Origin: Desulfofustis sp. PB-SRB1 | Lineage (GTDB): Bacteria > Desulfobacterota > Desulfobulbia > Desulfobulbales > Desulfocapsaceae | Reading direction: 5' to 3' | Length of the DNA: 64,000 nt | NCBI GenBank assembly: GCA_016722945.1 | Contig: JAEQMT010000066.1 | Span: 62,001 to 126,000 of the forward strand | Part shown: one piece after another, positions 1 to 64,000 of the stretch | How the letters are laid out: each line of letters begins with the position of its first letter | Position numbering within the stretch: position 1 is the stretch's first letter | Notes under the pieces: generated by a model | Told to the model about the DNA's origin: nothing | The model's input: only the letters and a program-made list of their open reading frames with translations | The model's database searches: none | Made by a program: the position numbers and the translations under genes

Positions 1-174
1 GATGGGAATAAGATTTTCAAGATGAGCCCGCGAGGCAAGCTCGGGAACGATACCGCCAAAGGGCAGGTGCACCGCGTCCTGACTCTGGCTCACATGAGCA
101 AGCACACCCTTGTCGTCACTGATGAGTGCCGCCGCGGTATCATCGCAGGAGGTTTCTATGCCCAGCGTAATCAT
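1..174 (-). CDS. tsaD: tRNA N6-adenosine threonylcarbamoyltransferase, N-terminal fragment
   Basis: Reading the minus strand from the ATG at 174 gives 58 residues that run off the window start. The sequence opens with the TsaD/Kae1 signature around ETSCDDT, followed by a stretch ending PFGGIVPELASRAH, both typical of the first 60 residues of the family. TsaD, with TsaB and TsaE, transfers threonylcarbamoyl to A37 of ANN-decoding tRNAs in the cytoplasm. The start is the natural one because the signature begins within five residues of it. The catalytic core lies outside the window. The next gene, pheA, lies upstream on the same strand, 39 bases away. Confidence 0.9.
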   Translation of the reverse strand, partial: MITLGIETSCDDTAAALISDDKGVLAHVSQSQDAVHLPFGGIVPELASRAHLENLIPI

Positions 175-213
175 CAGCTAAATTATAGGTATTGTAACCT
201 TGCTGTGGCGGTA

Positions 214-1311
214 TCAGAGATACGATGGAACTTCATTGCTGCTCGGGTACGAGCCGAGCCACTCATAATAAGAACAGATATCGCGAATTTCTTCACACCC
301 TGACCTGATATGATCCTCACTCATATGCCCCATCATATCGATGAAAAATACATATTGCCAATTTTTACCCTTAATCGGCCGCGATTCGATTTTCGCCAGA
401 TTGATGTGGCGCCGCGACAACACGGTCAAAATTTCATTGAGTGCACCCGGCCGATCGCGGGTGCCGATCAGCAAAGAGGTGCGGTCATTGCCGCTGTATG
501 GGGGAGACTTGCTTCCGATAATGAGAAAACGGGTGGTATTGCCGCGATAATCCTCTATGCCTTTCACTACTACCTGTAGTCCGTACGCCTTGATCGCCAA
601 CGATGATGCAATGGCGCCGATGTTGGGATTATTGGCCGCCATCTGGGCGGCGGCGCCGGTGGAAAAGACCGGCAGGGTGGGGGTTGCAGGAAGATTCTTG
701 CGCAGCCATTCACGGCATTGGGCAAGGGGCTGGTCGTGAGAGGCGACGGTTTGGATATCGTTGATATTGCCCGACTTGCAGACCAGATTGTGGCTAATCT
801 CCAGGCGTACTTCCCCACAGATTTTCACCTTGTACTTCATGAACGAGTCCAGGGTGGAGAAGACGGCGCCCTCGATAGAATTTTCCACTGGTACCACTCC
901 GTAAGTGGTGCGCTCCTTTTCCACCTCGGCAAAAACCTCGGCAATGGATTCAAGAGGCCGATACTCGGCCGATTGACCAAAATAGCTTACCCCCGCCAGA
1001 TGGGTGAAGGTGGCCTCCGGGCCGAGATATGATATCTCGATTTTTTTTTGAGAAAGCCGGCAGGTGGTTATTATTTCGTGAAAAATCGAGCGCAAAGCGT
1101 TTTCGGGGAAACCCCCGTCATTGATCTCGGCCAACCGCTCGTAGATCTGACGTTCACGATAGGGATCCCAGGCCGCGCGCTTGCCGGCATCCTTTAGTTT
1201 ACCGATGGCAACGGCACATTCAAGCCGCTCCTTGAGCAGGCCAACCACCTCGCTGTCGATAGTATCGATACGGTCTCTGAGATCCGTTATGGAAGATTTG
1301 TTATCACTCAT
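214..1311 (-). CDS. pheA: Bifunctional chorismate mutase/prephenate dehydratase (P-protein)
   Basis: Converts chorismate to prephenate and then phenylpyruvate for phenylalanine synthesis. From the chosen ATG the protein has 365 residues. An AroQ-type chorismate mutase helix bundle spans about residues 5-85 (LRDRIDTIDSEVVGLLKER). The prephenate dehydratase domain starts near 92 with ISYLGPEATFTH and includes the TRF triplet near 259. A C-terminal ACT domain follows (DRPGALNEIL and the ESRP motif), the site of phenylalanine feedback inhibition in this family. The frame stays open upstream to 1428, with alternative ATGs at 1338 and 1428. I chose 1311 because residues before it have no family counterpart, but no strong ribosome-binding site decides it. 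Confidence 0.93.
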   Translation of the reverse strand: MSDNKSSITDLRDRIDTIDSEVVGLLKERLECAVAIGKLKDAGKRAAWDPYRERQIYERLAEINDGGFPENALRSIFHEIITTCRLSQKKIEISYLGPEATFTHLAGVSYFGQSAEYRPLESIAEVFAEVEKERTTYGVVPVENSIEGAVFSTLDSFMKYKVKICGEVRLEISHNLVCKSGNINDIQTVASHDQPLAQCREWLRKNLPATPTLPVFSTGAAAQMAANNPNIGAIASSLAIKAYGLQVVVKGIEDYRGNTTRFLIIGSKSPPYSGNDRTSLLIGTRDRPGALNEILTVLSRRHINLAKIESRPIKGKNWQYVFFIDMMGHMSEDHIRSGCEEIRDICSYYEWLGSYPSSNEVPSYL

Positions 1312-1579
1312 TATGCTGGGCTCATGGTGTGTACCCATCAACACGATCTGATCCATGGACATTTCGGCTGATGAGAGGAGAATTATTTCAGATACCAACT
1401 TTGTAGGAAGAAGAAAAAAGTATGTCAAGCGGGAAAAGGCTGGTATAGACTGGCAGCATCGCTAAATATCTACCAAAGGCGCCGATTCAGGTTCAATAGC
1501 ACCGCTGCAAAGGGCGAAACAGGATGAATCAGGAAAAACATACGAACAGATAAATAACCGGATAAAACGAGGTGAAGCG

Positions 1580-2689
1580 GTGGTGGTAACCGCCGAAGAG
1601 ATGGTTGGCATCGTCAAGACAAAAGGGGCGAAAGATGCAGCGGCAACGGTGGATGTGGTGACCACCGGCACCTTTGCCCCCATGTGCTCCTCCGGAGCGT
1701 TCATCAATTTTGGTCAGAGCGTTCCCACCATCAAGGCAGCAAAGGTGTGGTTCAACAAGGTGCCGGGATATGGTGGCCTTGCCGCGGTGGATTGCTATCT
1801 CGGTGCCACCGAACCAGCCGAGGATGATCCGTTAAACAAGGTATATCCCGGCCAGTTCACCTATGGCGGCGGCCACGTCATTGAGGATCTGGTCAGGGGA
1901 GAATCCGTGTTTTTCGAATCCAAGGCATACGGAACTGACTGTTATGCATCACGAAAGTGTAAAAAGGAGGTACGTCTCGATGAACTTCCTTTTGCCCTGC
2001 TCTGTAATCCCCGCAATGGATATCAGAACTATAATTGCGCCATAAATCTTTCGGAAAAGACGGTATACACCTATATGGGTATGCTCAAGCCGCGTGGTCA
2101 GAACGCAACCTATTGCAGTGCCGGCTCCTTGAGCCCGCTGTTCAATGACCCGCTCTATAAGACCATCGGGCTTGGCAGCCGCATATTTCTTGGCGGCGGC
2201 ATCGGCTATGTTACCTGGCACGGCACCCAGCACAATCCCGATGCGCCTCGAACAAAAGGCGGCGCCCCTACCAGACCATCCGGCACCCTAATGGTGCAGG
2301 GAGATCTGAAGCAGATGAGTCCACAGTGGCTGAAAGGGTTATCAATTCTCGGCTATGGTACATCGTTGGCGGTGGGGCTGGGAACCGCCATTCCCATACT
2401 CAACGAAGATATGGCCTGCTATACCGGAGTAAGCGATGCTGAACTGTTTACCCAGGTAATCGATTATGGCCATGATTATACCAATTGCATCAGCCGTGAT
2501 TACGGCGAAGTAAGTTACGCACAATTGAAATCAGGCGAAATCGAGGTGGCTGGCAAAACGGTGCCGACGGCACCTCTGTCAAGCATCTTTAAGGCACGCG
2601 AAATAGCCGAAATACTAAAAAGCTGGATCAAGGCTGGGGATTTTCTCATCACCGAGCCGGTTGTTACGCTTCCCGGCCCTTCCAGTTGA
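1580..2689 (+). CDS. DUF39 homocysteine-biosynthesis (HcyBio) family protein, possible start-proximal frameshift
   Basis: This matches the DUF39/HcyBio family, whose methanogen member takes part in direct sulfuration of aspartate semialdehyde to homocysteine. Visible family hallmarks are VTTGTFAPMCSSGAF near the N-terminus, the cysteine-containing segment TDCYASRKCKKEV, and GGGIGYVTWHGTQHNP. In this reading the first usable start is GTG at 1580. The same frame is open back to 1466 and encodes family-like residues (KTYEQINNRIKRGEA) with no ATG, GTG or TTG. An ATG at 1524 is one frame off. Adding one A to the A5 run at 1534-1538 would join it in frame. The true protein is therefore probably about 389 residues and either frameshifted or mis-sequenced. 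The larE-like gene starts 1 base after the stop. Confidence 0.85.
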   Translation: MVVTAEEMVGIVKTKGAKDAAATVDVVTTGTFAPMCSSGAFINFGQSVPTIKAAKVWFNKVPGYGGLAAVDCYLGATEPAEDDPLNKVYPGQFTYGGGHVIEDLVRGESVFFESKAYGTDCYASRKCKKEVRLDELPFALLCNPRNGYQNYNCAINLSEKTVYTYMGMLKPRGQNATYCSAGSLSPLFNDPLYKTIGLGSRIFLGGGIGYVTWHGTQHNPDAPRTKGGAPTRPSGTLMVQGDLKQMSPQWLKGLSILGYGTSLAVGLGTAIPILNEDMACYTGVSDAELFTQVIDYGHDYTNCISRDYGEVSYAQLKSGEIEVAGKTVPTAPLSSIFKAREIAEILKSWIKAGDFLITEPVVTLPGPSS

Positions 2690-2690
2690 T

Positions 2691-3491
2691 ATGGTAATGA
2701 GCGAGATAAGCGATAAACTGGCGTGTCTTTCCCAACTTATTTCCGCCTACAAAACGGTTGGTATAGCCTATTCCGGCGGGGTGGATTCCACCACCCTGGC
2801 AGTCGTTGCCTGTCGCACCCTTGGCCCGGATAACGTGCTCCTGGTGCATGGCGCCAGTTGTCTGATCGGCGAAAGGGTTAGCCAAGAGGCGGACACCCGG
2901 ATAAAAATGGTCGTACCCGATGTCCGCATTCGACACCTCACTCTCTCTGTACTGCATGAGCCCCGTATTGCGACAAACGATGCTGATCGCTGTTACTATT
3001 GCAAAAAAATAATATTTCAGGCATTTCAGGCGGAAATTGAGAAAGAAAACATAGAACAGCTGCTGGACGGCACCAACCTCGATGATCTGCAACAGGATCG
3101 GCCCGGCTTGCGTGCCATCAGAGAACTTCGGGTACACACGCCGCTGGCCGAAGCTGGACTGACCAAGGCAGATGTCCGCGCCCTTGCCAGGTATCTGGGT
3201 CTGCCGCAGGCGGACACCCCTGCCGATTCATGTCTGGCTACCAGAATCGCACCGTTCACTAGGCTATCCCCGGCTGTGCTCCAGCTGGTCGACACCATGG
3301 AGGCGCATTTTCGCCATATGGGCTATGTCGGGTGCCGACTGCGACCGCGAGGCACGACCATTATCGTGGAGCTGCGGGCAGCGGATATTGCCCGTTGTGC
3401 CGGGCAGGATCGAGAGTCCATCCGAAGCTATTTCTTGTCCCACGGATTCACCACGGTTCTGCTGGATTTACAACCGAGACCGGCGAGTTGA
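2691..3491 (+). CDS. larE: LarE-type ATP-dependent sacrificial sulfur transferase
   Basis: A PP-loop ATP pyrophosphatase of 266 residues. The ATP-binding motif SGGVDST lies near residue 31, followed by NDADRCYYCKK, DGTNLDD, RPGLRAIRE and a C-terminal SCLATRI whose cysteine matches the sulfur-donating cysteine of classical LarE. In lactate racemase maturation LarE gives up its own cysteine sulfur to build the nickel-pincer cofactor, but the family is broader and no larB/larC is present here. Position 1 base after the DUF39 gene suggests joint translation and a role in sulfur delivery for that enzyme; this is inference. ATGs at 2691 and 2697 are both possible. A type-A repeat starts directly after the stop codon. 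Confidence 0.88.
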   Translation: MVMSEISDKLACLSQLISAYKTVGIAYSGGVDSTTLAVVACRTLGPDNVLLVHGASCLIGERVSQEADTRIKMVVPDVRIRHLTLSVLHEPRIATNDADRCYYCKKIIFQAFQAEIEKENIEQLLDGTNLDDLQQDRPGLRAIRELRVHTPLAEAGLTKADVRALARYLGLPQADTPADSCLATRIAPFTRLSPAVLQLVDTMEAHFRHMGYVGCRLRPRGTTIIVELRAADIARCAGQDRESIRSYFLSHGFTTVLLDLQPRPAS

Positions 3492-3632
3492 GGGTTCCGT
3501 GCACAATAGTCCCTTCGCCCAACTTCATCGTTTCTCAAGATATTTTACCCCAGCAATATCAGTCCGACCATCGGTAACATTTTCTTCGCGCCTTGATTTT
3601 GAACGAACATTCTTATGCTTCAAGGCTCCCTT
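3492..3632 (+). repeat. Type-A interspersed repeat, copy A1 (MITE-like)
   Basis: About 141 bp. It begins GGGTTCCGTGCACAATAG, a decayed form of the family left end GGGAACCTTGCAAAATG, and ends CTTCAAGGCTCCC. The inner core (cttcgcgccttgattttgaacg) matches the other copies. It starts at the base after the larE stop codon. It is more diverged than A4. With the hup promoter it fills the 347-bp gap. Confidence 0.75.
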
Positions 3633-3736
3633 GAATGGATCGCTGTTTTCATACTCAGGAGTCCGTAGTAATTCCTAACTTTTTTGTAATATTCAAAATG
3701 GGAGGTTTTTTCTTGCGTAATAAGGGATTTTTTCTT

Positions 3737-3765
3737 TTGACAATTGGTTTTGCTTTGGTTAAAGC
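3737..3765 (+). promoter_or_regulatory. Probable sigma-70 promoter for hup
   Basis: A consensus -35 hexamer TTGACA at 3737-3742 is followed after 17 bases by TAAAGC at 3760-3765, a weak -10. It sits about 75 bases upstream of the HU start. The kor operon shows a similar TTGACA plus TAAAGG arrangement at 18535-18563. Confidence 0.45.
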
Positions 3766-3838
3766 ATCTACCCTATAGAAACCTGGGAACAGCGCGTAGA
3801 GCCTGTTTTCGCTCAATAATGATCAGGAGGGAGCATTA

Positions 3839-4111
3839 ATGAACAAGAAGGAATTGATCGAAAGTATTGCTGGAGCCGCCGATATCAGCAAAGCCTCAGC
3901 GGAGAAGGCCCTCAACGCCACCCTGGCGGCGATTGCCGATTCTCTCAAAGGTGATGACAAGGTTACTCTGGTTGGATTCGGAACATTTTCCGTTTCCAAG
4001 CGTGAGGCTCGCACCGGTCGCAATCCGCAAACCGGCAAAAAAATCAAGATTCCGGCGCGCAAAGTGGTCAAATTCAAAGCGGGCAGCAAGCTCGCCGATG
4101 TTGTAAACTAA
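3839..4111 (+). CDS. hup: HU-family DNA-binding protein
   Basis: A histone-like protein of 90 residues, the standard HU length, that bends and compacts DNA as a dimer. The N-terminal helices start [24 protein letters not shown], and the DNA-binding arm region [21 protein letters not shown] is complete. The C-terminal segment [11 protein letters not shown] is also typical. A strong ribosome-binding site (AGGAGGG) lies 6 bases before the ATG and fixes the start. It appears monocistronic, with its own promoter, and is followed 25 bases later by a tRNA gene. Confidence 0.96.
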
Positions 4112-4136
4112 CAGCTCATCCTCTTAGAGTTGATGT

Positions 4137-4213
4137 CGGGACGTGGCTCAGTCTGGTAGAGCACAGCGTTCGGGACGCTGGGGTCGGAGGTTCAAATCCT
4201 CTCGTCCCGACCA
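4137..4213 (+). tRNA. tRNA-Pro (anticodon CGG)
   Basis: A 77-base cloverleaf with encoded CCA. Acceptor stem CGGGACG pairs with CGTCCCG, the discriminator is A, and CCA ends at 4213. The D-arm contains GGCTCAGTCTGGTAGAGC. The anticodon stem CAGCG/CGCTG encloses loop TTCGGGA, giving anticodon CGG (codon CCG). The T-arm loop is TTCAAAT. A C1-G72 acceptor pair is usual for bacterial tRNA-Pro. Confidence 0.96.
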
Positions 4214-4270
4214 TTTCCATTTTATCACGATATAACGCAACTCACCGACCAGCTCGCCCATCAGTCAGCA

Positions 4271-4307
4271 AAAGCCGCTCCCGGGATCTGAGGGAAGCGG
4301 CTTTTTT
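4271..4307 (+). terminator. Rho-independent terminator after tRNA-Pro
   Basis: Stem AAAGCCGCTCCC paired with GGGAAGCGGCTTT followed by a T-run. It ends the hup/tRNA region. The remaining sequence to 4474 holds no gene. Confidence 0.8.
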
Positions 4308-4474
4308 AGTTTGATGAAAACCAATCTGAGTCGGCAAGCTGTGAAGAATTAACTTGATTCGCTGATTTCTCGGCTCCGTCACAAGGGAGCCTTGCAACAT
4401 GAAAAATGTCTTATTTCTCCCACCGCTACCAACCGGGGGACGATACATGATCGATTTGTGGTAAGGAACAGACC

Positions 4475-6064
4475 ATGATAACGCTCTTAGATTATGGCGC
4501 CGGCAATGTGCGCAGCGTCAGAAACGCGGTGAATCATTTAGGCGCCGAAATAGTTGACGTTACTTCTCCACAAGACATTATCGATGCGGATAAACTGATA
4601 TTTCCCGGAGTAGGCAGCTTCGGTCTGGTTATGCAGCGACTGCGCGATCAGGGATATACGGAACCGCTTATCAAACGCATCGAGATGCAGAAACCGTTTT
4701 TAGGCATTTGCGTGGCATTGCAGGCCCTTTTCGAGCAGAGCGAGGAAAGCCCCGGTGTCCGTGGACTGGGGATCATTAGGGGCGCGGTCACGAAATTTCC
4801 CGATAGCTGCGCCTCCATCCCGCATATGGGATGGAATGGATTAAAGGTGCATAAAGCCTGTTCTCTGCTCAACCAATACCAGGACGAGCGCATGTATTTC
4901 GTCCACTCATATTGCGCCGCCAAAAATCAGGTGCCCGATGAGTGGCTGGTGGCGACCACCGATTACGGCGAGGAGTTTGTTTCCGCGCTGGGCAAGGAAA
5001 ATATCCTGGCGCTGCAGTTTCATCCTGAAAAAAGCGGCGGTGCCGGTCTGCAATTGCTCAAAAACTTTATCCAGCCGCCCACTTATGAAATCACCTCACC
5101 AACTACTCAAAAAAAACATGAGCGCACAACCCTGGCCAAACGGATTATCGCCTGCCTCGACGTCAGAAGCGATGATCATGGCGAATTGGTGGTAACCAAA
5201 GGTGACCAGTACGATGTCCGCGAACAGGGCGCGGTCCGTAACCTCGGTCGGCCGGCGGCAATGGCGCATCGCTATTATGAAGAAGGAGCCGATGAGATCA
5301 CCTTTCTCAATATCACCGGTTTTCGTGATTTCCCCCTGGCCGACCAGCCCATGCTCAGACTTCTCGAAGAGACCTCGAAGCAGGTATTCGTACCGCTCAC
5401 CATTGGTGGCGGAATCCGTGGATTTACAGATGAAAACGGGGTGGAATACTCGGCCCTGGAGGTGGCATCTACCTATTTTCGTTCCGGTGCCGACAAGGTT
5501 TCCATCGGCGGTGACGCGGTCTCTACCGTCGAAAAATTTTTAGCAAGCGGAACCGCCTCCGGCAAAAGTTCCATCGAACAGATCAGCGGTGTATATGGGG
5601 CCCAGGCAGTGGTTATTTCGGTGGATCCGCGTCGTGTGTATGTGAGTGCTCCCGATGAAACCCACCACGCTACCATCGAAACAGCTGACCCCGGTCCCAA
5701 TGGAGAATGCTACTGCTGGTATCAGTGCACCGTTAAAGGCGGCCGGGAGGGGCGTGATCTCGACGTTATCCAGCTGGTTAGCGGCTGCGAAGCCTTAGGA
5801 GCGGGTGAAATTCTGCTTAATTGCATAGATCGGGATGGTTCGAAAAACGGATTTGATCTTGAGCTGATCAAGCATGTTCAGGCGGCGGTATCTATCCCGG
5901 TAATCGCTTCCAGCGGCGCCGGAGCGCCGGTTCACTTCAGTGATGTGTTCGTCGTCACCGACGTAGAGGCGGCACTGGCGGCGGGTATATTTCACCGGGA
6001 CGAAGTGAGTATCGAAGAAGTCAAACAGGAACTCATCAATCGCGGTATCGTGGTGCGCTTGTAA
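4475..6064 (+). CDS. hisHF: Imidazole glycerol phosphate synthase, fused HisH-HisF
   Basis: A single 529-residue polypeptide carries both halves of the enzyme that makes IGP and AICAR in histidine synthesis. Residues 1-205 are the HisH glutaminase, with the nucleophile in GICVALQALFEQSEE and the His-Glu of LQFHPEKSGG. Residues from about 222 are the HisF cyclase barrel, with catalytic aspartates in IACLDVRS and LNCIDRDG. Most bacteria encode these as two proteins; the fusion is the fungal/plant arrangement (yeast HIS7, 552 residues). The HisF half also has inserts typical of that form: the long FTDENGVEYSALEVASTYFRSGADK loop and the GPNGECYCWYQCTVKGGREGRD segment. No other his gene is nearby. 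Confidence 0.94.
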   Translation: MITLLDYGAGNVRSVRNAVNHLGAEIVDVTSPQDIIDADKLIFPGVGSFGLVMQRLRDQGYTEPLIKRIEMQKPFLGICVALQALFEQSEESPGVRGLGIIRGAVTKFPDSCASIPHMGWNGLKVHKACSLLNQYQDERMYFVHSYCAAKNQVPDEWLVATTDYGEEFVSALGKENILALQFHPEKSGGAGLQLLKNFIQPPTYEITSPTTQKKHERTTLAKRIIACLDVRSDDHGELVVTKGDQYDVREQGAVRNLGRPAAMAHRYYEEGADEITFLNITGFRDFPLADQPMLRLLEETSKQVFVPLTIGGGIRGFTDENGVEYSALEVASTYFRSGADKVSIGGDAVSTVEKFLASGTASGKSSIEQISGVYGAQAVVISVDPRRVYVSAPDETHHATIETADPGPNGECYCWYQCTVKGGREGRDLDVIQLVSGCEALGAGEILLNCIDRDGSKNGFDLELIKHVQAAVSIPVIASSGAGAPVHFSDVFVVTDVEAALAAGIFHRDEVSIEEVKQELINRGIVVRL

Positions 6065-6250
6065 AAGATTGCTCCAGGATATATCTCCCGCGGCAAAGAA
6101 AAACCTCTTTTGCTTCCAAGCCAAGTCTGCTAAGGTGCTGCGATCTGGCTTTGCCCTTTTTTGAGGGATAACGGTTTCGTGGTGCAATTCGGCCCACCGT
6201 GTGCACGGGCAAAGCTATTTCATCCAACTCATAAAAAGGAGACGTACAGC

Positions 6251-7255
6251 ATGAAGAATTCACTGTTCAGAAAAGGTGTTTTGGCGTTTTCCGCTCTGAC
6301 GCTGACCTTTAGTGCCTCTTCCGCCCTGGCGCAATGTGATGATGGCGAGATTGTCGCCAAGTTCAGCCACGTAACCGGTGGTACCACCCATCCGAAAGTG
6401 GTTGCCGCAAACAACTTCGCCGCTCGGGTCAACGAGGAAATGAACGGCATCATGTGCGTGGAGGTATTTCCCAACTCTACGCTGTTCGGCGACAGCAAGG
6501 AGCTGGAAGCCCTGCTTCTGGGCGATGTTCAGTTTCTCGCTCCGTCTCTCTCTAAGTTCGGATCATACACCCGTAAATACGGGGTATTTGATCTGCCCTT
6601 TATCTTCGAAGATATCGACGCCGCCATTCGCTTCACCCAGTCGGATACCGGCCGGGCCCTGCTCAATGACATGAGCGATCTAGGCTTTGTCGGTCTTGGC
6701 TACTGGATGTCCGGCATGAAGTATTTTTCCGCCAACAAGCCGCTTATCGTCCCCAGTGATGCCAACGGTCTGAAGTTTCGCGTTCAGGCCTCTGATGTCG
6801 CCAAGGCGATGATCGCAGCCATGGGCGCCTCTCCCCAGCCGATGGCTTTTGCCGAGGTTTACGGGGCATTGCAGACCGGCGTCGTTGACGGTCAGGAGAA
6901 CACCTGGTCCAATATCTACACCAAGAAATTTTTCGAGGTCCAGGACAGTGTTACCGAGACCAACCATCAGCTGCTCGCCTATCTGTTCATGACCTCCACC
7001 GACTTTCTCGACAGTCTGGAGCCGGCCGTGCGCGACCAACTGCTCATCATCGCCGATGAGGTCACCCAGCAGGCCAATCTCGATGTGAAGGCGGCCGAGG
7101 CCAAGAATCGTCAGAACATTCTCGATTCAGGCGGTACCATCAATGAACTGAGCGCCGAACAACGGGCCGAGTGGGTTGAGGCCATGCGTCCGGTGTGGGA
7201 TCAGTTTGAAGGAGACATCGGCGTCGAGATCATCGAATCGGCTGCCAGCTCCTAA
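6251..7255 (+). CDS. dctP: TRAP transporter substrate-binding protein (system 1)
   Basis: Periplasmic binding component of a DctPQM TRAP transporter. It has 334 residues, with a cleavable signal peptide ending near SSALAQ. Family features include the FSHVTGGTTHPK opening, LKFRVQASDVAKAMIAAMGASPQPM, and EVYGALQTGVVDGQENTWSNIY, which carries the residues that contact the carboxylate ligand. The start is fixed by AAAAGGAG 10 bases before the ATG, although the frame is open further upstream. dctQ and dctM follow. The stem-loop after the stop probably raises dctP relative to the membrane subunits. The substrate, probably an organic acid, cannot be read from sequence. Confidence 0.93.
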   Translation: MKNSLFRKGVLAFSALTLTFSASSALAQCDDGEIVAKFSHVTGGTTHPKVVAANNFAARVNEEMNGIMCVEVFPNSTLFGDSKELEALLLGDVQFLAPSLSKFGSYTRKYGVFDLPFIFEDIDAAIRFTQSDTGRALLNDMSDLGFVGLGYWMSGMKYFSANKPLIVPSDANGLKFRVQASDVAKAMIAAMGASPQPMAFAEVYGALQTGVVDGQENTWSNIYTKKFFEVQDSVTETNHQLLAYLFMTSTDFLDSLEPAVRDQLLIIADEVTQQANLDVKAAEAKNRQNILDSGGTINELSAEQRAEWVEAMRPVWDQFEGDIGVEIIESAASS

Positions 7256-7273
7256 TCGATATCACCGAAAACT

Positions 7274-7306
7274 ATTATGGGGCCGTTTTTCCGACGGCCC
7301 AATAAT
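7274..7306 (+). promoter_or_regulatory. Stem-loop between dctP and dctQ (system 1)
   Basis: Inverted repeat ATTATGGGGCCG ... CGGCCCAATAAT with a short T-rich loop. It has no T-run after the stem, so it is more likely an mRNA-stabilising or attenuating hairpin than a full terminator. Confidence 0.6.
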
Positions 7307-7332
7307 CATCTCTCAGGCGCGAGGATATTCAG

Positions 7333-8010
7333 ATGGCATGGCCACACTACTATCTGCTGATTTTTATTGCGATCATCTGGGTGCTCGAAAAGTTCTTCCC
7401 CAAGTTTATGGAACGGTTCGAGGAAAATTTTCTCGTCCTGATTATCACCTCCATCATGGTCGTCTCCTTCGGTCAGGTAGTAGCACGCTACGGGTTCAAT
7501 ACCGGCTGGGCGGCCGCCCTGGAGTTCAACACGGTGGCCTTTTCCTGGCTGATTCTCATCGGCATGAGCTACGGCATCAAGACAGGTCTACATCTAGGTG
7601 TCGATCTGCTGCTCAACGCGGTACCCAAACCCATCACCAAGCTGCTTTCGCTGTTCGGCGCTACCTGCGCCATGGTCTATGGACTGCTGCTGCTCGATTC
7701 GGCCTGGTTCGCCGCGCTTGGCGTTGATGTCAGAGGCGGCGCCATCGAATACTGGCTGAAGATGTACAAGGTGGGCATCGGAATGGAGGAGCTGCGCTAT
7801 CCGCAATTCATGCAGGAGGCATTTGGCCTGCAGCCGCGGTTTCACCGTTGGATAACCCTGCTTGTTCTGCCCATGAGCCTCGCCATGCTGGTATTTCGTG
7901 GCGCTCAGGCCTTTGTCGATATCGCCACGAACAAGCGTGCCATGCTTATCAGCGGTCACGAGGCGGAAGAATTGGTGGCGGAGCATAAAGATGTCCTGAA
8001 AGACGACTAG
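7333..8010 (+). CDS. dctQ: TRAP transporter small membrane subunit (system 1)
   Basis: A DctQ-type protein of 225 residues with four predicted membrane helices. Helix 2 is followed by GQVVARYGFNTGWAAALEFNTVAFSWLILIG, a characteristic DctQ stretch. It is longer than the usual 160-180 residues: an insert of about 50 residues between helices 3 and 4 (around WFAALGVDVRGGAIEYWLKMYK) and a hydrophilic tail add to it. It pairs with the DctM subunit 16 bases downstream in the inner membrane. Confidence 0.88.
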   Translation: MAWPHYYLLIFIAIIWVLEKFFPKFMERFEENFLVLIITSIMVVSFGQVVARYGFNTGWAAALEFNTVAFSWLILIGMSYGIKTGLHLGVDLLLNAVPKPITKLLSLFGATCAMVYGLLLLDSAWFAALGVDVRGGAIEYWLKMYKVGIGMEELRYPQFMQEAFGLQPRFHRWITLLVLPMSLAMLVFRGAQAFVDIATNKRAMLISGHEAEELVAEHKDVLKDD

Positions 8011-8026
8011 GAGCCGAGGAACTTCC

Positions 8027-9643
8027 ATGGAATCATTAATTCTGTTTGCCCTGGTTCTGGGTTTTCTGTTCATCGGCGTCCCCGTCGGCATTTCGCTGGG
8101 GTTGTCGTCGATCCTGTTCATCACGTTTTTTTCGCACGATTCGCTCTCATCGGTTGCCCTGCATCTGTTTGGCGCCGGTCAGCATTACACTCTGCTGGCT
8201 ATTCCGTTTTTCGTGCTTGCCTCCTGTTTTATGTCCACCGGTGGAGTGGCGCGGCGTCTGATTAAATTTGCCATTGCCAGCGTCGGCCATTTTCAGGGCG
8301 GTCTGGCCATGGCCTCGGTATTGTCCTGTATGATGTTTGCCGCTCTTTCCGGCTCATCGCCGGCAACGGTGGTGGCAATCGGTACCATCGCAATTGCCGG
8401 TATGCGTCAGGTGGGCTATTCAAAGGAATTTGCCTCCGGCGTTATTGCCAATGCGGGTACTCTCGGGATTCTCATCCCACCCTCAATTGTCATGGTGGTC
8501 TATGCCGCATCCACCGATGTCTCGGTGGGGCGGATGTTTCTGGCCGGGGTCATTCCCGGTTTGCTGGCAGGATCCATGCTGATGCTCACCATTTACATCG
8601 TTGCCCGCATAAAAAATCTGCCAGCCGAACAATGGCAGGGCTTCGGGCCGCTTTTTGACGGCGCCAAAGACGCAAGTTGGGGGTTGTTTTTAATTGTTAT
8701 CATCATGGGCGGCATATACGGTGGGGTATTTACCCCCACCGAGGCCGCCGTGGTGGCGGCGGTCTACTCCATATTCGTGGCCCTGTTTATCTACCGCGAT
8801 ATGGGGCCGCTGCAAGAGACCCCGTGGCTCATGGAGGGTGATAGCCGGGAGGCCCGGGCCGGATTCATGAGTTCGGTGTACGGGATTTCCATCTTTCTGT
8901 TCTGGATGATTCTCTCCTTCTTTGCCACCGCCAGCAACGAGTCAATTTCCCTGACCGACCGGTTTTTGGCCGGAGTACTGATCTGCGGGGCAATTACCGC
9001 AACATTTTTGTTCGGTATAAGTCGGAAGGAACAACTGACCATAGGTCCATGCATCAGTGCGGGCATTGCCGTGTGGGGCCGCAACATCGTATTGATGGTC
9101 AGGAAATTTTTACCGGCAATCTTCGGGGTGGATACCCGCAACACCATCCTGGAAGGTACCAAGACCACGGTAATGCTGATGTTCATCATTGCCAACGCGC
9201 TCCTGTTTGCCCATACCCTGTCAGCCGAACGCATCCCTCAGGAAGTGACCGAATGGATGCTGGGGGCCGGGTTCAACTGGTTCACCTTTCTCATAGCCGT
9301 TAATATCCTGCTGCTGATCGGCGGACAATTTATGGAGCCGTCCGGCCTTCTTATTATCGTTGCGCCAGTAGTATTTCCCATTGCCATGGAACTGGGAATC
9401 GATCCGATTCATCTCGGCATCATTATGGTGGTCAACATGGAAATCGGCATGATTACGCCGCCCATCGGCCTCAACCTGTTCGTGACGTCAGGTATAACCG
9501 GGATGAGTCTGACCCGGGTGGTGAGAGCGGCGCTGCCGTTTATGCTGGTGCTCATGGCTTTTCTCGTCATTGTTACCTACGTGCCGTGGATCTCCACCGT
9601 CCTGCCGTATGCCCTGATGGGGCCTGAGATCGTCACCCAATAA
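8027..9643 (+). CDS. dctM: TRAP transporter large membrane subunit, extended form (system 1)
   Basis: The ion-coupled transport subunit. It shows conserved DctM segments: LAIPFFVLASCFMSTGGV near residue 65, AALSGSSPATVVAIGT near 105, the NAGTLGILIPPSIVMVVYA loop near 145, and MEIGMITPPIGLNLFV near the C-terminus. At 538 residues it is about 110 longer than the usual 425-430. The extra sequence, about residues 255-365, adds hydrophobic segments between the two halves (FWMILSFFATASNES, ILICGAITATFLFG). The start ATG at 8027 follows a GGAGCCGAGGAAC region. The operon ends at the terminator at 9647-9685. Confidence 0.92.
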   Translation: MESLILFALVLGFLFIGVPVGISLGLSSILFITFFSHDSLSSVALHLFGAGQHYTLLAIPFFVLASCFMSTGGVARRLIKFAIASVGHFQGGLAMASVLSCMMFAALSGSSPATVVAIGTIAIAGMRQVGYSKEFASGVIANAGTLGILIPPSIVMVVYAASTDVSVGRMFLAGVIPGLLAGSMLMLTIYIVARIKNLPAEQWQGFGPLFDGAKDASWGLFLIVIIMGGIYGGVFTPTEAAVVAAVYSIFVALFIYRDMGPLQETPWLMEGDSREARAGFMSSVYGISIFLFWMILSFFATASNESISLTDRFLAGVLICGAITATFLFGISRKEQLTIGPCISAGIAVWGRNIVLMVRKFLPAIFGVDTRNTILEGTKTTVMLMFIIANALLFAHTLSAERIPQEVTEWMLGAGFNWFTFLIAVNILLLIGGQFMEPSGLLIIVAPVVFPIAMELGIDPIHLGIIMVVNMEIGMITPPIGLNLFVTSGITGMSLTRVVRAALPFMLVLMAFLVIVTYVPWISTVLPYALMGPEIVTQ

Positions 9644-9646
9644 AAC

Positions 9647-9685
9647 AAAACCGGAGGTGTCTCACGAGACACCTCCGGTTTTTTT
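9647..9685 (+). terminator. Bidirectional terminator between dctM and dapL
   Basis: A near-perfect hairpin, AAACCGGAGGTGTCT / AGACACCTCCGGTTT, with a CACG loop. T-runs follow on both strands, so it can serve the convergent genes dctM (plus) and dapL (minus). Confidence 0.9.
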
Positions 9686-9716
9686 CCTGAAAGCTACGCT
9701 GAAATTTCGCGATCAA

Positions 9717-10937
9717 TCAGAGTGCCGCTTTAATGCGCTCCATAGCCTCAGTCACGTTGGCAAGCGAGTTAAAAGCGGAAAGCCTGATGTAGCCTTCGCC
9801 GCAATGACCAAAACCGGCGCCCGGAGTACAGACAACACCAGCCTTGTTGAGCAGCATATCGAAAAACTCCCACGAATCAGATTTGCCGTCTATCCAGATA
9901 TAGGGTGAATTATCTCCGCCCGTGCAATCATAGCCAAGACTGGTCATTTCTTGGCGGATGATCTGGGCGTTGTTCATGTAGTAATCCACCAGTTCCTTTG
10001 CCTGACGTTTCCCCTCGATACTGTAGAGTGCCGTCGCCGCCTTTTGTACCGGATAGGAAACGCCGTTGAATTTGGTTGACTGGCGCCGGTTCCAGTATTG
10101 ATGAAGAAATACTTCCTCACCATCGAGATTGAAGGCGCGGCAGGTGGAGGGCACCACCGTGTAGGCGCAACGAGTGCCGGTAAATCCGCCGCTTTTTGAA
10201 AAACTGCGAAATTCCACCGCAACCTCGCGGGCGCCGTCGATCTCGTAGATGGAGTGGGGGATATCTTTATCCCTGATAAAGGCCTCATAGGCGGCATCAA
10301 AGAGAATCAGCGCTTTATTCTCATGGGCGAAGGCGACCCACTCGGCCAGCTGTTTTTTTGATATGGTGGCACCGGTGGGATTGTTGGGAAAACAGAGATA
10401 GATCAAATCCACCCGGCCTTCGGGCAGAGCGGGAATGAAGTTGTTTTCTTTCGTGGCCTCGAGATAGCTGACCCCGCCATAGCGGCCCTCATATAAAATA
10501 CCGGTGCGGCCGGCCATGATTGTTGTGTCAAGGTAAACCGGATAAACGGGATCGGGAATTGCGACAAAATTGTCGGAACCAAACAGCTCCTGAAAATTGG
10601 AGGTATCGCATTTGGCGCCGTCTGAGATAAAAATCTCATCAGCCGAAATGGGGGCGCCGAGCGCCTTGAAATCGTGCAGCGCCACCAGTTCACGCAGAAA
10701 CGAATATCCTTTTTCCGGGCCATACCCACGAAAGGTCTTTTCATCGGCCATCTCGTCGACCGCCTGGTGAAAGGCCTTGATACAGGCAGGGGGCAGTGGC
10801 TTGGTAACATCACCGATACCGAGCTTGATGACATGTTTGTCAGGATTTTGCCGCTGATATTCACTCACCCGCCTCGCGATATCGACAAAGAGATACGAGG
10901 TTTGCAACTTCTTGTAGTGCTTGTTGATGGTAATCAT
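9717..10937 (-). CDS. dapL: LL-diaminopimelate aminotransferase
   Basis: A PLP enzyme of 406 residues that converts tetrahydrodipicolinate directly to LL-diaminopimelate for lysine and peptidoglycan. The sequence carries the DapL signatures KLGIGDVTKPLPPACI, YGPEKGYSFLRE and SDGAKCDTSNFQELF. It also has the class-I aminotransferase stretch CFPNNPTGA and the PLP-lysine site FSKSGGFTGTR near residue 270. This short route is typical of Desulfobacterota, plants, chlamydiae and some archaea. The gene stands alone on the minus strand and is followed by the hairpin shared with dctM. Confidence 0.95.
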   Translation of the reverse strand: MITINKHYKKLQTSYLFVDIARRVSEYQRQNPDKHVIKLGIGDVTKPLPPACIKAFHQAVDEMADEKTFRGYGPEKGYSFLRELVALHDFKALGAPISADEIFISDGAKCDTSNFQELFGSDNFVAIPDPVYPVYLDTTIMAGRTGILYEGRYGGVSYLEATKENNFIPALPEGRVDLIYLCFPNNPTGATISKKQLAEWVAFAHENKALILFDAAYEAFIRDKDIPHSIYEIDGAREVAVEFRSFSKSGGFTGTRCAYTVVPSTCRAFNLDGEEVFLHQYWNRRQSTKFNGVSYPVQKAATALYSIEGKRQAKELVDYYMNNAQIIRQEMTSLGYDCTGGDNSPYIWIDGKSDSWEFFDMLLNKAGVVCTPGAGFGHCGEGYIRLSAFNSLANVTEAMERIKAAL

Positions 10938-11075
10938 GGAGATGTCCCGGAAGTCTGAAATAGTAGGTAGTGGGTAAGAGAATTAACAGCGCCAATGTGT
11001 ACAACAATTCTCATGTCTCTGTCAATGTGAGCGATCCACCTTGTTGTACTTTTCACTAAAATAACAAGTATCCTT

Positions 11076-11219
11076 GATGGCGTCGTAAAAACCCATATAC
11101 CAGTCATAACGGAGTTGACCCGACATTCATACTTAATTGGAAAGACTGGATTCCCGCTTTCGCGGGAATGACGATAATTAGCAATTTTGAGGTTTCTACG
11201 AGCCCATCACCCTTTGATG
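11076..11219 (-). repeat. Type-B interspersed repeat, copy B1
   Basis: One of eight copies of a roughly 135-160 bp element whose ends are inverted copies of TGATGGTGTCGTAAAAACC. The centre is the palindrome ATTCCCGCTTTCGCGGGAAT. This copy lies in the dapL upstream gap (10938-11505), which holds no gene. The rest of that gap carries copy C1. Confidence 0.85.
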
Positions 11220-11351
11220 AAATCGTAAAAAGCTAACCAATGGGGCCTTATGGCGTCATCCTAAAGGGAACGAAGTCATTTTCACGGTGACCTCGTTGGA
11301 AGTCGAACTTGCAGCTAAAGATGGATAAGTAATAAGTCTACGGAGTGGTGG

Positions 11352-11455
11352 TCATTTTGACCTCGCAGGCGTACATGTGGTACGTCGACAAGTCAAAATG
11401 ATCCCACGACGACGGAGAGCGAAGCTTTTATGACGCCATCACCCTTTGATGGTCA
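11352..11455 (+). repeat. Type-C repeat, copy C1
   Basis: A segment beginning CATTTTGACCTCGCAGGCG and ending with CCACGACGACGGAGAGCGAAG and a B-like tail (TTTATGACGCCATCA). A shorter relative lies at 52765-52853. Its function is unknown. Confidence 0.55.
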
Positions 11456-11505
11456 AACGAGCCGTTAATTCCGTTGAGCGAAGTTTTTTTGCTGAGCCCG
11501 TCGGG

Positions 11506-12534
11506 TTAGCCGGTTGCCATTTCAAGCGCGGCAGGGGAGATCACCCGACGTTTGAGCGCCTGGACGAAACACTCCGACAACACAAAGGTCAAACCGGTAT
11601 GTAGATTTGCGATAGTGTGCAGTATCCGGTGCATCCGGTATTTTTTCACCATGGCCCACAACAGTTTCGGTTCATAGTGTGGATCAACGATCAGGCGAGA
11701 TACCTCCTGAGCCGACACCAGGGCCGGATAGATGCCCTCACCGGTAATCGGTGAAACCAGACCGGCCGCTTCTCCCACCAGAAAACAACGACCAAACTGA
11801 AATCCCCGGTAATCACAATTCACCCGTGCCGCCTTTAGACTGCTGTTCCCAACATCGATCTTTTTATCAGCCAACCACTGGCTGAGCCGTGCCCTCAGCT
11901 GGACCGGGGAGAGCCCTGTACCGCACCGATATACCCCCACCGAAGCGGTGGCCGCGTGGGGAAATATCCAACTGTAGCCGCTCTGGAAACGATATGGATC
12001 GAAATTCCAGACCATTTCCGGGAATGCAGCCTCGATGGTGAACTTGATGCCGACGCCGAAATGTCTGCTGGGCACCCGGCAAAAAGAGCGAACCGGTGAC
12101 AAGGCACCGTCCGCCCCGATCAAAAAATGGTACCGCAACTCATGTTCTTTGTTATTATGGACATAGTGAACCGAGTGGTTGGTTATCGAGGTAACCCGCG
12201 CCGATTTGATAATCCGAACACCACTGGTGGTGGCCTCGCGGGCCATATGGGCGCCAAGAGCAGTCCGGTTGACGGTGGCGATCAGCGGGGTATCGTTGTG
12301 GTAGCGACAGAGCTGACGATGTGTTTCGATAACCTGGTCGGTGAAGCTCTTTTCGATGAGCTGTCGGGGGATATGTGCCAGCAGACCCTTTTCAGTAATG
12401 CCGCCGGCGCACACTTTTGGCCCAATCCGGCTATTTTTTTCAAGAAGAACGATCCGGGCGCCGCAATCAGCCAGAAGTTTCGCGCAGCGCAGCCCGCCAG
12501 GCCCGCCGCCAACCACAACGACGGTGTCGCTCAT
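11506..12534 (-). CDS. Geranylgeranyl-reductase-family FAD oxidoreductase
   Basis: A 342-residue flavoprotein with an N-terminal dinucleotide-binding fold (VVVVGGGPGGLRCAKLLADCGA) and a PKVCAGGITEKGL segment typical of the geranylgeranyl reductase/ChlP-like group. A second FAD motif is FLIGADGALSPVR, and a third is FLVGEAAGLVSPITGEGI. Family members reduce isoprenoid double bonds in menaquinone, lipids or chlorophyll. The exact substrate cannot be read here. The neighbouring sdh operon reduces or oxidises a quinone, so a quinone side-chain role is conceivable, but that is inference. ATGs at 12537 and 12534 are adjacent. Confidence 0.85.
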   Translation of the reverse strand: MSDTVVVVGGGPGGLRCAKLLADCGARIVLLEKNSRIGPKVCAGGITEKGLLAHIPRQLIEKSFTDQVIETHRQLCRYHNDTPLIATVNRTALGAHMAREATTSGVRIIKSARVTSITNHSVHYVHNNKEHELRYHFLIGADGALSPVRSFCRVPSRHFGVGIKFTIEAAFPEMVWNFDPYRFQSGYSWIFPHAATASVGVYRCGTGLSPVQLRARLSQWLADKKIDVGNSSLKAARVNCDYRGFQFGRCFLVGEAAGLVSPITGEGIYPALVSAQEVSRLIVDPHYEPKLLWAMVKKYRMHRILHTIANLHTGLTFVLSECFVQALKRRVISPAALEMATG

Positions 12535-12626
12535 CACCCGTAAAGGGCGGGAAAATGAAGCGCGGGAGTAAAATCGGCGAAAATTAGCAAGTCGATATCG
12601 CCTTGATGACGCACCACGCCGGTAGG

Positions 12627-13382
12627 CTATTCACCAAAAAGACTGCCCCTGAAGAAGTCGCGGTTCATGCGGGCGATGGAACGGATGGAGATGCCCTTGG
12701 GGCATTGGGCCTGACATTCACGCTCGTTTGAGCAAAACCCGAATCCCTCCTTGTCCATCTGCGTCACCATGGCGCGGGCCCGCTCTTTGCGCTCCGGCTG
12801 ACCCTGCGGCAGCAGTCCAAGCTGAGTAATCTTGGCGCCGGTAAAGAGCATGGCGGCATCATTGGGACAACTGGCCACGCATGCCCCACACCCGACACAG
12901 GCGGCCGAATCCATCGCCAGTTCAGCAGTTTCCGAAGAAATCGGAATGGCGTTGCCGTCCACGCCACCGCCGGTGTTAACGGAGACATACCCGCCCGCCT
13001 GAATGATGCGGTCCAGGGCGGATCGGTCCACCATCAAATCTTTGCGAATGGGAAAGGCGCGTGAGCGAAACGGCTCGATCACCAGAGTGTCGCCGCTGTT
13101 GAATGCGCGCATATGAAGCTGGCAGAGGTTGTTTAATTTCACCGGGCCGTGGGCGATCCCGTTTACCATCGCCCCGCAGGAGCCACAGATGCCCTCCCGG
13201 CAGTCGTGGTCGAAGGCAACCGGTATTTTTCCTTCGGCGGTCAACTGCTCGTTGAGTACGTCGAGCATCTCCAGAAACGACATATCGGTGGATATATCGC
13301 GCAGCAGGTAGGTCTCGAACCCGCCCAGGGCATCGTTGTTTTTCTGGCGCCAAATCTTGAGAGTAAGATCGATGGTTTTCAT
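12627..13382 (-). CDS. sdhB: Succinate dehydrogenase/fumarate reductase iron-sulfur subunit
   Basis: A 251-residue electron-transfer subunit. The [2Fe-2S] cysteines lie in [10 protein letters not shown], and the [4Fe-4S] and [3Fe-4S] ligands in [12 protein letters not shown] and CQAQCPKG. It passes electrons between the flavoprotein SdhA and the quinone pool through cytochrome b. The sequence resembles the non-classical type-B enzymes of Bacteroidota and Desulfobacterota. It is the last gene of the minus-strand order sdhC-sdhA-sdhB, with 29 bases between sdhA and sdhB. Whether it runs as SDH or FRD in vivo cannot be told from sequence. Confidence 0.95.
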
Positions 13383-13411
13383 AACAAATATCTATGTATA
13401 AAATTGATGTG

Positions 13412-15337
13412 TTATTTATAGCTGCGCTGAGAAGGCGTGACATTTTCAAACACCAGTGGTTCCTGGTGCATTACCGGCTCTTCGTCTTGCTTGTATTCCC
13501 ATACGGCGACGTGGCAGTAGTGTTCGTCATCGCGCAGGGCTTCATGGTCCTCGGTCTGACTTTCCTCACGCAGGTGGCAGCCGCACGACTCGTTGCGGGC
13601 CAGGGCGTCGCGCAACATAAATTCGCCAAACTCCAGGAAATCGGCAACCCGGCCGGCCCGCTCCAGCGATTGATTAATATCGTGCGCATCACCGGGAATA
13701 TAGACTTTATTCCAGAACGATTCGCGGATCGACGGCAGCTTCTCCAATGCCTCGGTAAGCCCCGCCGCGTTGCGAGCAAGCCCGCAATTATCCCACAACA
13801 ACCTGCCAAGTTCTTTATGAACCTCATCGACTGATACCGAACTCTCGGTGCGCTTGCCACTGTTGGCAAGGATGCGGGATAAACGATCACTGACCTGCGA
13901 TTTTACTGAGCTGAATTCTACATGGTCGGTGGCAACCGGATCGAGTTTGGTGGAGCCGAAATAGTTGGCCACCGTCGTGGAGATGACGAAATAACCGTCC
14001 GCCAGACCCTGCATCAGGGCACTGGCGCCCAGCCGGTTGGCGCCGTGATCGGAGAAATTACATTCACCCAGGGCAAACAATCCGGGAATGGTGGTCATCA
14101 GATTGTAGTCAACCCAGAGCCCGCCCATGGTGTAGTGGACCGCTGGGTAGATGAGCATCGGCTCTTTCATGGGATCGACATCGGTGATCATCTCATACAT
14201 CTGAAAGAGATTGCCGTATTTCCTGAATATAACGTCTTCACCATCACGTCTGATTGCCTCGGCAAAATCCAGGTATACCGCCAGCCCCGTGTCACCCACA
14301 CCGCGGCCGGTGTCACACTGATCCTTGGCGTTTCGCGAGGCTACATCACGAGGCACCAGGTTGCCGAAACTGGGATAGCGGCGCTCCAGATAGTAGTCGC
14401 GCTCGGCTTCGGGAATCTGCGAGGGTGGCCGCGAATCACCGGGCGCGCTGGGCACCCAGACACGACCGTCGTTGCGCAATCCCTCACTCATCAGGGTAAG
14501 CTTGGACTGATACTCACCATGCACCGGGATGCAGGTGGGGTGAATCTGGACAAAGCTGGGGTTGGCGAAACCGGCGCCGCGCCGGCAGGCTCGCCAGGCG
14601 GCGGTGACGTTGCAGGCCATGGCGTTAGTGGAGAGAAAATAGGCATTGCCGTAGCCCCCGGTGCAGAGCAGCACGGCGTCGGCATGATACGTTTCCAGCG
14701 AGCCGTTAAGCATATTACGTACGACAATACCACGGGCACGGCCGTCGACGACCACCACATCCATCATTTCCCGACGATTGTACATGGTCACCGTTTTTTT
14801 GCCGATCTGCCGGGAAAGGGCGCTGTAGGCGCCCAGTAGCAATTGCTGGCCGGTCTGACCGCGGGCATAAAAGGTTCGCGCCACCTGGGCGCCACCAAAA
14901 GATCGATTGGCCAGGGTGCCGCCATACTCTCGGGCAAAGGGCACCCCCTGGGCGACACATTGGTCGATAATGTTATTGGAGACCTGAGCCAGCCGATAGA
15001 CGTTGGCCTCACGGGCGCGAAAATCGCCGCCCTTGATGGTGTCGTAAAACAGACGAAAGATGGAATCACCGTCATTGGTGTAGTTCTTGGCGGCGTTGAT
15101 CCCTCCCTGAGCGGCGATGGAGTGAGCCCGGCGCGGACTGTCATGATAGGTAAAGGCCGACACCTGATAGCCTGCTTCGGCCAAAGTCGCCGCCGCCGAG
15201 GCCCCGGCAAGACCGGTGCCCACGACGATGATCTTGAATTTACGCCGGTTGGCGGGGTTGACCAGTTTTGACGAAAATCTGTGGTTATCCCATTTTTCGG
15301 CAAGGGGCCCGGCCGGAATGTTTGCGGTAAGATCCAT
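13412..15337 (-). CDS. sdhA: Succinate dehydrogenase/fumarate reductase flavoprotein
   Basis: The catalytic subunit, 641 residues. FAD binding starts at [20 protein letters not shown]. The histidine that carries covalent FAD lies in [16 protein letters not shown]. Substrate-site segments include [11 protein letters not shown] and the long [11 protein letters not shown] stretch with [18 protein letters not shown]. Three subunits with one cytochrome b match the type-B organisation (as in Bacillus and Wolinella). It lies between sdhC upstream (62 bases) and sdhB downstream on the minus strand. Confidence 0.96.
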
Positions 15338-15399
15338 GATAGTCTTCTTATTTGTTTGATTCCAGGTTTTTCTATTTAAGCCTAATGAGGTGGGTCAGC

Positions 15400-16056
15400 T
15401 CAATGATGCATAAACGAGGCGCCGGCGCCGCTCATGAAGTAGAGCGGGATGCCGCCAAATATCACCAGAAAAGCCACCGGTACGGCAACGGTGAGGACAC
15501 TGATGGTTTTATCGTAGCGTGGGTGATTGAACCCGAAAGTCTGCATCATGGAAAAAAAACCATGGTTGAGGTGAACACCAAGGGCAATAAAGGAGACCAG
15601 ATAGAAGAGGCTGAAGAAAAATGAGCTGAACCGCTCCATGACCACCACGGAAATGGGGGTGTCGGAACCCGGTGCGAAGACAAAGGTGGTTACGTGGATA
15701 ATCAGAAACAGCAGGATAAAGAGTCCGGTGTAGCCCATGGTGCGCGACGCGAAGGTGTTCTCCGTGAGCCGTGCATACACCTCGTAGCGACCGGTACGCT
15801 GCCGTTTTTCCAGAAAGAGGCTGAGGCCGAGCACGATGTGCAGCACCAGTACCGAGCCGAGGCCGACAGAGGCCAGCAACACCAGCACCGGAAAATTGTG
15901 GAGAAAATCGGCGTAGAACTGGAAATATTTACTGCCCGCGTAGATCGCCGCGTTGCCAAAGGCATGCACGGCCAGAAAAGCCAACAGCAGCAATCCGCTG
16001 AGCGCCATGAAGAATTTTCTGCCGATAGAAGATTTACAGAAGTTGAAAAACCACAT
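15400..16056 (-). CDS. sdhC: Succinate dehydrogenase cytochrome b subunit (type B)
   Basis: A 218-residue membrane anchor with five predicted helices that binds two b-type hemes and quinone. Histidines suited as heme ligands occur in FLAVHAFGN, VLHIVLGLS, LIIHVTTF and GVHLNHGF. I chose the ATG at 16056 (MWFFNFCKSSIGRK) because AAAGG precedes it and the upstream 26 residues of open frame are not family-like. It is the first gene of the operon. No convincing promoter was seen in the AT-rich leader at 16060-16200. Confidence 0.92.
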   Translation of the reverse strand: MWFFNFCKSSIGRKFFMALSGLLLLAFLAVHAFGNAAIYAGSKYFQFYADFLHNFPVLVLLASVGLGSVLVLHIVLGLSLFLEKRQRTGRYEVYARLTENTFASRTMGYTGLFILLFLIIHVTTFVFAPGSDTPISVVVMERFSSFFFSLFYLVSFIALGVHLNHGFFSMMQTFGFNHPRYDKTISVLTVAVPVAFLVIFGGIPLYFMSGAGASFMHH

Positions 16057-16208
16057 ACCCTTTGTCCTTATGCTTGAGTTGAATGTAAAACGGTGGTCTC
16101 CTGTCGCAGCCCGTATTGTGATACAATCGCACAAAAAAGAAAAGTACTTGTTAACAGTTTCCTCATCGTTTTCCCATCATCTTCGAAAAAAATCACCGGA
16201 GCAATACA

Positions 16209-16345
16209 TGAGGCTTTCGGAAAACCCCATATCCCAGTCATACTGGAGTGTACCCGATATTCATAGTTAATTGAAATCACTGGATTCCCGCTTTCGCGGG
16301 AATGACGGCAGAAAGCAACTTTGAGGTATTTACGAATTCATCAAT
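16209..16345 (-). repeat. Type-B interspersed repeat, copy B2
   Basis: Carries the ATTCCCGCTTTCGCGGGAAT palindrome and a decayed left end (CTTTCGGAAAACCCCATAT). With A2 it fills most of the 480-bp divergent gap between sdhC and the DUF445 gene. Confidence 0.8.
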
Positions 16346-16388
16346 ACATGATGCTCCCGCAACAGCCTTGAAAGTCGGCAAGGTTTAT

Positions 16389-16530
16389 GGGTAGCTTAAA
16401 AAAATGAGAATTTTCGTTCAAGATCAAGGCGCGTGGAAAATTTTACCGCAGGCATATGGTTGATATTGCCAGGATAAAATTTTTGGAGCAACGATGAGAT
16501 TGGGCGAAAAGGCCATTTTGCAAGGTTCCC
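16389..16530 (-). repeat. Type-A interspersed repeat, copy A2
   Basis: A full 142-bp copy in reverse orientation, from GGGTAGCTTAAAAAAATGAG to CATTTTGCAAGGTTCCC. It ends 6 bases before the ATG of the DUF445 gene, so that gene has no separate Shine-Dalgarno site of its own. Confidence 0.85.
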
Positions 16531-16536
16531 TTAAAT

Positions 16537-18153
16537 ATGAATGAAATCCTGTTTATCCCATCTTCCTGGTTTAGCTATCTGGTTGTGCCGCTGGTTGGCG
16601 GCTTTATCGGTTATCTTACCAACCGTATTGCCATTCGCATGCTGTTTCGGCCCCTCAAGAAGTGGCGCATCGGGCCAATTCCGGTGCCGTTGACGCCGGG
16701 GGTGATTCCATCCAAACGTTACGAGCTGGCCGAAAATATCGGCGAGATGGTGGGGGAGCATCTGATTACCGCCGATCAGGTGAACATTGCCGTGCAGCAG
16801 CCCCAGTTTCAGGCCCACCTCTTTGTCATGATCAGTTCACGGGTGGAAGCGTATCTGAACAGTGCGGAAGCCGGTACCGCATCGCTTATCCCGGCCCCCT
16901 ATGAGCGGGCCGTTGAACTGTTCATTCGGGTCGTCTCCCGGCAGACAGCCGCCGGCATACAAGACCTGCTGCACACCACCCAGGTTGAGCAGTTGATCGA
17001 GCACAATACCCAGCAGTTTCTCGCCTCTGTAGCCGAGACACCAATAGATGCACTGGTTGACGAACGGACCAGAACCCTGAGCTGGCAGACATTTGAGACC
17101 TTTGTGCACCGTCTGTGTGCATCCCCGGCCACCGCCACCGCACTGCACACCTACCTTACCGGAACCATCCGAGACCTCTTCGAGAGTCAATTGACGGTGA
17201 CTGATCTCATCGGCGAAGAAGGGGCCCGGATGATTGCCGAGTCGGTTGGCGATCAGGCCGAGCCTCTGGTGAAAAGCGGGGTCTTGTCATTGCGTACCGA
17301 TTCCATGCGGGCCCAGGCAGTGGACACCATCTGCGCGGCGATCGACACATTCATCGAATCGCTGGGTCCGCGCGGCGCCATGCTCAAGGGGTTCATCAAT
17401 GTGGATACCCTGCGTGAACACATTGCCGGGTTTCTCAATGAGCGAGAAGATCAGGTCGCCGACTTTCTTGCCGGCGATACAATCGTTACCAAAGTTCGAA
17501 CGCTTCTGCTGGAACGTGCCAGAGCCATGCTGGCAAAACCGCTGGCGGAGTTGTGCGGCGGCCTGACTGAAACCGGCAAGGACACCTTGGCTCACACCCT
17601 TGCCGACTCCATCACAAAATTGGTGCACACGGAGCAAACCGCCGCTTTAATCACCCAAACCATCCGCACCCACCTTACCGAGCTCTACGCGCCTGAAACC
17701 ACCTCCATCGGCGGGTTGCAAAAATCACTTGGCAATCCTGACCTGCTGCATCATATCGGCCAATCCGTATCAGCCAGCCTCCTGTGTTATCTGCGCACCG
17801 ATAAAGCGCGTAACGGTATCGAAAAGCTGCTTTACTCATACATCAACTCACTGCGCAGCGCCCCGGCGGGTAAGCTGGGGGCGCTGGTTCCCCGGCGACT
17901 GCGAAACGGGCTCTATCGTTTTCTCCAGAAACAGACCACCACGCTGCTGGTCGCTGAGCTGCCGGGAGTTCTGGCCACCATCAACATCGCCAAAATTGCC
18001 ACCGACCGGATAAACACCTTTGATCTGCTGCGGATCGAACGGCTTCTCCTGCTTATCATGCAGGAGCAGTTCAAATACATAAACCTGTTTGGCGCGATAC
18101 TTGGTTTTACCATTGGCTGTGTGAATGTGTTGGTGCTGATCCTGCTGCAATAA
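16537..18153 (+). CDS. DUF445-family membrane protein
   Basis: A 538-residue protein of the DUF445 group, whose function is unsettled. The N-terminal helix region WFSYLVVPLVGGFIGYLTNRIAIRMLFRP and the PVPLTPGVIPSKRYELAENIG stretch are family hallmarks. A long charged, probably extramembrane middle follows, with tandem helical repeats (TRIADSITKL-like segments). The C-terminus ends in another hydrophobic helix (YINLFGAILGFTIGCVNVLVLILL). The start is the first ATG after repeat A2 and agrees with the family N-terminus. The gene stands alone between repeats A2 and B3. Confidence 0.88.
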   Translation: MNEILFIPSSWFSYLVVPLVGGFIGYLTNRIAIRMLFRPLKKWRIGPIPVPLTPGVIPSKRYELAENIGEMVGEHLITADQVNIAVQQPQFQAHLFVMISSRVEAYLNSAEAGTASLIPAPYERAVELFIRVVSRQTAAGIQDLLHTTQVEQLIEHNTQQFLASVAETPIDALVDERTRTLSWQTFETFVHRLCASPATATALHTYLTGTIRDLFESQLTVTDLIGEEGARMIAESVGDQAEPLVKSGVLSLRTDSMRAQAVDTICAAIDTFIESLGPRGAMLKGFINVDTLREHIAGFLNEREDQVADFLAGDTIVTKVRTLLLERARAMLAKPLAELCGGLTETGKDTLAHTLADSITKLVHTEQTAALITQTIRTHLTELYAPETTSIGGLQKSLGNPDLLHHIGQSVSASLLCYLRTDKARNGIEKLLYSYINSLRSAPAGKLGALVPRRLRNGLYRFLQKQTTTLLVAELPGVLATINIAKIATDRINTFDLLRIERLLLLIMQEQFKYINLFGAILGFTIGCVNVLVLILLQ

Positions 18154-18159
18154 ACGGTA

Positions 18160-18321
18160 GACTCGTAAAAACCCATATTCCTGTCATACCGGAATTGACC
18201 TGGCACCCATAATTAATTAAAATCACTGGATTCCCACTGCAGCCTGCCCTTGAGTGTTGTTATCGAGGGCGGGAATGACGATAGTAGGCAATTTTGCAGT
18301 TTTTGCGAGATCATCAATCAG
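18160..18321 (-). repeat. Type-B repeat, copy B3, long-arm variant
   Basis: Ends match the family, but the central palindrome is replaced by a longer arm holding GCCCTTGAGTGTTGTTATCGA. The same variant occurs in B4 and B5. The rest of the gap to 18534 shows no gene. Confidence 0.8.
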
Positions 18322-18534
18322 TGATGGTGCGGTGAGATTTCTTTTTTTTCCCCATTTTACATTGATCAAACATCAATAACTGATTGAAATCACATGACTC
18401 TCGCATTCGCATTGATGACGAAAGAAAGTAATTTTTAGATTCGTTCGACCCCATAAAAAGTAGAATCCTTCTGGGGCACATTCAGGACAGATTCAGTGCG
18501 TTACCATTATTATCGAATATGCTGACGATTTGCC

Positions 18535-18563
18535 TTGACACGGCCAATTCATAGCGATAAAGG
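18535..18563 (+). promoter_or_regulatory. Probable promoter of the kor operon
   Basis: TTGACA at 18535-18540, a 17-base spacer, and TAAAGG at 18558-18563. The -10 is weak, but the layout matches that before hup. Confidence 0.4.
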
Positions 18564-18568
18564 GGGAA

Positions 18569-18590
18569 GTATAACTGGGCGAAGTTATAC
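18569..18590 (+). promoter_or_regulatory. Inverted repeat, candidate operator of the kor operon
   Basis: Perfect 8-bp arms GTATAACT and AGTTATAC with a 6-base spacer start 6 bases after the proposed -10. The position would let a dimeric repressor block transcription. The regulator is unknown. Confidence 0.45.
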
Positions 18591-18659
18591 CGTTTTTACC
18601 CCGGATACAGATATCCGCGAACGACAAAACGGTCTTATTGAAATATTACACAAAAAATC

Positions 18660-18998
18660 ATGGCACCCGAACAGACGGAACCTCCCGAACAAGCCACCTC
18701 TCCGAACCTCTCCGACCAACCCGAAGACGACCCCGACCAGCAACCGCGCACCCCGCCGGAAGGCAGGCAGAAGAAGTACTACTGCGTAAAGTTTTTTTAC
18801 GAGTGGTGCAAGACCTGCAGCTTATGTGCGGCCATGTGTCCTAAAAAGGTGATCCTGCTGGATGAGGAAGGAAGACCCTACATCGACGATATGGATGGAT
18901 GCATTGGTTGCCGCAATTGTGAAATTCACTGCCCGGATTTTGCCGTCACCGTAAAAGATCGCTACCCAAAAAGGAGAAGAACCAATGGATCCGCGTAA
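18660..18998 (+). CDS. korD: 2-oxoacid:ferredoxin oxidoreductase delta (ferredoxin-like) subunit
   Basis: A 112-residue protein with two [4Fe-4S] motifs, CKTCSLCAAMCP and CIGCRNCEIHCP. It channels electrons from the KorAB catalytic site. The first 38 residues are a proline- and acid-rich extension with no obvious family counterpart, so the start may be later. Its end overlaps the korA start by 14 bases. The D-A-B-C order matches the oorDABC operon of Campylobacterota. Confidence 0.9.
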   Translation: MAPEQTEPPEQATSPNLSDQPEDDPDQQPRTPPEGRQKKYYCVKFFYEWCKTCSLCAAMCPKKVILLDEEGRPYIDDMDGCIGCRNCEIHCPDFAVTVKDRYPKRRRTNGSA

Positions 18999-20130
18999 AC
19001 CGGGCGAGCGCCTCCTTCTCCAGGGCAATGAGGCAATCGTCTACGGGGCGTTGGCGGCCGGCTGTAGGTTTTATGCCGGTTACCCGATCACCCCCGCCTC
19101 CGAGATCGCCGAGCTGCTTTCGGTGAAGCTCCCCCAGGTGAACGGCACCTTTATCCAGATGGAGGATGAAATCGCCTCCATGGGGGCAATTATCGGTGCG
19201 TCCCTTGCCGGCGTCAAATCGATGACCGCCACCAGCGGCCCCGGTTTCTCGCTGATGCAGGAAAACCTCGGCTATGCCTGTATCGCCGAAGTGCCCTGCG
19301 TGGTGGTCAACGTCATGCGCGGCGGGCCCTCCACCGGGCTGCCCACCAATGTCGCCCAGGGCGATGTGTTGATGGCACGGTGGGGCACCCATGGTGATCA
19401 CCCCATCATTGTGCTGGCAGTGTCCAGCGTATCCGACTGCTTTTCCATCACCGTCAAGGCCTTCAACCTTTCGGAAAAATACCGGGTGCCGGTCATCCTG
19501 CTCTCAGACGAGGTAGTGGCCCATACCCGCGAGTGTATCACCCTCCCACAAACCGAGCAGGTGCGGGTGGTGGACCGGATCGCCCCGAAAACCCCGCCGG
19601 AGTGGTACAAACCCTATGCCACCAATAATCGGGGGGTACCCGATATGGCCATATTCGGTGACGGTTATCACCATCATGTGACTGGACTGGTGCATGATGA
19701 ATGGGGATTTCCCACCCAGAACCCTAAGGAGATCGAAGGCTTTCACAACCGCCTGCATGACAAGATTACCAAAGGGTTTCCCGAGATCATGATGACCAAG
19801 ACCTTTGACATGGCCGATGCCGATATCTGCGTGATTACCTACGGCTGCGTCTCCCGCGCCGCCCGGATGGCCGTCAAGAATGCCAGGGAGCACGGGGTCA
19901 AAGTGGGCCTGGTGCAGCTTGTCACGCTGTTTCCATTTCCGCGCAAGGCGATTGACTCCGCCCTGCGGCAATGCAAGGCGGCAATTGTCTCGGAGCTGAA
20001 CATGGGACAGATGTCTCGTGAGGTCAACCGGGTGAATCAGTACGACTGCCGGGTAATCAAACACAGCCGCTACGACGGCCAGATGATAACCCCTGATGAA
20101 ATCACCAAACAGATTCTTTCCTGTGCCTGA
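18985..20130 (+). CDS. korA: 2-oxoglutarate:ferredoxin oxidoreductase alpha subunit
   Basis: A 381-residue subunit of the TPP enzyme that interconverts succinyl-CoA plus CO2 and 2-oxoglutarate with ferredoxin. Family segments are GNEAIVYGALAAGCRFYAGYPITPASEIAE at the start, MEDEIASMGAIIGASLAG, TATSGPGFSLMQEN and a C-terminal ELNMGQMSREVNRV. Together with a type-B SDH/FRD it could drive either a reductive or an oxidative TCA segment. The clustered genes support the 2-oxoglutarate assignment, though other 2-oxoacids are not excluded. Confidence 0.92.
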   Translation: MDPRKPGERLLLQGNEAIVYGALAAGCRFYAGYPITPASEIAELLSVKLPQVNGTFIQMEDEIASMGAIIGASLAGVKSMTATSGPGFSLMQENLGYACIAEVPCVVVNVMRGGPSTGLPTNVAQGDVLMARWGTHGDHPIIVLAVSSVSDCFSITVKAFNLSEKYRVPVILLSDEVVAHTRECITLPQTEQVRVVDRIAPKTPPEWYKPYATNNRGVPDMAIFGDGYHHHVTGLVHDEWGFPTQNPKEIEGFHNRLHDKITKGFPEIMMTKTFDMADADICVITYGCVSRAARMAVKNAREHGVKVGLVQLVTLFPFPRKAIDSALRQCKAAIVSELNMGQMSREVNRVNQYDCRVIKHSRYDGQMITPDEITKQILSCA

Positions 20131-20201
20131 GACCGGTAACCGGTCGCGGAGGCTGAGCACCGCTCACGCCCTGGTAAATAAACAACGCAAAGAGATACAA
20201 G

Positions 20202-21068
20202 ATGGTTGTCGAAGCTGAAGTAATCAGACAGAATTACCTGCGCCACAACAAGAAATTTCCCCACGTCTGGTGCCCCGGCTGCGGCAACGGCATCGTGCTC
20301 GGTTCGCTGCTGCGCGCCATCCATTCGCTGGGCTACGACAAGGACGATGTGGTGGTGGCTTCAGGCATCGGCTGCTCCAGCCGGATGACCACCTATATCG
20401 ATTTCAACACCCTGCACACCACCCATGGCCGGGCGCTCACCTTTGCCACCGGCGTCAAGCTGGCCAAACCGCGGCTTCGGGTAATCACCGTGATGGGCGA
20501 CGGCGACGCCACCGCCATCGGCGGCAACCATTTCATCCATGCCGCCCGGCGTAACATCAATATCACCGCCATTATCGTCAACAACTCCACCTACGGGATG
20601 ACCGGCGGCCAATATTCGCCCACCACCCCGTACGGAAGCCGCTCCACCACCTCGGTGTATGGCCACGTGGAGCACGACTTTTCCATCTCCGAACTGGCCA
20701 TTACCGCCGGCGCCAGCTTTGTGGCGCGGGGCACCGTCTATCATGCCGCCCATCTCGATCGGATGATCGAGCAGGCCATCGTCAAGCGCGGCTTTGCGGT
20801 GGTGGAGGTGATTTCCAACTGCCATGTCCAGCACGGCCGGCGCAACAAACTGGGCGGCGCCATCCAGATGATCAACACCTTTCGCGACCAGGCGGTGCCC
20901 GTTGCCAAGGCAAAAAAGATGAGCGCCGAGGAAATGGAAGGCAAATTTACCATCGGGGTACTCTGCGATGTGGAAAAACCCATCTCCACCGAGGAGTATG
21001 CCCGCATCAGGCACGAATCGTGCCAGCTGCCCGGCGAGCTTCACGATGAGGATGACCAGGATTACTGA
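20202..21068 (+). CDS. korB: 2-oxoglutarate:ferredoxin oxidoreductase beta (TPP) subunit
   Basis: A 288-residue TPP-binding subunit. CPGCGNGIVLGSLLRAI and GIGCSSRMTTYIDFNTLHTTHGRA form the cofactor and cluster region. The TPP/Mg motif is MGDGDATAIGGNHFIHAARRNINITAIIVNN, with GMTGGQ just after. The gene follows korA after 71 bases, a gap that shows no other gene. The C-terminal tail is acidic. Confidence 0.93.
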   Translation: MVVEAEVIRQNYLRHNKKFPHVWCPGCGNGIVLGSLLRAIHSLGYDKDDVVVASGIGCSSRMTTYIDFNTLHTTHGRALTFATGVKLAKPRLRVITVMGDGDATAIGGNHFIHAARRNINITAIIVNNSTYGMTGGQYSPTTPYGSRSTTSVYGHVEHDFSISELAITAGASFVARGTVYHAAHLDRMIEQAIVKRGFAVVEVISNCHVQHGRRNKLGGAIQMINTFRDQAVPVAKAKKMSAEEMEGKFTIGVLCDVEKPISTEEYARIRHESCQLPGELHDEDDQDY

Positions 21069-21111
21069 TCCCCCCAGTCCGCACCCAAAACATAACACAG
21101 GAACCCAATTC

Positions 21112-21726
21112 ATGGCGGAGTCAACCCCACAAGAATCAGCCTATCGATACGAAATCTGCTTTTCCGGCTCCGGCGGCCAGGGCATCATCACCGCCGCCGT
21201 GGTGATGGCCGAGGCGGTGGGTACCCTGGACGGCAAATACGTCTGCCAGACCCAGAGCTACGGCCCCGAGGCACGCGGCGGCAAATCCAAGGCGGAGGTG
21301 GTTATCTCAAACAAGCCCATCGATTACCCCAAGGCCCTGCACATCGATCTGCTCCTGGCCATGACCCAGGCCGCCTGCGACGCCTATTTCTTCGGGATCA
21401 AGGCGGACGGCCTGCTGGTGGTAGACAAAACCCTGGTGGAACAGCTTCCCACCAGCCGCGCCATCGCCATTCCCTTTACCCATATCGCCCGTCACGATAT
21501 CGGCCGCGAGATGGTGGCCAACATGGTGGCGCTGGGGGCGGTGGGCTTTCTCTGTGGCCAGGTGATTTTGCAGAACCTGGAAAAGGCGCTGCTTGCCCGG
21601 GTTCCCAAAGGCACCGAGGAGATGAACAGAGAAGCGCTGCAGGCAGGCATCGAAGAGGCTCAGAAATTCAACCTGGCCGAGCTGCCCCGATCCTTTATCA
21701 ACGATTTTGAAGAAGGGGAGCTGTAG
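21112..21726 (+). CDS. korC: 2-oxoglutarate:ferredoxin oxidoreductase gamma subunit
   Basis: A 204-residue gamma-domain protein with the characteristic FSGSGGQGIITAA nucleotide-type loop and TQSYGPEARGGKSKAEVVIS. It caps the KorAB dimer. I chose the ATG at 21112 because it matches the family N-terminus. The frame is open further upstream without homologous content. Its last 29 bases overlap the end of rlmN on the other strand, so no terminator can lie between them. Confidence 0.92.
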   Translation: MAESTPQESAYRYEICFSGSGGQGIITAAVVMAEAVGTLDGKYVCQTQSYGPEARGGKSKAEVVISNKPIDYPKALHIDLLLAMTQAACDAYFFGIKADGLLVVDKTLVEQLPTSRAIAIPFTHIARHDIGREMVANMVALGAVGFLCGQVILQNLEKALLARVPKGTEEMNREALQAGIEEAQKFNLAELPRSFINDFEEGEL

Positions 21727-22792
21727 CGCCCCCGACATCAGCCCTCACCCGACCCGCCAGCTGGCCGCAGGCCGCGTCGATATCGGCGCCGCGGCTGGTT
21801 CTGATAAATACCGAATAGTGGGCCTTGCGCAAAATTTCCTGAAAGGCAAGAATTCGCTCAGGTGGTGAGGCCCGGTAGCCGATCCCCTCACACTCGTTAA
21901 AGGCGAGCAGGTTGATCTTGCAGGGAATCCCCCTGAGCAGCTTCGCCAGTTCCCGCGCCTGCCCATCACCGTCGTTGACGCCTGCCAGCATCACATATTC
22001 AAACATAATGCGCTTGCGCCGCTGGATGGGGTATTCCCGGCAGGCGGCCAACAGTTCTTCGATGGGATAGCGCCGGTTAATGGGCATCAGCCTGGTGCGG
22101 GTGTCGTTGTCGACGGCGTGCAGGGAAATGGCCAGATTGACGCTGGTCTGCTCGCCTAAGATGCGCAGCTTCGGCACGATCCCGCAGGTGGAGACGGTGA
22201 TGCGCCGGCTGGCCAGATCGAGGCCCAACTGGTCGGTCATGATCGAGATGGTGGTGAGCAAATTGTCGAGATTGTTGAGCGGCTCACCCATCCCCATAAA
22301 GACGATATTGGAGAGCGACGGCGGCCCAATAAAATTGGAATCATCGTGCTGCGCCAGATAATCGCGCACCGCGCAGAGCTGGTTTATCATCTCGGCGGGT
22401 GAGAGGTTGCGGCCAAACCCCATGGCGCCGGTCTTGCAGAAGGCGCACTCCATGGCACACCCCACCTGGGTGGAAATGCACAGGGTGTTGCGCTCCTGCT
22501 CGGGAATGAGCACTGACTCGATGATCGCGCCGTCCGAAAGGGTGAAGGCGAACTTGACACTACCGTCCACCGATGTTTCCGCCACCGGCGCAGCAAAGCA
22601 GGAGATCGTCGCATGTTCCGGCAGCAATGCCCGAAAACTCTTGGCCAGATCACTCATCTGAGAAAACTCCACCACCCCCGGCCGATAGAGCCACGCCATA
22701 ATCTGCCGGCCGCGAAACGCCGACTGGCCAAGCCTCTCGGCAAAGCGCTCAAGCCCTTTGCGATCAAGATTTTTGCAATCAACCAAAGACAT
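21698..22792 (-). CDS. rlmN: Dual-specificity 23S rRNA/tRNA adenine-C2 methyltransferase
   Basis: A radical-SAM enzyme of 364 residues that methylates A2503 of 23S rRNA and A37 of some tRNAs. The cluster motif is CAMECAFCKTG. Other signatures are GMGEPLNN, STCGIVPKL and ISLHAVDN, and the C-terminal cysteine in DIDAACGQL. I use the ATG at 22792 (MSLVDCKNLDRKGL). The preceding 25 open codons are not family-like. It converges on korC with a 29-bp tail overlap. Confidence 0.95.
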   Translation of the reverse strand: MSLVDCKNLDRKGLERFAERLGQSAFRGRQIMAWLYRPGVVEFSQMSDLAKSFRALLPEHATISCFAAPVAETSVDGSVKFAFTLSDGAIIESVLIPEQERNTLCISTQVGCAMECAFCKTGAMGFGRNLSPAEMINQLCAVRDYLAQHDDSNFIGPPSLSNIVFMGMGEPLNNLDNLLTTISIMTDQLGLDLASRRITVSTCGIVPKLRILGEQTSVNLAISLHAVDNDTRTRLMPINRRYPIEELLAACREYPIQRRKRIMFEYVMLAGVNDGDGQARELAKLLRGIPCKINLLAFNECEGIGYRASPPERILAFQEILRKAHYSVFIRTSRGADIDAACGQLAGRVRADVGGATAPLLQNR

Positions 22793-22967
22793 GCGGAAAG
22801 GATAACAAGTTGCGGCGAAATTGGCACCGCTAAACGTGTAATAAGCCGCGGCTTGCGGCACGAACATATCTCACAAACATTGAAACAAGAAATCCCCGTG
22901 TTTTTACACGTTCAAATATGTCACCGAGTTGCAAATAGAAAAGAAGCTTACCATCACCATTGTGTGA

Positions 22968-23124
22968 TTGATTCGTAAAAACCGTGATATTGCTTGCTGC
23001 CGTCATTCCCGCCCTCGATAACAACACTCAAGGGCAGGCTGCGGCGGGAATCCAGGGATTTCAATTACTAATGGATGTTGGATTAATTCCGGTATGACGG
23101 GAACATGGGTTTTTACGACACCAT
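22968..23124 (+). repeat. Type-B repeat, copy B4, long-arm variant
   Basis: First of three adjacent B copies in the 650-bp gap between rlmN and the integrase remnant. The central arm holds CCCTCGATAACAACACTCAA. No gene was seen in the gap. Confidence 0.85.
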
Positions 23125-23300
23125 CATTGTTCGATGATCTCGCAAAAACCTCAAAATTACTTGCGCCCGTCATTCCCGCCCTCGATAACAACACTCAAGG
23201 GCAGGCTGCAGTGGGAATCCAGGGATTTCATTTGCTAATGGATGTCGGATCAATTCCGGTATGACGGGAACATGGGTTTTTACGACACCATCAGAATATG
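23125..23300 (+). repeat. Type-B repeat, copy B5, long-arm variant
   Basis: Second of the three copies, nearly identical to B4 over most of its length, including the long arm. Confidence 0.85.
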
Positions 23301-23441
23301 ATGAACTCGTAAAAGCCTCAAAATTACTCGCTCCCGTCATTCCCGCGAAAGCGGGAATCCAGTAATTTCTAATAATTATGGATGTCGGGTCAATTCCCGT
23401 ATGAAGGGAACATGGTTCTTGTCGAAGCCATCTGAATATGG
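23301..23441 (+). repeat. Type-B repeat, copy B6, short-arm variant
   Basis: Third copy, with the ordinary ATTCCCGCGAAAGCGGGAAT palindrome. Its right edge marks the point where integrase homology ends. Confidence 0.85.
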
Positions 23442-23746
23442 CGGTACAGAAAAACCAGAGCATTCATGGCCTGATTCTGGGTGGCGGCGGAAACATGCTT
23501 GTGAGTGGCAAGATGGGTAAGAAACTGTTCAATCTTTTGTGCGCCGTTACGCATGTCCTCTCGTGAGCACATACCGTGATAGCAAACATACTTGGCAATC
23601 CAGTCACAATACTGCCGTTCGGGATGAATGGAGTAGTGCTTAAGGCGCATATACTCAGCCACTTCTTCAAGAAGTTTTTTCTTGCCGTGCTGAACTATTT
23701 CCTGTAGTGTTGTTGGAGTTATGCTGTGGGCTTTTAATATAGGCAT
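23440..23746 (-). pseudogene. Truncated integron integrase (intI), N-terminal domain only
   Basis: On the minus strand from the ATG at 23746 the product is about 118 residues and reads like the SAM-like N-terminal domain of IntI (EYMRLKHYSIHPERQYCDWIAKYV, THLATHKHVSAATQNQAMNALVFLYRH). The catalytic tyrosine-recombinase domain with its R-H-R-Y residues is absent. The reading frame runs into repeat B6 and stops. It points away from the cassettes that follow on the plus strand, the normal integron layout. Without the catalytic domain it cannot recombine cassettes. Confidence 0.8.
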
Positions 23747-23779
23747 GTGCTGCACGTTACAACAGAAGAGCACTTGCAA

Positions 23780-23878
23780 TTATCAAGACAAATTGCATCG
23801 ATAACATGAATTTTAACTGTTATCAAGGCAAATTGACCTGTTTTAGGGGTTAATATCAAGTTATCAGGGCAAATTGCA
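23780..23878 (+). repeat. Three direct repeats in the presumptive attI/promoter region
   Basis: TTATCAAGACAAATTGCA (23780), TTATCAAGGCAAATTGAC (23820) and TTATCAGGGCAAATTGCA (23861) recur at 40- and 41-base spacing. The first and third are also followed by GATAA, giving TTATC...GATAA symmetry. They lie between the integrase remnant and the first cassette, where attI and the cassette promoter are expected. Confidence 0.75.
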
Positions 23879-23890
23879 CTGATAATAAGT

Positions 23891-23992
23891 GGTTTGCTCC
23901 GCTGCGCTGCGCAAACCAATCGTTGGACGGTGCAAATTGCCCCAATAATCGGCAGCTACCGCTGCCATTATTAACGCAATTTACACGTCAAC
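23891..23992 (+). other. Integration-site-like hairpins at the first cassette boundary
   Basis: A GGTTTGC/GCAAACC hairpin (23891-23917) precedes the recombination-type core GTTGGAC at 23922. From that core to 23992 lies a 71-bp imperfect palindrome: GTTGGACGGTGCAAATTGCC pairs with the reverse of CGCAATTTACACGTCAAC around a GGCAGC-tacc-GCTGCC tip. The direct-repeat core GCAAATTGC appears again inside it. It may be an attI plus a degenerate attC. Confidence 0.5.
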
Positions 23993-24036
23993 TCGGCCGT
24001 TATGTGGCTCAATATATTGAGGGTAAGGAGGCCTCA

Positions 24037-24441
24037 ATGTTGAACAATGAAATGAAATTAAGAATCATCAAGATTTTTCTGTGGGTAGTTGGAATTTTTC
24101 TGCTATTTTGGTGGCCACTTTCTCACTGGTTCTATTCAAATTTTTACCATCAACTGCTCGGTTTCAAAATAGGTAGTTATCAAGACAATATGGTAAAGAT
24201 TATTGGAACAACTGGAATAATCCCCGTACTGCTTATGATATTTTCTGCATTGGATCCTCTGAGAAATAGGCATATGATAATCACCCTCATCGTCTTTTCC
24301 TTTTCTATTGCTTTGACATATGTTTTTCTAATTACCACTGACCAATTTCCAAAACGAGAGTATATAAATGTTGCATTATCAGTATTTTTAGGTACATTTT
24401 TACTTGTATTCTTTCCATGGAAAGAAAAAAATAATGAATGA
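24037..24441 (+). CDS. Cassette-borne hypothetical membrane protein
   Basis: A 134-residue protein of unknown function with four hydrophobic segments (IFLWVVGIFLLFWWPLSHWF, GIIPVLLMIFSALD, MIITLIVFSFSIALTYVFLI, VALSVFLGTFLLVFFPW). A good ribosome-binding site, TAAGGAGG, sits 5 bases before the ATG. The base composition is more AT-rich than the flanking core genes, as is common for gene cassettes. It is followed 20 bases later by attC1. Confidence 0.75.
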   Translation: MLNNEMKLRIIKIFLWVVGIFLLFWWPLSHWFYSNFYHQLLGFKIGSYQDNMVKIIGTTGIIPVLLMIFSALDPLRNRHMIITLIVFSFSIALTYVFLITTDQFPKREYINVALSVFLGTFLLVFFPWKEKNNE

Positions 24442-24461
24442 AATTATCATAAAGACAGCCA

Positions 24462-24533
24462 CATAACCATCGCATCAACACGGACGCGGCTACCGCTAGC
24501 GCTCCAGCCATGCCGGTTATGCGAATGTTATGC
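24462..24533 (+). other. attC recombination site 1
   Basis: A 72-bp element. The left arm CATAACCATCGCATCAAC and the right arm GTTATGCGAATGTTATG are inverted matches with the small mismatches and spacer expected of R''-L''/L'-R'. The site ends GTTATGC, the same terminal core as attC4. Confidence 0.75.
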
Positions 24534-24556
24534 CGACTAAGAATCGGAGGTCCACT

Positions 24557-24790
24557 ATGCCACATGTAATTGTGAAACTTTACCCCGGAAGATCTGAGGA
24601 ACAAAAGACAAAACTTGCAAACGAAATAGTCAAAGACGTTGTTGCCATTGCAAAGTGTGAGAAAAAATCAGTTTCTGTGGCCTTCGAGGAAATTGAAAAG
24701 GAAAATTGGGCCGAAAAAGTTTATAAGCCCGATATTCTTAATAGAAAAAGCAGCCTTTACAAAGAACCGGGATATAATCCATTTGAGTAA
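24557..24790 (+). CDS. Cassette-borne tautomerase (4-oxalocrotonate tautomerase-like)
   Basis: A 77-residue protein starting MPHVIVKLYPGRSEEQKTKL. Proline after the initiator methionine is the catalytic base of the tautomerase superfamily once methionine is removed. The length and beta-alpha-beta pattern fit small monomer units that assemble as hexamers. CGGAGG precedes the ATG at a good distance. It sits between attC1 and attC2 as a single-gene cassette. Its physiological substrate is unknown. Confidence 0.8.
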   Translation: MPHVIVKLYPGRSEEQKTKLANEIVKDVVAIAKCEKKSVSVAFEEIEKENWAEKVYKPDILNRKSSLYKEPGYNPFE

Positions 24791-24838
24791 AGCTGGTAAA
24801 TCAGAAACTTACTTTTTATGTATGCTGGCAGATCTTGT

Positions 24839-24943
24839 CATAACAATTCCACTGGAGCAGACGGCGTAAAGAGAGCGGTTTTACGTAAAGGCCGTGCGGA
24901 ATAGAAACTCATTTGGGCCGCTGCTCATTGGCGGACGTTATGG
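24839..24943 (+). other. attC recombination site 2
   Basis: A 105-bp site. The left arm CATAACAATTCCACTGGAGCAG matches in inverse the right arm CTGCTCATTGGCGGACGTTATG. It ends with GTTATGG. The right end GGCGGACGTTATGG is close to the ends of known chromosomal-integron attC sites. Confidence 0.7.
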
Positions 24944-24969
24944 TTTAAAAAAATCAAAAAGGAGTGAAA

Positions 24970-25182
24970 ATGTCAGTAAATATTAAATCAATAGACAAAG
25001 CACTTCAATGTACTGTTACTAATGAAAAGGTTGTACTCACGCTGAATTACATTGATGACAGAATAAAGACAGAGCCAAAGGTTGAAAGTTGTGATTTGTT
25101 TGTAGCAAGCAAATGTACAGCAAATTTGAGAGAATTCAGAAATTGTCCCTATTCTGGAAAGTTACAAAACGAACTGACCTGA
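24970..25182 (+). CDS. Cassette-borne hypothetical protein
   Basis: A 70-residue protein that I do not recognise. It has no hydrophobic segment and contains four cysteines (two each in the middle and C-terminal parts: CDLFVASKC, FRNC). AAAGGAG lies directly before the start region, and the ATG at 24970 fits it. The cassette's attC was split from it by the IS4-type insertion that begins 22 bases after the stop. Confidence 0.6.
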   Translation: MSVNIKSIDKALQCTVTNEKVVLTLNYIDDRIKTEPKVESCDLFVASKCTANLREFRNCPYSGKLQNELT

Positions 25183-25204
25183 AAGGAAAATTTAGATATT
25201 GCAT

Positions 25205-26529
25205 CACTAGTGTCCGGTTAATATTAGAATAATTTCAGTTGCTTATAGTCAGTCTGGTCTGGGTTTTTGTAGTTCATCTCTGTAACAAGTTGATAAAAGG
25301 GTACTTTTTCGAAAGAGGTAACACTTAAAATCTGTAAAATTGTGTAGAGGCTCTCGGTGAGGTTGAGCCGTTTTTTCATAATGGCTACCAGGACATAAAC
25401 GCAGACTGCTATCCAGACCTGAGTCTTCACCGCATTCTCTGAGGTGCCCAAAAAGCGTTTTATCCTCAAATGTTGCTTGATCCATTTGAAAAACAGCTCG
25501 ACCTGCCATCGGCTTCGATACAGCTGAGCTATTGTTAATGCGGGTAGAGAGAAATTGTTGGTGAGAAAAACAAGTGTCTGTGTGGTGGCCGCATCGTGAA
25601 ATTTCACGCGACGCAGAATGTCTGGATAATACTTGCTGGTATAATAACCACTCAGCGTGATTGTTTGATCGCAACGGAGGCCTGTCGTTTTGTCGACCGT
25701 ATGTGAATATCGCCTTTTGTATTGCGTATTTGCTTTGGCGCGAGTCACGAAAAAAGCAGGCACTCGGTTGAAGGTGTAGAGTCGTTGGAAATCCAGGTAA
25801 CCCCGGTCCATGACATAATATGCGCCTGTTTCCAACGGTAACAAATCGAGCGCGTTGACATCGTGCAGTTTGCCGTCGGAAATATGGATAAATGTGGGTA
25901 TGTTTCCCCGTAGATCCAACAACGTGTGCAGTTTGACAGCACCTTTTTTCTTGCGGAAAACCGCCCAGGGAAACACTGACAAGCACAGATCGATGGTGGT
26001 TGAATCCAGAGCATATACCGTTTCGTCTAACTCTTCGAGAAACTGATCTTCCCGGTAGAGGTCTCTGGCAATAGCGATGAGGTGTTGAGCAAGCTCGGCA
26101 TAGATGCGCCAATCGCGCTTTTCGTTGGCATCGGCGAGCGTTGATCTGGAGACTCGTCCGCGGATACCCATGTGGTAGAGTTTCTTGTTTTGGGAGCGAA
26201 GGCAAATCTCGATATCTCGCAGACTTTCCCGGTGGGTGATCTGGGCAAACGCCATGCAGAGAAACTGATCGAGACACGTAAATGTTTTTACGTTGGAGTT
26301 GCCCTGGTACTTTGCAACGCAACGATGAAAGGTTGACAGCGGTATGAAGTCCATAACCTGCTTGAAAATCAATCGACCGGTAAACATCTGTGTCCCCCCC
26401 AAGGGTTTTACCGGGGATCATCCTCAGAAAAGGATGTGATTTCAAGTCGATTATGGCCATTTTGACGCGTATAGCATGTAATATTAAAAGGTTATACTGT
26501 GCTCAGAGAAAAACACCCGGACAGTAGTG
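25205..26529 (-). mobile_element. IS4-type insertion sequence, 1325 bp, with target duplication
   Basis: Terminal inverted repeats CACTAGTGTCCGG (left) and CCGGACAGTAGTG (right) bound the element. The 9-bp sequence ATATTGCAT occurs directly on both sides (25196-25204 and 26530-26538). It carries one transposase gene. The insertion point overlaps the left core of attC3, so the preceding cassette gene is separated from its recombination site. Confidence 0.92.
25224..26387 (-). CDS. IS4-family transposase
   Basis: A 387-residue DDE transposase encoded by the element at 25205-26529. An N-terminal DUF4372-like region (GRLIFKQVMDFIPLSTFHRCV) is followed by the catalytic core. The first aspartate lies in YALDSTTIDLCL, the second in YVMDRGYLDFQR, and the glutamate in the Y-R-x3-E-x6-K signature YRSRWQVELFFKWIK. 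The frame is intact, so the element could still be active. A longer upstream start at 26402 is possible. A second long frame that overlaps it is a shadow. Confidence 0.93.
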   Translation of the reverse strand: MFTGRLIFKQVMDFIPLSTFHRCVAKYQGNSNVKTFTCLDQFLCMAFAQITHRESLRDIEICLRSQNKKLYHMGIRGRVSRSTLADANEKRDWRIYAELAQHLIAIARDLYREDQFLEELDETVYALDSTTIDLCLSVFPWAVFRKKKGAVKLHTLLDLRGNIPTFIHISDGKLHDVNALDLLPLETGAYYVMDRGYLDFQRLYTFNRVPAFFVTRAKANTQYKRRYSHTVDKTTGLRCDQTITLSGYYTSKYYPDILRRVKFHDAATTQTLVFLTNNFSLPALTIAQLYRSRWQVELFFKWIKQHLRIKRFLGTSENAVKTQVWIAVCVYVLVAIMKKRLNLTESLYTILQILSVTSFEKVPFYQLVTEMNYKNPDQTDYKQLKLF

Positions 26530-26534
26530 ATATT

Positions 26535-26595
26535 GCATAACGAATAAGGTTAGATCGTGCGAGGAACGAGCCACGATCTGAACCGTTTGTTGGAC
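26535..26595 (+). other. attC recombination site 3 (interrupted cassette)
   Basis: A 61-bp site from GCATAAC to GTTGGAC. The arms GGTTAGATCGTG and CACGATCTGAACC form a strong stem. The outer cores fit RYYYAAC and GTTRRRY. The IS4-type element duplicated bases that include the GCAT of its left core. Confidence 0.75.
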
Positions 26596-26646
26596 GAACC
26601 CGGCAGCCACCTAGAAAATAGCTTTTTAAGGGAGTGTTTTTTTATC

Positions 26647-27292
26647 GGGATTGTGCAGAAGAGAAAGCAGGGTTTGGAAGCCGTAATTGGTTTTTAAGGC
26701 ATGACTCAGCAAGTATCAGAGCACACCGGAGCCAGCCGGCGCTTTTGAGGGCGCACGTATCCAGCGCCGGTTTACACCGGTTTTTTTGCACTGCCAATGA
26801 TGTCGAGTTTTGTATAGGCGGCCCTCCGTTTAGGATCAGGTAAACAACACGGCTTTTCCGGGTGGTGGCTGTGGCAGCATGGTCATGATAATTTTCATCG
26901 GGGCTCCGCAGCGGGGGCGCAAGTAACATGGCGGTAAATCCGCCATCACCGCCGAGCTTGGTGTCATGTGTGGTGAACGTTTTGAGTGCCTGTTGACCGG
27001 CCTGAAACATACATGCGTAGTCGCGCCGCTGATTCTTATACGCCAGATCTCGGAGTGGGCGGGGAAGGGTGAATGTTACCAGGTAATATGGTGCCGACAG
27101 AAGCTTTGCTCGTTGGTTGTCAATCCACTGCTGGCTTTCATGGCTCTGACAATGCGGACAGAACCGATGCCCGCATGAGTGAGGGATGTAGAGTACGTGT
27201 CTACACTGTTTTTCAGGGCACTGGGCCAGCATGTGCGTACCGTGCTGGTGCCGGCAGTACTCCAGCGCTTCTAGGGCCCGGCGATGCGGTAT
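26647..27292 (-). pseudogene. IS91-type transposase remnant 1
   Basis: The minus-strand reading matches the N-terminal zinc-binding domain of IS91-family Y2 transposases: CRHQHGTHMLAQCPEKQCRH, IPHSCGHRFCPHCQSHESQQWI and LVTFTLPRPLRDLAY. The match stops near 26905, before the HUH and tyrosine active-site region, and the frame continues into unrelated sequence. A 49-bp motif at 26647-26695 (GCCGTAATTGGTTTTTAAG) recurs beside remnant 2 at 33887-33939 and is likely the end of the ancestral element. It fills the cassette space between attC3 and attC4. Confidence 0.75.
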
Positions 27293-27386
27293 TGCACTGC
27301 CGGCGTGATTTGAGTAAGAAAATACCAGGAAGGTAGTAATTTCAACAGGAGCGTGAATCAAAGACCTGCCGCGGAGCGGCTTCGTC

Positions 27387-27465
27387 CACCAACAGCTAGT
27401 TCTACCTGAATGTGCCAAGGCACGCTCCGCGCGCTAGGCCAATCCGGTGAACATTGGCGTTATGC
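27387..27465 (+). other. attC recombination site 4
   Basis: A 79-bp site. The left arm CACCAACAGCTAGTTC pairs with the right arm GAACATTGGCGTTATGC, and the tip is a GC-rich partly palindromic stretch. It ends GTTATGC, as attC1 does. Confidence 0.7.
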
Positions 27466-27490
27466 CAGGAATCAACCAAAAGAACAGGTG

Positions 27491-27694
27491 ATGAGCCCAA
27501 CAATTTATAGAGATGGAAGCTATCGATTCTTCTTCTTTTCACGAGAAGAATCTAGAATGCATGTGCATATATATTCTCGAGGTGGTGAAGCGAAGTTCTG
27601 GCTAGAACCGGAAATTGAATTGGCTAAAAATCATAGACTTTCTAGAATTCAATTAAAACAGATAGAGAGCATTATTGAGGAGCATTACCATTAA
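27491..27694 (+). CDS. DUF4160-family protein (cassette)
   Basis: A 67-residue protein with the DUF4160 pattern: MSPTIYRDGSYRFFFFSREE, then MHVHIYSRGGEAKFWLEPEI and a C-terminal helix ending IIEEHYH. DUF4160 and DUF2442 genes occur together in many mobile regions, and some such pairs have been proposed as toxin-antitoxin modules. The partner follows directly. The ATG at 27491 agrees with the family start. The cassette lies between attC4 and attC5. Confidence 0.82.
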   Translation: MSPTIYRDGSYRFFFFSREESRMHVHIYSRGGEAKFWLEPEIELAKNHRLSRIQLKQIESIIEEHYH

Positions 27695-27701
27695 TTCACA
27701 A

Positions 27702-27968
27702 ATGCTTGGCGCAATTACTTTTCAGACTGAAGTAACTAACATATCAAGTCATGGTGTATGGCTTCTTTCGGCAGGAAAGGAGCTGTTTATGTCATATGAT
27801 GACTTCCCTTGGTTTAAAGATGCCCCCATTGGAAAGATCCTGAACGTCGAAGAACCTACGCCCGGCCATTTTTATTGGCCGGACCTTGATGTAGATCTTG
27901 GTATTGAATCAATTGAGCACCCTGATAGATTTCCTCTTAGAGCAAAAAATGGCAAAACAAGCCCATAA
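27702..27968 (+). CDS. DUF2442-family protein (cassette)
   Basis: An 88-residue protein with the DUF2442 core: VWLLSAGKELFMSYDDFPWFKDAPIGKI followed by YWPDLDVDLGIESI near the C-terminus. It is the usual partner of DUF4160 and the presumed antitoxin if the pair is a TA module. A TTG at 27675 would overlap the upstream gene, but the ATG at 27702 better fits family length. Its stop codon lies inside the left arm of attC5. Confidence 0.82.
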   Translation: MLGAITFQTEVTNISSHGVWLLSAGKELFMSYDDFPWFKDAPIGKILNVEEPTPGHFYWPDLDVDLGIESIEHPDRFPLRAKNGKTSP

Positions 27969-28025
27969 ACTCAGACACCAAAAGCACCACTCGTTCCTCG
28001 CACCGCTTTGTGCAGCCGGTTATGG
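27963..28025 (+). other. attC recombination site 5
   Basis: A 63-bp site. GCCCATAAAC on the left is the inverse of GGTTATGGGC on the right, and CACCGCTTTGTGCAG forms part of the tip. The right core GTTATGG equals that of attC2. Confidence 0.6.
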
Positions 28026-28514
28026 GCAACGTTCGGACAGCAGATGATTCAGCATCGGGGAACAGCAATGCGCATCTTCCTGACAGGAGTCGGCTGCGTT
28101 GGCAAGACGACTGTGGGGAGTGAACTGGCACGGCTTCTGGGCGTCGCCTTCTTCGATCTAGACCATGAGATAGAGAGGTTCTTCGGTACCAGCATCGAAC
28201 GACTTCAGAGCAAGTTCCTTACGGCTCATTCCTACCGCAACAAGGCAGCGAAGGCTCTGGTGTATCTGCTGAACCGCCCCGCGAGCCAGCACAGTGTCAT
28301 AGCGCTGCAACCGAGCGGTCTGATGGGCGGGTATCTTCGAGCCATAAAGAAGTCCAGCGGCATTACCGTTGCACTCAGCGACAAGCCTGCTGTTGAACCC
28401 CAGATTATCTAAAATAAAACCAGCCTTTTTTGTCAGAATCTGTTAGCAGTGGGTGGTGACACTGCAGATTATCTTGAATTCTCGTAACGTTATTGTACAC
28501 CCCTCGTGAGTGGT

Positions 28515-28548
28515 GGCTGCCGGGGCCGTGGACACGGCCCCGGCAGCC
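28515..28548 (+). other. Strong GC hairpin at the left of the transposon
   Basis: 16-bp perfect arms GGCTGCCGGGGCCGTG and its complement with a 2-base loop. It lies 39 bases before the first transposon gene. It may block read-through transcription from outside. Confidence 0.7.
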
Positions 28549-28587
28549 CTCCAGGCAGGAAACCTACTTCCTGAAAGGAGTTGCCTT

Positions 28588-29094
28588 GTGGTACTGTTTG
28601 TTGCCGCATCCGTCAAGGAAATTGCTCGTCTCGGCACCGCCTACCCCTGGAATAAACCATCGTGCTGTCCCCGGTGCGGTGGACGGTTGTGGTGGCATGG
28701 ATTTGTTGTCGCCTGGTTTAGCTGCTTTTCTCATTGTGTCTATCTTCGACGTCTGTTCTGTTCGCAGTGCCGCGCCGTTCATCGGTTGAAACCACGGGGA
28801 TATTGGCCCCGGTATCGCAGTTCCAGTGCTGAGATCCAGCAGGCAATTACCCACCGACAGAGCACAAAACGCTGGCGGCCCGATCTGCCCCGTTCGCGCC
28901 AACGCCAGTGGTGGCGTCGGCTAGGTCGGATGATTCGGCTGGTCTTCGGGATGTCCGCTCAGCTTACCCACCGGGAAGGATTCACCCGACTCATTGCACG
29001 AAACATCATCCCGGTCACCCAAGCAATACACCATGACAATCGACACATCCATGACCCACCCTACCGTATTGTAGCTCTGCCCGGCGGCCTCTGA
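28588..29094 (+). CDS. Small zinc-binding transposon protein (DUF6431-like)
   Basis: A 168-residue basic protein. Two CxxC pairs (CCPRCGG and CSQCRAVH) about 26 residues apart suggest a zinc ribbon. A basic region (STKRWRPDLPRSRQRQWWRR) follows. It resembles small proteins annotated as DUF6431 next to similar transposases; I am not certain of that name. In Tn7- and Tn5053-type elements a zinc-containing TnsD/TniQ protein selects the target, so a targeting role is possible but unproven. The GTG start at 28588 follows AAAGGAG at 7 bases. The frame is open further upstream through the hairpin. Confidence 0.65.
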   Translation: MVLFVAASVKEIARLGTAYPWNKPSCCPRCGGRLWWHGFVVAWFSCFSHCVYLRRLFCSQCRAVHRLKPRGYWPRYRSSSAEIQQAITHRQSTKRWRPDLPRSRQRQWWRRLGRMIRLVFGMSAQLTHREGFTRLIARNIIPVTQAIHHDNRHIHDPPYRIVALPGGL

Positions 29095-30392
29095 GCATGG
29101 TATCGGCAGACAGACTCGGATAACCCGACTCTGATACCCCATACCCAGGAGGACGCCCATGGAAGACGAAGCCTTGCGTACCGAAGTTGCCCTGTTTCGC
29201 TTCGGAGTCATCAGCGAGTTGGTTGCATCACGACTCGAACCCGGTGAGTTGACCGAACTCATCTATCAAAAAAGTGAGCAGCACTGGCATATCCCCGGCT
29301 CTCATCGCACCCGGGTGTCGGCAGCCACCGTCAGGCGCTGGCTGCGACTCTATGAGCGGGGCGGCCGCGAGCTCAGTGCCTTGATGCCGGCCAGGCGGTG
29401 CGACCGGGGATGCTCTCGCACGGTCGATGATGAGACTCGCGGCGCCCTGATCCGGTTGCGCAAAGAACAACCAGGTTGGCCGGTCTGGCGGCTGGTGCAA
29501 GCACTTGCTGAAAAACAACTGATCTCACCCGGCACGACGCTGAGTCTCTCCACCGCCTATCGCATCCTCACCCAGGAAAAGCTTGACAGCGCCGCCCTGC
29601 ACAAGGGAGCCCCGGTGGATCGACGGCGTTACGAGGCCGAATTCCCCAACGATATCTGGCAATCAGATATCATGCACGGCCCGCTGGTAAAAGGCGCCGG
29701 CAAAAGGCGCAAAGCGTATCTGATCGCCATTCTTGACGATCATTCCCGGTTCATTACCCACGGCGAGTTCTTCTCTTCGGAAAAACTCGAATCCTGGCTC
29801 CAGGTCTTTCGCCAGGCCCTGCTTACCAGAGGACTGCCGCGTAAACTCTACGTGGACAACGGCGCCGCCTTTCGCTCACGCCATCTCGAACGAATCTGTG
29901 CCTCGCTCGGCATCGCCCTGATCCACAGCCGCCCCTATACCCCACAGGGGCGCGGCAAGATCGAGCGGTTCTTTCGCACCGTCAGATCCCGGTTTATCTC
30001 GCGCCTCGATGACCAACCCGACACCCTTGCTCAGCTCAATGAGCGGTTCCAGCACTGGCTGGAAACGGACTATCTGCATCGGGTTCATTCGGTCACCGCG
30101 ATGACCCCGTTCAACCGCTTTGCCGCTCATCTTGAAATGATTCGCGAAGCACCCGCTGATCTTACTGATCACTTCCGTAAAGAAGTGCGGCGCCGGGTCA
30201 GCAAAGACCGGGTCGTCACCATCGACGGACGACTCTTCGAAGCCCCGGTTCAATTGATCGGTGAACGGGTCACGCTCTTGTTCAACGATGATCGGCCGGA
30301 ACGGGTCGAAATCTTCTGTAAGGGGCAGTCGTGTGAGGTGGACCCCAAGTCAAGGACAATTTTCCCCTGAATTTAAGTTATTTCCCTTTCCT

Positions 30393-31367
30393 TTATTCGC
30401 AGCGGAGTAGCGCTGCCCCAGTTCCTCTTTCCGGTACCATTTCGGTGGAGCGAAGCGGAGCCGAAATGGTACCGGAGCTATCCGTGTTGAAATGATCCTT
30501 TATTTCCGCACCCCCGCCCGTGCCCGCTCGATAGACTGATGTGGGCGTAAGATAGCCCAACGCCTGATGGGGGCGCTCGTCGTTATAATAGGTGAAATAC
30601 GCTCGGAGGCCACGGTACAATTCGGCAAAGAACTCGTACCCCTTGAGGTAAATATCCTCATATTTGACGCTGCGCCACAACCGCTCGACGAAAATATTAT
30701 CCAATGCCCTGCCCCGTCCATCCATGCTGATCGCAATCTTCGCATCCGTAAGCACCTTCGTAAAAGCCGTACTGGTAAATTGAGCCCCCTGGTCAGTGTT
30801 GAATATCTCAGGCGCACCATACGTACGGAGTGCTTCTTCCAGGCAGTCGATACAGAAGCCTGAATCAAGTGTATTTGACAACCGCCAGGCCAAGACCCGA
30901 CGAGAATACCAGTCCATGATCGCCACCAGATAGGCAAACCCGTGGGCCAACCGGATATAGGTGATATCGGCGCTCCACACTTGGTCTGGTCGCGTAATGG
31001 CCACACCACGCAGCAGGTAAGGATAGATCTTATGGGTGGGATGCGGTTTGCTGGTATGAGGTCCGGGCAGCATGCCGGCAAGTCCGAGTACCTTCATCAA
31101 ACGCTGTACCCGCTTACGGTTGACCTGATACCCAGCATCACGTAACGATAAGACCATTCTCCTGCTGCCGTAAAAGGGACGGCGGGTGTACTCGGCATCA
31201 ATTAACCTCAGCAGTTTCAGATCCAGCTCGCTGACCGGAGTGTCACCCTTCCAGCACCGATAGACCCCTGAGCGGGTTACTCCGGCCAGTTCACACTGGC
31301 GACTCAGCGATAGAGCTGAGGATTCGCCTGCTGGAGCAGGCTCTATCCAGGTTTGTCGAACGCTCAT
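30393..31367 (-). CDS. IS3-family transposase OrfB
   Basis: A 324-residue integrase-core protein. An N-terminal HTH_21 region (SLSRQCELAGVTRSGVYRCWKG) precedes the DDE core: D in WSADITYIRLAHGFAYLV, D in FNTDQGAQFTS, E in DNIFVERLWRSVKYEDIY. The tail YNDERPHQALGYLTP is also typical. It overlaps orfA by the ATGA at 31364-31367, so it may be made by translational coupling or as a frameshift fusion OrfAB. Confidence 0.93.
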   Translation of the reverse strand: MSVRQTWIEPAPAGESSALSLSRQCELAGVTRSGVYRCWKGDTPVSELDLKLLRLIDAEYTRRPFYGSRRMVLSLRDAGYQVNRKRVQRLMKVLGLAGMLPGPHTSKPHPTHKIYPYLLRGVAITRPDQVWSADITYIRLAHGFAYLVAIMDWYSRRVLAWRLSNTLDSGFCIDCLEEALRTYGAPEIFNTDQGAQFTSTAFTKVLTDAKIAISMDGRGRALDNIFVERLWRSVKYEDIYLKGYEFFAELYRGLRAYFTYYNDERPHQALGYLTPTSVYRAGTGGGAEIKDHFNTDSSGTISAPLRSTEMVPERGTGAALLRCE

Positions 31368-31657
31368 CGGCTCAGTCCGGACTTTTTTTTCAACCAGTCC
31401 AGCTCCATGTTCAACCGGCCGATTTCCGTGTATAATCTATCCGGCTCAGTGGCTTCGTCGCGTTTTTTGCGTCCCCGCTTGGTTTCAAACAGTGTCCCGG
31501 CTTGTTCGGTGATCGCCTTTTTCCAGTGGCCGACTTGCACCGGATGGACACCGTATGCCTGGGCAATTTCGTTAGTAGTCTGTACCCCACGGATCGCCTC
31601 CAAGCCAACCTTTGCCTTGAATGCCGCGGTGTAGGTCCTGCGCCTTTTTTCTGTCAT
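31364..31657 (-). CDS. IS3-family transposase OrfA
   Basis: A 97-residue helix-turn-helix protein with the HTH region TAAFKAKVGLEAIRGVQTTNEIAQAYGVHPVQVGHWKK, followed by a leucine-rich coiled coil (YTEIGRLNMELDWLKKK). It binds the IS ends. It begins 68 bases inside the element's right end and overlaps orfB by 4 bases. Confidence 0.93.
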   Translation of the reverse strand: MTEKRRRTYTAAFKAKVGLEAIRGVQTTNEIAQAYGVHPVQVGHWKKAITEQAGTLFETKRGRKKRDEATEPDRLYTEIGRLNMELDWLKKKSGLSR

Positions 31658-31869
31658 TTTTCAGTATCCCCGTTATGGTGAGGAAAATAACTTAATTTGC
31701 TGTCCCATTTTTGGGGTCCACTATAGTGTGGTCTGCTCAGGCCGGTTGATCTGGTGGTCAACACCCTGGTGAAACGAACCAAAAACGGCGGTGAAGAGAT
31801 GCTCGCCAAGACCACGACATGCCAACCCGGACGGCTGCCCTTTGATCCTGGCGCCGACGGAGGTGGATC

Positions 31870-32673
31870 ATGAGCTATCGAAGTTTCTTCGGCCTCAGTG
31901 CGGAGCCCTTCAGGGCTGATCTCGCCCTTGAGCAGGTGCTCACCACCCCGGAATTGCTCGGCGTCCAGCAGCGCCTCGACTATGTCTTGCGTCTGGGCGC
32001 CATCATGCTCGTCACCGGCGAAGTCGGCGCCGGCACATCAACCGCCGTGCGCTACAGCTGTGGAACGCTTCATCCCTCTCGGTACAAAACCCTGTGGGTC
32101 ACCGCTTCGGCCGGCTCTATTCTCGAACTCTACCGCCAGCTCCTGGCCGAGCTTGATATCGCCACCGCATCGTCCTCACGGGCCGTATTGACCCGGCTGA
32201 TCAGAGCACAGATCGACAGCCTGGTCGCCGGTAAAAAGCAGCAACCCCTGCTGATTATCGATGAGGCCTCACTGCTGCGCCTCGATGTCTTTGCCGAGCT
32301 CCATACCATCACCCAGTTCGAGGCCGACTCCAAACCGTGGCTGCCCATGGTGCTGGCCGGCCAGAATAACCTGGCCGAAAACCTGCTCTACCGCACTGCC
32401 ATCCCACTGGCTTCCCGCATTGTTGCCAGAAGTCATCTGCCGGCGGTCACCCGGCAGGCGATGGGTGAGTATCTTGACCATCATCTCACCATTGCCGGAA
32501 TAAAAAACTCACCCTTTACCGATCAGGCGGTAACCGCCATTCATCAGGGCTCCGGCGGGCTCTTTCGCAAAGCCAACCATCTTGCCCGCGGCGCCATGAT
32601 CGCCGCTGCCGCTGAAAAAACACAAGAGGTAACAGCGGAGCATGTTCGGTGTGCCGACTCGGAGCTCGTCTGA
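31870..32673 (+). CDS. TniB/TnsC/ExeA-like AAA ATPase of the transposon
   Basis: A 267-residue AAA protein. It starts MSYRSFFGLSAEPFRADL, the ExeA-type N-terminus. The Walker A-like loop is VTGEVGAGTSTAVR, with the usual lysine replaced by threonine (GAGTST in place of GAGKST). Walker B is LLIIDEASLL. A sensor region follows (LAGQNNLAENL, IASRIVARSHLP). The missing P-loop lysine would be expected to weaken ATP hydrolysis. Such ATPases activate the DDE transposase and help choose targets. It overlaps the transposase stop by ATGA, so it was translationally coupled before the IS3-type insertion. Confidence 0.88.
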   Translation: MSYRSFFGLSAEPFRADLALEQVLTTPELLGVQQRLDYVLRLGAIMLVTGEVGAGTSTAVRYSCGTLHPSRYKTLWVTASAGSILELYRQLLAELDIATASSSRAVLTRLIRAQIDSLVAGKKQQPLLIIDEASLLRLDVFAELHTITQFEADSKPWLPMVLAGQNNLAENLLYRTAIPLASRIVARSHLPAVTRQAMGEYLDHHLTIAGIKNSPFTDQAVTAIHQGSGGLFRKANHLARGAMIAAAAEKTQEVTAEHVRCADSELV

Positions 32674-32708
32674 TACCATCCATTCACCACTTTATCATGG
32701 AGCACATC

Positions 32709-32870
32709 ATGAAACCTGAACAGACCATCCAGTTTCTTGCCGAATTGCTTGAACTGGCTGAAGAACTAAACCGTATCGTCAAACAGTATTGCCGACTCGT
32801 AACCACTGATCAATCCGGACACGGACACTACGCAGAGAAGAAGGACTCAGAATATGATGCATTGTTCTGA
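32709..32870 (+). CDS. Small transposon-borne protein of unknown function
   Basis: A 53-residue acidic, helical protein (TIQFLAELLELAEELNRIVKQY) with no recognised domain. GGAG lies 9 bases before the ATG. It sits 35 bases after the ATPase gene and before the GC hairpin at the transposon's right end, so it seems to belong to the element. Confidence 0.5.
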   Translation: MKPEQTIQFLAELLELAEELNRIVKQYCRLVTTDQSGHGHYAEKKDSEYDALF

Positions 32871-32901
32871 GTAAATCTGTACTCTAGTCGTGCCGAGATG
32901 C

Positions 32902-32940
32902 TCCCCCGGGCGGCGCTACGCGACGCACGCCCGGGGGGGA
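32902..32940 (+). other. Strong GC hairpin at the right of the transposon
   Basis: TCCCCCGGGCG pairs with CGCCCGGGGGGA around a 15-base partly palindromic loop. It follows the last transposon ORF and mirrors the hairpin at the left end. It may act as a terminator although no T-run follows. Confidence 0.6.
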
Positions 32941-33286
32941 CGCCTGCAAAATATTCTGATATCACTGGTAAGATATTCAGACAAATGCTGTGCATTTAAT
33001 GTGAGAATCAACACCTGCGAACATCGTTGAGCGGCTCACATTCTATGATATTGACTCAAAGCTGATCCAGAAGAACCTGACGGTTGAGGAGAAGCGTCTG
33101 TACCTGAGAGAGATCAAGAAGGACATCACCTACTTCCGCAAGACATACGAACGCGCCGATCTGCGAGTCGACATTACGGACCTGGACTCACAGCGGGCCG
33201 CCCGCCGGGTGAAAAAGGCCGTGAACGCCTTCGAGGCGTCTCGGCGGGAATCGGAAGAGTCCGAACAAATTTGATGGTGAGGGGAA

Positions 33287-33553
33287 TTAGGAGATTTGTC
33301 GGTAGATATCTTTACGATGACCGATTTTAAGAATCAATATCACAAGGATATCATTTTGGATTTCATAGATAATCCGGTAATCACCAACACGAACACGATG
33401 AAAAGGGTTATTCCCTTTCAATTTAGTTTCTTCAGTGGAAGGTAGTGAAGTTTCAAATTCAGTCAATTTAGCAACAATTCGTTTTTGAGCTGCCTTGGGA
33501 AGTTTTCGTAGAGCTTTGGCCGCTGAATTCTTTAATTCAATTGAGTATGTCAA
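33287..33553 (-). CDS. RelE/ParE-family toxin
   Basis: An 88-residue protein with the RelE-type pattern: YSIELKNSAAKALRKLPKAAQKRIVAKL, then FHRVRVGDYRIIYEIQND and a C-terminal RKDIYRQ. Family members cut mRNA on the ribosome. The arginines in RVRVGDYRIIY are the usual active-site region and are present. It overlaps the antitoxin gene by ATGA (33550-33553), with the antitoxin first, the usual order of such pairs. Confidence 0.9.
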   Translation of the reverse strand: MTYSIELKNSAAKALRKLPKAAQKRIVAKLTEFETSLPSTEETKLKGNNPFHRVRVGDYRIIYEIQNDILVILILKIGHRKDIYRQIS

Positions 33554-33801
33554 GGCTCAAGCTCTTTCTTCAGGTCAGAAAATCTAATATTTTCACCAGG
33601 TTCTTCTTTTGCTTGCCAGGCATCTTTGATGTCTTTCTCTTCTTCCAATTGTTGCAAAAGCTTTAGATCTTCAATTGAGATTAAAGCTGCAAGTTCTTTA
33701 CCTCGCCTTGTAAGGACAACGGTATCTTTACCATAGGCAACGCTATTAACGATATCAGCAAGTTTTTTCCTTGCTTCTGCTGTTGTTACTTTGGTAGCCA
33801 T
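33550..33801 (-). CDS. Phd/YefM-family antitoxin
   Basis: An 83-residue protein opening MATKVTTAEARKKLADIVNSVAYGKDTVVLTRRGKELAALIS, the Phd/YefM DNA-binding fold. The acidic C-terminal half binds the RelE-type toxin encoded downstream. A GGAGAT ribosome-binding site precedes the start. Such antitoxins usually repress their own operon; no operator was resolved. Confidence 0.9.
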   Translation of the reverse strand: MATKVTTAEARKKLADIVNSVAYGKDTVVLTRRGKELAALISIEDLKLLQQLEEEKDIKDAWQAKEEPGENIRFSDLKKELEP

Positions 33802-33885
33802 GATTATCTCCTAGATGTACATTTCGTACTTATTGTACATCAAGGAAAGTAATTATTCAACATTATTTTAAAAAGCTCATTACTA

Positions 33886-34450
33886 ACGGGATTGGTCAGG
33901 AGCGAAAGCAAGGTTTTGTTGCCGTAATTGGTTTTTAAGACGTTGTGTGCGGCCGGGACAATTTTACGGCAACCTTGAAAAATGGCCTTTTTGCCCAATC
34001 TCTTCGTTGTTCAATAAATGTTATCCCCGGAATATTGCCTATATGCCTGCGGTAACATTTCTTTTATGCCTTGATCTTGAACAAAAATTCTCATTTTTCA
34101 AGGTTACCACATGAATGTGTGGGTGGATGTCAAGGTTTCGTGCATGGGTATGTAACATGGCGGTAAATCGGGCATCGCCGCCGAGCTTGGTGTCATGTGT
34201 GGTGATCGTTTTGAGTAGTGTCTGATCGGCCTGAAACACACATGCATAGATGTGCCGGTGATTCTTATACGCCAGATCTAGGAGGTGGCGGGGAAGGGTA
34301 AACGTTACCAGGTAACATGGCATCGGCAGAAGCTTTGCTCGTTGGTTGTCAATCCACTGCTGACTTTCATGGCTCTGACAATGCGGACAGAACCGATGCC
34401 CGCATGAATGAGGGATGTAGATTTGTTTTTTGCAGCGTTGGCCTCCTTGA
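33886..34450 (-). pseudogene. IS91-type transposase remnant 2
   Basis: The minus-strand reading repeats the zinc-binding N-terminus of remnant 1 (IPHSCGHRFCPHCQSHESQQWIDNQ, LVTFTLPRHLLDLAYKNH) and ends with HPHIHVV, close to the HUH motif of Y2 transposases. Repeat A3 has inserted in the middle of the ancestral element. The end motif GCCGTAATTGGTTTTTAAG at 33919-33937 is shared with remnant 1. The catalytic tyrosine region is gone. Confidence 0.72.
33968..34108 (+). repeat. Type-A interspersed repeat, copy A3
   Basis: Full 141-bp copy, from GGCAACCTTGAAAAATGG to TTTTTCAAGGTTACC. It is inserted in the IS91-type remnant. Confidence 0.85.
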
Positions 34451-34512
34451 CAAATCCAACAAATACAAATATTGTCTAGACTGGCTAGAGCTAAAGGTAA
34501 GGAGGGGCAATT

Positions 34513-34767
34513 ATGATAGAAAATCATTGGCAGTTACAAGACGCAAAGAACAAATTCAGCAACTTGGTAAATCAAGCTCAGGAACACGGCCCACAGATAG
34601 TCACAAAGCACGGGAAAGACGCTGTTGTTGTACTTTCCATTGAGGAGTATAAAAAGTTAATCAAGCCCAAAAACAACTTGGTTCAATTTTTCCACGATTC
34701 CCCTCTAACGCAAGAAGACATCTCACTTGAAAGAAGCAGGGAAAAATCAAGAGATATAATTCTATGA
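34513..34767 (+). CDS. Phd/YefM-family antitoxin of a PIN-type pair
   Basis: An 84-residue protein starting ENHWQLQDAKNKFSNLVNQAQEHGPQIVTKHGKDAVVVLSIEEYKKL, a Phd-type fold. The C-terminal half (DSPLTQEDISLERSREKSRDIIL) should wrap the toxin. Its stop overlaps the toxin start as ATGA at 34764-34767. The ribosome-binding site AAGGAGGGG precedes the ATG. The toxin downstream is frameshifted, so the antitoxin may now be an orphan. Confidence 0.9.
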   Translation: MIENHWQLQDAKNKFSNLVNQAQEHGPQIVTKHGKDAVVVLSIEEYKKLIKPKNNLVQFFHDSPLTQEDISLERSREKSRDIIL

Positions 34768-35182
34768 AGTTTCTATTAGACACCTGCGTAATCTCGGAGC
34801 TTGTCAAAAACAACCAGATAAAAAAGTAACAAGTTGGATCTCAAATATTGATGAAAACAATGTATTTCTCAGCGTAATAACGATAGGTGAGATATATAAA
34901 GGCATTGAAAAAATGCCAAGTTGTTCAAGAAAAATTTTGTTACAAACTTGGGTGGCTAATGACCTTCCGGAAAGATTTCGTAATAGAATCTTAAGTTTTG
35001 ACAGAGCAACAGCCTCCTTGTGGGGAACAATACAAGCACAATCGGAAATGGCAGGCAAGTCAATGCCGATTATTGATTGTCAAATTGTAGCAACGGGTAT
35101 CCATAACAATCTTACAATTGCAACAAGAAATATCACAGATATGGAAATCAGTGATGTAACCTTATATGACCCGTGGAAATAA
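34764..35182 (+). pseudogene. PIN-domain (VapC-like) toxin with a one-base frameshift
   Basis: The start MKFLLDTCVISELVK is a classical PIN opening with the first catalytic aspartate. The frame then stops at 34829. The next frame continues with DKKVTSWISNIDENNVFLSVITIGEIYKGIE, then MPIIDCQIVATGIHNNLTIATRN, which carry the other acidic residues. Adding one A to the A5 run at 34805-34809 would give V-K-K-Q-P-D-K-K-V-T-S-W and join the frames, for about 139 residues. Either the toxin is inactive or the base is missing from the sequence. Confidence 0.87.
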
Positions 35183-35189
35183 TATTGTT

Positions 35190-35330
35190 GGGAACCTTGC
35201 AAAATGGCCTTTTCGTCCAATCTCAGTGTTGCTCAAAAAATTTTATCCTCGGAATATCGGTCATATGCCTGCGGTAAAATTTTCCTCGCGCCTCGATCTT
35301 GAACGAAAATACTCATTTTTCAAGGTTCCC
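35190..35330 (+). repeat. Type-A interspersed repeat, copy A4 (best conserved)
   Basis: 141 bp with near-perfect terminal inverted repeats GGGAACCTTGCAAAATG and CATTTTTCAAGGTTCCC. I use it as the reference copy. It begins 7 bases after the PIN-toxin stop. Confidence 0.9.
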
Positions 35331-35451
35331 TGTTACCTGAAGTCCGAAGACCAGCCGAAGAGTACTTTTCATCTGGATATTTATGTGCGGAAAGTGTTGT
35401 TCGTGCAATTGTGTCTATATTGACGATTACGAAAATGTTTCGGAAGGCGTA

Positions 35452-35898
35452 ATGACAGCCCAGATTACTTTCAGACCTTACTCTTCAGCAGACAGAGATA
35501 TCTGCCTTGCGATCTTTTATGCAAACTGTCCCGAGTTCTTTGCGGTGAGTGAACGCATCGATTATGAGCGGTTTCTTGATTCTGATCCGGTCGGCTATGA
35601 ACTTTGCCTGTACAATGGCTCTATTGCAGGCGCCTACGGACTGACGGGAAATGGGGCAGCCCGGCAGAATCTGAGCTGGATTCTGCTGTCGCCGCGGACA
35701 CAGAGATCAGGCATAGGTTCAGCCATCATGAGAAAGGTTCTGAGCCTGGCAAAAATGGCGGGGTCAGCACAGATACATATTGCTGCCAGCCATCTCTCCG
35801 CACCTTTTTTTGCAACATTCGGTGCAGTGACTGTGCGTGAATCGAAAAACGGCTGGGGTATCGGACTGCACCGGATTGACATGGAACTTCACCTGTAA
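35452..35898 (+). CDS. GNAT-family N-acetyltransferase
   Basis: A 148-residue acetyltransferase. The acetyl-CoA loop lies in LSPRTQRSGIGSAIMRKVLSLAKMAG (R/Q-x-x-G-x-G/A type), preceded by the beta strand NLSWILLSP. The substrate is unknown. GGAAGG precedes the ATG at 35452. The gene sits in the accessory island between repeats A4 and A5 and ends 20 bases before A5. Confidence 0.88.
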   Translation: MTAQITFRPYSSADRDICLAIFYANCPEFFAVSERIDYERFLDSDPVGYELCLYNGSIAGAYGLTGNGAARQNLSWILLSPRTQRSGIGSAIMRKVLSLAKMAGSAQIHIAASHLSAPFFATFGAVTVRESKNGWGIGLHRIDMELHL

Positions 35899-35917
35899 TG
35901 ACTTTTAGAAAGCATAA

Positions 35918-36056
35918 GGGCATCCTGAAACATGAGAGTTTTCGTTCAAGATAATGGTGCGAGGAACATGTTTCCGCATCCATATACCTGATATTTTGAT
36001 GATAAAATTCTTTGTGCCACGATGAGATTGGCGAAAAGACGATCTTGCAAGGTTCC
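35918..36056 (-). repeat. Type-A interspersed repeat, copy A5
   Basis: Reverse-orientation copy of about 139 bp. The left end is decayed (GGGCATCCTGAAACATGAG) and the right end is TCTTGCAAGGTTCC. The next gene starts 19 bases later. Confidence 0.82.
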
Positions 36057-36074
36057 AAAATACGGGGTTCTGTA

Positions 36075-36938
36075 ATGGTAGATAAAGAAGATCAAGCATG
36101 GATACTCACTGCCGCCGGTGTTCACATGCCACGGCTGATTTATGGTACAGCCTGGAAAAAAGAGCGCACGGCAGACCTGGTTGTGCAGGCCATCCAAGCT
36201 GGATTCAGGGGGATTGATACTGCCTGTCAGCCAAAGCACTACAACGAGCCCCTGGTTGGAGCGGCTCTTCGTAGATTGCAAGACCACGGTATCGAACGCG
36301 ATTCCATCTTTCTGCAAACCAAATTCACCCCGCTTGCCGGCCAGGATCCGCGCCAGGTGCCCTACGACAAGAATTCTCCAATAGAGTCGCAGATCACCCA
36401 GTCTTTTGATACATCGAAGAAAAACCTCCAGACACACTATATAGATTCTCTGGTGCTGCATTCACCATTGGAACCTCACGAACGTTTGATGAAGGCGTGG
36501 GGGGCAATGGAGGCAATTCACCAGGCTGGCGGAGCGCTTCAGCTCGGGATCAGCAATTGTTACAATAGTGAGGTGCTGAAGCGGCTTTATGGTGATGCCA
36601 CCATTAAGCCGGCTATTGTACAAAACCGGTTTTACCGGGAAACGGGCTATGATACAGAGTTGCGAAACTGGTGCACTGATAATGGGGTTATCTATCAGAG
36701 TTTCTGGACCCTTACCGCAAATCCACACATTATAGCCAGCAATACCGTTCAGGACATTGCCACGAAGCATAACAAGACCGAACCACAGATATTTTTCCGA
36801 TATCTAAGTCAGCTTGGTATCGTTCCGCTTACCGGCACATGCTCCAAGCACCATATGGTAGAGGACCTCAGCATCTTTGATTTTGAGCTTTCCTCTGAGG
36901 AATTGCATCATGTGGGGCGTTTGCTCACATCGGTATGA
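36075..36938 (+). CDS. Aldo/keto reductase
   Basis: A 287-residue NADPH-dependent reductase of the AKR fold. The catalytic tetrad can be placed as the aspartate in GIDTACQPKHYNE, the tyrosine of HYNE, the lysine in FLQTKFTPL and the histidine in SLVLHSPLEP. LGISNCYN and IVPLTGTCSKHHM are the usual barrel and cofactor segments. The physiological substrate is unknown. The ATG at 36075 is preferred over an upstream start inside repeat A5. Confidence 0.9.
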   Translation: MVDKEDQAWILTAAGVHMPRLIYGTAWKKERTADLVVQAIQAGFRGIDTACQPKHYNEPLVGAALRRLQDHGIERDSIFLQTKFTPLAGQDPRQVPYDKNSPIESQITQSFDTSKKNLQTHYIDSLVLHSPLEPHERLMKAWGAMEAIHQAGGALQLGISNCYNSEVLKRLYGDATIKPAIVQNRFYRETGYDTELRNWCTDNGVIYQSFWTLTANPHIIASNTVQDIATKHNKTEPQIFFRYLSQLGIVPLTGTCSKHHMVEDLSIFDFELSSEELHHVGRLLTSV

Positions 36939-36971
36939 CGAGCCACTCAAGCTGGGCCACAAAAGACCACA

Positions 36972-37090
36972 GGGAAATAAATTTATCGTTGCTTCTAAAA
37001 TTTTATTCTTGGAATATCAGTCATATGCCTGCGGTAAAATTTTCTTCGCGCCTTGATCTTGAACCAAAATTCTCATTTTTCAATACTCCC
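36972..37090 (+). repeat. Type-A interspersed repeat, copy A6 (left end decayed)
   Basis: The right two thirds match A4 closely (GCCTGCGGTAAAATTTTC), ending CATTTTTCAATACTCCC. The left end is no longer a clear inverted repeat. Confidence 0.78.
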
Positions 37091-37151
37091 TAATGTCCAA
37101 CATTTTCCCGATAGTTCACCAGACTTCCTTATCACGACTCACCGCGAACGG

Positions 37152-37322
37152 ATGAAAGCGATTCCAAAGGAAATGTTGAGGGTATTCGATACAGAAAACC
37201 TGTTGTTTGTACTCCGCGAAATCGATGCGCTGATTAACCAATTCAACATAGCGCGCGGGGTGCTTCACCCAATGAGAATAGCTGAGATTGGAGCAGTTAC
37301 CAAGGATGAAGATCGGTTTTGA
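37152..37322 (+). CDS. Small hypothetical protein
   Basis: A 56-residue reading (MLRVFDTENLLFVLREIDALINQFNIARGVLHPMR). Not recognised. The frame extends upstream to 37053 inside repeat A6, so the true start is unsure. It could be a fragment of a larger gene cut by the repeat. Confidence 0.3.
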   Translation: MKAIPKEMLRVFDTENLLFVLREIDALINQFNIARGVLHPMRIAEIGAVTKDEDRF

Positions 37323-37391
37323 CGCGGTTTTCGCAACGGCAAAAGGCAGTTAAATGATTCAATTCCATGGAACAATCCTCGAGATACCACC

Positions 37392-37718
37392 TTGGATGAG
37401 GTACTGAAGGTACTTCGGCGGCTGACTGAATTGCCGCCGGCCAATTCATCGGAGGGCGTCGATGCAGGCGCTAGGGCCTGGTTGATGGTGAAGTACGAGA
37501 AAAAGAGGATGTGGATTTATATACTAGATGACCTGCCGAAAGTTGAGATATGTTTTGAGGGCCCGGATGAATTGGATGGTGGAGGGGGTAATACCACATT
37601 GCAGATCGCCGAAAGGGCTTTGCGCCTGATAAACACGAGTGAGGATCCTGAGGATTCAGTGAGGCGCGCCTCACGAGATTGGGAGACCTATCGCGCTTAT
37701 GAAGGACTGCCCGAATAA
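37392..37718 (+). CDS. Hypothetical protein
   Basis: A 108-residue acidic protein that I do not recognise. A beta-rich stretch (WLMVKYEKKRMWIYILDDLPKVEICFEG) and a helical, charged C-terminus (ALRLINTSEDPEDSVRRASRDWETYRAYEGL) are visible. The fold could suit a small immunity or regulatory protein, but nothing in the sequence proves this. It lies in the accessory island, 70 bases after another small reading frame. Confidence 0.45.
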   Translation: MDEVLKVLRRLTELPPANSSEGVDAGARAWLMVKYEKKRMWIYILDDLPKVEICFEGPDELDGGGGNTTLQIAERALRLINTSEDPEDSVRRASRDWETYRAYEGLPE

Positions 37719-37768
37719 TAAATTTGAATAACCTGAAAACTATTTATAAAGTAAGCGTATGAGCCCGG

Positions 37769-37917
37769 GTGCTCGGCATTCTCTACCGCGTCATCGCCGC
37801 ATACCTGATCCGGCAGGCCGGGCACACCCAGCAGAGCGCCCGCGCCGGTGCAGTTACGCTGATTCAGCGCTTCGGCTCGGCGCTGAACCTCAACATTCAC
37901 TTCCACACCCACTATGA
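37769..37917 (+). pseudogene. Fragment of an IS91-type transposase
   Basis: About 50 residues (AGAVTLIQRFGSALNLNIHFH) match the middle of IS91/IS801-type transposases, just before the HUH motif. Neither end is present, and the sequence afterwards is unrelated. It is GC-richer than its surroundings. The rest of the stretch to 38267 shows no gene that I can support. Confidence 0.7.
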
Positions 37918-38267
37918 CAAAGCCAAGCATTTGATGGCTACCTTCGGTGCGGCCTGCTGGGAAGCTGTGGAGGCCTCGGAAACGGGTCAGGGCGGAGCTG
38001 GAGCAGCTCTGAGTACTGCTTGAAATCAGGAAATTGGGTGCTTATGCTTCCCGTACGCTGCCGCCGGGCCCTCCTTCACGAGGCGCGTATATCGCAGTAT
38101 TTTCCAGGAAGCGCTGCGCCGAAGACGGGTGCCGGTGTTTCACAGTGCTTCCCATAAGCGGGACGTATTCTAAAGATGGCCGACACCGGTGGTTCGTATG
38201 CTTTGGGCTTGCTGAAAAGAGTGGGAGTGGTATTTCTTTTTATGGCGAACATAAAATGGAGATTCTT

Positions 38268-38945
38268 ATGAAGCAGACGGTGTTATCGTGGAGATGGGTT
38301 ATGTGCGCGGTGATGGCGGGTGTGCTGTCGGGATGTGCAACGGAATCGAACCGTACGATCGAGCCGAAAAAGGTGGAATCGGCAGGAACATTCTACTCCG
38401 GACCGAAGAGCACCTTGGCGGTGGGCAACTTCGAAAACCGCACCGGCTATATGCGCGGCCTCTTTTCCGATGGAGCCGATCGGCTCGGTGGACAGGCCAA
38501 GACCATCCTGATCGGTCATTTGCAGCAGACCGGCCGCTTCATCGTGGTGGATCGCGGGAATATGGAAGAGATCGCTAAAGAGGCTTCAATTCAGGGCGTT
38601 GAACAGAAACTTCAAGGCGCGAATTTCATAGTGACCGGCCAGGTCACTGAATTCGGGCGCAAGGTAACGGGGGATAGACAGTTATTCGGTATCCTGGGTT
38701 CCGGTAAAAAGCAGATCGCTTATTCCAAGGTAACCCTCAACATTGTGGATGTACTCTCATCGACCGTTGTCTTTTCCGTGCAGGGTGGGGGGGAATACGA
38801 GCTGAGCAACCGTGAGGTGGTCGGTTTTGGCGGCACCTCCGGCTACGACTCGACCCTCAACGGCAAGGTGCTCGACCTGGCCGTGCGCGAAGCCATTAAC
38901 CGTCTCGTGGAGGGGGTCGAAGCAGGCGCCTGGAAGCCGGTTTAG
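38268..38945 (+). CDS. CsgG-family lipoprotein
   Basis: A 225-residue outer-membrane-directed lipoprotein. The lipobox VLSGC ends the signal peptide near residue 22. The CsgG core follows: KSTLAVGNFENRTGYMRGLFSDGADRLGGQAKTIL, ANFIVTGQVTEFG, LNIVDVLSSTVVFS and VREAINRLVEG. CsgG forms curli export pores in Enterobacteria, but many homologues sit in other envelope systems. Here it heads an operon with DUF4810 and DUF799 lipoproteins, a recurring trio whose role is not settled. The ATG at 38268 follows TGGAG, and upstream starts lack a signal peptide. Confidence 0.9.
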   Translation: MKQTVLSWRWVMCAVMAGVLSGCATESNRTIEPKKVESAGTFYSGPKSTLAVGNFENRTGYMRGLFSDGADRLGGQAKTILIGHLQQTGRFIVVDRGNMEEIAKEASIQGVEQKLQGANFIVTGQVTEFGRKVTGDRQLFGILGSGKKQIAYSKVTLNIVDVLSSTVVFSVQGGGEYELSNREVVGFGGTSGYDSTLNGKVLDLAVREAINRLVEGVEAGAWKPV

Positions 38946-38953
38946 GATTAGCC

Positions 38954-39304
38954 ATGAAGTCTGCGATTCTTTATGCCGGCCTGGCGGCGACATTGGTCTT
39001 GAGCGGCTGTGCGGGCTCGAAAAGCATCTACTATTGGGGCCATTACGAGGAGAACCTTTATGACATGTACATCGCGCCCGACAACGCCACGGTCGAGGCG
39101 CAGGTGGAAGAGATGGAGGCCGACTTCGAAAATGCCCGCGCCGCCGGGAAACCCTTGCATCCCGGGTTTCAGGCGCACCTTGGCTTCCTCTATTTTCAAT
39201 TGGGTAAGTTCGACCTCGCCCGCCGTTCCTTCGAATCAGAGAAGGCTGCATTCCCCGAATCCGCGGTGCTTATGGACCGTTTTATCAAGAAACTGGAGGG
39301 CTAG
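38954..39304 (+). CDS. DUF4810 lipoprotein
   Basis: A 116-residue lipoprotein with lipobox LVLSGC at about residue 19. It matches DUF4810: SIYYWGHYEENLYDMYIAP and then helices resembling a TPR unit (AHLGFLYFQLGKFDLARRSFESEKAAFPES). It lies 8 bases after the CsgG gene and 2 bases before the DUF799 gene, so all three are probably made together and act in the periplasm or outer membrane. Confidence 0.88.
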   Translation: MKSAILYAGLAATLVLSGCAGSKSIYYWGHYEENLYDMYIAPDNATVEAQVEEMEADFENARAAGKPLHPGFQAHLGFLYFQLGKFDLARRSFESEKAAFPESAVLMDRFIKKLEG

Positions 39305-39306
39305 CC

Positions 39307-39957
39307 ATGCGTAGATCGGTTGTATTTATTGGTTACGTCCTGGTCCTCGCGTTTCTCAGCGGATGCGCCACACCGAAGGACTACACCGCTTTCAGGCAGC
39401 ACGCCCCCCGGTCGGTGCTCGTGCTGCCGCCACTCAACGAAAGTCTGGATGTCAAGGCCACCTACGGCGTGCTCTCCACCGTCACCCGGCCGCTGTCGGA
39501 GATGGGCTACTATGTATTTCCGGTCGCTGTTATCGATCAGTTTCTTAAAGAAAACGGTCTGCCGACCGCCGGCGAGATGCATCAGATTCCGCTCAGCAAA
39601 ATTCACGACATCATCGATGCCGACGCGGTGCTCTATATGTCGGTGGAGGAATACGGAACCAAGTATATCATTCTCGACAGCTCGACTATTGTGCGCTTAA
39701 ACGCGCGGCTGGTGGATGTCGAAACCGGCAATCTGCTGTGGGACGGCCACGTCGATGTGCGGGTTAGCGCCAGCCAGAATTACGGTGGCGGTCTTATCGG
39801 CATGTTGGTTTCCGCCACAGTCAACCAGGTGGTCGCCTCCAGTACGGATCAGGCCCATGGTGTCGCAGCCCAGGCGAATACTCAACTGCTGACCACCAGC
39901 GGCCAGGGGCTGCTCTACGGGCCCTATAATCCCAATTTCGGAATCGATGGGCAGTAG
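39307..39957 (+). CDS. DUF799 (GNA1162-like) lipoprotein
   Basis: A 216-residue lipoprotein with lipobox FLSGC at about residue 20. The DUF799 pattern is clear: SVLVLPPLNESLDVKATYGVLSTVTRPLSEMGYYVFPVAVIDQFLKENGL and LNARLVDVETGNLLWDG. The fold resembles TolB N-terminal/CsgG-like domains. It is the last gene of the three-gene operon. A short glycine-rich region near the end (GGGLIGMLVSATV) is hydrophobic. Confidence 0.9.
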   Translation: MRRSVVFIGYVLVLAFLSGCATPKDYTAFRQHAPRSVLVLPPLNESLDVKATYGVLSTVTRPLSEMGYYVFPVAVIDQFLKENGLPTAGEMHQIPLSKIHDIIDADAVLYMSVEEYGTKYIILDSSTIVRLNARLVDVETGNLLWDGHVDVRVSASQNYGGGLIGMLVSATVNQVVASSTDQAHGVAAQANTQLLTTSGQGLLYGPYNPNFGIDGQ

Positions 39958-40146
39958 ATGTATGCTTAGCCGGGATCGATGACTGCACCTTTGATAATCT
40001 TCAATCGAAGACCGCATGTTTCAGGTCATCCATGTACGGATCCGGATTCATCTTCTACATATTGAAGACATTTAAGCCGATGAACTTCGTGCCGCCGAGT
40101 TCGGGATGGATTGAGCCATACATGCGGCACTGCACTGCGGTGAGCA

Positions 40147-40365
40147 TTAGGCCACAATCCTTTGATGAAATGATTTCTGCGTCCAGCATGCCGGCAGCGA
40201 CTCGCCGGACGGGAAAGCAAGTTCATATTTGGGAACGCGTTCCGGCTTCTGATGCCTTTCATTCCTGTAGCTTCTGGCCAGTACGGACGATGCGAACGGA
40301 CTGACAACATCCTGCAGGTCAATTACTTCAACCAGTTCGTCGCTGAGTGTATGTTTCAAATACAT
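40147..40365 (-). CDS. Small hypothetical protein
   Basis: A 72-residue minus-strand reading (ELVEVIDLQDVVSPFASSVLARS and ELAFPSGESLPACW). The segment FPSGESLPACW recalls short conserved proteins of unknown function found in mobile regions, but I cannot name the family. No good ribosome-binding site was seen. The flanking stretch 39958-40146 has only short fragments on the minus strand. Confidence 0.4.
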   Translation of the reverse strand: MYLKHTLSDELVEVIDLQDVVSPFASSVLARSYRNERHQKPERVPKYELAFPSGESLPACWTQKSFHQRIVA

Positions 40366-40421
40366 GACTCTGCTGGAAGCTAGCCGCGATTCCAAGAACA
40401 TACCATGAGACCATCTCACAT

Positions 40422-40805
40422 ATGGAAATACTGCGATACACGCGTGAATATGAAGATGCTGTGATATCAGCAATAAACAAAGATCCTGATTGGGATATGT
40501 TTACGCACGAGAATGTCATAGAGCGCTACAAAGATCGGCTTCTTGAAAGTCTTACATATGTTTGTGTAGACAATGGGGTGTTTTGTGGATATGTGCGGGC
40601 GCTTCTCGATGATGATTTTGCAGTCTACATCAGTGAGCTTTTTGTCGTTCCTGAATGGAGGAACAGAAAAATTGGCAGATCTCTTCTTGAAAAAGTGAAA
40701 AATGATTTCAAGAAATTAACTGTGTACGCGCTTTCCGATGAAGATCTTTTTTATGAGAAGCTCAACTATACACCTGCCGGCACAGTGTTTAGGATATCAG
40801 GCTGA
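40422..40805 (+). CDS. GNAT-family N-acetyltransferase
   Basis: A 127-residue single-domain acetyltransferase. The core is VYISELFVVPEWRNRKIGRSLLEKVKNDF, with the V-P-E-x-R-x-x-x-I-G acetyl-CoA loop, then LTVYALSDEDLFYEKLNYTPAGTVFRI. The substrate is not known. It is AT-rich relative to the core genes, which suggests transfer. The ATG at 40422 gives the full family N-terminus. Confidence 0.88.
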   Translation: MEILRYTREYEDAVISAINKDPDWDMFTHENVIERYKDRLLESLTYVCVDNGVFCGYVRALLDDDFAVYISELFVVPEWRNRKIGRSLLEKVKNDFKKLTVYALSDEDLFYEKLNYTPAGTVFRISG

Positions 40806-40900
40806 GCTAATATCCATCCCTGTTCCAAGTACAACGATGCAGGAAAACCCCGAACTTGTCAGGTAACAAGCGTCAGCGTCCTGGCGAGAGGAGAAAACAC

Positions 40901-41470
40901 ATGAAAAAGGCATTACTGATAGCGGTTCTTCTCATATCCCTGGTTCCTGTTGCTGCATGGGCGATATATAAACCAGTCAGGGTTCTTACACCAGAGTTGG
41001 TGCCGGATGTTTTATGTGTCAACCAGAACGTCTGCATAGACAATGAATCTCGATCATTGGAAGCGCTCGAACTCTATGAGAATGGGTTGCATTTCGTGGC
41101 GGATGTTGTTGGTCCATTCAAGAAGAATCCTCGCGTGGTATTTTGCACTACGCAAGCCTGCTATCAATCATTTGGATTTGAGAGGTCCTCAGCTTCTGCT
41201 GTCGGTACCTTCGGGATCGTCGTAAGCCCAAGAGGATGGAAGGCTCATTACCTGCGCCATGAGATGATTCATCACCGACAAGCGGAAGAACTCGGTCTCC
41301 TATCACCATTTTTCTATCCGGAATGGTTGATCGAAGGAATGGCGTATTCTCTCAGCGAAGATCCTCGCCAGCAATTGGCTGAACCATGGCAGAAACATCG
41401 GCATACATTTGATGACTGGTTTCAGGGGACCGGAAAAAACCGTTTATGGAGTGCGGCCAGTGCGCTATAA
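40901..41470 (+). CDS. Secreted peptidase-like protein with HExxH motif
   Basis: A 189-residue protein with a signal peptide (LLIAVLLISLVPVAAWA). A zinc-metalloprotease-like motif, LRHEMIHHRQAEEL (HEMIH), is followed 23 residues later by EWLIEGMAYSLSED, whose glutamate could be the third zinc ligand of a gluzincin. Two cysteine pairs occur in the first half (LCVNQNVC, CTTQAC). It may be a small peptidase-MA-like enzyme; no family name is secure. GAGAGGAG precedes the ATG at 40901. Confidence 0.65.
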   Translation: MKKALLIAVLLISLVPVAAWAIYKPVRVLTPELVPDVLCVNQNVCIDNESRSLEALELYENGLHFVADVVGPFKKNPRVVFCTTQACYQSFGFERSSASAVGTFGIVVSPRGWKAHYLRHEMIHHRQAEELGLLSPFFYPEWLIEGMAYSLSEDPRQQLAEPWQKHRHTFDDWFQGTGKNRLWSAASAL

Positions 41471-41617
41471 GATTCAAGAGCGTACGGTACACGGCGGCAG
41501 ACCAGGAACATGCGGTTGGCACACTCACACGCTTGCAGGGAAGTAGAATTTTACGAGGCTCAAGATTGCAGAGGATGAGAGCGGAGAATAGTCAGGATTA
41601 TTCAGAGTTTTGATGTG

Positions 41618-42958
41618 ATGGTGACCATGCGTCTTCTTTCTCCGACCCGGCGAACAATTTTCTCCTTTGCCTCCATCCTTCTGGTCGTGGCGGTTTTAGG
41701 GTGCGCCGCTACCATTCCCTTTGTCTGGCCATCCACTTCGCTGTGGTATAAGACCGGATCGGACAAGCTGGTTTTACAGATCGGCAAAGTGTTCGGGCTC
41801 TGCGCGGCGGTGTTGTTTTTCGTGCAGATACTTCTTGTCCAGCGCCTGGTCATCTTTGATCGAATCTGGGGTCTGGATCGACTCTCTTTTTTTCATCGGA
41901 TCAATAGTTTTCTCATTCTCGCCCTGGCCATAACGCACAGCGGGCTGGTGATACTTCCCGAAGGACTCGATAACCTGCCGATCGGCCGGGAATTCTGGCC
42001 GGAGATGGTGGGGGCGGCGCTGGTTATCACGCTGGCGTTTTTTATCGCAGTCGCTCTCTATCGGCGCCGACTGCTTGCCTATGATGTATGGCGAAAGGTT
42101 CATCGGCCGGTGGGCTACCTGCTGGCGGTGGTTCTGATAATTCATATCTTCAACGTCAGCGATTCATTTGAAACCGGTGTGCCACGAGGCGGGCTCTGGG
42201 TTTTTATCGGCGCTATCGTACTCACTATCATCCTAGCAAAATATCTGACCGCCAGAATGACGTTGAAGCAACTGCCGGTCTCCGCCGGCAGGCAGGCAGG
42301 GGAGGGGGTTGTCGGGTTACGGATCGAGGTTCCTTCTTCATTCAGCTATGCCCCCGGGCAGTTCGCGTTTCTTAGCCTGCATGGCGGTGGCATCGCACCA
42401 GAGACACATCCCTTCAGCATCTCTTCGGCACCAGATTTCCCGACGAAGCGATCGTCTTCGATTGAATTTTTCATCAAACAATGTGGCGACTGGACCAGCA
42501 CCATCACCCCGGAAACAGGACTTCAGGCATCGCTGACGGGACCGTTCGGCCTGTTCAGCTACAAGGCCCGGCCACTGCCGCCGATGATTGTCTGCATAGG
42601 CGGGGGAATCGGCATCACCCCGCTTTTAAGCATGATTCGTCAGTTGAGCACCGAACAAGACGCGCCCAAGCTCATGCTGGTATGGAGTGTGACCAGAAAA
42701 TCGGATATGTTTCTGAGCGAGGAACTGACTGAGTTGCAGAGCCGGCTCCCTTTTCTGCACACCCACATCATCTATACCGGTGGAGAGGGCGGGCGCCGGC
42801 TCCATGAAGAGTCACTGAGTGCGTTGCTGAAGGATGTTCCGGACAACAGCCACTTCTACATCTGTGGCCCGGAACCGATGATGTCGGATATCCGCGGTCA
42901 TTTGCAGCAATTACGCTATTTACGAAAATCTATCTTCTGGGAACGTTTTTCACTCTAA
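41618..42958 (+). CDS. Ferric-reductase-like membrane flavoprotein
   Basis: A 446-residue protein. The N-terminal half has six hydrophobic segments with histidines in FFHRINSFL, ITHSGLV, WRKVHRPVGYL and VLIIHIFN, fitting a heme-binding ferric-reductase-like domain. The C-terminal half is a ferredoxin-reductase module: FAD-binding HPFSISSAP, NAD(P)-binding CIGGGIGITPLLSMIRQL and C-terminal FYICGPEPMM. It probably moves electrons from NAD(P)H across the inner membrane to an external acceptor. The start is one of ATG 41618, ATG 41627 or GTG 41615. Confidence 0.87.
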   Translation: MVTMRLLSPTRRTIFSFASILLVVAVLGCAATIPFVWPSTSLWYKTGSDKLVLQIGKVFGLCAAVLFFVQILLVQRLVIFDRIWGLDRLSFFHRINSFLILALAITHSGLVILPEGLDNLPIGREFWPEMVGAALVITLAFFIAVALYRRRLLAYDVWRKVHRPVGYLLAVVLIIHIFNVSDSFETGVPRGGLWVFIGAIVLTIILAKYLTARMTLKQLPVSAGRQAGEGVVGLRIEVPSSFSYAPGQFAFLSLHGGGIAPETHPFSISSAPDFPTKRSSSIEFFIKQCGDWTSTITPETGLQASLTGPFGLFSYKARPLPPMIVCIGGGIGITPLLSMIRQLSTEQDAPKLMLVWSVTRKSDMFLSEELTELQSRLPFLHTHIIYTGGEGGRRLHEESLSALLKDVPDNSHFYICGPEPMMSDIRGHLQQLRYLRKSIFWERFSL

Positions 42959-43089
42959 AAAAAGGCGGGGGCTGGTTCTTTTACCCATCCTGTAACGGCG
43001 GCATGGCTTGTGTTTTCCGGCTGCGACAATACCATGTAGGGTGAACCGCGGCTGGGTAAACAGCATCGAGATCAGCGGGTTCAACTAAT

Positions 43090-43103
43090 TTACATATATG
43101 TAA
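43090..43103 (+). promoter_or_regulatory. Palindrome before yceI-like gene, candidate operator
   Basis: Perfect 14-bp palindrome TTACATATATGTAA ending 14 bases before the start codon and just before the AAGGAGAGG ribosome-binding site. It could be a repressor site or part of the mRNA leader. Confidence 0.4.
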
Positions 43104-43117
43104 TCAAGGAGAGGACT

Positions 43118-43708
43118 ATGAAGAAAATAGCCGTTCTAGCACTGCTTTTCACACTTTGTGCCGGCGCCCCGCAGGGTTTCAGCAAGGCAACGTCCTGGGA
43201 GGTGGATGAGGCGCATGCCTACATTTACTTTACAATCGATCATATCTTTTCCAAGGTGCGAGGACATTTTGAGGACTTTTCCGCTGAAATATACTTCGAC
43301 CCGGATAACCTTGCCGAAAGCAGCTTTTTTTTCGAGATTGAAGTGGACAGCATCAATACCTATCTCGGTAAAAGAGACAGACACCTGCGCTCGGAGGACT
43401 TTTTTGATGAAGATGAGTACCCGACCATCACCTTTCAGAGCAATCAAGTAACGGCTGCCGGTAACTCGGTTTATAACGTCGACGGGGTTCTCACCATCAA
43501 GGGCAAAGCCTACGATTTCACCCTGCCGCTCACTCTGGCCGGGGTTACCGACCATCCCATGGTCAAGGGTGCACGGGTGGCCGGCTTTAATGGTGAGGTA
43601 ACCCTGGATCGCCTCGAGTACGGGGTCGGCAGCGGTAAATATTATGAGATGGGCGTAGTCGGCAAAGACGTGGAGCTGCTCGTTACCCTTGAGGTTCTCA
43701 GCAAGTAG
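43118..43708 (+). CDS. YceI-family periplasmic protein
   Basis: A 196-residue secreted protein with a signal peptide ending near GFSKA. The YceI lipocalin-like pattern is complete: SWEVDEAHAYIYFTIDHIFSKVRGHFEDF, IEVDSINTYLGKRDRHLRSEDFFDEDEYPTITFQS and VDGVLTIKGKAYDFTLPLTL. Family members bind isoprenoid-type lipids and are often found with membrane cytochromes. The ferric-reductase-like gene lies 159 bases upstream. A GTGCTCC/GGAGCAC hairpin at 43720-43747 follows. Confidence 0.92.
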   Translation: MKKIAVLALLFTLCAGAPQGFSKATSWEVDEAHAYIYFTIDHIFSKVRGHFEDFSAEIYFDPDNLAESSFFFEIEVDSINTYLGKRDRHLRSEDFFDEDEYPTITFQSNQVTAAGNSVYNVDGVLTIKGKAYDFTLPLTLAGVTDHPMVKGARVAGFNGEVTLDRLEYGVGSGKYYEMGVVGKDVELLVTLEVLSK

Positions 43709-43719
43709 CGAACAGCGCC

Positions 43720-43747
43720 GTGCTCCTGCCCGGTGCGGCGGGAGCAC
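43720..43747 (+). terminator. Hairpin after yceI-like gene
   Basis: GTGCTCCTGCC pairs with GGCGGGAGCAC around a short loop. No T-run follows, so termination is not certain. Confidence 0.4.
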
Positions 43748-43819
43748 CCCTTCTCATCTTCTTGACTTGTACCCAAGTGAGAGTGCCGTTTTGAAGCTCT
43801 CTGAGACGAGAAAGACACG

Positions 43820-45043
43820 ATGAATCGGCCATCGTCGTCTTCGCCGCGGTGCTATCAATCTTCACCTGAAAACGATTTATGCAATCCGCCCATACCGGCC
43901 GGCCTGCGCCGGCAGGGCAGGGTGGCGGTAGTATTGCTTGCCGCGATCTGGCTTTCTTTTTCCGTGCTTGTGCTGGTGAGCGCGGAAGAGAGAATCGGAG
44001 CTTTTCTGTTACTTATCCCCGGCCTGGGAATTGTCGTTCATATAAGCGCTGTGTTGTCATCGCGCCTTGGTGACAATCACCGTATCGGCGAGCCGCAGCC
44101 ACTGTTTCCCACTCTTGGCGCCGGAAACTGGATCACCATGGCAAGAGCGGCGCTGGTTGGCGGGCTGGCCGCGCTGGTGCCGGTGACCTTATACCATGGT
44201 AGCTGGTGGGCTTATCTGACGGGGTGGCTGGCGGGAGGGGTGTATCTGAGCGTCTGCCTTGCCGATCTGCTGGATGGCTTTGTCGCCAGGAAACAAGGGC
44301 GGGTAACGGAACTTGGCGCAGCACTTGACATTGCAACCGATGGCGCCGGCCTTTTGGCCGCTTCGCTGATTGCGTTTTTCTTGGGCCGTGTTCCGGCAAT
44401 CTGCATACTGGTCGGAATGGCATACTATCTTTTCGTGGTCGGCAAGTGGTGGCGCCAGTACCGTGGATTACCGGTTGCGGAGCTGAGATACAGGCCTTAT
44501 GGTCGGATCATTGCAGGCTTTCAGATGGGGTTGTTCAGCATGGTTCTGTTTCCCGTTTTCGATACCACATACACCCGGCTGGCAGCGGTAATCTTCTTGA
44601 TTCCTTTTCTGGCAGGCTTTAGCAGAGACTGGCTGGTGGTGTCCTGCCGGGTTGCAACAGATGACAATCAGCGCTGCCGTCTCGATGATCTGTTTAACGA
44701 TTCAGTGAGCCGGTCGCTGTCTCTGGGGGCTCGCCTGGTCCTCGGGGGCTCCGCTTATTTTCTTGTTTCAGCAGGCTCGGCAGCAGGTATCGGGGTGGGC
44801 TGGATCGTTGCATGCGGAGCCTTGGCCGGCCTTGCCGTGGCGGGTTTAATAGGCCGCGTTGCTGCCCTGCTGCTGCTTGTTGTGCTTGGCCTCAGCGCCT
44901 CCCCTTTTGGTGGCACGGCCGCGGCTACCCTCTGCTTTAGCAGTGCGACGGTTCTCCTGCTGGCCGGCAGCGGCCCTTTTTCTCTCTGGAGACCGGAAGA
45001 AGATATCCTCTATCGTCGTAAATCCGAGGCACCCGGAACATGA
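43820..45043 (+). CDS. CDP-alcohol phosphatidyltransferase-family membrane protein
   Basis: A 407-residue polytopic protein. The catalytic signature of the family, D-x2-D-G-x2-A-R-x8-G-x3-D-x3-D, is intact in ADLLDGFVARKQGRVTELG followed by AALDIATD. It should transfer a phospho-alcohol from a CDP carrier to an acceptor at the inner membrane. It is longer than typical members: additional hydrophobic helices make up the C-terminal 150 residues. It heads a coupled six-gene cluster, with the next gene overlapping by ATGA at 45040. The products joined cannot be told from sequence. Confidence 0.88.
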   Translation: MNRPSSSSPRCYQSSPENDLCNPPIPAGLRRQGRVAVVLLAAIWLSFSVLVLVSAEERIGAFLLLIPGLGIVVHISAVLSSRLGDNHRIGEPQPLFPTLGAGNWITMARAALVGGLAALVPVTLYHGSWWAYLTGWLAGGVYLSVCLADLLDGFVARKQGRVTELGAALDIATDGAGLLAASLIAFFLGRVPAICILVGMAYYLFVVGKWWRQYRGLPVAELRYRPYGRIIAGFQMGLFSMVLFPVFDTTYTRLAAVIFLIPFLAGFSRDWLVVSCRVATDDNQRCRLDDLFNDSVSRSLSLGARLVLGGSAYFLVSAGSAAGIGVGWIVACGALAGLAVAGLIGRVAALLLLVVLGLSASPFGGTAAATLCFSSATVLLLAGSGPFSLWRPEEDILYRRKSEAPGT

Positions 45044-45834
45044 CGGCTCCCGTGAACAGACACCATGATCTGTTGACCGCGGGCAGCGGTGGTGACACGA
45101 TGGATGGCATTGATCAGGCAGGTGAAAACCGGTGCAGCAGATGGTTTGACCAGATGCCGGAGCGCGCCGCTCGCTTTTTCAAACAATCTGAGCGTCCTCT
45201 GGTCATTGTGTCGTACGCCCAGAGCCTCGATGGCAGTATCGCCACCTACGACCGAAAGCCGATACCACTGAGCAGTCATCACTCAATGGTTCTGACCCAT
45301 CGCCTGCGCGCCGTCTCAGACGCCATCCTTATCGGTATAAATACCCTTATTATCGATGATCCCCTGCTTACCGTCCGGCTTGTGGAAGGAAACAACCCGT
45401 GCCCCATCATACTCGACAGCAGGCTGCGCATCCCAGCCCAGTCTCGTGTTTTACGGCGTCGTGGACACCGGTGCATGGTGGCCGGAACCATCGGCCCCAG
45501 TCACGAGCGGGTCGCCGAGCTGGAGGAGCTGGGCGGCGAGGTGATTCACTGCCGGCCTGATCCATGCGGCAAGGTCGATCTTGTCCACCTGTTGCACCAG
45601 TTGGGCCGGCGTGGCATCCAAAGTGTGATGGTCGAAGGGGGCGGCGAGGTCATCACCAGCTTTCTGCAGTCCCGGCTGGCTGATCACCTGGTGCTCACCA
45701 TCGCGCCGCGATTTGTCGGCGGGCTGCCGGCCCTGGGCCGCCTGGCAGCGGCACCTCTTTCTTTTACGGATGGCTTTTACCATTGCTGCGGTCCGGATAT
45801 CGTTTTTTTCGCCACGCCGCGCTGGCACGAGTGA
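45040..45834 (+). CDS. RibD C-terminal-domain-like reductase
   Basis: A 264-residue protein. Residues 50-260 match the RibD C-terminal/dihydrofolate-reductase-like domain: VIVSYAQSLDGSIA, LTHRLRAVSDAILIGINTLIIDDPLLTVR, ILDSRLRIP and VMVEGGGEVITSFL. It lacks the RibD deaminase domain. Family enzymes reduce the ribosyl group of a pyrimidine intermediate with NADPH. In this cluster, next to a pterin-synthase-like gene, its substrate may be a related pteridine or amino-sugar compound; this is inference. It overlaps both neighbours. Confidence 0.87.
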   Translation: MTAPVNRHHDLLTAGSGGDTMDGIDQAGENRCSRWFDQMPERAARFFKQSERPLVIVSYAQSLDGSIATYDRKPIPLSSHHSMVLTHRLRAVSDAILIGINTLIIDDPLLTVRLVEGNNPCPIILDSRLRIPAQSRVLRRRGHRCMVAGTIGPSHERVAELEELGGEVIHCRPDPCGKVDLVHLLHQLGRRGIQSVMVEGGGEVITSFLQSRLADHLVLTIAPRFVGGLPALGRLAAAPLSFTDGFYHCCGPDIVFFATPRWHE

Positions 45835-46862
45835 TGAAACGGTATTTCCTGGAATGTGTGGCACCCGGCAGGATGGAGGTACAGTGCTCCCCCATGACCG
45901 GGCCGGGCGAACATGAAGTAACTGTGCAGACCACCGTATCGGCCATCAGCCCGGGTACGGAGATGCTTGTCTACCGTGGTCAATGGCCGGAAGGTGTTTC
46001 ACTGGACAGCAGTATCGAAGCGCTTACCGGCTCATTTTCCTATCCGGTGGCCTATGGATATTGCGCCGTGGGAAAAGTTGTGGAACTGGGCTCCGGCGTC
46101 TCTTCCGACTGGATAGACCGGCGCGTTTTCGCCTTCCAGCCGCACCAGAGTCATTTTCATGCGCCGATATCCTCGCTTGAGATCGTGCCCGACGATATCG
46201 ACGATGAAACAGCGCTGTTTTTGCCGGGCATGGAAACGGCAATCACCCTGATGCTCGATGGCAGGCCCATTATCGGTGAAACGGTCGTGGTCATCGGCCA
46301 GGGCATTATCGGTCTGCTGACCACCGCCATGCTGTGCCGGTTTCCTTTACACTCTCTGACAACGCTGGACAGATACCCGCTGCGGCGAGAAGCGTCCCTG
46401 CGGCTGGGCGCCCGGGACAGTTTCGACCCTGAAGAGCCCGGCCTCTTTGAGCGGTTGGGAGCGGTTGTCGGCAGAGGAGGGGAGAGTGACCTGGTTTATG
46501 AGCTTTCCGGCAACCCAGAATGTCTCAATGATGCCCTCGCCCTCGTCCGCTATACCGGCAGAGTGGTTGTGGGATCCTGGTACGGGACAAAAACCGGTGC
46601 GCTCGATCTGGGCTCCTTTTTTCATCGTGGCCGGATCACCCTGATCAGCTCCCAGGTGAGCAACCTGCCACCTGAGTTAAGCGGGCGCTGGAATAAGAGG
46701 CGGCGACTGGAGACGGCCTGGGATATGCTTGCCACGATATCTCCAGCCTCACTCATAACCCACCGTTTTGAGCTCCAGGATGGGGCGCGGGCCTATGCCA
46801 TCATTGACCGTGATCCGGGTGCATCCATCCAGGTCATTTTTGATTACCGGGATGGCTCATAG
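45834..46862 (+). CDS. MDR-family (zinc-alcohol-dehydrogenase-like) oxidoreductase
   Basis: A 342-residue medium-chain dehydrogenase. The Rossmann region is ETVVVIGQGIIGLLTTAML, and the N-terminal half has SAISPGTEMLVYRGQ and YPVAYGYCAVGKVVELG. The catalytic-zinc cysteine and the four-cysteine structural-zinc lobe of classical ADHs are absent; SPGTE-type members of the superfamily include non-zinc enzymes. The start ATG overlaps the previous stop by one base. The substrate is unknown and may be an intermediate of the cluster product. Confidence 0.87.
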   Translation: MKRYFLECVAPGRMEVQCSPMTGPGEHEVTVQTTVSAISPGTEMLVYRGQWPEGVSLDSSIEALTGSFSYPVAYGYCAVGKVVELGSGVSSDWIDRRVFAFQPHQSHFHAPISSLEIVPDDIDDETALFLPGMETAITLMLDGRPIIGETVVVIGQGIIGLLTTAMLCRFPLHSLTTLDRYPLRREASLRLGARDSFDPEEPGLFERLGAVVGRGGESDLVYELSGNPECLNDALALVRYTGRVVVGSWYGTKTGALDLGSFFHRGRITLISSQVSNLPPELSGRWNKRRRLETAWDMLATISPASLITHRFELQDGARAYAIIDRDPGASIQVIFDYRDGS

Positions 46863-46887
46863 TCATATCCGGCATACGAGGGATAAC

Positions 46888-47265
46888 ATGTATGAACTAG
46901 GCATCAGGCGAAGCTTTTCAGCCACTCACTATCTGATTGGTGGTGATTGGGGGGCGGAAAACTTTGAACATTCTCATGAATACCGGCTTGAAGTAATCCT
47001 GGGAAAAAACCAGCTGGACCGGCACGGCTTTCTGGTTGATATTGTCGAGGTTGAAGATCATCTGGATCAGGTCGTCGCCCAGTTTCGCGGCAAGACCCTG
47101 AACGATCTGCCCGGTTTCACCGGTGCAAACCCCAGCATTGAACGACTGGCGGCCGTCATACATGAATGTTTCCGTTTCCGTTTTGCCGACTATGACCTGA
47201 GCTCGCTCACCGTTGTCATCTGGGAGGATGACATTGCCTGGACCTCCTATCGTGCCTCTTTTTAA
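46888..47265 (+). CDS. 6-pyruvoyl-tetrahydropterin synthase/QueD-like protein
   Basis: A 125-residue T-fold protein. Zinc-ligand histidines can be placed in FSATHYLI and in EHSHEYRLEV. The C-terminal NPSIERLAAVIHE and VVIWEDDIAWTSY match the family, including the conserved glutamate after W. The cysteine that usually precedes the HxH pair in QueD (C-x3-H-G-H) is not there; the sequence is WGAENFEHSH. The enzyme may therefore carry out a different reaction on a dihydroneopterin-type substrate. The ATG at 46888 is preferred; one at 46852 is possible. Confidence 0.87.
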   Translation: MYELGIRRSFSATHYLIGGDWGAENFEHSHEYRLEVILGKNQLDRHGFLVDIVEVEDHLDQVVAQFRGKTLNDLPGFTGANPSIERLAAVIHECFRFRFADYDLSSLTVVIWEDDIAWTSYRASF

Positions 47266-48383
47266 TGCGAATCGGCTTTGTCATCTACGGGCGTCTGGAT
47301 ACGGTGACGGGCGGTAATCTCTATGATGATTTCCTCATCGACAATCTGCGTCGGCGCGGTCATGACCTTGAAATAATCAGCCTTACCCCCGGCACCTATC
47401 TGCACAAGGTGGCGCAGGGGTTTTCACCGAAACTGTCCACGCAGCTCTTGGGGGGAAACTTTGACGTCATCATTCAGGATGAGCTGTGCCATCCCAGCCT
47501 CTTTTTACTCAACCGGATGTTGCGCCGGCGCCGCCGGCCGTATTTGGTGGCCCTGGTGCATCACCTGTTCAGCCGTGAGCGTCACCATCGCCTGCTCGGC
47601 ACCTTGTTCTCGATAGTTGAAAATCGCTATCTTCGTGCAGTCGACGGCTTTATCTACAACTCGGCCACGACCGGGGCTCTGGTAAATTCCGTCTTGTTGC
47701 GCAACAAACCGAACGTGATCGCCTCGCCGTCGGGCAGCCGTTTTAATTTCATCATGAGCGACGAAGAGATTGGCCGACGGGCACGACAACCCGGTCCACT
47801 TAGGTTGCTGTTTATGGGAAATATCATTGCCCGCAAGGGGCTGATGCCGCTCCTTTATGCATTGAGTACCTTAGAATCCCGCTATTGGCGGTTGACGGTG
47901 GTGGGTAGCACCGAGTTCGACCCCGGCCACAGTGCGACGGTCATCACCCTCATGCACGAACTGCAAATGGAAAAGCAGGTCGATTTTCTCGGCGCCGTGG
48001 ATGATGATCAACTGGTCGAGATGCTCAAAACACACCAGGTATTCTGCATGCCGTTTGCCTATGAGGGTTTCGGCATTGCCATGCTCGAGGCCATGTCCTG
48101 CGGCCAGATACCAATCGTCAGCTCCGAGGGAGCCGCCCCTGAAATGGTCCGGCACGGTGAAAACGGTTATATCATCGCACCAGGCAATGAAAATGACGTC
48201 TCTGAAGCACTCATCGGATTGTACCACGACCGCACAAATCTCACCCAGCTCGGTATCTCGGCCAGATCCAGCTATGAAGATGCCCCGGATTGGCAGGATA
48301 CGGCCGATGCCGTAGAGAATTTTTTACAGACCCTCGTCGGCACGCCCGGCTTTCAACCAGCACCTGGAACACTAGCCGCTTAA
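47265..48383 (+). CDS. Family 4 glycosyltransferase
   Basis: A 372-residue GT-B enzyme. The C-terminal domain has the donor-binding region LRLLFMGNIIARKGLMPLLYAL and the E-x7-E motif in FAYEGFGIAMLEAMSCGQIPIVSSEGAAPEMV. The N-terminal domain starts MRIGFVIYGRLDTVTGGNLYDDFLIDNLRRRGHD. It shares the base at 47265 with the stop codon of the pterin-synthase-like gene, so the two are coupled. It likely glycosylates the cluster product or a lipid carrier. Confidence 0.9.
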   Translation: MRIGFVIYGRLDTVTGGNLYDDFLIDNLRRRGHDLEIISLTPGTYLHKVAQGFSPKLSTQLLGGNFDVIIQDELCHPSLFLLNRMLRRRRRPYLVALVHHLFSRERHHRLLGTLFSIVENRYLRAVDGFIYNSATTGALVNSVLLRNKPNVIASPSGSRFNFIMSDEEIGRRARQPGPLRLLFMGNIIARKGLMPLLYALSTLESRYWRLTVVGSTEFDPGHSATVITLMHELQMEKQVDFLGAVDDDQLVEMLKTHQVFCMPFAYEGFGIAMLEAMSCGQIPIVSSEGAAPEMVRHGENGYIIAPGNENDVSEALIGLYHDRTNLTQLGISARSSYEDAPDWQDTADAVENFLQTLVGTPGFQPAPGTLAA

Positions 48384-48443
48384 TCGCCTCTTTTCGTTAT
48401 ATCATGCATTAAAGTCACCCCGGACAGCAACAATCACACCGGT

Positions 48444-49382
48444 ATGGATTCAAACGGGCATGTCTTTACGGCCGGCTATCTGGCCGCCAAAAGAGAAATT
48501 GATGACAGGGCGCTCAATACTCACGTATTGGACACCCTCACCGCCTGTCTTTCAGCCGAAAACAGGGCAGGGCCCCGGCGGGTTCTGGAAGTTGGGGCGG
48601 GTATCGGCTCGATGTGTGCCCGGCTCGTTGAACGGGGACTATTTACGGGTACAGTGGAGTATTGGCTGACCGACACTGACCACAGCCTTCTGGCCGAGGC
48701 CAGAAACTACCTTACCGGGTGGGCGGGCAAACACAATTTCAGCATTACCTGGAACCCCGACCACACCGCTCACCTGACTACTGGAGCAACCGAGATCACC
48801 ATTTCCCTGGCACCGGTTGATATACGTTATATCAGTTCAAGACCTGACTTTTACTGCTATTTTGATCTGCTTATCGCCCACGGAGTGTTGGATCTTTTTG
48901 AACTATCGCCGGTAGTGGAAGAATTTACCGGCTGCCTCGGGAGTGGTGGGCTGTGCTACTTCACCTGCAATTTCGATGGTGAGACGTATTTTTCGCCTGA
49001 GTTGCCGGATGATCGGAGGATACTTGATCACTATCACGGTTCCATGGCAAAAAGATCCTCCACGGCGCGATATACCGGTCGGAGGCTGCTTGGTTATTTT
49101 CTTGAAAACCACGCCCAGGTTATGGCCGCCGGCAGCTCGGACTGGGTGATTCATCCCGGCAGTCAGGGCTATAGCGCTGCCCAGAGAGAATTTCTGGGGG
49201 CTCTTCTTTCACTGATTGAAAAAGAAGTTGCCGATATTGAGGAGAACAGGCACCTGTACACCACTTGGATAGATCTTCGCCGCCGGCAGATCGATGCGGG
49301 CTCTCTCTCGCTTGTCGCCAAACACCTCGATATTCTTGCCCGGCCCGACCCCGGTACCCGTCTGATGACGCGGCGGGCATAA
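48444..49382 (+). CDS. SAM-dependent methyltransferase
   Basis: A 312-residue class-I methyltransferase. The SAM-binding motif I is RRVLEVGAGIGSMCARLVERG near residue 47, with motif II-like WLTDTDHSLLAEARN. DLLIAHGVLDLFE follows as the post-II segment. The C-terminal 100 residues are longer than the minimal fold. It ends the six-gene cluster, 61 bases after the glycosyltransferase. What it methylates is unknown. Confidence 0.83.
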   Translation: MDSNGHVFTAGYLAAKREIDDRALNTHVLDTLTACLSAENRAGPRRVLEVGAGIGSMCARLVERGLFTGTVEYWLTDTDHSLLAEARNYLTGWAGKHNFSITWNPDHTAHLTTGATEITISLAPVDIRYISSRPDFYCYFDLLIAHGVLDLFELSPVVEEFTGCLGSGGLCYFTCNFDGETYFSPELPDDRRILDHYHGSMAKRSSTARYTGRRLLGYFLENHAQVMAAGSSDWVIHPGSQGYSAAQREFLGALLSLIEKEVADIEENRHLYTTWIDLRRRQIDAGSLSLVAKHLDILARPDPGTRLMTRRA

Positions 49383-49495
49383 CTGTGTTTCAGCATCGAA
49401 TGAAACCGAATCCCCCACGACAATGAGTGCATGGGGAGCAGTGATGGATGGGGTTTACCGGGAAAAATTCATTGAGGCAATCGAAAGATAAAAAA

Positions 49496-49629
49496 TGATG
49501 GCGTCGTAAAAACCTTAAAATTGCTTGCTTTCGTCATTCCCGCGAAAGCGGGAATCCAGTAATTTCAATTTATTATGGATTTCGAGTCAACTACACCATA
49601 ACGGTAACAGAGTTTTTACGAGTTTATCA
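49496..49629 (+). repeat. Type-B interspersed repeat, copy B7
   Basis: Complete 134-bp copy from TGATGGCGTCGTAAAAACC to GTTTTTACGAGTTTATCA. The central palindrome is ATTCCCGCGAAAGCGGGAAT. Confidence 0.87.
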
Positions 49630-49635
49630 AAAAAT

Positions 49636-49770
49636 AATGGTGTCGTAAAAACCTCAAAATTGCTTGCTACTGTCATTCCCGCGAAAGCGGGAATCCAGTG
49701 ATTTCAAGTAATTATAGATGTCGGATCAATTCCGGTATGACGGGCATATGGGTTTTTACGAAAGCATCAA
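49636..49770 (+). repeat. Type-B interspersed repeat, copy B8
   Basis: Complete 135-bp copy, 7 bases after B7. It ends 4 bases before the ATG of the FkbM-type methyltransferase gene. The two copies occupy most of the gap 49383-49773, which holds no gene. Confidence 0.88.
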
Positions 49771-49773
49771 AAA

Positions 49774-50679
49774 ATGACCACCAGGAAAAATTTTTCAGAG
49801 CATCTGGGCCTTCTTCGGTCCCGCCTGATCTATTACGGTAAACCGTTCAACCGGCGGCGGCTGATCAGGTTTTATCAGCAGTTTGTCAGGCCCGGAGCTC
49901 TGTGTTTCGACATCGGGGCGCACCTCGGCAACCGCACTGAAGCCTGGCTGAGGTTGGGAGCTGCAGTGGTAGCGGTGGAACCGCAACCTGCCTGCACCCA
50001 ATATCTAGAGAAACAATTCGGCGACCACCCACGTTTTACGCTGATCAAAAAAGCGATCGGAGAACGATCCGGGCTGATGAATCTGCACATCAGTGAAAAG
50101 ACGCCAACGCTCACCACGCTTGCCGGCACTGACTGGCAGCAGTCAATTCAGGACGCTACTCCTTATAAGATACGATGGGATAAAACTATTCCGGTGGAGG
50201 TTATCACCCTCGATGAACTGATCAGGTGCCACGGCGTTCCGGATTTTTGTAAAATCGACGTGGAAGATTTTGAGGCCGCGGCATTGCGGGGGCTGTCCCA
50301 TGCTGTTGCGGCCCTGTCCTTTGAGTTTTTCACCCCTGCCATGAATCGAGTGACCGAGTGCATCCGGCGGCTGGAAACGCTTGGTGAATATCGGTATAAC
50401 TGGTCGATCGGCGAGAGTCAGCGCTTTGCGGGCGAGTCGTGGATCAGCGGGGACAAGATGATCAACACTATTGCCGGTTATTCGCAGACGCCGCTGTCAG
50501 GAGATGTCTACGCCCGACGAACAGAATCGTTCATAGACGCGTCATCATCGCAAGGCATCGGTAACGAGATTATCTTATTGAGCCGGCAACCGATGGCCGG
50601 CCGGGCACGGCAGACAACAATACCCCCTCTATTACCTATACGTACAGGCTGCATATGTGGGATGAACGATACAGTGTAG
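49774..50679 (+). CDS. FkbM-family methyltransferase
   Basis: A 301-residue SAM-dependent methyltransferase. The FkbM pattern shows in ALCFDIGAHLGNRTEAWLRLGAAVVAVEPQP, VEVITLDELIRCHGVPDFCKIDVEDFEAAALRGL and a helical C-terminal part. FkbM enzymes O-methylate sugars or polyketides. Together with the previous cluster it may modify a glycoconjugate. It has no visible ribosome-binding site because repeat B8 abuts the start. Its last 25 bases overlap the next methyltransferase gene. Confidence 0.9.
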   Translation: MTTRKNFSEHLGLLRSRLIYYGKPFNRRRLIRFYQQFVRPGALCFDIGAHLGNRTEAWLRLGAAVVAVEPQPACTQYLEKQFGDHPRFTLIKKAIGERSGLMNLHISEKTPTLTTLAGTDWQQSIQDATPYKIRWDKTIPVEVITLDELIRCHGVPDFCKIDVEDFEAAALRGLSHAVAALSFEFFTPAMNRVTECIRRLETLGEYRYNWSIGESQRFAGESWISGDKMINTIAGYSQTPLSGDVYARRTESFIDASSSQGIGNEIILLSRQPMAGRARQTTIPPLLPIRTGCICGMNDTV

Positions 50680-51242
50680 ATGAATACATTTTCGGTACCG
50701 AACCAAACTCGTTTCTTGCTGAACACGCCGAGATACTTGAAGATCCTGTTTTGTCGCTGGCCGAAGGTGAGGGGCGAAACGCGGTTTTTCTGGCCTCTTT
50801 GGGATTCAGGGTGCATGGCGTCGATCTGTCGGAAATCGGACTTGCCAAGGCGATGGCACTGGCGCGCGCGGAGCATGTGACAATTGAAACAGAGGTTGCC
50901 GATCTCAATACCTTTGTCCCGAAACACCGGAGCTATGGGTCGGTTATTTCAATCTTCGTGCATGTACCCGCTTCTACCCGCGGCAGACTCTATCCTTTGC
51001 TTGAGAAGTGCCTCAAACCAGGCGGCATTTTGCTCCTGGAGGCCTATACCGAAGAGCAGCTTACCCGCGATACCGGTGGCCCCCGGGACCCCGACGTTAT
51101 GATGAGTGAAAGTAAAATCCTGCGGGAGTTTCCACATCTCGAACCCATCATGTTGCAAGAACGTGTCCGTGAAGTGATCGAGGGCACATACCATACCGGG
51201 ATAGCATCAGTAGTTCAGTATATCGGCAGGAAAAGTGGATGA
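50655..51242 (+). CDS. SAM-dependent methyltransferase (TehB/thiopurine-type)
   Basis: A 195-residue class-I methyltransferase. It opens MWDERYSVDEYIFGTEPNSFLAEHA, typical of the small TehB-like group. The SAM-binding motif is VLSLAEGEGRNAVFLASLG, followed by VHGVDLSEIGLAKAMALA. FVHVPASTRGRLYPLLEKCLKPGGILLLE is the usual motif III region. Members methylate small toxic compounds such as tellurite or thiols. The start overlaps the preceding gene's end. Confidence 0.9.
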   Translation: MWDERYSVDEYIFGTEPNSFLAEHAEILEDPVLSLAEGEGRNAVFLASLGFRVHGVDLSEIGLAKAMALARAEHVTIETEVADLNTFVPKHRSYGSVISIFVHVPASTRGRLYPLLEKCLKPGGILLLEAYTEEQLTRDTGGPRDPDVMMSESKILREFPHLEPIMLQERVREVIEGTYHTGIASVVQYIGRKSG

Positions 51243-51358
51243 CACAGAAAGTATCAAAGTATCGCTATGCCCCATTTGAATGAAACAAGCCTATTGTCCG
51301 CGAAGTACTGTCTGCGAACCTTTTACGTAGCGGTGTGGTACTGCACCAGTCATTCATC

Positions 51359-52204
51359 ATGAAGATGGACATGAATGAGAATTATGTTGTCTCTTTTCGA
51401 GCAATTACACCATTTTTGCTGGTTTCTTTCGGGCTGGCCTGGGGTATCCTCGGGCTCTATATTTTTCTCCCGAACCCGATGGAAAGGATGTTTGGCCAAC
51501 TCAGCGGTACCCATCCGCTGTTCTATCTTGCGGTCTACGCACCGGCGATCTCCGCATTTATCCAGGTCATACGTTTTGGCGACATTGCAGGTTTGCGGCG
51601 TTTTCTGGGCAGGTTTCTTCTCTGGCGCTGCAGTGCCGGCTGGTATGTCTTTATCATAATCGGGATACCGGTGATTTTTATTTGTGGTGCGGCACTGAAA
51701 GGAACCTTGTTTTCGGAGCCTTTCCCCTTTGAATCCTTTCCCGCACTGCTAGGTGCGCTGCTCCTGGCGGCAGGAAAGGGCCCCGTCGAAGAATTCGGCT
51801 GGCGAGGTCTTTGCCTTCCTCTTCTGCAGCGCAAGGTGGCTCCTTTATGGGCCGGGCTGATTCTCGGATGTATATGGGGAATATGGCATTTTCCCGCTTT
51901 TCTGCTCAGTGGAACTCAACAAAGTCAGTGGTCTTTCACCGCATTTTTTGTCGGCTGCCTGGCAATAAGTGTCATCGTTACGGAACTTTTCAACAGCTCG
52001 CGCGGCAGTATCCTGTTGTCGGCGTGCTTCCATTTTTCTCTAATGAACCCGATCTTTCCTGATGCCCAACCGTACGATACCTATGCGCTAACTGGCGTCG
52101 CTCTATTGATCGTCTGGCAAAAACGCGATTCGATGCTCACCATGAAACATTCTATCACCGAAGTGATTCCTCGGGTACAAACGGATGATATAAGGGAGCC
52201 TTGA
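51359..52204 (+). CDS. CPBP-family intramembrane protease-like protein
   Basis: A 281-residue polytopic protein with about eight hydrophobic helices. The CPBP motifs are GPVEEFGWRGLCLPLLQ (EExxxR/W type) and ILGCIWGIWHFPAF (HxxxF), followed by a third motif region in SACFHFSLM. Related proteins act as CAAX-type proteases or bacteriocin self-immunity factors. The start is ATG 51359 or 51365. Its stop codon lies inside the first bases of repeat A7, so the native C-terminus may have been replaced. Confidence 0.87.
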   Translation: MKMDMNENYVVSFRAITPFLLVSFGLAWGILGLYIFLPNPMERMFGQLSGTHPLFYLAVYAPAISAFIQVIRFGDIAGLRRFLGRFLLWRCSAGWYVFIIIGIPVIFICGAALKGTLFSEPFPFESFPALLGALLLAAGKGPVEEFGWRGLCLPLLQRKVAPLWAGLILGCIWGIWHFPAFLLSGTQQSQWSFTAFFVGCLAISVIVTELFNSSRGSILLSACFHFSLMNPIFPDAQPYDTYALTGVALLIVWQKRDSMLTMKHSITEVIPRVQTDDIREP

Positions 52205-52260
52205 AAAATGAGGATTTTCATTCAATATCAATGCGTGAGAGAAGTTTTGCCGCGGGCCGA
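52194..52260 (-). repeat. Type-A repeat fragment A7
   Basis: One half of the element (GGGAGCCTTGAAAAATGAG and the following 50 bases). It supplies the TGA stop of the CPBP-family gene. Confidence 0.75.
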
Positions 52261-52367
52261 GTTGCGTGCGAAAACACCATTTCATAGAAAACAAAGAAAT
52301 TGAGCGACCAGACCCGTGTTCTAGGCACCCTTGACGTTTTCGTCGCCATATCGCAAATACCAGGAAG

Positions 52368-52703
52368 ATGGATATCGACATATATCATCCACCGAATACA
52401 GATTGTGAAACGGTAAAGAAGGGACAAAGATGCCCCACGTGCGGAACCATTCATCCTGGTGGAATGAGCTTTAAGCGAGCGCTGGCCCTATCTCTGATAA
52501 TATTGGTTTTTTTTCTCGTTATCTGGGCACTCATTTTTATGGGTATTTTTCTAGGAATTTATATCTACAGTCAAGAACTCGCGGAAAATTTTTCCGATGA
52601 AGCGGCGGGGGTGTTGTTTTTGTGCACATGCGCTTTCAGCTTTATGGTTACAATGATAGTGGTGCTGAGATACAGACTACCTGGATTCCCGAAAATCACC
52701 TGA
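52368..52703 (+). CDS. Small zinc-ribbon-like membrane protein
   Basis: A 111-residue protein that I do not recognise. A CPTCG motif at residues 22-26 suggests half a zinc ribbon, followed by two membrane helices (ALALSLIILVFFLVIWALIF and GVLFLCTCAFSFMVTMIVVL). No partner genes suggest a function. Confidence 0.55.
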   Translation: MDIDIYHPPNTDCETVKKGQRCPTCGTIHPGGMSFKRALALSLIILVFFLVIWALIFMGIFLGIYIYSQELAENFSDEAAGVLFLCTCAFSFMVTMIVVLRYRLPGFPKIT

Positions 52704-52764
52704 TTACTGAGGTTTAGTCCGCGGTTCCAAATGGCTGTGTACGGCGCATTTTCTTGCAAGTATA

Positions 52765-52853
52765 GATCATTTTTACCTTGCAGGCGCAGGAGTTAACACT
52801 ACTTCAGAATGACCCCACGGCGACGTAGAGCGAAGTTTTTACGATGCCATCAT
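52765..52853 (+). repeat. Type-C repeat, copy C2
   Basis: Shorter relative of C1: CATTTTTACCTTGCAGGCGC, then CCCCACGGCGACGTAGAGCGAAG and GTTTTTACGATGCCATCAT. It ends 19 bases before the DUF2848 gene. Confidence 0.55.
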
Positions 52854-52871
52854 CTCTTTCAAGGAGCAGAT

Positions 52872-53567
52872 ATGTACAGCTTTGAGGTCGTTGTAGCGCG
52901 GGTGGACGGCAGCGAGACCTCCACTTCGCTGCTCCTGGACGGCTGCGTAGCAGCCGGTTTTACGGGCCGCGATCAGGCATCCGTGCATACCCATATCGAG
53001 GAGTTAAAAAAACTGGGGGTCACCACCCCTTACCGGATTCCCGCCCTCTATTGGATCAGCGTCCATCGATTGAACCGGTACGCTGAGATCGAGGTGGTTG
53101 GTGAAAAGACCAGCCCGGAAGTGGAATTTTTCATGGCTGCCGATCGAGCCGGCACCCGCTACGTGACAATAGCCAGCGACCACACCGACCGGGAGCTGGA
53201 GACCGTTTCAGTGAGTAAATCGAAACAGGTCTGCGATAAGGTGGTGGGCGATATTTTCTGGGTGGTTGATGATGTGGCAGATCACTGGGATGAGATAGAA
53301 ATTACCTCCAGAGTGTATGATCAGACCACCTGGGTTGAATATCAGGCCGGAACGCTTAAAGATATATTACATTATAGTGACCTGCTGACACTCGTAAAAA
53401 AAGATAATCCAGAAAAAAGCAGCCCCGGCCTGCTCAGCGGCACGCTGCCGATAATCGGGAGTGAAACCGTGTTTGCAACTGCCTGTGAGATACGGATGAA
53501 TGACCTTGTTCTGAAACGTTCTATCAGCAAGACCTACAGCATCATCGGTCTGCCGGACAGAAGTTGA
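52872..53567 (+). CDS. DUF2848-family protein
   Basis: A 231-residue protein of the DUF2848 group, related to fumarylacetoacetate-hydrolase-like folds. Family features include DGCVAAGFTGRDQASVHTHIEELKKLGVTTP and PALYWISVHRLN in the first 75 residues, and YVTIASDHTDRELETVSVSKSKQVCDKVVG, whose DHTDRELE could carry metal ligands. Members occur in carboxylic-acid and amide catabolic operons. It heads the operon that continues with an amidase, DUF1445 and a TRAP transporter. CAAGGAG lies before the ATG. The function is not established. Confidence 0.88.
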   Translation: MYSFEVVVARVDGSETSTSLLLDGCVAAGFTGRDQASVHTHIEELKKLGVTTPYRIPALYWISVHRLNRYAEIEVVGEKTSPEVEFFMAADRAGTRYVTIASDHTDRELETVSVSKSKQVCDKVVGDIFWVVDDVADHWDEIEITSRVYDQTTWVEYQAGTLKDILHYSDLLTLVKKDNPEKSSPGLLSGTLPIIGSETVFATACEIRMNDLVLKRSISKTYSIIGLPDRS

Positions 53568-53571
53568 GTCT

Positions 53572-54354
53572 ATGCGAATTGCTCTGATTCAGCAATCGAT
53601 CATCGCCGGTGACAAGAAGGCAAACTACGTTCGCGTTTCGGAACTGGTTTCAGAAGCGATTTCCCTCCCAGAAACGGTTCCTGATGTTATCGTCCTGCCT
53701 GAGTTGTGGTCCACCGGGTATGCCCTAACCGATTTCACTGAGTTGGCATCGGATGAGGGGCAGGAGGAAGCCGCGTTTCTGGGTGAGCTGGCCGGCCGCT
53801 ACGGCGTCTGGTTTGCCGGCGGCTCCGTTGCCGCCAGAACGGAGAGGGGCATCGTCAACAGGGCGCAGATTATCGATCGGAGCGGAGCCCTGGTGGCAGC
53901 CTATGACAAGGTGCATCTGGTGCCGATGCTTGACGAGCACATATATCTCGTTGCCGGTAACAGCTGCTGTGTCTACACCATCGAAGATATGACTTTCGGG
54001 CTGGCGATCTGTTACGATTTGAGATTCTGCGAATTTATCCGAAAACTCGCACTTTCCGGCGCTCAGGCATTGATTGTCTCGGCCGAATGGCCGCTGGTTC
54101 GGCTCAGCCACTGGCAGGCCCTGCTGAAAGCCCGTGCCATTGAAAACCAATGCTACGTGCTTGCCGCCAACAACACGGCCATGGGCAGTGCACCGTTTGC
54201 CGGTCATTCTCAGGCGCTGGGCCCGGATGGTGCCACCCTGTGCCGGCTTGAGTTCCAACAAGGCGTTGCCATCGCTGAGATAGACCCGGGGCCGGTCAAC
54301 CAGATCCGAGAAGCCGTCCCGGTGTTCAGGGATCGGCGCCCGGAAATCTACTAA
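53572..54354 (+). CDS. Carbon-nitrogen hydrolase (nitrilase superfamily)
   Basis: A 260-residue amidase. The catalytic Glu-Lys-Cys triad can be placed in VLPELWSTGYAL (E), YDKVHLVPM (K) and LAICYDLRFCEF (C). It resembles the omega-amidase/YafV-like branch, which hydrolyses alpha-keto acid amides. It follows the DUF2848 gene by 4 bases and precedes the DUF1445 gene by 11 bases, so a role in removing an amide nitrogen from the transported compound is likely. The exact substrate is unknown. Confidence 0.92.
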   Translation: MRIALIQQSIIAGDKKANYVRVSELVSEAISLPETVPDVIVLPELWSTGYALTDFTELASDEGQEEAAFLGELAGRYGVWFAGGSVAARTERGIVNRAQIIDRSGALVAAYDKVHLVPMLDEHIYLVAGNSCCVYTIEDMTFGLAICYDLRFCEFIRKLALSGAQALIVSAEWPLVRLSHWQALLKARAIENQCYVLAANNTAMGSAPFAGHSQALGPDGATLCRLEFQQGVAIAEIDPGPVNQIREAVPVFRDRRPEIY

Positions 54355-54365
54355 AAAGAACAGTT

Positions 54366-55139
54366 ATGACTCCGGCAGAACTGCGTGCACTGGTGACCGC
54401 CAATAAATTTGACAAGCCGACAGCCGGTTTCTGTCCGGGTTATGTGCAGGCGAATCTGGCCGGGTTTCCCAGTGTCTATGCCGAAGATTTTGCCTCTTTT
54501 TGCCGGGCCAACCCCAAACCATGCCCGCTGCTTGAAATTATCGGTCCGGGAAACACTTTGTCACAGCATCTCGCTCCGGGAGCGGACATCAAAGATACCA
54601 TTTCTCGTTACCATATATGGCTCGATGGTGAATGCGCTGAAACGGTACCATCACTGCACGGCATCGACACCACCGATGTTGTTTTTTTTCTGCTTGGTTG
54701 CAGTTTCTCTTTCGAAGAGGCCCTTGTTGATGCAGGTATTCATCTGCGTCACCTTGATGAACATAAAAACGTGGCCATGTATCGCACCTCAATTCCGCTA
54801 GTACCGAAAGGGGTGTTTCAGGGCACCATGGTGGTATCCATGCGACCGATTGCCACCCATCGGGTAGAGGATGCGGTCGCCATCACCGGTAGATATCCCG
54901 ATGTGCACGGCGCTCCGGTCCACATCGGTACCCCTGCCGAGATCGGCATTGCCGACATAACGCGGCCCGATTACGGTGAGTATGTCGAGATACATGAAGG
55001 CGAAACACCGGTTTTCTGGGCCTGTGGAGTAACCCCGCAACAGGTGATTCAGCGGGCGCGGCTGCCGCTGGCGGTCAGTCATGTGCCAGGTTACATGTTT
55101 ATCAGTGATCGAAAAAACAGCAGCTATGCCGTCTGCTGA
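54366..55139 (+). CDS. DUF1445 putative hydro-lyase
   Basis: A 257-residue protein of the DUF1445/UPF0317 family. Hallmarks are GFCPGYVQANLAGFP, FLLGCSFSFEEALVDAGI and HLDEHKNVAMYRT in the first 140 residues, and FWACGVTPQQVI near the end. A eukaryotic homologue has D-glutamate cyclase activity; many bacterial members accompany oxoprolinase or TRAP genes. It probably acts on a cyclic or carboxylated amino acid after the amidase. It starts 11 bases after the amidase stop. Confidence 0.9.
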   Translation: MTPAELRALVTANKFDKPTAGFCPGYVQANLAGFPSVYAEDFASFCRANPKPCPLLEIIGPGNTLSQHLAPGADIKDTISRYHIWLDGECAETVPSLHGIDTTDVVFFLLGCSFSFEEALVDAGIHLRHLDEHKNVAMYRTSIPLVPKGVFQGTMVVSMRPIATHRVEDAVAITGRYPDVHGAPVHIGTPAEIGIADITRPDYGEYVEIHEGETPVFWACGVTPQQVIQRARLPLAVSHVPGYMFISDRKNSSYAVC

Positions 55140-55210
55140 ACGGCGGTTCAAGCCGCCGCACCGCACAGAGGTGGAAGTAATCCGTGCAAACCATAACTAG
55201 AGGAGGCATT

Positions 55211-56251
55211 ATGAGACTGACGATGAAAATTACCCTGCTTACCTGGCTGGGGATTGTTCTCTCCTGTAGCGGCGTTCATGCCGACGTTGACAAACTCCGG
55301 GTGGTTGGAACGTGGAGCAGCCTGACCCTATTTAAAAATTTTGAAAAACCGTTCTGGACGGAGACGGTTCCTCAGGAACTCGGCATCGAAACCACCATGA
55401 CCTCACTGGGGCAAGTCAAACTCAAGGGGCCCGCCGTTGTACGTCAGATGGATATGGGGGTTTTTGATGTGGTCCATACAGTGGCCGACTACATCGTCTC
55501 CGATTCACCCGATCTGTCAGGGCTCGATCTGCCCGGTGTCACAACCGATATCGCCACCGCCAAGAAAACCGTGGAGGCCTACCGACCGGCACTGGAGGAG
55601 TATCTGGCCCGAGACTTCAACGTCAAGCTGCTCAGTGTTGTGCCATATCCCGCCCAGGTGCTGTTCTGCCGGGTGGAAATTGGCGGACTCGATGATCTGA
55701 AAGGAAAGAAAATCCGCGCCTCCGGCTGGACCACCTCCGAATTCGTCACCGCGCTTGGCGCCACCGGCGTTACCATGTCATTCAGCGAAGTACCGCAGTC
55801 GCTTCAGCGAGGCGTGGTGGATTGTGGAATTACCGGGTCACTCTCGGGTTATTCGGCGGGATGGGGTGAAGTTTCCAACTATATATATCCGTTGCCGGTT
55901 GGCGGCTGGGACTATACCATCGGGGTTATTTCCATGAACACCTGGAACAAGCTCTCCGCCGAACAGCAGGAAACATTGCAAACCCTGATCGTCGAAAAGC
56001 TGGAAACACCAGGGTGGGCGGTAACCGAGAAAGAGACGCTGGAAGGGGTGGCATGTCTCACCGGTAAAGAATGCCCCCATGGCGATCCGCAAAATCTCAC
56101 CGAAGTACCGATCACCGATGAGGACCGCAAAAAAGTCCAGGAGGTTCTGGTGAACAGTGTTTTACCGGCGTGGGCCGAAAAGGTCAGCCCGGAAACCATT
56201 ACTACCTGGAACGATACCATCGGACAGGTTGTCGGTATTCAGAGCAGGTAA
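55211..56251 (+). CDS. dctP: TRAP transporter substrate-binding protein (system 2)
   Basis: A 346-residue DctP-family protein with a signal peptide ending near CSGVHA. It differs from system 1: it lacks the EVYGALQTG motif but has a comparable SEVPQSLQRGVVDCGITG loop near 200, and a GKKIRASGWTTSEFVTALGATG segment with the conserved arginine that binds carboxylate. It has four cysteines. AGAGGAGG precedes the ATG at 55211. It follows the DUF1445 gene by 71 bases and is separated from dctQ by a terminator-like hairpin. Confidence 0.9.
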   Translation: MRLTMKITLLTWLGIVLSCSGVHADVDKLRVVGTWSSLTLFKNFEKPFWTETVPQELGIETTMTSLGQVKLKGPAVVRQMDMGVFDVVHTVADYIVSDSPDLSGLDLPGVTTDIATAKKTVEAYRPALEEYLARDFNVKLLSVVPYPAQVLFCRVEIGGLDDLKGKKIRASGWTTSEFVTALGATGVTMSFSEVPQSLQRGVVDCGITGSLSGYSAGWGEVSNYIYPLPVGGWDYTIGVISMNTWNKLSAEQQETLQTLIVEKLETPGWAVTEKETLEGVACLTGKECPHGDPQNLTEVPITDEDRKKVQEVLVNSVLPAWAEKVSPETITTWNDTIGQVVGIQSR

Positions 56252-56260
56252 CACTAGGTC

Positions 56261-56294
56261 CGGGGCGTCGGTTGCATTGCGGCGCCCCGTTTTT
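56261..56294 (+). terminator. Partial terminator between dctP and dctQ (system 2)
   Basis: CGGGGCG and CGCCCCG form a stem, extended by imperfect pairs around the loop, and a T5 run follows. It should stop part of the transcription and so give more dctP than dctQM mRNA. Confidence 0.7.
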
Positions 56295-56325
56295 GCTTTC
56301 CATCACTGTCTAACTGCTCGCTCTC

Positions 56326-56913
56326 ATGATTCGGCTGCTACGCGCATCGGAAAAAATATCTCAATGGGTGGCATGGTGCTCGGGGCTTCTGCTGTTTGCT
56401 GCCGCGATCATGATCGCCATCGAGGTTGTGCTCCGCAAGGCCTTTGCCGTTTCAATGGGCGGGGCCGATGAGCTCTCGAGCTATGCCCTGGCGATCAGTT
56501 GCACCTGGGGTTTCAGCTACGCACTGTTTAAAAAGGCGCACATCCGCATCGATGTAGTGTACAGCAGAATCCCCACCACGGTTCGACCGTTTCTGGACAT
56601 CCTCGCTTACGGGTTGCTCGCCTTTTACATTGTCACGCTCTGCTATTTTGGTTTTCTGGTGGTCAAAACATCGGTTGTCCGGCACTCCGTTGCCAACACC
56701 CCGCTGGCTACCCCGATGTGGATTCCCCAGTCACTGTGGCTGTTGGGCCTGGTCTGGTTCTGTATGATGATCGTTGCCATCTTGATCGCAACCATTTATT
56801 ACCGGCTCCGCAATAATCACCAGCTGGCATCAGAGTTTTCGGCGATCTCCACCCTCGATGAAGAGATCGAGGAAACAGCGGATGTGAAGGTTACATCGGA
56901 CGGAACCAGATGA
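56326..56913 (+). CDS. dctQ: TRAP transporter small membrane subunit (system 2)
   Basis: A 195-residue DctQ protein with four hydrophobic segments (CSGLLLFAAAIMIAIEVVL, LAISCTWGFSYALF, ILAYGLLAFYIVTLCYF, LWLLGLVWFCMMIVAILIATIY). The GGADELSSYAL and KKAHIRIDVVY segments are family-typical. It has a hydrophilic, acidic tail of about 35 residues. The last bases overlap the dctM start at 56910 by ATGA. Confidence 0.9.
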   Translation: MIRLLRASEKISQWVAWCSGLLLFAAAIMIAIEVVLRKAFAVSMGGADELSSYALAISCTWGFSYALFKKAHIRIDVVYSRIPTTVRPFLDILAYGLLAFYIVTLCYFGFLVVKTSVVRHSVANTPLATPMWIPQSLWLLGLVWFCMMIVAILIATIYYRLRNNHQLASEFSAISTLDEEIEETADVKVTSDGTR

Positions 56914-58196
56914 TCATCGCCGTCACCCTTTTTTTGTTACTGCTTCTGCTGGTGCTCAGCGTGCCGGTTGCCGCCGCCTTGAGTTTTCTCGGGCTGTCGG
57001 TCGGCACGCTCTTTACCGATTTTCCGTTTTACCGGGCCATGGGTGAAATAACCTGGTCGGCATCCACCGATTTCCTTCTGCTGTCCATACCTCTGTTTGT
57101 GATGCTTGGCGAGATACTGCTGCGGGCGGGAATCGCGGAGAAGACCTACAACGCCCTGAATAACTGGCTGTCCTGGCTACCGGGCGGGCTTTTGCAGGCA
57201 AATATCGGAACCTCGGCGCTGTTTGCCGCCACCTCCGGTTCATCGGTGGCAACCGCGGCAACCATCACGACCGTCGCACTGCCCCAGGGCAGACGCTTTC
57301 ATTACTCGGAAAAACTGTTCGCCGGTTCAATTGCCGCCGGCGGTACACTGGGCATCCTTATCCCGCCGTCTATCAACCTGATCGTCTATGGATTTCTGAC
57401 CAACACCTCAATTCCGCGGCTCTTTCTGGCCGGCATCATACCGGGCATCCTGCTGGCCTTGTTGTTCATGCTCTGCCTGAGCATCGCCTGCCTGGTAAAT
57501 CCGGCTCTGAGCGGTGGCAAGCAGCGGGTAAGGTGGAGGACACGTTTTACAAGCCTGCAGGATCTGATACCGGTATTGATTATCTTTGTGATCGTGATCG
57601 GATCCATCTATGCGGGGCTGGCCACTCCCACCGAGTCGGCGGCCCTCGGGGTGCTCGCCTCCCTGTGCCTGGCGTTTCGCTACCGGGCGGTTAGTATCGG
57701 TTTTTTCAAGCAGGTTTTCGAGGGGACGATCCGGACGAGTTCGATGATTATGCTGATTTTGATCTCGGCCAATTTTCTCAACTTCGTCCTTGATTCCATC
57801 GGCCTTGCCGACATGCTCAACGATTTTATCATCAATCTCGGCGCTTCCCCCATGCAGACCCTGCTCGTGGTCATTGCGCTTTATATCGTGCTCGGCTTTT
57901 TCGTGGAGACCCTGTCGCTGATGGTGATCACCATTCCCATCATTGCGCCGATCCTGATCGGCATGGGATTTGATCCTATCTGGTTCGGCATTTTGCTCAT
58001 CCTGCTTATAGAAATGGCGCTGATCACCCCGCCGGTCGGTCTCAATCTGTATGTGGTGCAGGGGGTCCGTCGCACCGGTTCGATCAGCGACGTCATGGTG
58101 GGCGCCGCACCATTTGTGGTGATGATCGGCGTCATGATCGTGCTGCTCATTATCTTCCCGGAGATTGCGCTGTATTTCACCCAGTTTGTCAATTAG
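56910..58196 (+). CDS. dctM: TRAP transporter large membrane subunit (system 2)
   Basis: A 428-residue DctM of normal length. It shows LLSIPLFVMLGEILLRAGI, AATSGSSVATAATI, AAGGTLGILIPPSINLIVYG and IEMALITPPVGLNLYVVQG. It is translationally coupled to dctQ through an ATGA overlap. With DctP and DctQ it imports an organic acid or amide-bearing acid, in line with the catabolic enzymes encoded upstream and downstream. Confidence 0.94.
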   Translation: MIIAVTLFLLLLLLVLSVPVAAALSFLGLSVGTLFTDFPFYRAMGEITWSASTDFLLLSIPLFVMLGEILLRAGIAEKTYNALNNWLSWLPGGLLQANIGTSALFAATSGSSVATAATITTVALPQGRRFHYSEKLFAGSIAAGGTLGILIPPSINLIVYGFLTNTSIPRLFLAGIIPGILLALLFMLCLSIACLVNPALSGGKQRVRWRTRFTSLQDLIPVLIIFVIVIGSIYAGLATPTESAALGVLASLCLAFRYRAVSIGFFKQVFEGTIRTSSMIMLILISANFLNFVLDSIGLADMLNDFIINLGASPMQTLLVVIALYIVLGFFVETLSLMVITIPIIAPILIGMGFDPIWFGILLILLIEMALITPPVGLNLYVVQGVRRTGSISDVMVGAAPFVVMIGVMIVLLIIFPEIALYFTQFVN

Positions 58197-58241
58197 CACT
58201 CCGGTTTCAACCTCGTATCATGGGATGTGAAGAGGTCGCTT

Positions 58242-59021
58242 ATGTTTAATTACCCGTATATCGTCGAGCTACTTTCACCCAAGCGCTCACCCGAAACTGA
58301 CACGAAAAACCTGCTAGCCAGGTTTGCCGAGCGCTTTGAAAAGGTGATGGAAGCCGGGTGGGGAGTGTCGATTCCCGATAACCCCATGGGGCAGCCACGG
58401 CTGGGCGCCCTTGAAACCATTGAGTTAACCGGTCTCTCACTGGATCCTGAAAAGACGGTGATGAACCTGAACACCTTTCATGAAAAAGATGAACTCGATG
58501 CGCTGCTGAAAAAGGCCGACGCCGCCCGGTTACAATACATCCTCGTGGTGCGAGGCGACGGCGGACCGCTGCTGCCCACGCTTGATCCGGAAAGTATCGG
58601 CGGTAGATTCAGCGTTGCTACCTCCATCGATCTACTGCGCTATATCAACACGGCCTATCCCAGCCGATTCATTACCGGCGCCGCATTCAACCCCTACAAA
58701 CCCGCTGACTTTGAGCTTGATCGAGCCCGGCAGAAAATAGACGCCGGCGCCCGCTATTTCATTACCCAGCCGATTCCTGGACCGGATAAAAACGTTGACA
58801 TGTTGAAAGAACTCGAGACCACCGTGGTGGTGGAGGCATGGATGTCGCAAAACGTTGAGCTTTTGTACAAAAGCGTCGGCAAGAAAGACAGCACGGAAGA
58901 GAAGGGGTTTAATCCGGCGGAAAGCCTGCGGTCATTACACTCCCATTATCCTGATTGCTGCGTCTATCTTTCCATGCTTAGTTTTAAACAACAATGGAAA
59001 GCACTGCTGCCAAGGATGTAG
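58242..59021 (+). CDS. Methylenetetrahydrofolate-reductase-like protein
   Basis: A 259-residue TIM-barrel protein of the MTHFR family. The opening VELLSPKRSP resembles the family start FEFFPPKTP, and YILVVRGDGGPLLP corresponds to the LRGD motif of MetF. The barrel continues with GAAFNPYKPADFELDRARQKIDAGARYFITQPI, the AQ/TQP motif segment. It is shorter than MetF (about 295). In this operon it may handle a one-carbon unit released from the imported compound. GAAGAGG precedes the ATG; GTG at 58227 is an alternative start. Confidence 0.83.
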   Translation: MFNYPYIVELLSPKRSPETDTKNLLARFAERFEKVMEAGWGVSIPDNPMGQPRLGALETIELTGLSLDPEKTVMNLNTFHEKDELDALLKKADAARLQYILVVRGDGGPLLPTLDPESIGGRFSVATSIDLLRYINTAYPSRFITGAAFNPYKPADFELDRARQKIDAGARYFITQPIPGPDKNVDMLKELETTVVVEAWMSQNVELLYKSVGKKDSTEEKGFNPAESLRSLHSHYPDCCVYLSMLSFKQQWKALLPRM

Positions 59022-59070
59022 AATACCGAACAACGGTGCACTACCGGTCAGGGTAACGAGACAAAAATCT

Positions 59071-59850
59071 ATGAATGGTTTTCTTGATAAACTCGAAAAA
59101 AGTCAGCCAAGCAGCCGAGGGTGGCTTAGAAACAACACCGCTCTATGTTACGACGCCATCATCTGTAAGCTGTCATGTTTTTACATCTTTTTTCTCATTT
59201 TGCTGATGTTGACGTGCACCAATGCACGTGGGGCGGAAACGTCTGATGAATGGGTACAAATTGACACGGTGGACGGTGTTGAACTGTTTCGCTCAGTACA
59301 TGAAGAAGGTGATCTGCTGCCTTTCAAAGCGGTCGCCGAGGTGGACATCGCCTATCAGAAGATCGTCATGGCACTGGTGGATGCCGAGAACAAAAGTAGC
59401 TGGGCGCCCAAGTTGAAATCCATCACCATTCATAACGAAATTTCACCCAACCGGTTTGAGTACAGCGAATATTACGAGACGCCCTGGCCGTTTTTCGACC
59501 GGGAGTTTTTGCTTGACGGCAGGGTGGAATACCTGGATGATCGGGTGGTGTTCTCCGCCCGGAACTCGAGCAATACGGAGTTGGCCGACGATGATCATCT
59601 GGTCGCAAATATCGGCAAGCTTGAGGTGGCGGTTATTCCGCTGTCGCTCGAGCGAACCAGAATTTCCTTCATCTTTATTGGCGATCTGGGCGGCTGGATA
59701 CCCGGGTTTGTAAAAAACATCATCCAGCAGAAATGGCCGGTGCGCTTTATTCAGGCCATAACGGCCTATATCAACACCGCCACGACTCTTGAAACACCAC
59801 GATATCAGGCCCTGATTAAACATGATATTGCAGTGCCGGCAACGCCTTAG
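59071..59850 (+). CDS. START-domain protein
   Basis: A 259-residue protein with a hydrophobic segment (CFYIFFLILLMLTC) around residues 35-50 and then a START-type lipid-binding domain: VDGVELFRSVHEEGDLLPFKAVAEVDI, LVDAENKSSWAPKLKSI, YYETPWPFFDREFLLDGRV and FIFIGDLGGWIPGFVKNIIQQ. It may hold a hydrophobic ligand in a periplasmic or membrane-anchored domain. The first 32 residues before the hydrophobic stretch are not family-like, so the start is unsure. The coding region there includes a short sequence (TTACGACGCCATCATC) like the ends of B/C repeats. Confidence 0.82.
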   Translation: MNGFLDKLEKSQPSSRGWLRNNTALCYDAIICKLSCFYIFFLILLMLTCTNARGAETSDEWVQIDTVDGVELFRSVHEEGDLLPFKAVAEVDIAYQKIVMALVDAENKSSWAPKLKSITIHNEISPNRFEYSEYYETPWPFFDREFLLDGRVEYLDDRVVFSARNSSNTELADDDHLVANIGKLEVAVIPLSLERTRISFIFIGDLGGWIPGFVKNIIQQKWPVRFIQAITAYINTATTLETPRYQALIKHDIAVPATP

Positions 59851-60108
59851 TGTCATGTCAAGCTTCAGATGTTACTAAATTGCGCCATGATTTTTGTTTC
59901 CCGCAAGGCGCGAAAGAGAGGACATAGCAGCGCTCTGTAACCGACTGAGCAAAGAAGTCGGAAAGCCAAAAGGACAAGCAAGATTGAACAGATGAGGATT
60001 GACAGGACACTAGCCCGACCACAGACGAGGCTTGACATGACCCGTGACGGAGGGGGTGCGGTTACTGATCCGATGTGGTAGGGTACGGCGTCGGTCACCG
60101 CCACTTTC

Positions 60109-60135
60109 ATTTCAGCGATTAATCATCGCTGAAAT
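60109..60135 (+). other. Perfect inverted repeat before ridA
   Basis: ATTTCAGCGAT and ATCGCTGAAAT flank the loop TAATC, ending 17 bases before the ridA ATG. It could form an mRNA hairpin or bind a regulator. The rest of the 59851-60152 gap shows no gene. Confidence 0.6.
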
Positions 60136-60152
60136 AATGGGGGGAAAAGGAC

Positions 60153-60542
60153 ATGGGAATTGAAAAAAAGACGTATCGCAGCGGCCCGTATCAAGATTTC
60201 TACTGTGAAGCAACTCAGGTCGGCAATGTTCTGTATTTGTCCGGTCAAATTGGTACTGACCAGGATGGGAACACTCCAACAACCACTGGTGATCAAACAA
60301 AAATTGCCTACTCGAATATGCAGTCTATCCTCGCACGGTTCGGAGAAGACATGAGCAACATTGTTGACGAAACGCTTTATGTCACCGACATGAGTGAGCT
60401 CTTTGCTCACATTGAAGATGTTTATGGCGCGCGCGAGGCGGCCTACGGACGCGCTCCGGAAGCGTGTCAAACAGTCGTACAGGTCGCGGCTCTTGTTCAG
60501 CCGGAATTAAAAATCGAAATAAAGTGTGTCGCTCATCGGTAA
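60153..60542 (+). CDS. ridA: RidA-family protein
   Basis: A 129-residue Rid/YjgF protein. It shows NVLYLSGQIGTDQDG, the pattern Q-I-G-x-D, and EDMSNIVDETLYVTDMSELF, then YGRAPEACQTVVQVAALVQPELKIEIKCVA, close to the C-terminal signature [PA]-[ASTPV]-R-[SACVF]. The arginine that binds the carboxylate of imine substrates corresponds to the R in YGRAPEACQTV. Family members release reactive enamines/imines as ammonia and keto acid. GAAAAGG lies before the ATG. Confidence 0.9.
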   Translation: MGIEKKTYRSGPYQDFYCEATQVGNVLYLSGQIGTDQDGNTPTTTGDQTKIAYSNMQSILARFGEDMSNIVDETLYVTDMSELFAHIEDVYGAREAAYGRAPEACQTVVQVAALVQPELKIEIKCVAHR

Positions 60543-60569
60543 TTACGCGTAGTCTGGATCGACCCCGTT

Positions 60570-61299
60570 ATGAAAACAGAGCTGAATCAAAAATCAACCA
60601 CCGAGCAGATTCGAAAACGCTTTGACGGCGACGTAGAACGGTTCTCACATCTGGAGACGGGCCAAAGCGCCACCGTTGACGCACCGCTGGCAATGGAGCT
60701 TATCGCACGGGCCGCCATTGCCGCCACCCCCGGGCATGAGAAACGTACTGGATATCGGCTGTGGCGCGGGCAACAATAGCATCAGGCTGCTCACGGAAAT
60801 TGGCCTCGATGTTGACTGCGATCTCTGTGATTTGAGTGAGCCGATGCTGATCAGGGCACAAGAGCGGGTCGCCGCTGAGACAACCGGAATCATTCGTACG
60901 TTTCAGGGTGATATACGGTATTTACCGCTTTCTGAGAAAAGCTATGATGTCATTCTGGCGGCGGCGGTTCTGCATCATCTCCGTAACGATGAAGATTGGG
61001 AGGCCACCTTCAGCAAAATCTTCTCACTGCTCAGGCCGGGCGGCTCACTGTGGATCACCGATCTGATCAGCCATGAACATCGCGGCGTGGATCAGTTGAT
61101 GTGGTCACGCTATGCCGGGTACTTGATTGAGCAGGGGGGGCGTCGGTATCAGCAGGAAGTGTTTGACTATATAGATAAAGAAGACTCGCCCAGACCGGTA
61201 ACCTACTAGCTTGATCTGATGAAACGGGTCGGCTTCCGGCGGGTGGACATCCTCCATAAGAACTCATGCTTCGCCGCCTTCGGGGGAATCAAAGTGTAA
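60570..61299 (+). pseudogene. Class-I methyltransferase, frameshifted and with an internal amber codon
   Basis: The first frame encodes the N-terminus (QIRKRFDGDVERFSHLETGQ and AMELIARAAIAATP) and then stops at 60779. The next frame carries motif I and beyond (VLDIGCGAGNNSIRLLTEIG, DLCDLSEPML, ILAAAVLHHLRNDEDW). One extra base in CCCCCGGG near 60728-60735 explains the shift. The second frame meets TAG at 61207 but continues with LDLMKRVGFRRVDILHKNSCFAAFGGIK and a normal stop at 61299, which fits the C-terminus of the same family. Two lesions make a decayed gene the simplest reading. Confidence 0.8.
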
Positions 61300-61342
61300 A
61301 GAGACCGGCTGTGCCTGGAACGAGCCCACTCGGAGAAGGGTA

Positions 61343-62626
61343 CTACCCTGAAAAAAGATTCGGTACCAGCATACTGATGGCCGGAATGTAGGTCACCAAG
61401 AGCAGGGTGATCACCATCACTAGATAAAAGGGCCATATGGTTCGTGCGGTTTGTTCCATTGTGATCTTGCCCACCGCGCACCCGACAAAGAGAACGGAAC
61501 CGACCGGCGGCGTTACCAGGCCGATACCCAGATTAATCATCAAGACGATGCCGAACTGTACCGGGTCCATCCCCAACTGCACCATGACCGGTAAAAAAAT
61601 CGGCGTGCAGATAATGATCAGCGGTGACATATCCATGAATGTCCCCAGAAACAGCAGGATAATGTTCACCATGAGCATGATCACGTAGGGATTGTCTGAA
61701 ATGGCCTGAAGTATATCAAAAAGTCTGTCCGGCACCTGGTTAAGCGCCAGTAACCAGGCAAACGAAGCCGCCGTACCGATGATTAACAGAACCATGGCGG
61801 TAGTTTTGACGGCGCCGAGGGTTGCGGCTATGAAATTTTCCCATTTCATGCTGCGATAAAAAAGCCCGGTAACCAGCAAGGCGTAGATAACGGCGATAGC
61901 CGCCGACTCCGTGGCCGTGAATATCCCCGAGAGAACCCCACCGACAATAATGACGGCGGTGAACAGTCCGGGAAGCGCGTTGGCAAAAAACAAGAGCAGC
62001 ATTTTAAAGCCGGGAAATGTCTCGCGCGGGTAGCCGCGCTTCAGCGCTACCAGATAGGTTGCTATCATCAGCGAAACCCCGGTCAGAATGCCGGGAAGAA
62101 ACCCGGCCATAAACAGGGTAGAGACCGAGACGGTGCCGCCGGCGGCGATCGAATAGATGATCATATTGTGGCTTGGCGGGACAATCAGCCCGATGGTTGC
62201 CGAGGTTACCGTCACATTGACAGCATAATCCGAATCATAGCCTTTTTCCTTCATCATCGGGATCAAGGTCGAGCCCAGCGCCGAGACATCGGCTACCGCC
62301 GATCCTGAAATACCGCCAAAAAGCATTGACGAGAGCACGTTTACCAGGCCGAGGCCGCCACGGATATGGCCGATCATCGCATTGGCCAGCCGGACCAGTC
62401 GGACGGATATGCCGCCGTGTTGCATCAACTCGCCGGCGTATATAAAAAATGGAATGGCCATCAGCGAAAAGACATTCATCCCCGAAGCCATCCGCTGAAA
62501 CACGACCATCGGTGGAATGTCCATATACACCACCGTTACCATTGCCGACGCACCCAGGGTCACGGCGATCGGAACTCCCAGAAGAAGGAGCAGCGTAAAG
62601 GTGGAAAAAAGAACGACCAGTTCCAT
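61343..62626 (-). CDS. dctM: TRAP transporter large membrane subunit (system 3)
   Basis: A 427-residue DctM. It has MAIPFFIYAGELMQHGGI, FGGISGSAVADVSALG, VTSATIGLIVPPSHNMIIYS and GIGLVTPPVGSVLFVGCA, typical of the C4-dicarboxylate/sugar-acid branch. ATG 62626 follows the dctQ stop by one base. Transcription runs leftwards from dctP beyond the window end. Confidence 0.94.
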   Translation of the reverse strand: MELVVLFSTFTLLLLLGVPIAVTLGASAMVTVVYMDIPPMVVFQRMASGMNVFSLMAIPFFIYAGELMQHGGISVRLVRLANAMIGHIRGGLGLVNVLSSMLFGGISGSAVADVSALGSTLIPMMKEKGYDSDYAVNVTVTSATIGLIVPPSHNMIIYSIAAGGTVSVSTLFMAGFLPGILTGVSLMIATYLVALKRGYPRETFPGFKMLLLFFANALPGLFTAVIIVGGVLSGIFTATESAAIAVIYALLVTGLFYRSMKWENFIAATLGAVKTTAMVLLIIGTAASFAWLLALNQVPDRLFDILQAISDNPYVIMLMVNIILLFLGTFMDMSPLIIICTPIFLPVMVQLGMDPVQFGIVLMINLGIGLVTPPVGSVLFVGCAVGKITMEQTARTIWPFYLVMVITLLLVTYIPAISMLVPNLFSG

Positions 62627-62627
62627 G

Positions 62628-63119
62628 CTACCGCTCTTTCCACCCAAAAACGATGGAAAGAATGTGCTCAAGGGAAAAGAGGATAAATAATCCCCCGGCA
62701 AGCGGGAACGGGAGGTAACTTACTCCCGTGGGTACCCCGAGAGTGGGAATGACGTGGGTCCAGGTTGAGCGCACCATGTCCGTTCCATACCAGACCATCC
62801 CCACCCCGAAGGCCAGAACGATGAAACAGCTGGTAACCTGGACGATTTTCCGGGGGATGTCGGGCAGCCTCTGCTTGACCACCACCAGCCCGATATGAGT
62901 TCCATCGCGAACCCCGGCGGCTGCGGCGAACAGGATAAAGTAGATCATCAACAGCAGGCAGAACCGCTCGGACCAGTGGGGGGTGTCATTGAGGATATAC
63001 CTGGCAAATACCTGCCAGCCAATGACCACCGTCATCAGCACCAGGCCGATGCCGCTGAACCACAGGCATGCCCGGGCAATGGTCCGGTTAAATGAGGAGA
63101 AAATCAGAAATAGTGACAT
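62628..63119 (-). CDS. dctQ: TRAP transporter small membrane subunit (system 3)
   Basis: A 163-residue DctQ with four helices: ACLWFSGIGLVLMTVVIGWQVFARYILND with the family W-x-x-x-x-x-x-L pattern, SERFCLLLMIYFILFAAAAGVRDGTHIGL, VTSCFIVLAFGVGMVWYG and LPFPLAGGLFILFSLEHIL. I prefer the ATG at 63119 (MSLFLIF). The first ten residues of a longer frame come from the upstream hairpin region. Confidence 0.9.
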   Translation of the reverse strand: MSLFLIFSSFNRTIARACLWFSGIGLVLMTVVIGWQVFARYILNDTPHWSERFCLLLMIYFILFAAAAGVRDGTHIGLVVVKQRLPDIPRKIVQVTSCFIVLAFGVGMVWYGTDMVRSTWTHVIPTLGVPTGVSYLPFPLAGGLFILFSLEHILSIVFGWKER

Positions 63120-63132
63120 TTCGTTGAAAGGC

Positions 63133-63164
63133 GGCCCACTGGACGGCAAGGGTCCCAGCGGGCC
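63133..63164 (-). promoter_or_regulatory. Stem-loop between dctP and dctQ (system 3)
   Basis: Read on the minus strand, GGCCCGCTGGGAC pairs with GTCCAGTGGGCC around a CCTTGCC loop. There is no T-run, so it probably slows decay or attenuates transcription. The same position is occupied in systems 1 and 2. Confidence 0.6.
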
Positions 63165-63214
63165 GATCCGGTTACCAGAATCCTGCTATTTAAATGACAA
63201 TATAAGAGAACTGG

Positions 63215-64000
63215 TTATTCGACCGCCTGGATGCGCTTAACCATGTCCTTGAGTTCCGGCGTATTGGCAAAGCGCTCGTAGACCGGGCCCATGGCATCGA
63301 TGAACGGCTGCTTGTCGATCTCCTCGATTACCTCATTGCCGTTTTCCATGACGATTTTCTTTGATTTTTCAACTCTCTCGTTCCACAGATCCCGCATCAC
63401 CTGGACTGATTCAACGGCGGCTTTGCGGATCATCTCCTGTTCTTCCGCGCTCAGCTTGTCCCACGATTTCTTGGACATGACCAGAACTTCAGGTGACATG
63501 GAATGTTGATCCAGTGAGTAATGGGTGGCAACCTCAAAATGACGGGTTGACTCGTAGGAGGGCCAGTTATTTTCAGCGCCGTCGATAACACCGGTCTTGA
63601 GCGCTTCATACACCTGACCGAACTCCATCGGCGTCGCATTTGCGCCGAGCGCCTCCATGGTCGCCACGAAAAGATCTGAATTCTGTACCCTGATTTTCAT
63701 TCCCTCCATATCGGCGGGCGACATGATAGGACGCTTGGAATTGTAGAAAGAGCGCGCTCCCGAGTCATAAAAAGCAAGGCCAACAAGACCGTGGGGGATC
63801 ATCGCATCGAGAATCTCCCGGCCGATCTCACCATCCATAACCTTGTGCATGTGCTCGGTTGAACGGAAGATGTAGGGAAGGGCGGGGATAGCGGTTTCCG
63901 GGATGATGGAATTCAGGGGCGCGAGATTGACACGGTTGAGATCAATGGCCCCGGCAATGGTCTGCTCTATAGTGGCTTTTTCTTCGCCAAGCTGGCGGCC
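63215..64000 (-). CDS. dctP: TRAP transporter substrate-binding protein (system 3), 5' part missing
   Basis: 262 residues of a DctP protein; the first 70 or so, including any signal peptide, lie beyond the window. The frame is open through 64000 with family-like sequence (NSIIPETAIPALPYIFRS). The ligand motif regions are MEGMKIRVQNSDLFVATMEALGANATPM, with the conserved arginine, and EVYEALKTGVIDGAENNWPSYES, as in sialic-acid and hexuronate-type DctP proteins. It is the first gene of a minus-strand dctPQM operon. Confidence 0.93.
   Translation of the reverse strand, partial: GRQLGEEKATIEQTIAGAIDLNRVNLAPLNSIIPETAIPALPYIFRSTEHMHKVMDGEIGREILDAMIPHGLVGLAFYDSGARSFYNSKRPIMSPADMEGMKIRVQNSDLFVATMEALGANATPMEFGQVYEALKTGVIDGAENNWPSYESTRHFEVATHYSLDQHSMSPEVLVMSKKSWDKLSAEEQEMIRKAAVESVQVMRDLWNERVEKSKKIVMENGNEVIEEIDKQPFIDAMGPVYERFANTPELKDMVKRIQAVE

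Follow-up and report, generated by a model that had tools for sequence, protein, structure and literature searches.

A conserved gene cluster in Desulfofustis sp. PB-SRB1 that may encode the synthesis of a GTP-derived, glycosylated and membrane-linked compound

Most biological pterins are described as beginning with GTP cyclohydrolase I, and the same source states that a pterin efflux system has yet to be identified (PMC13259868). Cyanobacteria and Chlorobium make sugar-bearing pteridines; the accessible text of the sources on these pterin glycosides mentions no lipid link (PMC13259868; PMC5683033). Among the PTPS proteins, PTPS-I (QueD, 6-carboxytetrahydropterin synthase) is defined by the motif CxxxHGH (PMC5041015). 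PTPS-IV genes (COG0720; SCO6650) are reported to adjoin PF00925 and PF01872 genes, and the published account, in its accessible part, does not mention glycosyltransferase, methyltransferase, CDP-alcohol or flippase partners (PMC5445326).

A stretch of 64,000 nucleotides from Desulfofustis sp. PB-SRB1 (the window) contains a PTPS-like gene within a packed group of six, A to F. A preliminary description knew of no established pathway with this gene set. No description of the cluster was recognised in the open-access literature among the matches listed, but the pairing of PTPS-IV with PF00925 and PF01872 had already been reported (PMC5445326).

Gene content and the single proteins

All six packed ORFs were confirmed (Table 1), as were the three start/stop overlaps, which are exact: ATGA at 45040, TGATG at 45832 and TAATG at 47263. 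The overlap between A and B is 4 bases. The Pfam scores of A to E all exceed the respective cut-offs.

Table 1. Positions in the window of the cluster genes and their neighbours
Feature	Positions	Strand	Match
A, membrane CDP-alcohol phosphotransferase	43820..45043	+	PF01066, 46.8 bits (cut-off 22), E 5e-12
B, stand-alone RibD_C-type reductase	45040..45834	+	PF01872, 134 bits, 6e-39
C, MDR-superfamily dehydrogenase	45834..46862	+	PF00107, 2e-9, above cut-off
D, PTPS-like T-fold protein	46888..47265	+	PF01242, 76.8 bits, 2e-21
E, GT4-family glycosyltransferase	47265..48383	+	PF00534, 115 bits (cut-off 26.4), 3e-33
F, class I SAM-dependent methyltransferase	48444..49382	+	predicted structure; PF08242 below cut-off
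FkbM-type methyltransferase, possible seventh gene	49774..50679	+	PF05050
YceI-like protein, facultative neighbour	43118..43708	+	PF04264
Ferric-reductase-like membrane flavoprotein, weak neighbour	41615..42958	+	PF01794, PF08022, PF00175

Protein A possesses the complete motif D..DG..AR(x8)G...D...D at residues 149-174, and the motif D..DG..AR(8-9)G...D...D was found in 23/27 readings of A across loci. Its best NCBIfam and PDB matches are PgsA-type CDP-alcohol phosphotransferases (closest PDB sequence match a PgsA, E 0.0014), but A is 407 residues long and scores 32.5 bits against a pgsA cut-off of 109.1. B has a single Pfam match, to RibD_C, which covers residues 53-228 of 264. Since Pfam detects no N-terminal deaminase domain, B is not a bifunctional RibD. 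In this it resembles the archaeal and fungal riboflavin reductases, which are also its top PDB matches: 2azn, a riboflavin-pathway reductase (2.5e-28), and then 6p8c, named 2,5-diamino-6-ribosylamino-4(3H)-pyrimidinone 5'-phosphate reductase. Unlike them, B lies away from riboflavin genes in a host that has its own RibD, and its score against the archaeal-type diaminopyrimidine reductase equivalog of NCBIfam (TIGR01508) is 131.5 bits, below the cut-off of 186.45. C has six orthologues in the family, with 59-68% identity. E carries the Glycos_transf_1 domain by which GT4 membership was judged. F falls slightly short of the PF08242 cut-off (29.3 against 30 bits); the structure predicted for it (pLDDT 92.7) shows the Rossmann-like fold of a class I methyltransferase, and the top Foldseek match is 3mgg (E 5.5e-12, TM 0.54/0.65).

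The genome also encodes a separate RibBA, RibD, QueD-type PTPS (CExPHGH) and FolE2. Its RibE and RibH, identified by Pfam, matched 0/81 cluster loci in tblastn searches at 1e-5, and so by its gene content the cluster is not a riboflavin operon. PF01227 (GTP cyclohydrolase I) is absent from this genome. FolE2 gave two matches, the better one with an in-frame TAA and the second without. A role for C and D as substitutes for GTP cyclohydrolase I in this host is weakened by the presence of FolE2, despite the absence of PF01227.

Protein D was aligned with 65 cluster sequences and the QueD-type PTPS of its own genome. D shares with QueD the T-fold, the zinc histidines and the ring-anchoring Glu, but not the catalytic residues: Glu24 replaces the QueD Cys, and Arg67-Gly68 replace the Asp-His pair. 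Conservation among the cluster sequences is high at His14 and Glu113 (65/65 each), Glu24 and His30 (63/65 each) and His28 (54/65). Asn takes the place of one zinc histidine in 11/65 sequences, and Ala does so in both FGPAQ forms among the 65. D does not match the PTPS-I motif, reading ENFEHSH at that place, nor the PTPS-II and PTPS-III motifs (CxxxxxHGH and ExxHGH): it has no Cys, Glu24 stands four residues and not three ahead of the first His, and the histidine motif is HSH. The genes annotated 6-carboxytetrahydropterin synthase in this cluster context are probably misnamed.

The closest match of D, both by sequence and by comparison of its AlphaFold2 model with PDB structures, is the PTPS-IV protein SCO6650 (3d7j). 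D differs from it in possessing a complete HxH and in reading WGAEN in the columns aligned with the FGPAQ signature of PTPS-IV. FGPAQ forms of D occur in five other loci (L114, L115, L116, L181 and L182). FGPAQ-type D adjoins C in Streptomyces, Methylosinus, Thiodictyon, Agrobacterium and a Rhodobacteraceae strain; these loci also have E and F, the Rhodobacteraceae strain being without an annotated GT4. As to the published PTPS-IV neighbourhood, PF01872 is in the window, whereas PF00925 is found only in relatives outside the window's clade.

Distribution of the cluster and its additional genes

Orthologues of C (at least 58% identity) were found in 7/58 genomes, including that of the window. 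A, B and C are present in 6/6 other orthologous loci; D was detected in 5/6 by BLAST and in the sixth (G025) by profile, and E and F follow in the same order in all five loci whose contigs continue. When 37 family genomes were searched for C and D, both orthologues occurred in the same 7 and neither in 30. As a control, 15 regions around MDR paralogues with 24-30% identity were examined, two of them short (4.2 and 6.5 kb). At E 1e-4, a threshold that the C query itself misses in 5/15 of these regions, none yielded any of A, B, D, E and F or any associated gene. With 0/15 regions holding another cluster gene, the notion that such distant matches are weak clusters was rejected.

More widely, orthologues in identical order occur in Desulfobacterota and Chloroflexota, and divergent versions in proteobacteria, Streptomyces and haloarchaea. 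The order C-D-E on one strand is kept in 61/62 loci having all three. Where enough flank was available, B was present in 61/74 loci, D in 58/68, E in 55/64 and F in 41/58. The homologues thus co-occur widely, a check that the preliminary description had proposed and that does not refute it, and the glycosyltransferase, methyltransferase and CDP-alcohol transferase that it expected to decorate or lipid-link the product all recur with the cluster. A is present in 18/19 loci of the window's clade, and it also accompanies the core genes in Thiodictyon, Agrobacterium, Natronorubrum, Haloarcula and Streptomyces. Because A lies near C in only 20/44 loci with long flanks, lipid linkage is tied less firmly to the core than B-C-D-E.

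The set of six is complete in the window but larger elsewhere, where flippase-like (LPG_synthase_TM), LtaS/sulfatase-like and phosphatase genes join it. The first two are absent from the window, and the flippase query found no match elsewhere in the genome. A single stretch of Agrobacterium pAt encodes LtaS-like and flippase-like proteins, A, RibA, C, D, E, F and RibD_C. A homologue of the FkbM-type methyltransferase was found in 1/80 other loci (L074), between E and F. The suggestion that the ferric-reductase-like and YceI neighbours would suit a redox role is weak: the former occurs in 2/19 loci of the clade, the window counted, and YceI in 5/19. Cytochrome b561 is present in the Agrobacterium and Thiodictyon versions.

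Plasmid matches of C amounted to 198 records, including 55 from Enterobacter and 32 from Sinorhizobium. Most are probably generic MDR genes and were set aside, as two PTPS queries matched far fewer plasmid records (11 and 20), with Enterobacter and Sinorhizobium not among the matches listed. Two compact plasmid versions have only C, D and a methyltransferase, with RibD_C in one. For a PTPS match in Streptomyces anthocyanicus, no such cluster appeared in its incomplete gene table.

The preliminary description had proposed looking for a linked GTP cyclohydrolase. One is present in many relatives but not in the window, and it is of type II or III, not I. GTP cyclohydrolase II occurs in 41/81 loci and directly precedes B in 40 of them, the match ends lying -181 to +378 bases apart; in one locus (L102) the cyclohydrolase and the B domain are fused in one protein (5e-69 and 7e-41). 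The zinc motif and the equivalent of Tyr105 are kept in all 41. The Haloarcula pelagica locus has GTP cyclohydrolase III, which is unrelated to GTP cyclohydrolase II. The Streptomyces globisporus locus has a GTP cyclohydrolase II with Met at the Tyr105 equivalent, together with a creatininase-family protein, A-E, a methyltransferase-like ORF and a flippase-like protein. None of the 19 loci of the window's clade, the window included, has a GTP cyclohydrolase. Since the linked enzymes are of type II or III, they point to a pyrimidine/ribityl entry by analogy with riboflavin synthesis.

The cyclohydrolase is also absent from 12/13 loci that have no B (Fisher p 3e-7 with the window's clade left out). 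This was dropped as a strong statistic: on a tree of C the B-less loci fall mostly in one clade, and the tree gives 2-3 independent pairs, which is not significant. Among Chloroflexota without B in the locus, 11/12 genomes have a cyclohydrolase II-RibD_C pair elsewhere; in the eight examined, the RibD_C protein shares only 29-37% identity with B and may belong to riboflavin synthesis.

A proposed pathway and its alternatives

From these comparisons we hold, with moderate confidence, that the window carries the Desulfobacterota version of a conserved route from GTP, via 2-amino-4-oxo-pyrimidine intermediates, to a glycosylated, methylated, membrane-linked compound. GTP cyclohydrolase II would open GTP to 2,5-diamino-6-ribosylamino-4(3H)-pyrimidinone 5'-phosphate, a reaction assigned from its family. 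Elsewhere the cluster itself bears a cyclohydrolase; in this host housekeeping RibBA would do the work. The relatives of B and its missing deaminase domain suggest that B would convert the ribosyl to a ribityl chain with no prior deamination. C may then oxidise a chain hydroxyl and D may reshape or close the chain; D has retained both its zinc site and a Glu expected to grip the 2-amino-4-oxo ring. These are the least certain steps, and both the reaction of C and the substrate of D are guesses. Judged by their families, E would glycosylate and F would methylate the compound. A may attach a CDP-activated lipid either to the product itself or to a polyol-phosphate borne by the product. In relatives, transfer to the other side of the membrane may fall to the LPG_synthase_TM protein, and the LtaS/sulfatase-like enzyme may then act on the product outside the cell.

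C could act at C2', and attack by the 5-amino group would then give a 7,8-dihydropterin with no need for GTP cyclohydrolase I, though this too is among the least certain steps. On that account, a GTP cyclohydrolase of type II or III would work with a ribosyl reductase, a 2'-dehydrogenase and a PTPS that has no Cys in a pterin pathway common to bacteria and archaea. The dihydropterin would receive a sugar and a methyl group, be anchored to a phospholipid and be flipped outwards, so that a lipid-anchored pterin is exposed at the cell surface. We put this forward tentatively, as a doubtful extension. The glycosylated or membrane-anchored pterin-like product of the preliminary description is partly supported; the entry enzyme is of the GTP cyclohydrolase II/III type.

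The product might instead be a soluble, secreted pteridine or pyrimidine glycoside, with the CDP-alcohol transferase, flippase-like and LtaS-like proteins serving a separate envelope function that is often adjacent. Cyanobacterial pterin glycosides and toxoflavin-type azapteridines would be the comparators. The infrequency of A near C and the compact plasmid versions fit such a product, and pterin glycosides are reported as bacterial products (PMC13259868). The 4-base overlap of A with B, the near-constant presence of A in the window's clade and its recurrence with the core from Thiodictyon to Haloarcula argue against it, and we consider it rather unlikely. Chance co-location of separately recruited riboflavin and queuosine enzyme paralogues, with no common pathway, would draw on the commonness of the single families and on the canonical paralogues of B and D in the same genome. 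It is contradicted by the shared order in Desulfobacterota and Chloroflexota, by the recurrence of these families in proteobacteria, Streptomyces and haloarchaea, by the empty control regions and by the joint presence or absence of C and D in 37 genomes, and is highly improbable.

The Fo precursor of F420 also requires a ribitylamino-pyrimidine, and the closest solved relative of D is SCO6650, with FGPAQ-type D in the same context. A deazaflavin or F420-related pathway would accommodate both, and PTPS-IV is said, from unpublished data, to act in F420 synthesis (PMC5041015). However, no Fo synthase or CofC/D/E was present among the annotated cluster neighbourhoods examined. Glycosyl, methyl and lipid genes are a poor fit to F420, and we think this relationship improbable.

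A conserved multi-gene pathway that spans at least Desulfobacterota, Chloroflexota, Pseudomonadota, Streptomyces and Halobacteria represents a large metabolic gap. Because its entry chemistry is predictable, the product can be hunted directly. If a lipid-linked pterin-like group is indeed made, it would define a class of membrane molecules new to biology and would bear on how bacterial pterins reach the outside and on the role of PTPS-IV.

Gene content and distribution of the cluster

The six genes named in the preliminary description were recovered as + strand ORFs within 43820-49382: a CDP-alcohol transferase (A), a RibD_C reductase (B), an MDR dehydrogenase (C), a PTPS-like protein (D), a GT4 glycosyltransferase (E) and a methyltransferase (F). 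The start and stop codon overlaps it reported are present as ATGA (45040), TGATG (45832) and TAATG (47263). A to E exceeded Pfam cut-offs (CDP-OH_P_transf, RibD_C, ADH_zinc_N, PTPS and Glycos_transf_1, respectively). F scored slightly below the cut-off for Methyltransf_12, but the structure predicted for it from 31 aligned sequences, at pLDDT 92.7, has the fold of a class I methyltransferase. The neighboring FkbM-type methyltransferase has a homologue that in one Chloroflexota genome lies within the cluster itself (L074, 13528-14199). The GTCATTCCCGCGAAAGCGGGAATCCAG repeat, with its palindromic core, occurs in five exact copies in the window (core, 5 matches vs 0 expected in shuffles) and looks like a dispersed repeat element.

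Window positions of the repeat copies and the FkbM-type gene
Feature	Position	Strand	Location
GTCATTCCCGCGAAAGCGGGAATCCAG repeat	near 11146	-	
GTCATTCCCGCGAAAGCGGGAATCCAG repeat	near 16280	-	
GTCATTCCCGCGAAAGCGGGAATCCAG repeat	23336-23362		
GTCATTCCCGCGAAAGCGGGAATCCAG repeat	49533-49559		gap between F and FkbM-type gene
GTCATTCCCGCGAAAGCGGGAATCCAG repeat	49672-49698		gap between F and FkbM-type gene
FkbM-type methyltransferase	49774-50679		

Of 58 genomes, among them that of the window, 7 possess a C orthologue (at least 58% identity). A, B and C are present in the same order at 6/6 other orthologous loci, followed by E then F at all five whose contigs extend far enough. A D profile run against 93 family genomes scored 13 genomes at 173-199 bits and, with the remaining matches listed all below 80, gave a clean gap. 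Because C and D are adjacent in the same 7/37 genomes covered by both searches and both orthologues are absent from 30/37, the pathway is accessory and patchy in distribution.

Species genomes searched with an alignment of C yielded 80 loci from 146 relatives, or 81 with the window. The 80 belong to Desulfobacterota, many Chloroflexota (Anaerolineae), two haloarchaea and single bins labelled Pseudonocardiales and Gammaproteobacteria. Where flanks sufficed, B was near C in 61/74 loci, D in 58/68, E in 55/64 and F in 41/58, and B to F were all present in 31/54. A was near C in 20/44 loci with long flanks, which we count against the proposed reading. The order C-D-E on a single strand held in 61 of the 62 loci having all three. 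As a control, 0/15 regions around MDR paralogues of 24-30% identity held any of the other cluster genes (E 1e-4); 13 of these regions were 14-20 kb and two only 4.2 and 6.5 kb. Gene content and conservation of the cluster are matters of direct observation.

Annotated plasmid records extend this distribution to Halomicrococcus, Haloarcula, Natronorubrum, Halobellus, Thiodictyon, Methylosinus, a Rhodobacteraceae strain and Agrobacterium. An unannotated Streptomyces globisporus plasmid encodes A to E, a flippase-like (LPG_synthase_TM) protein, a creatininase-family protein, GTP cyclohydrolase II and a methyltransferase-like ORF slightly below a Pfam cut-off. No cluster-type neighbors were seen around one PTPS match in Streptomyces anthocyanicus, whose gene table is incomplete. 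In the tree of C, the proteins from the proteobacterial and Streptomyces plasmids lie far from the others, on a branch of their own.

Linked genes and GTP cyclohydrolase

In the window's clade (19 loci), the flippase-like protein is encoded at 14 loci, being absent at the window, L035, L038, L040 and L047; it was not found elsewhere in the window's own genome. An LtaS/sulfatase-like protein occurs at 11/19 loci and a tyrosine-phosphatase-family protein at 8/19, some contigs stopping early. Agrobacterium also has flippase-like and LtaS-like proteins (the latter 33% identical). YceI (5/19), a ferric-reductase-like gene (2/19) and cytochrome b561 (Thiodictyon and Agrobacterium versions) are facultative redox neighbors. 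A small membrane-protein family, weakly DUF7475-like and below cut-off, occurs at 16/81 loci (e.g. L051, 8211-8558) and at none in the window's clade.

GTP cyclohydrolase II was detected by tblastn at 41/81 loci and at 0/19 in the window's clade. It lies directly before B in 40/41, the exception (L094) lacking B, and in L102 (8628-9974) the two are naturally fused, GTP cyclohydrolase II and RibD_C forming one 449-aa protein (PF00925 5e-69, PF01872 7e-41). All 41 keep the HSEC.TGD...RCDCG motif and a Tyr aligned with Tyr105 of the E. coli enzyme. In Agrobacterium pAt, RibA adjoins A. On a Haloarcula pelagica plasmid, GTP cyclohydrolase III, a distinct Pfam family, sits beside C in the cyclohydrolase's place (L112, 7190-7969; PF05165, 2e-82). 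The Streptomyces globisporus GTP cyclohydrolase II has Met at the Tyr position and a creatininase-family neighbor (PF02633, 2e-60). Met-type enzymes stop at the formyl intermediate, which archaeal creatininase relatives deformylate.

Of the loci without B, 12/13 also lack the cyclohydrolase (Fisher p 3e-7 once the window's clade is excluded). Joint absence was rejected as independent evidence because 10/13 B-less loci form a single Chloroflexota clade, leaving only 2-3 independent pairs on the tree. In 11/12 Chloroflexota genomes without B at the locus, cyclohydrolase II and a RibD_C gene are neighbors elsewhere in the genome, as would be expected for supply in trans. At the eight loci read, however, these remote RibD_C proteins share only 29-37% identity with B and may have a riboflavin role.

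Properties of B and D and a proposed chemistry

B and D are extra copies in the window's genome, since it has a separate RibBA (between RibE and RibH), a further RibD_C gene (its 352-aa frame was interpreted as a bifunctional RibD, the deaminase part recognised by eye) and a second PTPS with the motif CExPHGH. FolE2 is present, and GTP cyclohydrolase I was not found in this genome. The better FolE2 match (G000, C19:30313-31044) contains an in-frame TAA; a second match elsewhere does not.

The best match of D by sequence and by structure is SCO6650, a PTPS-IV protein. The window's D differs from the PTPS-IV signature FGPAQ, whereas FGPAQ forms of D have the same gene context in five plasmid records. 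PTPS-IV genes (FGPAQ) are reported to adjoin PF00925 and PF01872 genes (PMC5445326); another paper assigns PTPS-IV a part in F420 synthesis, citing unpublished data (PMC5041015). The open-access literature searched yielded nothing that we recognised as describing the pathway or its product.

In an alignment of 65 D sequences, the Glu by which PTPS enzymes anchor the 2-amino-4-oxo ring is invariant (65/65) and the zinc histidines occur in 65/65, 54/65 and 63/65. The position of QueD's Cys holds Glu in 63/65, and in most sequences Arg-Asp/Gly stands in place of QueD's Asp-His pair. Because the former are kept and the latter replaced, D probably binds a 2-amino-4-oxo-pyrimidine or pterin with chemistry unlike QueD.

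Since no deaminase is among the six cluster genes and the closest solved relatives of B include a reductase named for a non-deaminated substrate, the 2-amino group should be retained. C would oxidise C2' of the ribityl chain, and the 5-amino group would then attack the oxidised C2' to give a 7,8-dihydropterin, the least supported step. We infer all reactions of the pathway from protein family. The cluster is a real, conserved pathway, and its product would best be read as a pterin-like compound that derives from GTP, carries a sugar and a methyl group and is linked to the membrane.
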